Of a stretch of 35,127 nt of DNA, positions 1-35,127 are shown one piece after another (position 1 is the stretch's first letter; each line of letters starts with the position of its first letter). The notes below the pieces were generated by a model, which saw only the letters and a list, made by a program, of their open reading frames with translations, searched no databases and had not been told where the DNA came from. The stretch comes from Clostridiaceae bacterium. GTDB taxonomy: Bacteria; Bacillota; Clostridia; Acetivibrionales; DUMB01. The position numbers and the translations under genes are program-made. Location: contig DULF01000082.1 of NCBI GenBank assembly GCA_012840535.1, positions 1 to 35,127 of the forward strand, in the 5' to 3' direction.

Positions 1-233
1 AGCAGGATACAGCCAGCATGTGGAGGAACAGTTACAGGCTGTGAAGGAAGGCGAAGCTGGAATACGGTATCAGGAACCACGCTGCGCTACGGATGGCGCA
101 GCCGCTGGTGCTGAGGCACGGATGACGAATCACCAGCGCCCGTATTGCAGCGAGCCTTACTTGCTACAGCCTGTCTGGGACGGAACTTAGCTGCTGGAGA
201 CTGCTTATCTCATGCCAGCATAAAGGGACACCC
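1..233. repeat. Structured ~230-bp repeat, copy 1 (cut by window edge)
   Basis: Aligns without gaps to 9597-9829. In bases 1-216 I count 11 substitutions, about 95% identity. It folds into nested helices: 1-5 with 201-205, 10-17 with 190-196, 34-42 with 166-174, and 56-67 with 140-151 (one mismatch). The last helix encloses two hairpins: 81-89 with 94-102 (loop CGGA), and 103-110 with 131-138. The outermost helix of copy 2 has its left arm outside this window. There is no credible open frame. It is followed by GGGACACCCC at 225-234. It could be a structured RNA, a non-autonomous mobile element or both; the strand is unknown. Confidence 0.85.
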
Positions 234-278
234 CTTTTCCTCCGAAGGACTATGCGTCAGGAAGTGCCCCATCTATTG

Positions 279-330
279 AAAGGGGACATTCCTTTCTACC
301 TATGGTCTAAACATCAAGGAATGTCCCTTT
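279..330. repeat. GGGGACA-type inverted repeat next to glnS stop
   Basis: The left arm at 282-294 (GGGGACATTCCTT) pairs with 316-327 (AAGGAATGTCCC), giving 12 base pairs with one extra G on the left. The flanking A and T bases extend the stem. The right arm ends five bases before the glnS stop codon (335-337, minus strand), so it may act in 3'-end formation. No T-run follows it on the minus strand, so it is not a classical intrinsic terminator. Similar motifs recur at 9820-9894 and 29095-29153. Such GGGGACA palindromes are reminiscent of targets of REP-associated Y1 transposases; that link is inference. Confidence 0.7.
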
Positions 331-334
331 TTGA

Positions 335-2014
335 TCACTCTTTTGATGCTATTTTGGCCCACGTGTCTTTTAAGGATACCGTCCGGTTAAAAACCAGATG
401 GTTTTCCTTTGTATCCACCGTATCAACACAGAAATAACCGAGTCTCAGGAACTGGTACCTGCTTCCGGGAGCTGCGCAGTAAAGCTCAGGCTCCAGTTTG
501 CAGTTCTTCAAAACCTCCAGCGAGTTTGGATTCAAGTAGTCTTTAAAGGTTTTGCCTTCACTTTCGTCTTCAGGATTTGGTACTGTAAAGAGGTGGTCGT
601 AAAGGCGCACTTCTGCATCAATTGCATGGGCAGCCGATACCCAGTGAAGGGTTCCTTTAACCTTGCGCCCGTCAGGTGCGTTGCCGCCTTTTGATTCGGG
701 ATCATAGGTGCAGCGCAGCTCAATAATTTCGCCGGTCTGTTCATCTTTAACAACTTGTTCACACTTAATAATGTAAGCGCCTTTAAGTCTTACTTCGCGG
801 CCTGGTGCAAGGCGGAAAAATTTCTTTGGAGGATCTTCCATAAAGTCGTCTTTTTCAATATATATAACACGTGAAAACGGTACTTTCCGCGTTCCCATTT
901 CAGGGTTTTCAGGGTTGTTTTCAATATCGAACCACTCTGTTTTATCTTCAGGGTAATTTTCGATTACCACCTTCAATGGGCGGATTACAGCCATAACGCG
1001 TTTGGCGTTCTTGTTCAAGTCTTCACGTATGCAATGCTCCAAAAGTGCATAATCAACAACGCTGTTTGTCTTTGCAACTCCTATTTTTTCACAAAAGTTT
1101 CTGATTGACGCAGGAGTGTATCCGCGACGCCTAAGCCCTGAAAGTGTAGGCATTCTGGGATCGTTCCAGCCGGACACAATACCTTCGTTTACAAGCTGCA
1201 GAAGCTTTCTTTTGCTCATAAGAGTGTACGTCAGGTTTAAACGGGCAAATTCTATCTGTCTTGGTTTGCTCCCGAGGTCAACGTTATTTACAACCCAGTC
1301 ATAAAGAGGACGGTGGTCTTCAAACTCAAGTGAGCAAAGGGAATGGGTGATACCTTCAATACAGTCCTCAATGGGGTGTGCAAAATCGTACATGGGATAT
1401 ATGCACCATTTGTCACCTGTCCTGTGGTGTGTAGCCCTTAAAATACGGTAAAGCACAGGGTCGCGCATATTCATGTTTGGAGAAGCCATGTCGATCTTTG
1501 CCCGCAAAACCCTGGAACCATCCGGAAATTCTCCGTTTTTCATCCTTTCAAAAAGGTCAAGATTTTCCTCAACAGATCTGTTCCTGTAAGGACTTTCCTT
1601 TCCGGGTTCCGTCAGAGTTCCTCTGTATTCTCTTATTTCATCAGGACTTAAATCACAAACATAGGCAAGCCCTTTCTTTATGAGCTTTACTGCGCATTCA
1701 TACATAATGTCAAAATAATCCGAAGCATAGTAAAGCCCGTCCCATTTGAAACCAAGCCATTTTACATCCTCTTTGATAGCTTCGACATACTCAACGTCTT
1801 CCTTGCTTGGGTTGGTATCATCAAAACGGAGGTTGCATTTACCCCCGTATTTCTCAGCAGTGCCAAAATCAATGCATATTGCTTTTGCATGCCCGATATG
1901 CAAATAGCCGTTGGGCTCGGGCGGAAACCTGGTGTGTACCTTTTTCCCATACTTATTTGTCCTTATATCTTCTTCTATTATCTCGTGTATAAAGTTGGTG
2001 CCGGTATCCCCCAT
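335..2014 (-). CDS. glnS: Glutaminyl-tRNA synthetase
   Basis: Class I aminoacyl-tRNA synthetase that charges tRNA-Gln with glutamine in the cytoplasm. The 559-aa product has the expected family length. The Rossmann-fold signature [15 protein letters not shown] lies at residues 31-45 and the KMSKS-like loop LMSKRKL at about residue 265; the beta-barrel anticodon-binding region fills the C-terminal half. The open frame begins three codons earlier, but the AGGAGG at 2025-2030 is one base from that ATG and ten from the ATG at 2012-2014, so I use the second. It lies 68 bases downstream of gltX on the same strand and probably shares its transcript. The stop codon is five bases from a GGGGACA hairpin. 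Confidence 0.96.
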
Positions 2015-2082
2015 TATTTCCATTCCTCCTTAAGTTAATATTTTTCGCAGGCACAAACTGCAAGCTATCGAAATTTCTGAGT

Positions 2083-3549
2083 TTATTGTTGCAGTGAACT
2101 TGCCAGTTTTTCGATTCCCATTCTTATCCTTCTGATGGTTTCATCTTTTCCAAGTATATCAGCTATTTCTATAGCTCCGCCTGGAGTGACTTCCTTTCCT
2201 GAAATAGCGACCCGGATGGGCCATAACATCTGGCCGTTTTTAATACCCATACGCTGAACAAGACTTAATAACGCATCTTGTATGTTTTGCTCATTCCAGC
2301 AGGTAATTCCCTCCAAAACCGGCAAGGAAGCTTTCAGGCTTTCAAGTGCAATTTCCGGGGTTGTTTTCATTTTTTTGTGAACATAAAGCTTAATATCATA
2401 TTCAGGCAGTTTATCAAAAAAGTCAACATTCTGAGGTATTGTAGATAACACGTCGGTTCTTGCCTGAAGGAGCTTGCTCACTTTTTTCAGGTCAATACCC
2501 GGATTTGTTATAACTCCTTCATAGTATGGTTTTGCCAGCTCATGAAATTCATCAGGGGACAGTTTCCTTATATACTCGCCGTTCATCCAGTTCAGCTTGT
2601 TTATGTCGAAAATTGCAGGAGATTTGCTTATCCCTTTTATATTAAAAGCCTTTATTAACTCTTCAAGGGTGAATATTTCCTGGTTGGTTTCCGGACTCCA
2701 TCCTAAAAGCGCAACGTAGTTTACGACCGCTTCGGGCAGATATCCCATTGAAATCAGGTCTTCAAAAGACGGATCTCCAGCCCTTTTACTCAGTTTTTGC
2801 CCTGTTGATTTAAGTATAAGGGGTACATGCACGTATGTCGGGATTTCCCATCCAAATGCTTTATATAATAGATTGTATTTGGGAGCTGATGAAAGATACT
2901 CGTTACCCCTCACTACATGTGTGATTTTCATAAGATGGTCGTCAATTACGTTCGCAAAATTGTAAGTTGGCAAGCCGTCGGATTTGATCAGTATCTGGTC
3001 CTCCAAGACGCTGTTGTCAACCGTTATGGTACCGTACACAACATCATCAAAACTGGTTGTGCCTGTATCAGGCATCTTTTGTCTTATTACATAAGGCTCG
3101 CCGTTTTTAAGCTTTTCCTGTACCTCTTCCTTGCTGAGATTAAGGCAGTGCCTGTCATATTTATAGCCGGTTCCGGCTGCCTCACACTCTTCCTTAAGTT
3201 TATTGAGCCTTTCCTTTGAACAGAAGCAGTAATATGCCTCTCCCATTTCAACCAGTTTTTTTGCATATTCCAAGTAAATATGCTTTCTTTCGCTCTGGAT
3301 ATATGGACCGTATTCTCCTCCGATATCCGGGCCTTCATCGTGCTCAATGCCTGCCATTTTCAGGGTCTTGTAGATAACATCGATCGCTCCTTCGACACAC
3401 CTTTCCTGGTCGGTGTCTTCAATTCTCAAGATAAACTTGCCGTTGTTTGATTTTGCAATAAGGTATTCATACAGCGCCGTGCGCAAATTGCCAATATGCA
3501 TGTAACCTGTGGGACTAGGAGCGAATCTTGTCCTTACTTCAGCTGCCAC
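2083..3549 (-). CDS. gltX: Glutamyl-tRNA synthetase
   Basis: Charges tRNA-Glu (class I synthetase, cytoplasmic). The 488-aa protein has the HIGH-like motif HIGN at residues 18-21 after RFAPSPTGY, and KLSKR at 252-256. C108-x-C110 with Cys122 and Cys135 marks a probable zinc-site insert like that of many bacterial GluRSs. The start is GTG at 3547-3549, with a modest GGGAG element about ten bases upstream. It is the first gene of a probable gltX-glnS operon driven by the promoter at 3623-3651. Because a dedicated GlnRS follows, this enzyme could be discriminating for tRNA-Glu; the sequence alone does not prove that. Confidence 0.97.
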
Positions 3550-3622
3550 TGTTATCAGTCTCCCTCTATATAAATTTCAAAGGTATTCCAAAGTTTATAA
3601 AAATGTTATAAAATTACTTTTG

Positions 3623-3651
3623 ATTATATTATTTAAAAAAATGTTCGTCAA
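3623..3651 (-). promoter_or_regulatory. Sigma-A type promoter of gltX-glnS
   Basis: Reading the minus strand, TTGACG (3651-3646) is followed by a 17-base spacer and a perfect TATAAT (3628-3623). Predicted transcription begins near 3616, leaving a leader of about 67 nt before the GTG of gltX. That is too short for a T-box leader. The rest of the gap between gltX and the next gene (3550-3921) is very AT-rich and shows nothing else clear except the candidate promoter at 3833-3861. Confidence 0.8.
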
Positions 3652-3832
3652 GCCTAAGGCCTTTTTAAAAACTCATTTATAAGGTCTTTTCGGCGCGCTT
3701 GATGTTTTTGCTGATGTGATAGAAAATAATTTTTTGAATATATTAATACTGAAATAGAAAACCAAATGAAATGCAGATAAGTTGAAAAAGTTAAAAAAAT
3801 TAAATTATATGTTAATAATATCAAAATTCATA

Positions 3833-3861
3833 TTGAATATATTAATTACATATAGTAAAAT
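3833..3861 (+). promoter_or_regulatory. Candidate promoter for the zinc-ribbon gene
   Basis: TTGAAT (3833-3838) and TAAAAT (3856-3861) are separated by 17 bases, about 60 bases upstream of the start at 3922. The surroundings are extremely AT-rich, so chance matches are likely. Confidence 0.4.
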
Positions 3862-3921
3862 ATATTTATAAATTGAATGTGTTTTATAAATATAACATTA
3901 CATATAAGGAGGGAGTTTGGG

Positions 3922-4341
3922 ATGTCTGTACTCGAGAAATTTTCCAGAAAAATTACGGAAACTGCAAAAGCTGCGGCAAAAAAATCAGGAGATCTTGTTG
4001 AAGTTACAAAGCTTAATATGAGCATAAGCGCGGAAGAGGATAAAATTAAAAAAACTTTTGCGGAAATAGGAAAGCTTGTATACGAAAGATATAACAAAGG
4101 CGAAAGTGTTCCTGAGGGTATTGAGGGTTTCTGTGAAAAAATTAAGGGATACGAGGAAAACATTAAAGAAATGAAAGAAAAAATTTACACACTGAAGAAT
4201 ATTAAGATTTGTCCTTCTTGTAATGCTGAATTGGAGATAAATGCTAATTTCTGCTCAAAATGCGGTATGAAGCAGGAGAAAGAGAAAACGGAAGAAGAAC
4301 AGGAAGAAGAAGCCCCAACAAATGAGAAAGAACAGCAATAA
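3922..4341 (+). CDS. Coiled-coil protein with C-terminal zinc ribbon
   Basis: Unknown function; 139 aa. The N-terminal ~95 residues are rich in Lys, Glu and Ala and look helical or coiled-coil. They are followed by a zinc ribbon, CPSCNAELEINANFCSKCG, with two CxxC pairs, and then by an acidic Glu/Gln-rich tail. There is no signal peptide or membrane segment. AAGGAGGG at 3906-3913 lies eight bases before ATG 3922, so the longer open frame starting at 3877 is rejected. This is a common architecture of small clostridial zinc-ribbon proteins. It is separated from the RACo-like gene by a 95-base gap that carries its own signals. Confidence 0.8.
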   Translation: MSVLEKFSRKITETAKAAAKKSGDLVEVTKLNMSISAEEDKIKKTFAEIGKLVYERYNKGESVPEGIEGFCEKIKGYEENIKEMKEKIYTLKNIKICPSCNAELEINANFCSKCGMKQEKEKTEEEQEEEAPTNEKEQQ

Positions 4342-4408
4342 AGCGACATTTTTATTAAAAATTCAATTTTTGATAAATAAATACAATAACAATCTGCCTA
4401 TATTATTG

Positions 4409-4435
4409 TATAATACCCCTATAAGGGGGTATTAT
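4409..4435 (+). promoter_or_regulatory. Palindrome over -10 and ribosome binding site
   Basis: Arms ATAATACCCC (4410-4419) and GGGGTATTAT (4426-4435) are perfectly complementary around the six-base centre TATAAG. The left arm overlaps a TATAAT at 4409-4414 and the right arm contains the only Shine-Dalgarno-like G-run. It ends one base before ATG 4437. The core TACCCC...GGGGTA resembles operators of the CsoR/FrmR family as I remember them (for example the Bacillus copZA operator). An RNA hairpin that masks the ribosome binding site would look the same. I see no good -35 box. Confidence 0.6.
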
Positions 4436-4436
4436 T

Positions 4437-6266
4437 ATGAAATACAATATAAAGATTCATGTAGGTGAAAATGTAACAATTGAGGAAGCGCAATCAGGAG
4501 AAAACTTACTGGATTTCATACGGAGAACATGTGGAAATATTGAAACACCCTGTAACGGCAAAGGGACATGCGGCAAATGCAGAGTCAAGGTAAGCGGTTT
4601 GGATACCATTCCTTCTGAAAGGGAAAAAAAGCTTTTAGGCACAGAAGCTCTTGCAAATGGTTACAGGCTTGCGTGTTATAATACTATTAATTCAGATTTG
4701 GATATATATTGCGCTGTAGATAAAGAAAGTGGAAAAGCAAAAATACTTACTGAGAGCAAACAAAGAGATATAGCTCTCAACCCTGTTATAACTAAAAAAT
4801 TCATGCAATTGAACCCGCCTGCCTTACATGACCAGGCCCCGGATATGGAGAGAGTGGCAGCGTGTTCAGACAGCAAGGTGGTTAATTCGATTCAGTTTTT
4901 GAGGGAGCTGCCGAATGCGCTTCGTCAGGAAAACTTTAAAACCACTTTTGTTTACTTCGATGGAGAATTAGTTTCTGTTGAACCTGGTGATACCACCCGG
5001 AAGATTTATGGTGTGGCAGTAGACATAGGTACTACTACGGTAGCCGGTTATCTGTATGATTTAAATACAGGGAAAAGGCTTGACGTTTATTCCATACTGA
5101 ATCCCCAGGGGAAATTTGGAGCAGACGTTCTGTCGAGAATTGACCATACAACAAAATCAGAAGAAGGTCAGAAAGAAATAAACGATGCTATAATCAAATG
5201 CATAAACGAAATGATAGGACATTTCGCTGAGAAAAACAATATTAAAAAGACCGACATATACGCTGTTGTATTGGCCGGGAATACAACAATGATGCACTTT
5301 TTCCTGAATCTTTCAGCAAAAAATATTGCAGTTTCTCCATTCATTCCAGTGACCACCTATCTTAGCAGGTTTCTGGCAAGGGAAGTTGGCATTAACATTA
5401 ACAGCAGTGGATACGTGGTTACGCTTCCGTGTATTTCAGGATATGTCGGTGCTGATACAGTTGCGGCGGTACTTTCGAGTGGGATGTATGAGAGCGGCAA
5501 AATATCCCTGCTTCTTGACATAGGAACCAACGGTGAAATAGTACTGGGCAGCAGTAAATGGATGTATTGTTGTTCAACAGCTGCAGGGCCTGCTTTTGAA
5601 GGTGCGAATATTAGAAACGGGATAGGAGGAGTTGCCGGAGCGATTGACAGGGTTTACTTCAAACCTGAGTTCAGGTTTACTACCATAGACAACGCAAAGG
5701 CCGTAGGAATTTGCGGTTCCGGACTTGTCGATGTTGTTGCCGGTATGCTCGATAGTGAAATTATAGATGAAACGGGCAGAATTGTAACTGATGATGAAGC
5801 TGAAAGCTTGCCGGAAGGCCTCAGGGAAAGAATAAAAGATATAGACGGACTAAGAGCGTTTGTTCTTTCAAAGGGCAATGAAAATGCTTCCGGCATGGAT
5901 ATAGCCATTACACAGAAGGATGTTCGGGAACTTCAAAATGCTAAAGCCGCAATAGCTGCTGGTATTAAAATTCTTATAAAACATGCGGGCATAAAAGTAG
6001 AAGACATTGATAAGGTTTATCTTGCTGGTGGATTCGGAAACTATATCAGCATAGAAAGCGCCGTAAAAATAGGACTGATACCGAAAGCTCTTAAAGATAA
6101 AGTGGAATCAATCGGGAACGCTGCCGGAGCGGGTGCAGTGGAAGGGCTCCTGTCAAGGGATATGCTTATGATGACAGAAGAGATTAAAAACAGAATGAAG
6201 TATATTGAGTTATCCGCAATTCCTGAATTTGTAAACGAATATGTTGAATGTATGATATTTGAATAA
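4437..6266 (+). CDS. RACo-like [2Fe-2S] ferredoxin/ASKHA protein (DUF4445)
   Basis: 609 aa. The N-terminal plant-type ferredoxin domain has Cys39-x5-Cys45-x2-Cys48 and Cys80. A linker follows, then an ASKHA-type ATPase: phosphate-1 motif GVAVDIGTTTVAG (192-204), LAGNTTMMH (279-287), DIGTNGE (361-367), AGPAFEG (383-389) and a late AGGFGNY motif near residue 540. This is the architecture of the reductive activators of corrinoid proteins (RACo, RamA-like), which use ATP and an iron-sulfur cluster to reduce inactive Co(II) corrinoid. No corrinoid protein or methyltransferase is encoded nearby, so the partner is unknown. The start is fixed by the G-run inside the palindrome just upstream. Confidence 0.88.
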   Translation: MKYNIKIHVGENVTIEEAQSGENLLDFIRRTCGNIETPCNGKGTCGKCRVKVSGLDTIPSEREKKLLGTEALANGYRLACYNTINSDLDIYCAVDKESGKAKILTESKQRDIALNPVITKKFMQLNPPALHDQAPDMERVAACSDSKVVNSIQFLRELPNALRQENFKTTFVYFDGELVSVEPGDTTRKIYGVAVDIGTTTVAGYLYDLNTGKRLDVYSILNPQGKFGADVLSRIDHTTKSEEGQKEINDAIIKCINEMIGHFAEKNNIKKTDIYAVVLAGNTTMMHFFLNLSAKNIAVSPFIPVTTYLSRFLAREVGININSSGYVVTLPCISGYVGADTVAAVLSSGMYESGKISLLLDIGTNGEIVLGSSKWMYCCSTAAGPAFEGANIRNGIGGVAGAIDRVYFKPEFRFTTIDNAKAVGICGSGLVDVVAGMLDSEIIDETGRIVTDDEAESLPEGLRERIKDIDGLRAFVLSKGNENASGMDIAITQKDVRELQNAKAAIAAGIKILIKHAGIKVEDIDKVYLAGGFGNYISIESAVKIGLIPKALKDKVESIGNAAGAGAVEGLLSRDMLMMTEEIKNRMKYIELSAIPEFVNEYVECMIFE

Positions 6267-6357
6267 AAAAAGGGTTTTTTGAAATTTTGGAGAATAATAA
6301 ACTTCGAAGACATTTATGCATTCACATATTCGATTTGGAATTGAGGAGGAGTATTAT

Positions 6358-6969
6358 TTGTTCGAGTATAACGGGAATTATGAAAAGTGCAGCTATTGCG
6401 GGGAGGAAATTGCTGTAAATACAAGGCGTTGCCCTTATTGTGGAAGTCTCCTTGAAATAAGGAGCAATAGAATTAAAGTTGACACTATAATGGGTACTGA
6501 TTCTGCAGGCGTAGAGTTTAATGAAGCTGAAGTTTCACATTCTCAGAACAATTATGAAAGCGTGCCGTTGGAAAAGGAAGATAATGCTGGGATTATAGGA
6601 GCAGGAAAAAATAATTATGTGCCTAATTTTCAGCTTGTCAATTATGTGAAACCTGAAAGGAAAAAAACAAATGCAGAAAGTCAGACTTTCTATAGCACTG
6701 TTGACAACAGTAAACCTGCTGAAACCGCTTCCGATAAGAATTTGAGCAATGGACTGAAAGTATTTTTGACTATTTTCTGCACGATATTGCCTGGATTGGG
6801 ACAACTTGTTGGCGTTATTACAGGCGCCATATTCTTAGCCTCAGAAGATGCGGATAAGAGGTCGTTTGGGCGTGCCTTGTTAATTGCGTCCCTGATTTTC
6901 TTTGTAATATCGTTTTTTGTTTTCTTTGCCATAATTGTTTTGCTGTCTTCCATTGCCGAGTATTTATAG
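6358..6969 (+). CDS. Zinc-ribbon membrane protein
   Basis: Unknown function; 203 aa from the TTG at 6358. The N-terminus carries a zinc ribbon with two pairs, CSYCGEE and CPYCGS. A polar linker of about 100 residues follows, and the last 65 residues hold two hydrophobic segments (one starting FLTIFCTILPGLGQLVG, one FFVISFFVFFAIIVLL). It is probably membrane-anchored with the ribbon in the cytoplasm. GGAGGAG (6345-6351) lies six bases before this TTG. The upstream ATG at 6316 has no such site and would place the G-rich element inside the gene. It is followed by a hairpin at 7012-7036. Confidence 0.75.
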   Translation: MFEYNGNYEKCSYCGEEIAVNTRRCPYCGSLLEIRSNRIKVDTIMGTDSAGVEFNEAEVSHSQNNYESVPLEKEDNAGIIGAGKNNYVPNFQLVNYVKPERKKTNAESQTFYSTVDNSKPAETASDKNLSNGLKVFLTIFCTILPGLGQLVGVITGAIFLASEDADKRSFGRALLIASLIFFVISFFVFFAIIVLLSSIAEYL

Positions 6970-7011
6970 AAATTGGCATTAAAAATATTTCCTAATTAAT
7001 ACAGACAATTT

Positions 7012-7045
7012 TAATGCAGCTGATGAAGCTGCATTAATAATTTTT
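7012..7045 (+). terminator. Weak intrinsic terminator
   Basis: TAATGCAGCT (7012-7021) and AGCTGCATTA (7027-7036) form a perfect ten-pair stem with a five-base loop. A short T-run follows at 7041-7045 after ATAA. It lies between the zinc-ribbon membrane gene and the cyclo-ligase gene. The next start is only about 16 bases on, so readthrough is likely. Confidence 0.5.
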
Positions 7046-7060
7046 AGATTGGTGGTAGCT

Positions 7061-7642
7061 TTGAAAGAAGAGAAAAGGTTAATAAGGAAGAGAATATTGG
7101 AAATAAGAGAGACTGCCGACATCGGCTTTATACATGAAATGAGCTTAAGGATAACAAAAAAGTTTACTTCTATGGATATTTTTAAAAAATCCGAGACTAT
7201 AATGGCTTACATGGATTTTAGAAATGAAGTTGCCACAATGGATTTAATCAAATTCTGCATATCGCATAAAAAAAGGGTTGCGCTTCCTCGAATCGAGAGC
7301 AGAGAAACAGGGCATAAAGAAATTTATCCATATGTGATCCATGATATTCTTTTGGATACAGAACCTGGATTTTATGGTATTATGGAGCCGGTTAGAAATC
7401 CAGGAAATCTGGTTAGACCTGATGAAATAGATATAGTGTTGGTCCCGGGAGTTGCTTTTAGTGAAGGCAGGTATAGGATTGGCTACGGTGCGGGTTACTA
7501 TGACAGGTTCCTTAAAAAGGTCAGGACGGATTGCATTAAAATCGGCATTGCATTTGAGTTTCAGGTTTTAAAAAGCATACCTGTTGAAGAACATGATGTG
7601 CCACTTGACATGATTATTACAGAAGAACGTATAATATTATAA
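7061..7642 (+). CDS. 5-formyltetrahydrofolate cyclo-ligase
   Basis: Converts 5-formyl-THF to 5,10-methenyl-THF using ATP, returning the storage form of folate to one-carbon metabolism. The 193-aa protein has the family signature PGVAFSEGRYRIGYGAGYYD near residues 134-153 and a basic N-terminus typical of the family (KEEKRLIRKRILEIR). Possible starts are TTG 7049, GTG 7052 and TTG 7061. I chose 7061 because GGTGG at 7051-7055 sits five bases before it and the resulting N-terminus matches relatives. It is close-coupled to the downstream CPBP protease gene (51 bases). Confidence 0.92.
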   Translation: MKEEKRLIRKRILEIRETADIGFIHEMSLRITKKFTSMDIFKKSETIMAYMDFRNEVATMDLIKFCISHKKRVALPRIESRETGHKEIYPYVIHDILLDTEPGFYGIMEPVRNPGNLVRPDEIDIVLVPGVAFSEGRYRIGYGAGYYDRFLKKVRTDCIKIGIAFEFQVLKSIPVEEHDVPLDMIITEERIIL

Positions 7643-7693
7643 TGTATGTTTATAGCGGTTAAACGGTTAAATATGTTTAGAAAGGACGGAATT

Positions 7694-8659
7694 ATGAGAG
7701 GGAAGAACACAATAACAGGCGCAAATAAGTTTTTTTTCGCATTTACAATAATTTTTTTGTTTTTTCAGTTTTTGCTTACTATTACAGTTGGTGTTTTATC
7801 TGTCATAATAGGTGTAGAGTTTGCAACTGACTTTATAGACCGGAATATTTATTCAATACTGTTGATAAACCAGTTTGTCATTATACTAATACCTGTTTTA
7901 GTATATACACTTGTAAAAAAGCTGGATATTAAAGAAGTTTTCAGATTAAACAAGCTCGATTTTGCTCCTGCGGTTATTATAATATTAATGGCTGTTCCCG
8001 CGTATTTCGTAGCTGTAATGCTGAATACAATCGTTGTATATATTCTTCAGTTTATTGGCAATGTCCCGGCACAATCCATTCCTGTTCCTCAAAACTTGTC
8101 CGAACTCGTTGTAGGTATTCTCATTGTAGGGGTGACGCCTTCCATATGCGAGGAAATGATGCATAGGGGTATAATGTTGTCGGCTTATGAAAGAAGAGGT
8201 TCAAAGAAAGCGATAGTTATTACTGCAATTTTTTTCGGCATATTCCATTTTGATATTACCAATTTGCTGGGAGCAACATTTCTCGGCCTGTTAATAGGAT
8301 ATTACGTTATAAAAACAAATTCAATATTTGCCGGCGCCTTGGCGCATTTTTTAAATAATACGATCAATGAGATCCTTCAATATCTGCTGCGAAACAGTCC
8401 AAGACCTTTGGAGGATATTATAAGGGTACCTGTTGAAGAGCTTTTTGGAGCTTTACTATACGGAATTATGAGCCTTATAATTTTAGGATTGCTTCTTGCA
8501 GTTTTCAATAGAGTTACCCGCGGAAAATATAATTTAAAACCACCCATTAGCACCGTAAGGAAAGATTTTGTTTCAATTGTATCCCACTGGCCGGTTGCTG
8601 TGATAATTACGGTATATATACTATTGGCTGCAATGTTTATCAGCTCGATTGCCGCTTAG
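7694..8659 (+). CDS. CPBP-family intramembrane metalloprotease
   Basis: 321-aa polytopic membrane protein of the CAAX protease/bacteriocin-processing (Abi, PF02517-type) family. Conserved motifs are E153-E154-x3-R158, FGIFH with His185, and HFLNN with His218, which together form the predicted metal site within hydrophobic helices. About eight hydrophobic segments are visible. Substrates of such proteins in clostridia are mostly unknown; a role in membrane-protein processing or peptide self-immunity is possible. AAAGGA (7681-7686) lies seven bases before ATG 7694, so the two earlier in-frame ATGs (7646, 7673) are less likely. A short terminator-like hairpin follows. Confidence 0.88.
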   Translation: MRGKNTITGANKFFFAFTIIFLFFQFLLTITVGVLSVIIGVEFATDFIDRNIYSILLINQFVIILIPVLVYTLVKKLDIKEVFRLNKLDFAPAVIIILMAVPAYFVAVMLNTIVVYILQFIGNVPAQSIPVPQNLSELVVGILIVGVTPSICEEMMHRGIMLSAYERRGSKKAIVITAIFFGIFHFDITNLLGATFLGLLIGYYVIKTNSIFAGALAHFLNNTINEILQYLLRNSPRPLEDIIRVPVEELFGALLYGIMSLIILGLLLAVFNRVTRGKYNLKPPISTVRKDFVSIVSHWPVAVIITVYILLAAMFISSIAA

Positions 8660-8671
8660 TGCTTCTTATGT

Positions 8672-8694
8672 GCCGGTTGTATTCGGCTTTTTTT
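8672..8694 (+). terminator. Short intrinsic terminator
   Basis: GCCG (8672-8675) pairs with CGGC (8684-8687), extended by a G-T pair, and is followed directly by seven T residues (8688-8694). The stem is short but the T-run and its place after the CPBP gene fit a terminator. Confidence 0.5.
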
Positions 8695-8791
8695 AGGGCA
8701 CAATTTTTTGCTTTTGCTATAACCTATCTGGATACTGGCATATGTGGAGAAAAATAAATAAGGAAATATGCGCCATAAATACACATAGTAA

Positions 8792-8820
8792 TTGACACTG
8801 CCAGTCCGCTGGTATATTAT
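8792..8820 (+). promoter_or_regulatory. Strong sigma-A promoter for the TM2 gene
   Basis: A perfect TTGACA (8792-8797), a 17-base spacer and TATTAT (8815-8820). The spacer contains GCCAG-TCCG-CTGGT, a short palindrome that could be an operator. Transcription would start near 8827, giving a leader of about 83 nt that contains most of the tandem 28-bp duplication. Confidence 0.75.
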
Positions 8821-8821
8821 C

Positions 8822-8877
8822 ATATCATAAGTATTTTTATTAATTCATTATATCATAAGTATATTTATTAATTTATA
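8822..8877 (+). repeat. Tandem 28-bp duplication in the leader
   Basis: Two adjacent 28-base units (8822-8849 and 8850-8877), both beginning ATATCATAAGTAT and differing at only a few bases. They lie between the promoter at 8792-8820 and the ribosome binding site of the TM2-domain gene. Confidence 0.75.
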
Positions 8878-8909
8878 TAAATGGTATTTTTGGCAGGGGG
8901 TTTGTAGAT

Positions 8910-9410
8910 ATGAATTGCTATGTTCATTCAGAAAGGCCGGCAGCAGGAACATGTGTTGGTTGCGGAAAATTTATATGCGAGGAATGCAGGATTGAGATTA
9001 ATAGCAAGAATTATTGCAAGAGCTGTGTAAACGAACTTGTCAATGAAAGCAAGAAAAAAATTGAGAAACTTGAGGAAACAAGCAAGCAGCAGCCAATGGT
9101 GTTTATGAACGCAGGCGGAGGCGCTTCTTCAAGCAGTTCCTCAAGCAGTTCCTCCAGTTCAGGAGCCGGAATGGGATACGGAAGACCTGTTGTTCCGCTG
9201 AAGAATAAAGTAACAGCGGGAATACTTGCCATTTTGCTTGGGGGAATAGGAGCTCATAAATTTTATCTTGGAAAAACAGGACAGGGGATTTTATATTTAA
9301 TTTTTTGCTGGACCTTTATACCGGCTATAATAGGGTTTATAGAAGGAATTATTTATCTCACTTCAAGTGATGAAACATTTGCGGCCAAGTACGGGGCAAA
9401 GTATTTATAA
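8910..9410 (+). CDS. B-box-like zinc finger plus TM2-domain membrane protein
   Basis: Unknown function; 166 aa. The N-terminal 40 residues resemble a B-box zinc finger (CYVHSERPAAGTCVGCGKFIC and ECRIEINSKNYCKSC). A charged helix follows, then a run of 12 serines encoded partly by tandem copies of TCAAGCAGTTCC. The C-terminal TM2 domain has two hydrophobic segments around GGIGAHKFYLGKTGQG. It is probably a membrane protein with a cytoplasmic zinc domain. GGGGG at about 8896-8900 precedes ATG 8910. It is expressed alone: a strong promoter lies upstream and a good terminator downstream. Confidence 0.85.
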   Translation: MNCYVHSERPAAGTCVGCGKFICEECRIEINSKNYCKSCVNELVNESKKKIEKLEETSKQQPMVFMNAGGGASSSSSSSSSSSSGAGMGYGRPVVPLKNKVTAGILAILLGGIGAHKFYLGKTGQGILYLIFCWTFIPAIIGFIEGIIYLTSSDETFAAKYGAKYL

Positions 9411-9438
9411 GATTGCAGGCTGATGATAAGAATTGTGT

Positions 9439-9471
9439 AGGGCTTGAGTCATCAAGCCCTTAATTATTTTT
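9439..9471 (+). terminator. Intrinsic terminator
   Basis: AGGGCTTGA (9439-9447) and TCAAGCCCT (9452-9460) form a perfect nine-pair stem with a four-base loop, followed by TAATTATTTTT. It ends the TM2-domain transcript and directly abuts the GGGGACA-bounded repeat region. Confidence 0.85.
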
Positions 9472-9894
9472 GGGGACATACCTCGACGTTTAGTCCAAAG
9501 GAGGGAGAGGCCTGTCCAATCGAGACAATCAAAAGGGGACACCCCTCAAAGATGGGTTGTACTCGGTTGTACTCTAACCTTAATTGCATGAGAAAAAGCA
9601 GGATACAGTCAGCATGCGGAGGAACAGCTACAGGCTGTGAAGGAAGGCGAAGCTGGAATACGGTATCGGGAGCCATGCTGCGCCATGGATGGCGCAGCCG
9701 CTGGTGTTGAGGCACGGATGCCGAATCACCAGCGCCCGTATTGCAGCGAGCCTTACTTGCTACAGCCTGTCTGTGACGGAACTTAGCTGCTGGAGACTGC
9801 TTATCTCATGCCAACGTAAGGGGACACCCTTAATCAAAAGGGGACACTACTCAACGTAAAAGAATACCCGCTTGATCGAGAGATGAGTGTCCCC
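9472..9894. mobile_element. Candidate non-autonomous element bounded by inverted GGGGACA
   Basis: The segment begins with GGGGACA (9472-9478) and ends with the reverse complement TGTCCCC (9888-9894). Further direct GGGGACA motifs occur at 9535, 9820 and 9840. 9840-9853 pairs with 9884-9894 to form a terminal hairpin with a small bulge. The interior holds copy 2 of the structured repeat. There is no transposase and no credible gene; open frames here have no ribosome binding sites and no family motifs. Mobilisation in trans by a Y1/REP-associated transposase is a hypothesis. The element ends six bases from the stop codon of the minus-strand gene at 9900. Confidence 0.5.
9586..9829. repeat. Structured ~230-bp repeat, copy 2 (complete)
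   Basis: Full copy of the element at the left edge of the window. The outer helix is visible here: 9586-9593 (GCATGAGA) with 9804-9811, then 9596-9601 with 9797-9802. Inner helices are 9630-9638 with 9762-9770, and 9652-9663 with 9736-9747. The latter encloses the hairpins 9677-9685/9690-9698 (nine pairs, loop TGGA) and 9699-9706/9727-9734. A further four-pair hairpin GGCA/TGCC sits inside the last loop. The difference from copy 1 at position 9684 (C against T) keeps pairing as C-G or T-G. There is no coding potential. Confidence 0.88.
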
Positions 9895-9899
9895 TCTCC

Positions 9900-10211
9900 T
9901 TAGAACGGCCATTGAAACTTAGGTTTCTCAGACTCTAACCCCAGATACCCCATTATTCCTCTCTCTCCAAAATGTCTCCTTTCAATATCTTTAATTTTTT
10001 CCTCGGAATAATAGTTTATTTCGCCCGCGGATTTTTTCACTTCATCTGCAAAGTCTCTCAACGCTTCAATTTCTTTGCTGCTTAATGCTGTCTGGCAGCT
10101 GTCGGAGTTAAGAATCCGGTTGAGTTCAGATGCATATTCATATCCGTCGTCTACATCCTTAATTGCGTTTTTTAGAAAATACAGAAGATTATCAGGCACT
10201 GTCCTTGCCAT
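9900..10211 (-). CDS. Hypothetical protein, 103 aa
   Basis: I do not recognise a family. It is a small soluble protein, mostly charged and helical, with the segment ALSSKEIEALRDFADEVKKS in the middle and a C-terminal end KPKFQWPF. There are no cysteines forming a metal site, no signal peptide and no membrane segment. The ATG at 10209-10211 is preceded by GGGAGGGG about five bases upstream, so the longer frame from 10265 is rejected. A TATAAT on the minus strand (10241-10236) fits a -10 box with a short leader, though its -35 region is poor. It is divergent from the 47-codon gene and recombinase. Its stop is six bases from the GGGGACA element. Confidence 0.7.
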   Translation of the reverse strand: MARTVPDNLLYFLKNAIKDVDDGYEYASELNRILNSDSCQTALSSKEIEALRDFADEVKKSAGEINYYSEEKIKDIERRHFGERGIMGYLGLESEKPKFQWPF

Positions 10212-10374
10212 AAACCATCCCCTCCCTTTTCCTATATTATATCGCATTAGCTGTAAATTTTTCATTTTTACAGGAAAAGATTTTTACATTTTAGGACAAA
10301 TTTTATTGAACAGTGAATCAGCATATTAATAGTTTGAGGGATAAGAGCCACAATTTACCTAACGGAGGGTTAAG

Positions 10375-10518
10375 ATGGGAGGAGGTAAAAAGAACCCAAG
10401 AAAGCGTATCGTTGTGAAAAAATTCAATGGCAAGATTTCCAGGGAGGAAGCACTGTTTGGCTTGTTAAGGATTTATGTAAATAAAAAAACATGCAGCATA
10501 AGGATATTGAAAATATGA
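10375..10518 (+). CDS. Small basic protein, 47 aa, before the recombinase
   Basis: Unrecognised 47-codon gene running from ATG 10375 to TGA 10518. CGGAGGG (10363-10369) lies five bases upstream. The product starts MGGGKKNPRKRIVVKK, is strongly basic throughout, and could bind nucleic acid. It ends 29 bases before the serine recombinase and probably shares its transcript. Support is the good ribosome binding site, the position and the intact frame; length alone is not convincing. It could be a recombination directionality or accessory factor, or a translated leader, but no motif shows this. Confidence 0.6.
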   Translation: MGGGKKNPRKRIVVKKFNGKISREEALFGLLRIYVNKKTCSIRILKI

Positions 10519-10547
10519 ATATATAAAGTGAAGGTGGGACAGCCTGG

Positions 10548-12143
10548 ATGGAAGGACATAAATATGAATATGATCTTGCACCAAGTAAAGTCGGCATATA
10601 CGTAAGGCAAAGCAGGGACGAAAAAGAAGAAAACCATGAAACGATTGAGACTCAGAGGGACTTGCTCATTGATTATGTAACAAGGGAAAAGCTGGGCATT
10701 ATCTACAAGGTATACATGGACGACAATGTATCAGGTTCCGAATTTGAAAGAAGGGGCCTTAAAGAGCTGGAAGAAGACATTGTCGCAGGTAACATAAATA
10801 TGCTTGTGATAAAGGATTTATCCAGGTTAGGCAGGAATAATGCTAAAACGCTTTTATTTCTTGATTTTATTGAAGAACACGGTGTAAGACTTATAACGTA
10901 TGACGGCAGGTATGACAGCCTGAGAGACAATGATATTGTAGGGATCGAAACGTGGTTTAACGAACGTTACATCAGGGATATTTCAAGAAAAATAAGGGCA
11001 AATCTCAGGTTTAAGATAGAGAAAGGCGAATATATCGGTAATGCGCCATATGGCTATATTAAGTCTCCGCATGAAAAAAACAAGCTCTGCATAGATGAGG
11101 AAACCGCACATGTTGTAAAGGAAATATTCAAGCTTTACAAGGAGGGATACGGCTATTCATATATAGCGAAACTGCTTAACAGCAAAGGATACCCGTCACC
11201 GGCTTCAAGAAACAGGGTCTATGCTCCCGGAAAATCCCCGGGATGGAATGCCGTGGCCGTGCAAAGAATTCTTAAAAACAGGGTTTATGTAGGTGATACG
11301 GTACAGGGGGTAAGTGAAAGGATAAGTTTCAAAAGCAAAAAAACAAGACGTCTCCCTGAATCAAGGTGGGTTATTACCCAAAATACCCACGAGGCAATAA
11401 TCAGCAGGGAAGAATTTGAGTTAATCCAAGATTTAAGGAAAAGTAAAAGAATGCCGTCAAAACCTCACAAAGGAACGTTACATACCCTTAGAGGCCTGCT
11501 GTTTTGCGGGAGGTGCGGGAGCATAATGTATGCCAGGGTAAGAAAAAACAAGCCCATGGGCTATATTTGCAGCAATTATTGCAAAAACGGCAAAGAGTAT
11601 TGTACAAGCCACTATATTACAGAGTCAGAAATAGTTGAAATTATTTCAACTGAGTTGGAAACATTTTTTAATGATCCGGATTTAGTGGAAAAAGTTGAAA
11701 AGCTGTATGAAAAAAGCCTGTCGGACAATTCGGAGAACTCAACCAGGATTGAGAAGTTGAAACAGCAGCTTCAAGCAAAGCAAAGGCAGCAGGATACCTT
11801 GTACCTTGACAGGCTGGAAGGGAAAATATCAGAACAATTATTCATCAGGATGAATCAGCATATAGAAAGAAAGATAATGCAACTTAGAAATGAAATCCAA
11901 AAGCTGGTAAATGAGAAATTTGACGATAATAATTTCAGTGAAATTTTTTCTGGTTTTAGAAAAAGCATTCAAAACGGTTGTATTAACAATGAAATGGCAA
12001 GAATGCTTATTGAAAAAATTACTGTCTTTGATGCCGAGGATAAAATAGCGGACATGAACATTGAAGAGGCATTTAAAAGTCAAAATGCCGGCAATAATGA
12101 ATACGGGGCAATAGTTGTTGATTTTAAATATAAAAAAGTATAG
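10548..12143 (+). CDS. Large serine recombinase
   Basis: Site-specific DNA recombinase of the large serine integrase family, 531 aa. The resolvase/invertase catalytic domain spans about residues 12-150: nucleophile Ser22 in YVRQSRDE, and the IKDLSRLGRN segment carrying conserved arginines. The recombinase domain follows at about 165-275 and a zinc ribbon at about 319-346 (CGRCG ... CSNYCKNGKEYC). A long coiled-coil stretch (about 385-460) of the kind that mediates synapsis comes next. AAGGTGG (10531-10537) lies ten bases before the ATG. It looks intact, but no phage, conjugation or transposon genes surround it. It could be an orphan integrase, a relic of an excised element or a developmental rearrangement enzyme. 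Confidence 0.93.
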   Translation: MEGHKYEYDLAPSKVGIYVRQSRDEKEENHETIETQRDLLIDYVTREKLGIIYKVYMDDNVSGSEFERRGLKELEEDIVAGNINMLVIKDLSRLGRNNAKTLLFLDFIEEHGVRLITYDGRYDSLRDNDIVGIETWFNERYIRDISRKIRANLRFKIEKGEYIGNAPYGYIKSPHEKNKLCIDEETAHVVKEIFKLYKEGYGYSYIAKLLNSKGYPSPASRNRVYAPGKSPGWNAVAVQRILKNRVYVGDTVQGVSERISFKSKKTRRLPESRWVITQNTHEAIISREEFELIQDLRKSKRMPSKPHKGTLHTLRGLLFCGRCGSIMYARVRKNKPMGYICSNYCKNGKEYCTSHYITESEIVEIISTELETFFNDPDLVEKVEKLYEKSLSDNSENSTRIEKLKQQLQAKQRQQDTLYLDRLEGKISEQLFIRMNQHIERKIMQLRNEIQKLVNEKFDDNNFSEIFSGFRKSIQNGCINNEMARMLIEKITVFDAEDKIADMNIEEAFKSQNAGNNEYGAIVVDFKYKKV

Positions 12144-12220
12144 AATTGAATATGCAAGATACGTTAAAATTCAGAAAAAAGGGAACACTTTAAGCATCAT
12201 AGTGTGTGGAGGAAGTGGCA

Positions 12221-13108
12221 GTGAGAAAGGTTTTATTGGTTTATAATCCGCTTTCAGGTCACAGAAGTGTGCCGAAAAGGCTTGATGATATAATTAGCCG
12301 CTTTATGGATAACGATATTTTGGTTATACCATACAGGGTATTCAATGAAGAACAGGACAAGCTGTTGAACTTGCTTAAAAATGACAACTTTTATGCAGTT
12401 ATAATTTCAGGAGGAGACGGAACGGTTAATACTGTAATAAATACAATGTTAAAAAATGATATTAACCTTCCTTTTGGCATTATTCCGTCCGGAACATGCA
12501 ATGACTATGCAAGGAGCCTAAATATTCCTATTGACCTTAACAAGTGCCTGGATATTATACTTGAGGGGAATACCACTGAAGTCGACGTAGGATTGATTAA
12601 TAACGAAAAGTATTTTTTCAACACGTGCGCAGGAGGAATTTTTGTTGACGTTTCTTACAGCACAAGTGGCGAAATGAAGAAAAATCTTGGGCCTCTTGCC
12701 TATTATCTTAAGGGAGTAAGTGAAGTGGCCAATTTAAAACCAATAAGACTCAGAATTGAAGCTGACAATGAAACCGTGGAGCAGGACTTTATACTTTTTG
12801 TGATTTTAAACGGAAAGCATGTTGCCGGTTTTTCCAATATTAATGAGGAAGCTGATTTATCTGATGGATTTATGGATATTATCCTGATTAAATATTGTCA
12901 GCATATTGAACTTGTGAGCATGCTCCTTAAAGTTATAAGCCAGGATTTCCTCAATGACAAGAATGTCATGTGGATCAGGACAAGCAAGTGCAAGATTTAC
13001 GGTCCTGATGACTTCGCATTGAGCGTGGACGGCGAGAAGTGGAAAACCCTGCCCATTTCCGTTGAATTTATTAATAAGAAACTTAAAATTTTTACTAAAA
13101 ACATATGA
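12221..13108 (+). CDS. Diacylglycerol/lipid kinase, YegS-DgkB family
   Basis: Predicted ATP-dependent lipid kinase acting at the inner face of the membrane, probably on diacylglycerol or a related lipid. The 295-aa protein has the N-terminal catalytic domain with NPLSGHR, GGDGTVN (about residue 68) and PSGTCNDYAR (about residue 95). The C-terminal beta-rich domain carries the GFMDIILIKY and LSVDGEKW regions. Three in-frame GTG codons are possible; GGAGGA (12208-12213) is seven bases from GTG 12221, which gives the usual MRKVLLVYNP N-terminus. It is followed by a strong terminator, so it probably forms its own unit. Confidence 0.92.
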   Translation: MRKVLLVYNPLSGHRSVPKRLDDIISRFMDNDILVIPYRVFNEEQDKLLNLLKNDNFYAVIISGGDGTVNTVINTMLKNDINLPFGIIPSGTCNDYARSLNIPIDLNKCLDIILEGNTTEVDVGLINNEKYFFNTCAGGIFVDVSYSTSGEMKKNLGPLAYYLKGVSEVANLKPIRLRIEADNETVEQDFILFVILNGKHVAGFSNINEEADLSDGFMDIILIKYCQHIELVSMLLKVISQDFLNDKNVMWIRTSKCKIYGPDDFALSVDGEKWKTLPISVEFINKKLKIFTKNI

Positions 13109-13142
13109 TCAGGTTATTGAAAAGAATATAAAGAAAGCACTG

Positions 13143-13173
13143 AAGTAAGCATTTTATGTGCTTACTTTTTTTT
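13143..13173 (+). terminator. Intrinsic terminator after lipid kinase
   Basis: AAGTAAGCA (13143-13151) and TGCTTACTT (13159-13167) form a nine-pair stem with a seven-base loop, followed by an unbroken T-run to 13173. Confidence 0.9.
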
Positions 13174-13183
13174 ATTATTTTGT

Positions 13184-13208
13184 AATATTAGAAGAACATG
13201 CATACATA
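13184..13208 (+). promoter_or_regulatory. Candidate sigma-E promoter of spoIVA
   Basis: CATACATA at 13201-13208 matches the -10 element of mother-cell sigma-E promoters. TAATATT at 13183-13189 is a possible -35, with a spacer (11 bases) shorter than usual. It lies about 80 bases upstream of the spoIVA start. spoIVA is sigma-E dependent in Bacillus subtilis, which makes the assignment reasonable. Confidence 0.4.
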
Positions 13209-13288
13209 TATTTATATTAAATGAAGTACTAGCACAGCCAAGTTAACGTATATTTTATGCAATGAAGTAAAATAAGGGGGGTTAGCGG

Positions 13289-14767
13289 GTGGAAATGTAC
13301 GACATTTACCAACAGATTGCAGAAAGAACTCAAGGGGACATTTATATAGGCGTTGTAGGTCCTGTAAGAACAGGCAAGTCAACCTTTATTAAAAGATTTA
13401 TGGATTTACTGGTTATCCCTAATATAGAGAACGCGTATAGCAGAGAACGTGCAAAGGACGAACTACCGCAGAGCGCAACAGGGCGTACAATTATGACTAC
13501 CGAGCCGAAATTTGTTCCGAATGAAGCAGTTGAAATAACTCTGGGAGAAAATACAAGTTTTAAAGTAAGATTGGTTGATTGCGTAGGATACCTGGTTAAA
13601 GGAGCGCTGGGTTACCTGGAAAACAATGCGCCAAGGATGGTGTCAACTCCATGGTTTGACTACCAGATTCCTTTTGAAGAGGCTGCAGAGTTAGGCACCA
13701 GAAAAGTTATAAGAGAGCACTCCACGATTGGGTTGCTTGTCACTACTGACGGTAGTATAACTGAAATTGAAAGAGAAGAGTATGTTGATGCGGAGAAAAG
13801 GGTTGTAAATGAACTGAAGGAGATAAACAAGCCTTTTGTAATTATATTGAATTCCACCAGGCCTCATGAGAGTGAAACCATAAAGTTAAGAGATGAGCTT
13901 GAGGAGAAGTACGGCGTACCGGTACTGAATGTTAACTGCGCTCAAATGAGAATTGAGGACGTCAATATGATAATGGAGCGTATATTGTTTGAATTTCCAA
14001 TATGTGAAATCGGCATTAACATGCCAAGGTGGGTTGAATCTCTTGAGGCAGACCATTGGCTTAGGGTTGACATGATAAACGCAATAAGGGAAACGTTCAA
14101 TGGCATAACAAAAATAAGGGAAGCAAAAAATTGTGTTGGCAATTTCAATAACTATGATTTTATTCAAAAGGCCTATATTAACAGAATCAGTCCTGATGAA
14201 GGGAATTTACTTTTAGATATAAACCTTAAAGATGGATTATTCTATGATATTTTAAGCGAAGAAACAGGATTAAAGGTTGAGGGCGAGCACAGGCTGATTG
14301 GACTTATGAAAGACCTGGCGAGAATCAAGCGGGAGTATGAACGGGTTGAATATGCGCTTCACGAAGTAAGAACTAAAGGATATGGTATAGTGACACCGAG
14401 TATAGATGAACTTACCCTTGATGAACCTGAAATCATCAAGCAGGGGAACAGGTTTGGAATCAGGCTTAGAGCAAGCGCTCCAAGTGTGCACATGATCCGC
14501 GCGGATATTGAAACTGAGATAGCTCCGCTTGTAGGCACTGAGAAGCAGTCCGAGGAGCTTGTAAATTACTTGCTCAAGGAATTTGAAAACGAGCCTGGCA
14601 AAATATGGGAATCAAATATTTTTGGAAAATCACTTCACGAATTGGTAAGCGAAGGTCTTCAGAACAAACTGTTCAGGATGCCTGAAGATGCCCAGCTCAA
14701 GTTGCAGGAAACGTTGCAGAAAATCATAAATGAAGGCAGCGGAGGACTGATTTGCATAATACTGTAA
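13289..14767 (+). CDS. spoIVA: Stage IV sporulation protein A
   Basis: Morphogenetic ATPase of the spore coat basement layer. It assembles on the forespore outer membrane from the mother-cell side and anchors coat and cortex formation. The 492-aa product has the family length, Walker A GPVRTGKST at residues 24-32, and the conserved acidic/glycine C-terminal end (GSGGLICIIL). AAGGGGGG (13274-13281) is seven bases from GTG 13289. The resulting N-terminus MEMYDIYQQIAERT aligns with the Bacillus protein, so GTG is preferred over the nearby ATG 13295. It is monocistronic, with a possible sigma-E promoter upstream. It is direct evidence that the organism sporulates or descends from a sporulator. 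Confidence 0.98.
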   Translation: MEMYDIYQQIAERTQGDIYIGVVGPVRTGKSTFIKRFMDLLVIPNIENAYSRERAKDELPQSATGRTIMTTEPKFVPNEAVEITLGENTSFKVRLVDCVGYLVKGALGYLENNAPRMVSTPWFDYQIPFEEAAELGTRKVIREHSTIGLLVTTDGSITEIEREEYVDAEKRVVNELKEINKPFVIILNSTRPHESETIKLRDELEEKYGVPVLNVNCAQMRIEDVNMIMERILFEFPICEIGINMPRWVESLEADHWLRVDMINAIRETFNGITKIREAKNCVGNFNNYDFIQKAYINRISPDEGNLLLDINLKDGLFYDILSEETGLKVEGEHRLIGLMKDLARIKREYERVEYALHEVRTKGYGIVTPSIDELTLDEPEIIKQGNRFGIRLRASAPSVHMIRADIETEIAPLVGTEKQSEELVNYLLKEFENEPGKIWESNIFGKSLHELVSEGLQNKLFRMPEDAQLKLQETLQKIINEGSGGLICIIL

Positions 14768-14831
14768 TAAGGCGCAGTTTGCCGTCCCCTTTTATAAAAA
14801 CTAAACATTTGGAGAAAATAATGTTTGTGGA

Positions 14832-14859
14832 ATTAAGGGGCAAATTTTTGCCCCTTAAT
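14832..14859 (+). terminator. Perfect 13-bp inverted repeat after spoIVA
   Basis: ATTAAGGGGCAAA (14832-14844) and TTTGCCCCTTAAT (14847-14859) are fully complementary. The tail is CATTACTG, with no T-run, so it is a less typical terminator. It may work as a hairpin that stabilises the 3' end of the spoIVA transcript. Confidence 0.55.
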
Positions 14860-14892
14860 CATTACTGCAAGCATAAAATATAAAAAATTAAT

Positions 14893-14921
14893 TTTTATAT
14901 TAACTGTAGTTATGCTATACT
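14893..14921 (+). promoter_or_regulatory. Candidate extended -10 promoter of pgm
   Basis: TATACT (14916-14921) is preceded by TGC, an extended -10 element, about 33 bases before the phosphoglucomutase start. The -35 region (TTTTAT, 14893-14898) is weak. Confidence 0.45.
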
Positions 14922-14953
14922 TTACTACATAAAAAAGACAATGGAGGGACAAT

Positions 14954-16696
14954 ATGGACGCTCACAAGGCTTATAGATTCTGGCTTGAAAACAGTTATTT
15001 CGATGAAGCCACAAGAGATGAGCTTAAAGGAATAATGGACAACCCTAAGGAGATAGAGGAAAGATTTTATAAGGATTTGGAATTTGGTACAGGTGGTCTT
15101 AGGGGCATAATCGGAGCGGGTACAAACAGGATGAACAAGTATACAGTGAGAAAGGCGTCTCAGGGGCTTGCAAATTATATAGCCAAGCAAGGTGAGAATG
15201 CAAAGAAAAAAGGGATAGTAATTGCTTATGATTCCAGGCATAAATCATCTGAATTCGCTCTTGAAGCTGCCAGAGTGTTTGCAGGAAACGGGATTACGAC
15301 ATACTTGTTTGACGAACTGAGACCCACACCTGAGCTTTCGTTCGCAGTTAGGTTTCTTAAAACTGCTGCGGGAGTTGTTATTACTGCCAGCCATAATCCA
15401 AAGGAATATAATGGATATAAGGTTTACGGGGAAGACGGAGCCCAGTTATCACTTGAAGGGACTAACGCCATATTTAAGGAAATAAACGCCATACCTGACA
15501 TTACAAACGTTAACCTGATGGATGTGGAGGAAGCCAAAAAAAGAGGCATCCTGAAGATTATAGGCAAAGAGGTTGATGATGAGTATATCTCCAGGATAAA
15601 AACATTATCTTTAAACTCTGAAGTAATAAAAAGAGTATCAGACTCCTTTAAAATAATATATACACCGCTTCACGGAACAGGAAACAAGCTCGTGAGAAGG
15701 ATCCTTAGCGAAATAGGATTTAAAAATATTATTCCCGTAAAGGAACAGGAGAACCCAGACCCCGAGTTCAGCACGGTAAAATCACCAAATCCAGAAGAAA
15801 AAAGCGCCTTTTCCATTGCAATAGAACTTGCCAGAAAGGAAGACGTAGATTTAATCATCGGAACAGATCCTGACTGTGACAGGGTTGGAGTAGTTGTCCG
15901 CAATTTAGACGGAGAGTATATAATACTGACCGGAAATCAGACCGGATGCCTTCTGATGGATTACATACTTTCCCAGAAAAAGCTGAAAGGAGCTTTACCT
16001 GAAAACGCTTTTGTTGTAAAGACCATTGTTACGACTGAGCTAGGCAGGGTAATAGCGGACCACTACGGAGTTGAAATGATTGAAGTACTTACAGGATTTA
16101 AGTTTATAGGTGAGAAAATAAAGGAAGAAGATGAGTTTGGGAACAAAAAGTTTCTGTTTGGTTTTGAAGAAAGTTACGGATACCTTGCAGGCACATTCTC
16201 GAGAGATAAAGACGGCATAGTGGCTTCCATGCTTATAGCAGAAATGGCTGCATTTTATAAGGCAAAGGGGATGTCCCTTTATGAGGGATTACAGGAGTTA
16301 TACAGAAAATACGGTTACGCCCTTGAATCTGTAAGTTCTTTTGCCCTTGAAGGCAAGGAAGGCATTGAAAAAATCAACGGGATAATGCGGAAGCTGAGGG
16401 AAACAAAACCTGTAAGCTTCAATGGAAATGTTGTTGCTGCTGTCAGAGATTATATGGCAAGGGAAAGGTATGAAATAGGCACTGGTATCAGGCAGGCGCT
16501 GAACTTGCCACGGTCAAACGTATTATATTATGAAATGAAAGACGGAGCATGGTTTTGCATAAGGCCATCCGGAACCGAGCCCAAAATTAAGATATATTTT
16601 GGGGTATCAAGTGATAGTGAGAGTGGAGCATCAAATGAACTTAAAAAATTGCAGAATAATGTGTTCAATGTAATAGGAGATATGCTAAAAAGCTGA
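14954..16696 (+). CDS. Alpha-phosphoglucomutase
   Basis: Interconverts glucose 1-phosphate and glucose 6-phosphate, linking glycogen, cellodextrin phosphorolysis and cell-wall sugar nucleotides to glycolysis. The 580-aa protein has all four phosphohexomutase sites: catalytic Ser146 in TASHNP (144-149), the metal loop GTDPDCDRVG (about 303), the sugar loop GFEESYGYL (about 402) and the phosphate loop RPSGTEPKIK (about 533). The N-terminal FGTGGLRG is also conserved. GGAGGGAC precedes the ATG. Length and motifs fit the long PgcA-type enzymes. A phosphomannomutase specificity is possible but less likely. Confidence 0.95.
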   Translation: MDAHKAYRFWLENSYFDEATRDELKGIMDNPKEIEERFYKDLEFGTGGLRGIIGAGTNRMNKYTVRKASQGLANYIAKQGENAKKKGIVIAYDSRHKSSEFALEAARVFAGNGITTYLFDELRPTPELSFAVRFLKTAAGVVITASHNPKEYNGYKVYGEDGAQLSLEGTNAIFKEINAIPDITNVNLMDVEEAKKRGILKIIGKEVDDEYISRIKTLSLNSEVIKRVSDSFKIIYTPLHGTGNKLVRRILSEIGFKNIIPVKEQENPDPEFSTVKSPNPEEKSAFSIAIELARKEDVDLIIGTDPDCDRVGVVVRNLDGEYIILTGNQTGCLLMDYILSQKKLKGALPENAFVVKTIVTTELGRVIADHYGVEMIEVLTGFKFIGEKIKEEDEFGNKKFLFGFEESYGYLAGTFSRDKDGIVASMLIAEMAAFYKAKGMSLYEGLQELYRKYGYALESVSSFALEGKEGIEKINGIMRKLRETKPVSFNGNVVAAVRDYMARERYEIGTGIRQALNLPRSNVLYYEMKDGAWFCIRPSGTEPKIKIYFGVSSDSESGASNELKKLQNNVFNVIGDMLKS

Positions 16697-16748
16697 TAGG
16701 ACTGGTAATTCATTAGACCTACCGGTAATGGGACTTGCGAATCATTTT

Positions 16749-16777
16749 TTGAAAAATGCCTACAAAAAATGGATATT
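16749..16777 (+). promoter_or_regulatory. Candidate promoter of HD-GYP gene
   Basis: TTGAAA (16749-16754), a 17-base spacer and GATATT (16772-16777). It is a moderate match in AT-rich DNA, about 85 bases upstream of the HD-GYP start. Confidence 0.3.
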
Positions 16778-16861
16778 TTTAGATAATTTAAAAGGATTAT
16801 ATTGAAGAGTGTCGAATTATTATGTTGTAAGATACCCATTATTATGTTTCCGGAGGTCAGA

Positions 16862-17764
16862 ATGCGAAAGGTATATGTAGACAACATAGTATCGGGTATG
16901 AAACTTGCAAAGGCGGTCTTTTCTCATGAAGGAAGAATACTGCTGGCGTCAGGTATTGAGCTGAAAAGGAGAAGCATTGATAAGCTCAGACGATATAATA
17001 TAAGCCAAATTTATGTTGATGACGAAGTATTCGGGTTCAGTGAGATTGACGATGAAGCCTGCAAGCAGACAGTAACCCAAATAAAACGGCTTGCAGAAAA
17101 TTCCATAATAGGCTATTCATTTTCAAGTACAGCCGATGTAATACGGTTAAAAAATGTGATAGCTGAGATAGCTGATGAATTGCTTGATGATAAACATATC
17201 CTGCAAAGCCTGTCAGATTTGTATACTGTTGATAGCTACACTTTTGAGCATTCCGTTAATGTATGCATTATCTCCGTTATGATTGGTATTGCTATGAATT
17301 TTTGCAAATCAAGGCTAAAGGATTTGGGTATCGGTGCGTTGTTGCATGATATTGGAAAACTCAGGATACCGGAAGAAATTTTAAAGAAACCTTTCCGGTT
17401 AACGGAGGAAGAATTTGAAGAGGTAAAAAAACACACTATTTACGGCTACGAAATTTTAAAAAACAATAATAAATTCGGTAAAATATCTTCATATATTGCT
17501 CTTGAGCACCATGAGAGGTGTGATGGAAGCGGATATCCTCTTAAGCTGGAAAGAAACAGTATACATCTGTATTCCAGAATCGTATCGGTAGCAGATGTAT
17601 TTAACGCGCTGACTACAGACAGGGTTTACCGCAAAAAAATGGAGAAGCAGAATGCGTTCAAATACATAATGTCTCTTGGAAGTCACCATTTAGATAAAGA
17701 AATAACTGATGTTTTTATTAAATATATTGATTTTTGCCCAATAAGGATTGTAAGCGAAAATTGA
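16862..17764 (+). CDS. HD-GYP domain phosphodiesterase
   Basis: Predicted cyclic-di-GMP (or related cyclic dinucleotide) phosphodiesterase, cytoplasmic, 300 aa. The N-terminal ~110 residues are an uncharacterised region seen in many clostridial HD-GYP proteins. The HD domain follows, with metal ligands His130, His162-Asp163 in LLHDIGK, His191 and the pair HH at 216-217, and then DGSGYP at 221-226. The motif set is complete, so it should be active. CGGAGG lies about seven bases before ATG 16862; the longer frame from 16802 lacks a site. It has no receiver or membrane domain, so its input signal is unknown. Confidence 0.92.
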   Translation: MRKVYVDNIVSGMKLAKAVFSHEGRILLASGIELKRRSIDKLRRYNISQIYVDDEVFGFSEIDDEACKQTVTQIKRLAENSIIGYSFSSTADVIRLKNVIAEIADELLDDKHILQSLSDLYTVDSYTFEHSVNVCIISVMIGIAMNFCKSRLKDLGIGALLHDIGKLRIPEEILKKPFRLTEEEFEEVKKHTIYGYEILKNNNKFGKISSYIALEHHERCDGSGYPLKLERNSIHLYSRIVSVADVFNALTTDRVYRKKMEKQNAFKYIMSLGSHHLDKEITDVFIKYIDFCPIRIVSEN

Positions 17765-17812
17765 GTTAATAGCTTATAAATTAATTAAAATTTAAGATAA
17801 GTATTAAAAAAG

Positions 17813-17847
17813 GAGTTAAATGAGGCAGGTAATTTAACTCTTTTTTT
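17813..17847 (+). terminator. Intrinsic terminator after HD-GYP gene
   Basis: GAGTTAAAT (17813-17821) and ATTTAACTC (17832-17840) form a nine-pair stem with a ten-base loop, followed by seven T residues. It separates the HD-GYP gene from dnaE. Confidence 0.85.
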
Positions 17848-17922
17848 ATTTTGTGATATAATTATTTTATATACTGCAAGCATGTTTTATTAGATTTTAT
17901 GAACAGTAAAAGGATGATATAG

Positions 17923-20900
17923 TTGCAGGATTTCGTACATTTGCATGTTCATACGGAGTATAGTCTTCTTGACGGAGCAAGCAGAATAAAAAGCTTAATA
18001 GCCAGGGCTGTTGAATTAGGGATGAAGAGCGTAGCTATAACGGACCATGGCGTTATGTATGGAGTAATAGATTTTTACAAGGAAGCTATTAAGAACAAAA
18101 TCAAGCCCATAATTGGCTGTGAAGTTTACACTGCCCGAAGAAGCAGGTTCGACAAACAGGCAAACATTGATTCAGATCAGGGACATTTAATACTTCTGGC
18201 AAAAAACAACACTGGTTACAAGAACCTTATGAAGATAGTCTCCATAGGATTTACCGAAGGCTTTTATTATAAGCCCAGAATAGATATGGAAGTGCTGGAG
18301 AGATATTCTGAAGGTTTGATTGCACTTAGCGCTTGCCTTTCAGGAGACATTCCGGCCGCTCTTCTCATGGGTGACTACGAAAAGGCAAAGGATTTAGCGC
18401 TAAAGTTTAATAGTATATTCGGACAGGGGAATTTTTATCTGGAACTCCAAATGAACGGAATAGAGGAACAAAATATTGTCAATCAAAAACTCATTAAAAT
18501 AAGCAGAGAGCTTGGATTGCCACTGGTTGCCACAAATGACGTCCACTATTTATACCGTGAGGATGCAAAAGCACATGATATCCTTTTATGTATCCAGACA
18601 GGCAAAAATATCAACGATGAGGACAGGATGAAATTTTCATCTGAAGATTTTTACTTCAAGTCTGTAGAAGAAATGGCAGCGCTTTTTAAAAATTTGCCGG
18701 AAGCTGTTGAAAACACATGTAGAATAGCAGAGCAATGCAATGTTGAACTGGAGTTTAATAAACTTCATTTGCCTAAATTTAAAGTTCCTGAAAATGAAGA
18801 ACCATATGAGTATCTCAGGAAGCTATGTTACCAAGGATTAAGGAACAGATACGGAGAGAATGTCAGTAAAGAATATGAAGAGAGACTTGAATATGAACTT
18901 GGCGTTATCAGGCAGATGGGTTACGTGGACTACTTCCTGATAGTATGGGATTTTATAAAGTACGCCAAAGACCGTGGGATAATGGTTGGACCAGGAAGGG
19001 GATCCGCGGCAGGAAGCATTGTGGCTTATACCCTTGGAATAACCAATATTGACCCTATTAAATACAATCTACTTTTTGAAAGATTTCTCAATCCTGAAAG
19101 AATCAGCATGCCTGATATTGACATAGACTTTTGTTTCGAACGCAGGCAGGAAGTAATTGACTATGTCATTGAAAAATACGGGAAAGACAAGGTGGCCCAG
19201 ATAATAACCTTTGGTACAATGGCCGCGAGAGCTGCTATCAGGGATGTGGGAAGGGCCCTTAATATACCCTATAACGAAGTTGATGCCGTAGCCAAGATGA
19301 TTCCTTTTCAAATAGGAATGACTATAGACAAAGCCCTTGAATTAAATCCTGAACTTAAAAGCAGATATGAAGGTGACGAAACAGTAAGAGAATTAATTGA
19401 CACAGCCAGGAGGCTTGAGGGAATGCCAAGGCACGCGTCTACCCATGCGGCAGGTGTGGTGATTTCCAGGGAGCCTATTGTTGAATATGTACCATTGCAA
19501 AGGAATGAGGACAGTATAACCACACAGTTTCCCATGGGAATTTTGGAAGAGCTTGGACTGCTTAAAATGGATTTTCTGGGCCTTAGGACTCTTACTGTAA
19601 TACGGGACACCGTTGAACTGATCAAAAAGAACTACGGACGGGAAATAGACATTGACAAACTTGATATGGACGACAAGAATGTTTTTAAAATGATAAGCGA
19701 GGGAAAGACCGCAGGGGTATTCCAGCTTGAAAGCGCTGGAATGACACAGTTTATGAAAGAACTTCAGCCATCATCCCTGGAAGATATAATCGCAGGCATT
19801 TCCCTTTACCGGCCAGGGCCAATGGATCAAATACCCAGGTATATAAAAAATAAGAACAATCCATCTGAAATAAAGTATCATCATCCATTGCTTAAAAATA
19901 TATTGAAAGTGACGTATGGCTGTATGGTTTACCAGGAACAGGTAATGCAGATAGTCCGTGAGCTTGCAGGATATTCCATGGGACGTTCTGACCTTGTAAG
20001 ACGCGCCATGGCGAAGAAAAAAGCTGATATCATGGAACAGGAAAGACAAAATTTCATATATGGAATAACCGATAGTGACGGAAATATAATTGTAAAAGGG
20101 GCAATCAGAAATGGTGTGGATGAACGCACTGCAAATATAATATTTGATGAAATGATGGATTTTGCAAGCTATGCATTTAATAAATCCCATGCTGCCGCAT
20201 ATGCTGTTGTTGCATATCAGACCGCATGGCTTAAACATTATTACCCGACTGAATTTATGGCAGCGCTTTTAAACAGCTTTCTAGGCAGCAGCGATAAGAT
20301 TTCCCAGTATGTACATGAGTGCAGAAGCTTGAACATTGATGTCCTGCCCCCTGATATTAATGAAAGCGATGTAAAGTTTTCGGTAATAAACGGAAAGATA
20401 AGATTCGGTATGGCTGCCGTAAAAAACGTTGGTGTAAATGCGGTTTCCGGGATAATAGATGAAAGAAAAACAAACGGACTTTTTAAATCTTTCGGTGATT
20501 TTTGCGAAAGAATGTCCAGCAGGGATGTTAATAAAAGATGTATAGAAAGTCTTATAAAGTGTGGCGCATTCGACTCTTTTGGTGTATACCGGTCTCAGCT
20601 CATGGCGGTTTATGAGAAGATGATTGAAGGAATACAGGTGAGAAAAAAAAGAAATTTGGATGGGCAGTTATCGATTTTTGAATTTTCCGTCCAAAATGAA
20701 AAAGAAGATGCTTTAGTTGAGGAGTATCCTGAAATAAAAGAATATCCGCAAAAAACGTTGCTGTCCATGGAAAAAGAGATGCTGGGACTTTATATTTCTG
20801 GACATCCTTTAGGCGAATACGAGGAAGAGCTAAAATCAAGCGTAAATTTATTCAGCACCGATTTGAGAGTAAATATGGATGAAAACGGTGTTGAAGCCGG

Positions 20901-21426
20901 ATTTGACAGAGATAAGGAAATAAAAGATGGAGCATTAGTTACAATTGGTGGAATAATAACGGAGAGGAAAACTAAAACTACAAAAAGCAATAACCTAATG
21001 GCTTTTGTAGCACTTGAGGATTTATACGGATCAATGGAAGTAATAGTATTTCCGGCAATATTAAGAAAATACGCTGATTTATTGGTCGAAGATAATATTG
21101 TATTAATAAAGGGAAGAGTGAGTATGAAGGAGGAGGAACAACCTAAAATTATATGTGAAGAAGTCAGCATGCTGAGAAAGAACAATGATGCAAAAGCAAG
21201 AACACCAAAGTTGTACATTAAAATCAGCAATTCTGAAAATAAGGAGTCTATTGACTCGCTGATGTCAACTTTGAAGTTCTTTAACGGACAAACTCCTGTA
21301 TGTCTTTATTATGAAAAAGAAAATGCTGTAAAAGTAGTAGAAAGAGATTGTTGGGTGTTTCTCAATGACAGTTTGCTTAATGAGTTAAAAGAGAGGTTTG
21401 GAAATGATAACGTAAAGGTTGTTTAA
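17923..21426 (+). CDS. dnaE: DNA polymerase III alpha subunit
   Basis: Replicative DNA polymerase of the C family, 1167 aa. The order is: N-terminal PHP domain (HLHVHTEYSLLDG, residues 6-18), palm with catalytic aspartates in PDIDIDF (397-403), a fingers region rich in conserved glycine/arginine motifs (GPGRGSAAGS, YRPGPMDQIP), and a C-terminal OB-fold near residues 1000-1080. The absence of a proofreading exonuclease domain separates it from PolC. Firmicutes normally carry both, with DnaE extending primers. The start is TTG 17923, with AGGATG six bases upstream. mtrB and the 65-aa gene follow on the same strand. Confidence 0.97.
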   Translation: MQDFVHLHVHTEYSLLDGASRIKSLIARAVELGMKSVAITDHGVMYGVIDFYKEAIKNKIKPIIGCEVYTARRSRFDKQANIDSDQGHLILLAKNNTGYKNLMKIVSIGFTEGFYYKPRIDMEVLERYSEGLIALSACLSGDIPAALLMGDYEKAKDLALKFNSIFGQGNFYLELQMNGIEEQNIVNQKLIKISRELGLPLVATNDVHYLYREDAKAHDILLCIQTGKNINDEDRMKFSSEDFYFKSVEEMAALFKNLPEAVENTCRIAEQCNVELEFNKLHLPKFKVPENEEPYEYLRKLCYQGLRNRYGENVSKEYEERLEYELGVIRQMGYVDYFLIVWDFIKYAKDRGIMVGPGRGSAAGSIVAYTLGITNIDPIKYNLLFERFLNPERISMPDIDIDFCFERRQEVIDYVIEKYGKDKVAQIITFGTMAARAAIRDVGRALNIPYNEVDAVAKMIPFQIGMTIDKALELNPELKSRYEGDETVRELIDTARRLEGMPRHASTHAAGVVISREPIVEYVPLQRNEDSITTQFPMGILEELGLLKMDFLGLRTLTVIRDTVELIKKNYGREIDIDKLDMDDKNVFKMISEGKTAGVFQLESAGMTQFMKELQPSSLEDIIAGISLYRPGPMDQIPRYIKNKNNPSEIKYHHPLLKNILKVTYGCMVYQEQVMQIVRELAGYSMGRSDLVRRAMAKKKADIMEQERQNFIYGITDSDGNIIVKGAIRNGVDERTANIIFDEMMDFASYAFNKSHAAAYAVVAYQTAWLKHYYPTEFMAALLNSFLGSSDKISQYVHECRSLNIDVLPPDINESDVKFSVINGKIRFGMAAVKNVGVNAVSGIIDERKTNGLFKSFGDFCERMSSRDVNKRCIESLIKCGAFDSFGVYRSQLMAVYEKMIEGIQVRKKRNLDGQLSIFEFSVQNEKEDALVEEYPEIKEYPQKTLLSMEKEMLGLYISGHPLGEYEEELKSSVNLFSTDLRVNMDENGVEAGFDRDKEIKDGALVTIGGIITERKTKTTKSNNLMAFVALEDLYGSMEVIVFPAILRKYADLLVEDNIVLIKGRVSMKEEEQPKIICEEVSMLRKNNDAKARTPKLYIKISNSENKESIDSLMSTLKFFNGQTPVCLYYEKENAVKVVERDCWVFLNDSLLNELKERFGNDNVKVV

Positions 21427-21463
21427 GGAAAGCCTCTTAATAGGCTGCACACTAAATTAAATA

Positions 21464-21492
21464 TTGATTTTTGGTCTGAAATAATATATAGT
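21464..21492 (+). promoter_or_regulatory. Candidate promoter of mtrB
   Basis: TTGATT (21464-21469), a 17-base spacer and TATAGT (21487-21492). Transcription would begin near 21499, after the ATG at 21494. That agrees with translation starting at TTG 21512, although the leader would be very short. Confidence 0.35.
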
Positions 21493-21511
21493 TATGTCGA
21501 GGTGGTTTTTA

Positions 21512-21745
21512 TTGGAGCGGGAAACTGATTATATAACCGGAGATTATGTCGTTGTGAGAGCCGAAGAAAATGGTGTGAGTATAATTGGTCTTACGCGAGG
21601 TAAAGATACAAAATTTCACCACACCGAAAAACTTGACAAGGGTGAAGTGCTAATTGCCCAGTTTACCGAGAATACTTCAGCGATAAAAGTCAGAGGTAAA
21701 GCAAAAATACTTTGTCGACATGGGGAAATTCATTCCGGTGAATAA
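21512..21745 (+). CDS. mtrB: Tryptophan RNA-binding attenuation protein (TRAP)
   Basis: Ring-forming (11-mer in Bacillus) protein that, when loaded with tryptophan, binds GAG/UAG triplet repeats in trp leader RNAs and shuts down transcription and translation. The 77-aa product is close to the Bacillus subtilis protein as I remember it, including [19 protein letters not shown] and TSAIKVRG. The equivalents of the RNA-contacting Lys37, Lys56 and Arg58 are Lys40, Lys59 and Arg61. An ATG at 21494 is in frame, but AGGTGG (21500-21505) sits downstream of it and six bases before TTG 21512, so TTG is the likely start. No trp, folate or anti-TRAP gene is nearby. Confidence 0.93.
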
Positions 21746-21768
21746 AAAATAAAGGGGCGTGTTTTAAT

Positions 21769-21966
21769 ATGTGGACAGTGGTATATATGGCTCAGAGTAA
21801 GGATATTGCCACTAAATTGCAGGAGTTGCTGACGAATGAAGGAATACTTGTAAAGTTAAGGCCGATAAGTAAGAATCATGAAAATAATGACAACTATTTT
21901 GAGGTTCTTGTCCCCGAAGCAGAAATTGAGGAAGCTCATAGCGTTATCATAGAAAAAGGTTTTTAA
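21769..21966 (+). CDS. Small protein, DUF2007-like, 65 aa
   Basis: Unknown function. A compact alpha/beta protein beginning MWTVVYMAQSKDIATKLQ and ending with EEAHSVIIEKGF. This resembles the small DUF2007-type putative signalling domain often encoded near pfkA or dnaE in clostridia; that context is from memory. GGGGCG about nine bases before ATG 21769 is the ribosome binding site. It follows mtrB by 23 bases and is probably cotranscribed with it. A terminator lies between it and pfkA. Confidence 0.8.
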   Translation: MWTVVYMAQSKDIATKLQELLTNEGILVKLRPISKNHENNDNYFEVLVPEAEIEEAHSVIIEKGF

Positions 21967-22009
21967 GTTTATGTTTTTCAAGTGTTCTTGATTGTTTATA
22001 ACATTTTAT

Positions 22010-22047
22010 CCCGTGTCTTGAATCTGATACACGGGTTTAATATTTTT
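22010..22047 (+). terminator. Intrinsic terminator before pfkA
   Basis: CCCGTGT (22010-22016) and ACACGGG (22029-22035) form a seven-pair stem with a 12-base loop, followed by TTTAATATTTTT. Only 29 bases separate it from the pfkA start. Confidence 0.75.
22018..22046 (+). promoter_or_regulatory. Candidate pfkA promoter inside the terminator
   Basis: TTGAAT (22018-22023) lies in the terminator loop and TATTTT (22041-22046) in its T-run, 17 bases apart. Start of transcription near 22053 would leave a leader of about 24 nt with the AGGAGGT site. Confidence 0.3.
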
Positions 22048-22049
22048 AG

Positions 22050-23048
<999 letters not shown>

Positions 23049-23075
23049 AACGCTAACAGGGTGGTATATAGAATT

Positions 23076-23492
23076 ATGTTCACTTCTGAGACAAGATTAA
23101 CTGTTAGATATGCGGAAACCGACCAAATGGGTATTGTCCATCATTCAAACTATCCGATTTGGTTTGAAGCGGGAAGGACGGACTTTATAAAAAAGGTGGG
23201 CATGCAATATTCAAAAATTGAAGAAGAAGGTTTTTTACTTCCGCTTGTTGAATTGGAATGCAATTTTAAAGGCGCAGCCAGATATGAGGATGAAATAGTC
23301 GTAAAGACAAGTTTGAAAGAAATAACCTATACCAGGGTTAAATTTTATTATGAGGTATTTGTAGGTGAGAGCACTAAGCCAATTACAACCGGCTCAACAG
23401 TTCACGCATGGACAAACAGCCTGCTTAAGCCTGTTAATATAAAAAAACATGCACCTCACATTTATGATTTGCTTAAGGCTGCAATAGAATGA
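23076..23492 (+). CDS. Acyl-CoA thioesterase, YbgC/FadM type
   Basis: Hot-dog fold thioesterase, 138 aa, predicted to hydrolyse acyl-CoA or acyl-ACP thioesters. The active-site signature YAETDQMGIVHHSNYPIWFE (residues 12-31) contains the catalytic Asp16 in the usual position. AGGGTGG ends 12 bases before ATG 23076, a slightly long spacing. A GTG at 23061 is in frame but has no better site. It lies 27 bases after pfkA. Its position before a phospholipid-synthesis gene suggests, but does not show, a role in membrane lipid metabolism. Confidence 0.9.
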   Translation: MFTSETRLTVRYAETDQMGIVHHSNYPIWFEAGRTDFIKKVGMQYSKIEEEGFLLPLVELECNFKGAARYEDEIVVKTSLKEITYTRVKFYYEVFVGESTKPITTGSTVHAWTNSLLKPVNIKKHAPHIYDLLKAAIE

Positions 23493-23608
23493 CCTTGACT
23501 GATGAATCTGAAGAATTAATGCATTGCGAATAAACAAGGGTTTATGATAAACTATATAAGATGTATTATTTCCTGGATAGAGATAAAAAAGTGTCAGGTG
23601 GTGAGCAG

Positions 23609-24133
23609 GTGAGTATCCCAAATATTCTTACAGTAATTAGATTTATTCTGATACCTGTTTTTGGTTACTATCTTTTTCATGAGCAATATAAAGTAGCTTT
23701 GCTGCTGTTTCTCCTGGCCGGACTTACAGATGTGCTTGACGGTTATATAGCAAGGGCGTTTAACATGGTAACTCCTTGGGGAAAACTTGCTGATCCCTTG
23801 GCAGATAAGCTTATGCAAATAACGGCGCTTGTGCTTTTGACATATCTTCGTAAAATACCTATTATTATAGTTATTATTGTAGGTATTAAGGAATTATTTA
23901 TGGGATTGGGGAGCATTGTTTTGTATAAGAAAAGACAATATGTGGTGTCGGCAAACTGGTATGGCAAGCTTGCAACAGTTATATTCTATTTTGCTGTTGT
24001 TATGATTATTATGTTTGATATGAGCAAGTTTTATAATTATTTATTTATAGGTATTGCTGTTTTTTCAACTTTATTTGCTTTCTTCATGTATCTGAATTCC
24101 TATAGAAAAATCAGCAGAAACCGGCAGGTGTAG
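23609..24133 (+). CDS. CDP-alcohol phosphatidyltransferase, PgsA-like
   Basis: Integral membrane enzyme that probably transfers phosphatidyl from CDP-diacylglycerol to glycerol 3-phosphate (phosphatidylglycerophosphate synthase). The 174-aa protein has about five hydrophobic helices and the complete family motif DGx2ARx8Gx3Dx3D: Asp44-Gly45, Ala48-Arg49, Gly58, Asp62 and Asp66. GTG 23609, preceded by AGGTGG, gives MSIPNILTVIRF, the usual PgsA N-terminus; the longer frame from 23561 is rejected. The acceptor alcohol cannot be read with certainty from the motif alone. Confidence 0.9.
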   Translation: MSIPNILTVIRFILIPVFGYYLFHEQYKVALLLFLLAGLTDVLDGYIARAFNMVTPWGKLADPLADKLMQITALVLLTYLRKIPIIIVIIVGIKELFMGLGSIVLYKKRQYVVSANWYGKLATVIFYFAVVMIIMFDMSKFYNYLFIGIAVFSTLFAFFMYLNSYRKISRNRQV

Positions 24134-24142
24134 GGCCGCTGT

Positions 24143-25030
24143 ATGTTTGGATATATTCTGCCGGAAAAGCCTGACCTAAAAATTAAGGAATATGAACTGT
24201 TTAAGGCATATTATTGCGGTGTATGCAAATCTATCGGCAAAAGATGGGGCCATGTATCAAGGCTGATACTTAACTATGATTCTACGTTTCTGGCAATTTT
24301 ACTTTCTGCCGCAACAGGTGAAAAAGCTTCTGTAAGCCGTGAGATATGCATAGTCCATCCTCTTAAAAAAAGAAAAGTTATCAAAAACAATAAAATCATT
24401 GATTACGCCTCAGACATAAACATAATTCTGGCGTATTATAATCTGATGGATAATTGGAATGATGAACATTCAATACCGTCCGGATTAGGCGCGCTTGCTT
24501 TAAGAAAGAAGTTCCGAAAATTAAAAAAGAAGTATAAAGAAAAATGTGATATAATCGAAAGTAAGCTAATCGAATTAAAAAAACTGGAAAGTGAAAAGTG
24601 TGGCTCAATGGATAGAGCTGCAGAGCCGTTTGCCAGGATAATGGAAGAGGTTGTTGCACATGAACCTCTTTGCGATGACGAGAAAAAAAGAAAAATATTA
24701 AAATGGATTGGATATAACCTGGGAAAATGGATATATATTTTAGATGCTTATGATGACCTTGAGGATGATATCAGGAGAAAAACTTATAACCCTTTGATCA
24801 ATCAATATGAGTATAAAAACGAGGGTGTTGAAAATTTTAAGTCCAGAATAAAGGAACGGGTGGAGTTTAACCTGACATACTGTTTAAACCAGATAGCGGG
24901 AGCGTATGAATTACTTGAAATAAAAAATAATAAGGGCATAATTGAAAATATATTATATATGGGAATGCTCAGAAAAACGGAGCAAATATTAAATACAGGG
25001 AGTTGTAGGGAAATTGAAAAATCCGTATGA
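24143..25030 (+). CDS. DUF5685-family protein
   Basis: 295 aa, function unknown. It begins [20 protein letters not shown], followed by [14 protein letters not shown], an N-terminal pattern I associate with the clostridial DUF5685 family. Further cysteines lie in the middle ([24 protein letters not shown]) and an acidic motif [11 protein letters not shown] comes near residue 205. It has many charged helices and no membrane segment or signal peptide. The ribosome binding site is weak (GTAGGG). The last 17 bases overlap the start of the J-domain gene, so the two are translationally coupled and probably functionally linked. Confidence 0.75.
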
Positions 25031-25643
25031 GGTTCTTGGAATTAAAGAAGGGGCCAGTGAGGAAGAAATAAAAAGGGCTTATCGGGAATTAGTAAAAAAA
25101 TACCACCCCGATCAATACCGTGATAATCCCCTTTCAAAACTAGCTGAAGAGAAACTTAGGGAAATAAATGAGGCATATGAATACTTAATGAAAAATAAAA
25201 ATGCCAAGTGGGGAGGAAGCACTGAAGGAAATTACAGTTCGTGGGGCAATCAAAGCTCATGGGGCAATCAAAGCAGGAACGGCAATTTTGATTATATAAG
25301 AATGAACATAAATAGAGGGAATTTAGGTTTGGCAGAGGAATTGCTCAACCGTTCGGCGATCCGTTCAGCAGAATGGTATTACCTTAAGGGCTTGATTTTC
25401 CTCCGCAAAGGCTGGTATGATGAAGCTTATTCACATATTCAGACTGCAGTAAACATGGATCCCGGCAATTTTGAATACAGAAGCACCCTTAACAGGATGA
25501 GCGCGGCAAACAATATGTACAGGGGAAGCGCTTATAACAGGGGCTATGGAAGTGATCCCGACTTATGCACAATCTGCCAGTGTCTCTGGTGTTCCGACTG
25601 CTGTTGTGAGTGCATGGGAGGAGATTTGATTTCATGTTGCTAA
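25014..25643 (+). CDS. J-domain protein with cysteine-rich tail
   Basis: Predicted Hsp70 co-chaperone, 209 aa. The J-domain covers residues 3-65 with the HPD tripeptide at 31-33, which stimulates DnaK ATPase. A linker with two SSWGNQ repeats follows. A tetratricopeptide-like helical region comes next (about 90-155, [19 protein letters not shown]) and then a C-terminal tail with ten cysteines in its last 25 residues ([14 protein letters not shown], final CC). It starts at TTG 25014 inside the end of the DUF5685 gene. The tail could bind metal or be lipid-modified; no G/F region or DnaJ zinc domain is present. Confidence 0.88.
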
Positions 25644-25679
25644 ACATGGAGTCTTCTATTATATGAAAAGGGTGGTTAA

Positions 25680-26204
25680 GTGTCTCGTCACAGCTCATTA
25701 AATACAAAAAGAATTGCACTTAACGGTATCCTGGGCTCATTGGCTGTAGTAGCAGTTTTTCTTGCAACTGTTATGCCCACAAACAGGTTGTCTTTTTTTG
25801 CGCTGAGCTCATTTTTTGTCAGTGTAGTGATTATTGAATATGGAATAAAGAACGGCTGGGCTTTTTATATATCAACCAGTTTGCTTGCGCTGATAGTAGT
25901 GCCAAATAAGGTGGAAGTCATTCCATACGCAATATTTTTCGGTATATACGGAATTGTCAAATCTTATATAGAAAGACTTGGCAGGGTAATGCTTGAATAT
26001 GTTTTGAAGTATGTTTACTTTAACGCTTGTCTTGCATGCATAGTTTTTGTTGTCAGGGAATTCTTCCTCGAAACCGTTGATTTAAGATTTTCATGGTGGT
26101 TGGTAATAATTGCCCTTCAAGGTGTATTTTTAGTGTATGATTATGTGTACACCCTTTTCATCCGGTATTATATTAACAAGTTGAAGAGAATATTATTAAG
26201 GTAA
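25680..26204 (+). CDS. Hypothetical polytopic membrane protein
   Basis: 174 aa with about five hydrophobic segments and a basic N- and C-terminus. The GTG start at 25680 follows AAAGGGTGG. No conserved catalytic motif is visible. The size and hydrophobic pattern recall substrate-binding S components of ECF vitamin transporters, but I cannot assign it to one. It lies between the J-domain gene and a DUF3842 gene with short gaps, consistent with one transcript running to mutS2. Confidence 0.7.
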   Translation: MSRHSSLNTKRIALNGILGSLAVVAVFLATVMPTNRLSFFALSSFFVSVVIIEYGIKNGWAFYISTSLLALIVVPNKVEVIPYAIFFGIYGIVKSYIERLGRVMLEYVLKYVYFNACLACIVFVVREFFLETVDLRFSWWLVIIALQGVFLVYDYVYTLFIRYYINKLKRILLR

Positions 26205-26261
26205 CGGACAATCCTTTGTTTTGCAATCTTGTTGCTATTTTCAAAAAGGAGGAATGAGCTT

Positions 26262-26678
26262 GTGCGAATTGCTGTCGTTGACGGACAAGGTGGAGGTATA
26301 GGAAAAGTTATTGTGGAAAAGCTTAAAAAGGAATTGCCTGATAATGTGGAAATAGTCGCTCTCGGTACAAACTCCGCAGCTACCGTGTCAATGCTGAAAG
26401 CGGGAGCGGATGAAGGGGCAACAGGTGAGAATGCCATTATTTATAATGCGGCGAAGGCAGATATTATTGTTGGAGTAATAGGAATTATTGTAGCAAATGC
26501 AATGATGGGAGAACTAACACCGTCAATTGCCCGTGCAATCTCGGAAAGCCCTGCTAAAAAGGTACTTATCCCTTTAAACAGGTGCAATATCGAGGTTGCA
26601 GGTATAGGAAATGAATCTTTGCCGCAACTTATTGATAAAGCTGTGGCTTTGGTTAAAAGCTTTATTACTGATGAATAA
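26262..26678 (+). CDS. DUF3842-family protein
   Basis: 138 aa, function unknown. Starting at GTG 26262 (AGGAGG nine bases upstream) it reads MRIAVVDGQGGGIGK, a glycine-rich nucleotide-binding-like loop after a first beta strand. Further conserved-looking parts are ALGTNSAATVSMLKAGAD and the hydrophobic IIVGVIGIIVANAMMGELT. The fold is probably Rossmann-like. This matches what I remember of DUF3842 proteins, which are widespread in anaerobic Firmicutes. The 33 earlier bases of the open frame include the ribosome binding site and are not coding. mutS2 follows 27 bases later. Confidence 0.8.
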   Translation: MRIAVVDGQGGGIGKVIVEKLKKELPDNVEIVALGTNSAATVSMLKAGADEGATGENAIIYNAAKADIIVGVIGIIVANAMMGELTPSIARAISESPAKKVLIPLNRCNIEVAGIGNESLPQLIDKAVALVKSFITDE

Positions 26679-26705
26679 ATTAGGCTTTGAGGTTAGACGA
26701 ATATT

Positions 26706-29081
26706 ATGGATAGAAAAACTGTTAGAATTCTGGAATTTGATAAGATTATACAAAAACTGGCGGATTTAACGGCTTCTGAGCTCGGAAGGGAGCTTGTGGA
26801 AACTCTTTCTCCGGAAAAGGAGTTTATTAAGGTGGAGGCATCCCTCAGGGAAACAAGTGACGGGGTAAGCTTTATAGTCAGAAAGGGAAGTCCTCCTTTG
26901 GGCGGTATACATAATATAAAAGAAAGCATTAAACGCGTAGAATTAGGTTCCGTTCTAAATCCCGGGGAGCTTTTAAAAATTGCGGATGTATTAAGAGCTG
27001 GCCGTAATTTAAAGAACTATGCCGGAGAAGGCGTTACGATACAGGACAACATAGTAAGCGGGCTGATTGGAAGCATTGAGACGAATAAAAGAATAGAGGA
27101 AAAAATATATCGTGCGATTGTCAGTGAGGACGAGATAGCTGATGGCGCGAGCACGGCTTTAGCAAACATAAGAAGACAGATAAGAAATGCCCAGGAAGCT
27201 ATAAAGGACAAGCTGAATGAACTTATAAAATCACCGAAATACCAAAAATATATACAGGAATCAATAGTCACAATGAGGGGCGACCGCTATGTCATACCTG
27301 TAAAACAGGAATACAGGAGTGAGTTCCCCGGACTTGTTCATGACTCATCGGCAAGCGGAGCTACAATTTTTATTGAACCCATGGCTGTTGTTGAGGCAAA
27401 TAATCACGTAAAGCAACTTAAAATAAAGGAACAAATAGAAATCGAGCGGATTTTAAAAGAACTCACATCAGATGTAAACGGGATAATTGATTCTTTAAAA
27501 TCAAATGTTTCAATATTGGCCAGGCTTGATTTTATATTTGCGAAAGCTAAGCTCAGTGTAAATTATAATTGTGTATGCCCTGAGTTAAATGAAAAAGGGC
27601 ATATTGTTATAAAAAAGGGCAGACATCCCCTGATCGACCCGGAAAGTGTCGTGCCTATAGATTTATGGATAGGAGAAGAATTTCGTACTCTCGTTGTTAC
27701 CGGACCGAACACTGGCGGTAAGACTGTTACTTTGAAAACAGTAGGTTTGTTTACGCTTATGGCTCAGGCCGGCCTCCATATACCGGCTAATGAGGGTACA
27801 AAAATGAGCGTTTTTAACAAAGTTTTTGCCGATATAGGGGATGAGCAGAGCATTGAGCAGAGTCTCAGTACTTTTTCGTCCCATATGACCAATATAGTAA
27901 AAATAATTGAGAAAGCTGATAACAAATCCCTGGTGCTTTTTGATGAACTGGGGGCAGGGACGGACCCAACTGAAGGGGCGGCTCTTGCGATGGCTATTTT
28001 GGAATATTTGCATGACACCGGATGCATTACCGTAGCTACCACACACTATAGTGAATTAAAAATGTACGCGATCTCCACCCAGGGAGTTGAAAACGCCAGT
28101 TGCGAGTTCGATGTGCAAACTCTTAAACCCACCTACAGGCTTTTGATAGGAGTTCCGGGCAAGAGCAATGCTTTTGCAATATCAAAAAGGCTGGGGCTTC
28201 CTAAGCATATACTTGAAAGGGCAAAAGAGTTCCTGACAGGCGAGAATATTAAATTTGAAGATATTATCATGTCTATCGAACATGAACGAAAAGAAGCGGA
28301 AAAAGAAAAAGAGCTGGCTAAAAGCTATAGAGCTGAAATAGAAAAACTTAGAGACGAAATTGAAAGGCAAAATGAAAAGATACGTTCACAGCGGGACAGG
28401 ATTATTAAAGAAGCAAGGGAAGAAGCCAGGCGTTTGCTCCTTGATGCTAAAAGAGAGATAGAAGAAATGATGGAAACAATGAAAAAAATCCAGGAGGAGC
28501 AGGAACTTGCGGCAAGGAATAAAGCAGCTGAAGAAATTAAGCAAAAGCTTAGAAGCAAAATTAATCAAATAGAAGAGTCCCTTTCTGAAACCATATTGCC
28601 AAGACAGGGCTATATAAAACCTCCTGAAAACCTGAAACCCGGGGATACTGTGCTTATTATCAACCTTAATCAGAAGGGCACTGTGTTGGAAGTACCTGAC
28701 AAGGATGGGCAGGTGCTTGTTCAGGCAGGCATTATGAAGATAAATGTCCATGTAACGAACCTTAAACTTGTTGATGAGCAGGTATTGGAAATTCATAAGA
28801 ACCAGTCCAGGAATGTGGATGTAACAAAATCAGCAAATATATCTACTGAATTGGATTTGAGAGGGTTTAACCTGGACGAGGCAATTGCAAGCGCTGATAA
28901 GTACCTTGATGATGCAAGCATTTCCGGGTTAAAGGAAGTTACAATTATTCACGGAAAAGGTACGGGTACTTTGAGAAGCGGTATACACCAGTTTTTGAAA
29001 TCACATCCTCATGTGAAGACTTTCAGGCTCGGCAAATTTGGCGAGGGAGAGGCCGGAGTGACCATAGTTCAGCTTAAATAG
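26706..29081 (+). CDS. mutS2: Endonuclease MutS2
   Basis: MutS homologue of 791 aa. MutS2 proteins suppress homologous recombination or act in ribosome rescue, depending on species. It lacks the mismatch-recognition domain. The Walker A motif GPNTGGKT is at 333-340, Walker B is in VLFDELGAGTDPTEG, and a long Lys/Glu-rich coiled coil (about 515-640) precedes a KOW-like region (PGDTVLI). The C-terminal Smr nuclease domain has DLRG at 717-720 and HGKGTG near 754. It starts at ATG 26706 with a weak GAGG site. A GGGGAC hairpin lies 13 bases after the stop. Confidence 0.96.
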   Translation: MDRKTVRILEFDKIIQKLADLTASELGRELVETLSPEKEFIKVEASLRETSDGVSFIVRKGSPPLGGIHNIKESIKRVELGSVLNPGELLKIADVLRAGRNLKNYAGEGVTIQDNIVSGLIGSIETNKRIEEKIYRAIVSEDEIADGASTALANIRRQIRNAQEAIKDKLNELIKSPKYQKYIQESIVTMRGDRYVIPVKQEYRSEFPGLVHDSSASGATIFIEPMAVVEANNHVKQLKIKEQIEIERILKELTSDVNGIIDSLKSNVSILARLDFIFAKAKLSVNYNCVCPELNEKGHIVIKKGRHPLIDPESVVPIDLWIGEEFRTLVVTGPNTGGKTVTLKTVGLFTLMAQAGLHIPANEGTKMSVFNKVFADIGDEQSIEQSLSTFSSHMTNIVKIIEKADNKSLVLFDELGAGTDPTEGAALAMAILEYLHDTGCITVATTHYSELKMYAISTQGVENASCEFDVQTLKPTYRLLIGVPGKSNAFAISKRLGLPKHILERAKEFLTGENIKFEDIIMSIEHERKEAEKEKELAKSYRAEIEKLRDEIERQNEKIRSQRDRIIKEAREEARRLLLDAKREIEEMMETMKKIQEEQELAARNKAAEEIKQKLRSKINQIEESLSETILPRQGYIKPPENLKPGDTVLIINLNQKGTVLEVPDKDGQVLVQAGIMKINVHVTNLKLVDEQVLEIHKNQSRNVDVTKSANISTELDLRGFNLDEAIASADKYLDDASISGLKEVTIIHGKGTGTLRSGIHQFLKSHPHVKTFRLGKFGEGEAGVTIVQLK

Positions 29082-29094
29082 ACATGTACAATAA

Positions 29095-29153
29095 ACATGG
29101 GGACGATTCTTCCGTCTTGCCCAAAGAGCCAGACAGAAAAACTGTCCCCATGT
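29095..29153. repeat. GGGGAC-type hairpin between convergent genes
   Basis: ACATGGGGAC (29095-29104) pairs perfectly with GTCCCCATGT (29144-29153). Inside, TTCT (29107-29110) pairs with AGAA (29135-29138), and GTCT (29114-29117) with AGAC (29131-29134). It sits between the stop of mutS2 (plus) and the stop of the minus-strand gene at 29171. No T-run follows on either strand. It shares the GGGGAC/GTCCCC ends with the repeats at 279-330 and 9840-9894. Confidence 0.75.
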
Positions 29154-29170
29154 CTTACCGTGACTATTTC

Positions 29171-29779
29171 CTATATCCCAATCAAGCGTTTAATGTCATC
29201 TGCAGTCAGGCTTCTCGATGTTATGCCCATTTGTGCAAAATAACTGATATCGAATATTATCAGTTTAAACGTATCCAATCTTTCATCATCAGTCAGTAAG
29301 TATATATCATCCATTGCTTGCCTGCCCTGTGAATTGTCTTTTGTAATGTAGTACTTCACTCCGTATGCCGGTATTATATTGTATAATTCCCCTTTTTTCC
29401 AGGATTCGTCGGGAATATATACCAGTATTTCGTGCGCCTGGGCATTCTTTTTCCCAAGTCCTAACAGCTGGGAAAAAAACGATTTGGAAGACGCAGGAAC
29501 TTTTCGGTAAAGGTAATCAAACCCAATACGCCTTATATCTTCTAAAAACCCGGCAACAAACTTGTCTTCAGGCAATTGGGGCACGTTGAACAAAGATGTA
29601 TTGACTTCAAGAACAACATCGCTATCTCCTTTAAGTGCGGATATTAACTCAAAACTTGTCTTTCTGTTATCAGTTTTGGTGCTTTTGGACATGTATGACA
29701 CGGAATATTGCGGTAAATCCGTATCATTTGAAACCTTGTTCACTTTGAACTTAATGTGTTTTTTCAAAGCTTTTTCCAT
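29171..29779 (-). CDS. Hypothetical protein, 202 aa
   Basis: No family recognised. A soluble, mixed alpha/beta protein with a basic N-terminal part, a central segment ASSKSFFSQLLGLGKK and a C-terminal region rich in aspartate and hydrophobics (TDDERLDTFKLIIFDISYFA). No signal peptide, membrane segment or metal motif is visible. AGGGAG is eight bases before ATG 29779 on the minus strand, so the longer frame from 29788 (GTG) is less likely. It is convergent with mutS2 and lies downstream of the oadB-oadG pair on the same strand, about 100 bases away. Confidence 0.75.
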   Translation of the reverse strand: MEKALKKHIKFKVNKVSNDTDLPQYSVSYMSKSTKTDNRKTSFELISALKGDSDVVLEVNTSLFNVPQLPEDKFVAGFLEDIRRIGFDYLYRKVPASSKSFFSQLLGLGKKNAQAHEILVYIPDESWKKGELYNIIPAYGVKYYITKDNSQGRQAMDDIYLLTDDERLDTFKLIIFDISYFAQMGITSRSLTADDIKRLIGI

Positions 29780-29878
29780 AACCAGCACTCCCTAAATATA
29801 TTTTAACATAATACTTGACATTCTAAACACTATTTAGACTAAGCATATCAGTTAATATCCGCAAAAGGCGATATTTTA

Positions 29879-30052
29879 TTATGAGTTTGATTCTTTATCT
29901 TCATCGTTTTTTACTGGAAAAAGCCATCCAAGAAACCTTATCAAGATGAAGAAAATAATCAGGACAATGAAAACCCCTGTAACTCCAACTAACATTACGA
30001 AAAACCCTTTTTGTATATCTGGTGCGCCAATCAAATTCTCTATACTAAACAT
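29879..30052 (-). CDS. OadG-like small membrane subunit, 57 aa
   Basis: Short gene from ATG 30052 to TAA 29879 on the minus strand, with GGAGGT eight bases upstream. The product has one long hydrophobic helix (FFVMLVGVTGVFIVLIIFFI) and an acidic hydrophilic C-terminus (KNDEDKESNS). That is the plan of the gamma/delta subunits (OadG type) of sodium-translocating decarboxylases, which anchor the complex and bind biotin-carboxylase partners. It lies 38 bases after oadB on the same strand, exactly where such a subunit is expected. Its short length makes the family call rest largely on context. Confidence 0.8.
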   Translation of the reverse strand: MFSIENLIGAPDIQKGFFVMLVGVTGVFIVLIIFFILIRFLGWLFPVKNDEDKESNS

Positions 30053-30090
30053 AAGCGATTACCTCCAAAACCAGTTAAGAACTCTTTTTA

Positions 30091-31323
30091 TTAACGTACC
30101 AGCAATGGCACCAGAGCCAGCACAAGACCGCCGGCTATTATGGAACCAAGCTGCCCTGATACATTTGCACTTACAGACTGCATAAGAATAAAGTTTGTAG
30201 GGTCCTCTTTAAGCGCAAGTTTATGAACTACCCTTGCAGACATGGGAAACGCGGAAATTCCTGCTGCCCCTATCATGGGATTAATCTTCTTCTTGAGGAA
30301 CAGGTTTAATACTTTTGCAAAAAGAACTCCGCCTGCGGTATCAAATACGAATGCAACAAGACCCATAATCAAAATTAAAATGGTTTGAGGCTGAAGGAAC
30401 TTGTCTGCTTCCATTGTTGAACCGATGGTTATTCCAAGCAGTATTGTTACCAGGTTGGCAAGCTCATTTTGAGCAGAACTTGAAAGCCTTTCAAGTACTC
30501 CGCATTCTCTTATCAGGTTGCCAAACATCAGGAAACCAACCAACGGTACGCTTATAGGAGCAATAATGCCTGCAACGATAGTGACAGCTATAGGGAAGAG
30601 AATTTTCACAGTTTTAGATACCTTTTCTTCCTTATATTCCATCCTTATCAGACGTTCCTTCTTTGTAGTAAGAAGTTTTATTATAGGCGGCTGGATAATT
30701 GGCACAAGAGACATATAGGAGTATGCCGCAACTGAAATGGGACCAAAGTAGTCGCGCGCGAACTGCCCTGCTACATAAATGGCAGTCGGGCCATCGGCTG
30801 CGCCGATTATTCCTATCGCTGATGCTGTTTTAAGGTCAAAACCCAGGAGCACAGCAACAATCAGTGTTGCAAAAATCCCAAACTGGGCAGCAGCGCCAAA
30901 GAACACCATTACGGGATTTTTGAAAAGAGGTGTGAAATCTATCATTGCACCGATTGCAACAAATATCAGCACGGGGAAAAGCTCTGTCAGTATACCTCCG
31001 TTCAACAATATCTCCAGGACTCCGGGTTCTACTTTGTAAGCCTGGCCTGTTGCGCTGTCGTACACATAATTCAGCTTTTCGAAAAACTCTACCGAATCAG
31101 GATTGTTTTTAATAATATTTGTAACAAATGGGTCAAATACTTTTGAAACATGTTTCACTACAGAAAGGGGCATATTTACCAGAATTGTCCCGAATCCTAT
31201 AGGAAGGAGCAGCGTTGGCTCGTAATTCTTTTTAATAGCGAGATAAATTAGAATAAATCCAATTACAAACATTATTATTGTCTTATAGTTTAGTGATGTG
31301 AACCCCACAAATAGATCGTTCAT
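30091..31323 (-). CDS. Sodium-translocating decarboxylase beta subunit (OadB family)
   Basis: Integral membrane subunit that couples decarboxylation of carboxybiotin to sodium export; members work with oxaloacetate, methylmalonyl-CoA, glutaconyl-CoA or malonate decarboxylases. The 410-aa protein has about ten hydrophobic segments. It carries the conserved GAADGPTAIY motif with Asp177, corresponding to the essential sodium-site aspartate, and the late SAFPMSARV motif. GGAGGAT is about four bases before ATG 31323. The longer frame starts at a TTG that would include this site, so it is rejected. A small OadG-like gene follows. No carboxyltransferase or biotin carrier gene is in the window, so the substrate is unknown. 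Confidence 0.93.
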   Translation of the reverse strand: MNDLFVGFTSLNYKTIIMFVIGFILIYLAIKKNYEPTLLLPIGFGTILVNMPLSVVKHVSKVFDPFVTNIIKNNPDSVEFFEKLNYVYDSATGQAYKVEPGVLEILLNGGILTELFPVLIFVAIGAMIDFTPLFKNPVMVFFGAAAQFGIFATLIVAVLLGFDLKTASAIGIIGAADGPTAIYVAGQFARDYFGPISVAAYSYMSLVPIIQPPIIKLLTTKKERLIRMEYKEEKVSKTVKILFPIAVTIVAGIIAPISVPLVGFLMFGNLIRECGVLERLSSSAQNELANLVTILLGITIGSTMEADKFLQPQTILILIMGLVAFVFDTAGGVLFAKVLNLFLKKKINPMIGAAGISAFPMSARVVHKLALKEDPTNFILMQSVSANVSGQLGSIIAGGLVLALVPLLVR

Positions 31324-31429
31324 ATTATCCTCCAACAAAAATGTATTTTATATTTTGCTACATATTTTGCGGTATGGCCGCTCAAAGTGTTTTATATCTG
31401 ATACACTCTAAAAGGAAAGGAATATGCCT

Positions 31430-31470
31430 TCTCTTAAAATGAAAAGGGAAGGTACGTCCATCTTTCCCTT
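31430..31470 (-). terminator. Candidate terminator after the YtvI-like gene
   Basis: On the minus strand, AAGGGAAAG (31470-31462) pairs with CTTCCCTT (31451-31444) apart from one bulged A. TTCATTTT follows. It fits the 3' end of the YtvI-like gene. The rest of the 288-base gap 31324-31611 shows no gene and no convincing promoter for oadB. Confidence 0.45.
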
Positions 31471-31611
31471 GGTAGTATAACTGATTTTATTTTTTTAATC
31501 AATATGTTGCTTGAAGTTTTTTGTAAGTTGTTCATTTGCATAAAATGACATTAGAAGAAAACATACTCTTCAATACCAAACAGTACTTATAAATCTTATT
31601 AGGCATGAAAT

Positions 31612-32709
31612 TTACTTATTATTAGACGGTTTGCCGATAATTTCTTTCAGGCTTCTGTTTTTGAATAATCCTGATAAGATATTCTTAAGTAAAAGGAATG
31701 TTATTGGTCCGAGGAACAGTCCCAAAACACCCAGCAGCTTAAGACCTACATACGAAGCCATAAGTGTTAACAACGGATAGACACCTATTTGCTGGCTGAC
31801 TATTTTAGGCTCTATTACCTGCCTTACTATTGTCACTACAACGTAAAGTATCAGGATTGATATGCCCATGCGTATATTCCCGGTGAAAAATGAATACAGA
31901 GACCAGGGAATAAGTACAGTGCCTGTGCCCAAAATCGGAAGAATATCTATTATGCTTATTATTATTGCAAGCAGGAGAGAGTATCTCACACGGATGATGG
32001 TCAGTCCTATAAAAATTTCGACAAATGTTATGGACATTATTATCAGAAAAGCTTTTAAATACCCAAATATTGCAGAAAACAGATCATTTTTTACTGCAGC
32101 AATTTTATTAACCCAGGTATCAGGCAATTGGGATTTAATATAATTATGAATTTTTTCTTTGTCGCTTGAAATAAAATAAGTTGCAAGGATTGTAATAAGC
32201 AGGAATATAAGAACTTCAGGAAGAGATATTGCTGTGGCAAACGCTCCTCCCACAATCGAATTCAGAATGCCAAGTAATGTGTTATAGAGGTTTGATATAA
32301 TGCTCCCTATATTGTCCGTAATCGTTGAAGGCAACCATTCATATATATCCATCAATTTTTCGGCAAGGTCAATTATATTATTGTAAAGCTCTGCAAAGTA
32401 TCTGGGAAGAGTGAGAACCATGCTCTTTATTTCGGTGATAAGCTTGGATATTATCAGACTTAGCACAAGTCCAAACACAACAAGCAGCAGAAGCAATGAA
32501 ATCAACGCCGCAATTTTTCTTTTTAGCTTAAGTTTGCTCACTAAAAAACGTATGAGCGGCTCCATGATAAGAGACAAGATGTATGCAATTATAAAAGGCA
32601 TGAAGTAATTGCTGAGTCTAAAGCATATATATGTACATAGCAATACAATTATAACAGTTAAAACGAATTTTATTATTCTTTTCGCTTTTGAGCTCAGATA
32701 TCTGTTCAT
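31612..32709 (-). CDS. YtvI-like sporulation membrane protein (AI-2E transporter family)
   Basis: 365-aa polytopic membrane protein with about eight hydrophobic helices, a hydrophilic central loop (about residues 95-150) and the family's C-terminal pattern (LPILGTGTVLIPW, EPKIVSQQIGVYPL, GLFLGPITFLL). This is the AI-2E exporter superfamily. The length and the EPKIVSQQIG region fit the YtvI subgroup linked to sporulation in Firmicutes, though a general transporter role cannot be excluded. The minus-strand ATG at 32709 has AAGGTC about nine bases upstream. It is divergent from rpsB. Confidence 0.82.
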   Translation of the reverse strand: MNRYLSSKAKRIIKFVLTVIIVLLCTYICFRLSNYFMPFIIAYILSLIMEPLIRFLVSKLKLKRKIAALISLLLLLVVFGLVLSLIISKLITEIKSMVLTLPRYFAELYNNIIDLAEKLMDIYEWLPSTITDNIGSIISNLYNTLLGILNSIVGGAFATAISLPEVLIFLLITILATYFISSDKEKIHNYIKSQLPDTWVNKIAAVKNDLFSAIFGYLKAFLIIMSITFVEIFIGLTIIRVRYSLLLAIIISIIDILPILGTGTVLIPWSLYSFFTGNIRMGISILILYVVVTIVRQVIEPKIVSQQIGVYPLLTLMASYVGLKLLGVLGLFLGPITFLLLKNILSGLFKNRSLKEIIGKPSNNK

Positions 32710-32867
32710 CAGCTTCTGACCTTTTCATCAAAATTTACAGATATATTCCTCCTTTTAAATAGTTTAAACGAGAGCAATGTTGTCCGTCAACAAAAATGTT
32801 ATACAAAAATATAAATATACTTTGTTAACAAAATGAAAAACATATGCTTAAAAGTTAATCAAAACTG

Positions 32868-32896
32868 TTGATTAAAAAAAACCCATGTGTTATACT
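32868..32896 (+). promoter_or_regulatory. Strong promoter of rpsB-tsf
   Basis: TTGATT (32868-32873), a 17-base spacer and TATACT (32891-32896), preceded by TGT as an extended -10. Transcription would start near 32903, giving a leader of about 100 nt. Confidence 0.8.
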
Positions 32897-32921
32897 ACTA
32901 CTCGGAAAAAAAACACACATG

Positions 32922-33001
32922 CCATGATTCATGAAAAGGTGCCTTAACAGGGTCTTTCATGGAGATGAATGACATGGAGGTATAAAACAACAGGAGGTAT
33001 A
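32922..33001 (+). promoter_or_regulatory. Structured rpsB leader with duplicated Shine-Dalgarno
   Basis: CCATG (32922-32926) pairs with CATGG (32973-32977), ATTCAT (32927-32932) with ATGAAT (32965-32970), and GAAA (32933-32936) with TTTC (32955-32958). This makes a bulged hairpin. CATGAAA (32930-32936) can instead pair with TTTCATG (32955-32961). GGAGGTATA occurs twice, at 32976-32984 partly in the stem and at 32993-33001 as the working ribosome binding site. It may be an autoregulatory leader for ribosomal protein S2. Confidence 0.5.
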
Positions 33002-33005
33002 TTAA

Positions 33006-33836
33006 ATGTCAGTAATATCAATGAAGCAATTACTAGAAGCAGGTGTTCACTTTGGTCACCAGACCAGAAGATGGAACCCTAAAATGGCTGAGTACATCTT
33101 TACGGAAAGAAACGGTATTTATATCATCGACCTTCAGAAAACCGTGAAGAAAATAGAAGAAGCTTATTTTTTTATCAGAGAAGTGGCGATGAACGGCGAG
33201 GATGTACTCTTTGTAGGAACAAAGAAGCAGGCGCAGGATTCTATCAAGGAAGAAGCCGAAAGATGCGGACAGCACTACGTTAACGCAAGATGGCTTGGCG
33301 GAATGCTCACGAATTTTAAAACCATCTGCAAAAGAATCGAAAGGCTTAGTGAGCTCGAGCAAATGGAACAAAACGGTTTGTTTGACGTACTTCCCAAAAA
33401 GGAAGTCACCAAGCTCAGGGGAGAAATGGAGAAGCTTGAGAAATATCTTGGCGGAATCAAGGGCATGAAAAGACTGCCGGGCGCTTTGTTTGTAGTCGAT
33501 CCCAGAAAGGAAAGGATAGCTATACTTGAAGCAAGAAAGCTTGGCATTCCGGTAGTGGCAATAGTTGATACCAACTGTGACCCTGATGAAGTTGATTATG
33601 TTATCCCCGGCAATGATGATGCAATAAGAGCTGTGAAGCTGATAGCTTCAAAGATTGCAGATGCGATTATTGAAGGCAGGCAGGGGGAACAGTTAGTTGA
33701 TACATCTGCCTCGCAGAGTGAAGCAGTCGGGGAAGAGGAATCGGAAGAAGAAAAACCTGAAGTTAATATTGAGGAATTTGAAGTTCCCAAAGAGACAGAG
33801 ACAGCGGAAGCAGAAACTGAGACTGCTGCAGAATAA
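33006..33836 (+). CDS. rpsB: 30S ribosomal protein S2
   Basis: Structural protein of the small ribosomal subunit, 276 aa. The family opening [20 protein letters not shown] (residues 3-22) and the later motif [12 protein letters not shown] are clear. The last ~45 residues are a very acidic Glu/Thr/Ala-rich tail absent from short S2 proteins but frequent in clostridia. AGGAGG (32992-32997) is eight bases before the ATG. It is the first gene of the rpsB-tsf operon, with a strong promoter and a structured leader. Confidence 0.98.
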
Positions 33837-33845
33837 TGAAAAACG

Positions 33846-33883
33846 TCCGGTTTTCAGTCTCTTTGATGGAGCTGAAAGCCGGA
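33846..33883 (+). other. 12-bp hairpin in the rpsB-tsf gap
   Basis: TCCGGTTTTCAG (33846-33857) pairs with CTGAAAGCCGGA (33872-33883) through 12 pairs including one T-G, with a 14-base loop. No T-run follows. It lies ten bases after the rpsB stop and may be a partial terminator, RNA-processing or protection element that sets the S2 to EF-Ts ratio. Confidence 0.65.
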
Positions 33884-33976
33884 TGAAGAAATCCATTGTC
33901 AAAAAATTTCCCAAAAGTATAAATAAGGTGGTAGTGTTTAATAATATAAATATCTTTATGTCTGGAGGAGTATTTA

Positions 33977-34624
33977 ATGATTACTGCTGAAATGGTAAAA
34001 CAACTTCGTGAGAGAACAGGAGCCGGAATGATGGATTGCAAAAAGGCTCTTACGGAAACAAACGGAGATATTGAAAAAGCTATTGAAGTTTTAAGAGAAA
34101 GAGGGCTTGCTGCCGCTGCGAAAAAATCAGGCAGGATAGCTGCTGAAGGTATAGTTGATGCTTACATACACGGCGACGGCAGAATTGGAGTATTGGTAGA
34201 AGTTAATATAGAAACCGATTTTGCTGCAAAGAACGAAGAATTCAGAAAATTTGTAAAAGATATTGCAATGCAGATTGCAGCTGCAAAACCGGAGTATGTC
34301 AGCAGAGAAGAAATACCTGCGGAAGTTATTGAGAAAGAAAAGGAAATATTAAGGGCTCAGGCAATTAATGAAGGAAAACCTGAAAAAGTAATTGACAAAA
34401 TAGTTGAGGGTAGGTTGGAAAAGTATTATAAGGAAGTTTGCCTGTTGGAGCAACCGTGGATCAGGGATCCTGATAAGACAATAAAGGAACTGTTGACTGA
34501 GAAAATTGCTACTATAGGTGAGAACATCAGGATAAGAAGATTTGCCAGATTTGAAAGAGGCGAAGGAATCGAAAAGAAAGAAGAGAACTTCGCCGAAGAG
34601 GTAATGAAACAAATTGGTGGCTGA
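33977..34624 (+). CDS. tsf: Elongation factor Ts
   Basis: Guanine nucleotide exchange factor that recycles EF-Tu-GDP to EF-Tu-GTP during translation. The 215-aa product is of the short form seen in many Firmicutes and thermophiles. The N-terminal UBA-like region has [19 protein letters not shown] (residues 7-25). The core contains [18 protein letters not shown], the conserved TDFVAR-like contact, and the C-terminal half has [23 protein letters not shown] is six bases before ATG 33977. It lies downstream of rpsB, the standard bacterial arrangement, and is closed by a strong terminator. Confidence 0.98.

Positions 34625-35127
<503 letters not shown>

Follow-up and report, generated by a model that had tools for sequence, protein, structure and literature searches.

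The repeated intergenic element described here is, as judged from its sequence, a divergent and previously unrecognised branch of the known TwoAYGGAY family (RF01731) whose scores lie below the curated cut-off, and a new finding is that the TwoAYGGAY family behaves as a dispersed palindromic repeat. The element was found in a window of 35,127 nucleotides, which is the entire contig C65 of the 3.19 Mb draft genome of a Clostridiaceae bacterium (hereafter the host). Since the element is multi-copy and palindromic, the fold of its core covaries, the core appears to be selected on one strand and its ANGGA tips are kept, we favour, with moderate confidence, an element of the foldback (MITE-like) type, non-autonomous and dispersed, with a divergent TwoAYGGAY core and a putative CsrA-binding site.

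Copies in the host genome

A sequence-only reading of the window had described a two-copy element with an elaborate fold, GGATG at the tips of two hairpins and no coding frame. The copy number proved too low, as the whole host draft genome holds five near-full copies (two in C65 and one each in C160, C40, and C67) and ~10 fragments. The remainder of that description agreed with our results. Positions 1-216 and 9597-9812 differ at exactly 11 positions with zero indels, and the ungapped alignment of the two window copies extends to ~233, with 14 differences; the exchange that had been singled out, T at 88 vs. C at 9684, both opposite G, corresponds to a U-G/C-G exchange. Positions 9590-9835 fold at -118.2 kcal/mol vs. 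-82.2 ± 5.2 for shuffled sequences (z = -6.9), the loops of the two hairpins are AUGGAU and ACGGAU, and no conserved reading frame was seen, the C67 copy containing single-base indels. Copy 2 is situated between convergent genes, and its matched arms (GCATGAG...CTCATGC, spanning 9586-9811) show compensatory changes in the C40 and C67 copies. Below the tip of its hairpin 2 are tandem GA mismatches, with 9709-9710 opposite 9723-9724. Coordinates are given in Table 1.

Table 1. Parts of the two window copies and the hairpins adjoining copy 2.
Feature	Positions	Strand	Remarks
Copy 2, near-complete (outer arms, bulged stem, two-hairpin core)	9586-9812	+	Match to model R1 at 9620-9781, 199 bits
Copy 2, left arm of inverted repeat, GCATGAGAAAAAGCAG	9586-9601	+	Pairs with 9797-9811
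Copy 2, right arm of inverted repeat, CTGCTTATCTCATGC	9797-9811	+	Partner of the 9586-9601 arm
Copy 2, hairpin 1	9677-9698	+	Loop AUGGAU at 9685-9690, CsrA-type ANGGA; aligns to RF01731 from position 49
Copy 2, hairpin 2	9699-9734	+	Loop ACGGAU at 9714-9719
Copy 1	1-219	+	5' arm lost at contig end; hairpin 1 at 81-102, hairpin 2 at 103-138
REP-like hairpins, GGGGACAC...GTGTCCCC	9820-9893	+	Adjoin 3' side of copy 2; adjacent repeat, membership of the element not implied

The ends of the host copies are inverted repeats, and no convincing target duplications were found at the copies in the host genome, the nearest being GCACAACAT/GCACATCAT at the C40 copy, with one mismatch. Searches of phage and plasmid collections gave no match to the element. 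A gene for a large serine recombinase (Resolvase, Recombinase, and zinc ribbon domains) lies at 10548-12143 on the + strand, 0.7 kb past copy 2, and no connection between this gene and the repeat was found.

Hairpins similar to those on the 3' side of copy 2 occur on its 5' side (9472-9542) and after copy 1 (282-330), and GGGGACAC...GTGTCCCC hairpins flank most host copies, the exception being the C40 copy. REP-like hairpins of the form GGGGACACTCC...GGAGTGTCCCC likewise adjoin most host copies (the three window sites, and L003, L007, and L015). The host has three Y1_Tnp genes, and two of these gene regions have GGGGACA-type motifs in their vicinity, L033 with four and L032 with one; the GGGGACACTCC...GGAGTGTCCCC hairpins may constitute a REP/RAYT repeat family of their own that depends on these genes. 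The setting is akin to REP / TnpA-REP (RAYT) systems in its GGGGACAC hairpins and its Y1_Tnp genes; however, the 230-nt core itself is no REP.

Relationship to TwoAYGGAY

Rfam models gave zero matches in the window at the gathering threshold. A permissive Rfam search returned TwoAYGGAY (RF01731) at 9676-9734 with 36.7 bits (E 1.8e-4 to 4.6e-4, depending on search space); the sequence-only reading had named no family and had also missed that the tips are of the ANGGA (CsrA-motif) type. The host copies score 22.5 to 36.7 bits with RF01731, short of its curated cut-off of 43 bits, and the match covers only their two hairpins (model positions 49-108 of 168). In the whole host genome, the five full copies were the sole matches at E up to 1. 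A model built from the core of the host variant, R1, matched in 14 of 58 genomes of the host's order, and four loci were matched by both RF01731 and R1 (G006 C7, C50, and C12; G015 C57), the last of these at 56.4 bits with RF01731, i.e., over the cut-off. Because the two models share these loci, which bridges the gap below the cut-off, we treat the element as a divergent TwoAYGGAY branch. Among 52 sequences, two adjacent hairpins with A-Y-GGA-Y loops were present, the second and last base being freer than Y, together with an enclosing bulged stem with tandem G-A pairs and an outer stem. The element is thus like published TwoAYGGAY in its two adjacent AYGGAY-loop hairpins, its tandem-GA bulged stem, its long, variable outer stem and its clostridial distribution, but the host copies fall below 43 bits and have a stem sequence of their own.

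TwoAYGGAY was described by Weinberg et al. (2010; PMC2864571), who scored it as probably RNA, and the parts of that paper drawn on here contain no description of it as a mobile or dispersed repeat. In a survey of the class with RF01731 at E up to 0.01, 38 of 391 genomes were carriers, usually with several copies each; these counts are lower bounds, because no genome had more than seven candidates scored. In G013, a CRISPR array with RF01320 repeats is located ~0.4 kb from one TwoAYGGAY copy (L040 2031-2798).

Mobility in a related genome

The complete genome G093 belongs to the same class and contains more than 40 places that match a 285-base unit, which has inverted ends CTNNNATTCGTAATAT and encloses the TwoAYGGAY core. 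Both ends were recognised in 17 units, 15 of which have matching 8-10-base flanks, or 16 if an 11-base one is included (flanks counted at a 75% match or better; deliberately mismatched pairs, the control, were positive in 1.8%). Variants in this genome have extra palindromic modules, lack the core or carry it inverted (L146). The extra modules of L143-L145 and L150 are ~110-120 bases long and inserted at a single point, and one copy has three ANGGA tips. Among 124 matches in G093, no autonomous transposon with these ends was recognised. We consider it highly probable that the TwoAYGGAY family is a dispersed repeat that is mobile in at least one genome, the evidence for transposition of the whole unit with 8-11-base target duplications coming from G093 only. 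A host transposase that recognises the arms would act in trans to move the copies, although no transposase for the element was found.

Of the two possibilities raised by the sequence-only reading, a structured RNA and a DNA hairpin that a mobile-element enzyme recognises, each found support, the former in a known structured-RNA motif (RF01731) with very strong covariation and the latter in relatives within a transposing MITE with target-site duplications.

Orthologous copies within one genus

Copies from four genomes (G020, G038, G044, and G047) of a genus in the host's order, g7, can be sorted by orthologous site into eight groups. In four of these groups, copies differ in the direction of the core with respect to the flanks (orthologous pairs L178/L209, L165/L180, L170/L190, and L196/L197), which could reflect an inversion switch that occurs naturally or be a side effect of the palindromic arms. 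Cores within G047 and within G038 are 85-87% alike and the arms of different copies are at the level of shuffled sequence, while the two arms of each single copy are near-perfect complements. At one orthologous site that is vacant (group G, G044), core and arms are both missing; since no palindrome remains there, the idea that the arms are pre-existing target palindromes that received the core gained no support. The idea that the arms are merely fast-evolving RNA stems does not agree with the lack of a wobble bias in the outer part or with arms at shuffled level between copies whose cores remain that similar. Renewal of matched arms through template-switch correction of palindromes is a possibility. 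One of the G044 copies is adjoined by an abundant repeat, GGGGGACGGTCCTGTCAAGGGGACGGTTCTTGT (G044 C314, C54, C353, and C414; query part 2925-2980).

Bacterial MITEs and structured repeats include bcr1 of Bacillus cereus, RUP, Correia and ERIC. The element resembles these in being short and non-coding, in its inverted-repeat ends, in the target duplications of G093 and in its RNA-like fold. It differs in that the arms are unrelated between copies in genus g7, the core being conserved and not the ends.

Covariation and strand-specific selection

With seven sequences, 24 of 75 pairs had changed on both sides, compared to 6.9 in shuffled and 2-3 in slid controls. With 52 sequences, in an alignment fitted to the model, 50 of 53 pairs had done so, and the covariation score of that alignment was 0.495, vs. 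0.159 ± 0.007 when shuffled and ≤0.098 when slid. ANGGA loops were present in 49 of 51 first hairpins and 47 of 51 second hairpins (three of these being shorter AGGA loops), the A, G, G, and A columns of the loops were conserved at 96-100% vs. a column median of 78%, and the tandem GA beside hairpin 2, a feature described for the TwoAYGGAY family (PMC4333381), was retained in 47-49 sequences. In some copies one hairpin ends in ACGAU, a recurrent tip that lacks GGA, and its CACGATG form was seen, in one hairpin of the pair, across unrelated genomes (L166, L186, L040, L045, L048, L072, and L076); it may be a second functional tip type.

Selection on a + strand RNA is expected to leave far more G-U than A-C pairs, whereas selection on a duplex or palindrome leaves the two equal by strand symmetry. 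A SAM-riboswitch control from the same order gave a GU:AC count of 41:5. In the element, the counts, which ignore kinship, were 30:5 in the mid stem, 13:2 in hairpin 1, 9:9 in the inner stem and 2:3 in hairpin 2, for an inner-core total of 54:19 (P = 5e-5). The outer part gave 31:34 (~1:1), which differs from the riboswitch (P = 6e-6, again ignoring kinship), and a strand-symmetric aligner applied to long stems gave 158:143, a ratio of 1.10 (bootstrap 0.90-1.36, kinship likewise ignored). Taken with the conserved tandem G-A mismatches beside hairpin 2, the GU excess argues for selection of the core, and not of the arms, as a single + strand. For the arms, the counts argue for a DNA-symmetric process or an absence of RNA constraint.

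These data bear on the serious rival to a foldback element with a CsrA-binding core, namely a DNA-only palindromic repeat in which a (single-stranded) DNA hairpin would be acted on by a transposase or recombinase that takes the ANGGA tips as its recognition signal. Such a repeat would be consistent with the target duplications in G093, the core inversions between arms (L146 and four of eight g7 loci), the random orientation to genes, the arms without GU preference and the REP-like hairpins adjoining host copies. We nonetheless consider it unlikely. The strong GU preference of the mid stem and hairpin 1 is RNA-like, although in DNA, too, G-T is the milder mismatch; the tips fit the CsrA consensus, and nearly all carrier genomes encode CsrA. 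Moreover, no tip-reading enzyme was found, and none is known.

Possible link to CsrA

The host encodes CsrA (G000 C167). Across the class, CsrA is present in 33 of 38 carriers vs. 92 of 353 non-carriers (P = 2e-13, ignoring kinship), and without the host's order in 25 of 30 vs. 81 of 342 (P = 1e-10, also ignoring kinship). All 24 carrier genera include a genome with CsrA, compared to 78 of 223 genera overall. In the host's order, CsrA is near-universal and hence not enriched among carriers, and it was not seen in three of the 14 carriers there (G020, G041, and G047, drafts that are 83-94% complete). However, flagellin is present in 35 of 38 carriers, an association as strong as that of CsrA, and all sampled CsrA genomes also encode flagellin. 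The association of carriers with CsrA is therefore confounded, and this control weakens co-occurrence as clean evidence; we regard it as suggestive only.

As to the RNA itself, the core presents ANGGA in hairpin loops and in pairs, which is the motif of a CsrA-binding RNA, and a 2014 study predicted, on the basis of motif matches, that CsrA binds TwoAYGGAY (PMC4333381). We tentatively predict that the core binds CsrA, a possibility that we hold to be somewhat short of probable. The + strand would be transcribed from a weak promoter of its own or by read-through, and no promoter for the element was identified. The two ANGGA hairpins, side by side on the tandem-GA stem, could then bind one CsrA dimer, which would tie the element, or the transcript around it, to the CsrA network.

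The same tips would also suit a multi-copy family of sRNA genes, a clostridial counterpart of CsrB that sequesters CsrA and whose repeats arose via gene duplication and not transposition. CsrB/RsmB-type RNAs (RF00018) likewise have GGA in hairpin loops, and in a control scan E. coli CsrB came out with the clan label of TwoAYGGAY (CL00106). The published prediction of CsrA binding is in keeping with such genes, as are the sites common to two to four species of genus g7, which have thus been retained. We find this explanation quite improbable, however. CsrB is one sRNA gene with many sites, whereas the element offers a single pair of sites per copy in many copies, has palindromic arms and no known promoter, and its CsrA binding is a prediction. 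In addition, genus g7 has no conserved sequence outside the core and hence no conserved promoter there, cores are inverted, and transposition is clear in G093.

Gene context

The elements are intergenic, and where both neighbours could be assigned from ORFs, 18 were antisense to both, 12 convergent, eight sense, and four divergent. This mixed orientation disfavours a leader role and makes + strand read-through unreliable; with the core inverted at four of eight orthologous sites as well, transcripts running in from outside would often carry the wrong strand. A cis-regulatory leader, for which the Rfam type label of TwoAYGGAY is the one point in favour, is largely refuted by these orientation data and very improbable, considering also that copy 2 lies between convergent genes and that cis-regulation was scored 'n' by Weinberg et al. 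(PMC2864571). A sequence left over from a group II intron, from HEARO/omega RNA or from the end of an insertion sequence is just as improbable, since it would account for a repeated and structured sequence and nothing further, no Rfam model of such families matched (on which ground HEARO/omega RNA and group II introns were rejected) and no coding sequence was seen inside any copy. The sequence-only reading had made its case depend on covariation and on the absence of such a match; covariation is far above background, and intron, HEARO, and insertion sequence were all unmatched.

Implications

A foldback element with a TwoAYGGAY core could be part of a wider pattern, in which clostridial transposable palindromes spread paired CsrA-binding hairpins and so form a mobile element within the CsrA network, some lineages keeping the core and renewing the arms as matched pairs by a DNA-level process. 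We put this forward as a rather unlikely extension of the results. The function of TwoAYGGAY has been unexplained since 2010, and its dispersed nature, together with mobility in at least one genome, puts its conservation in a different light. The old guess of a CsrA connection becomes directly testable in cultured clostridia. Finally, the comparison of GU to AC pairs suggests that selection at the RNA level does not necessarily follow from heavy covariation when a repeat is palindromic, a caution for covariation-based RNA discovery.
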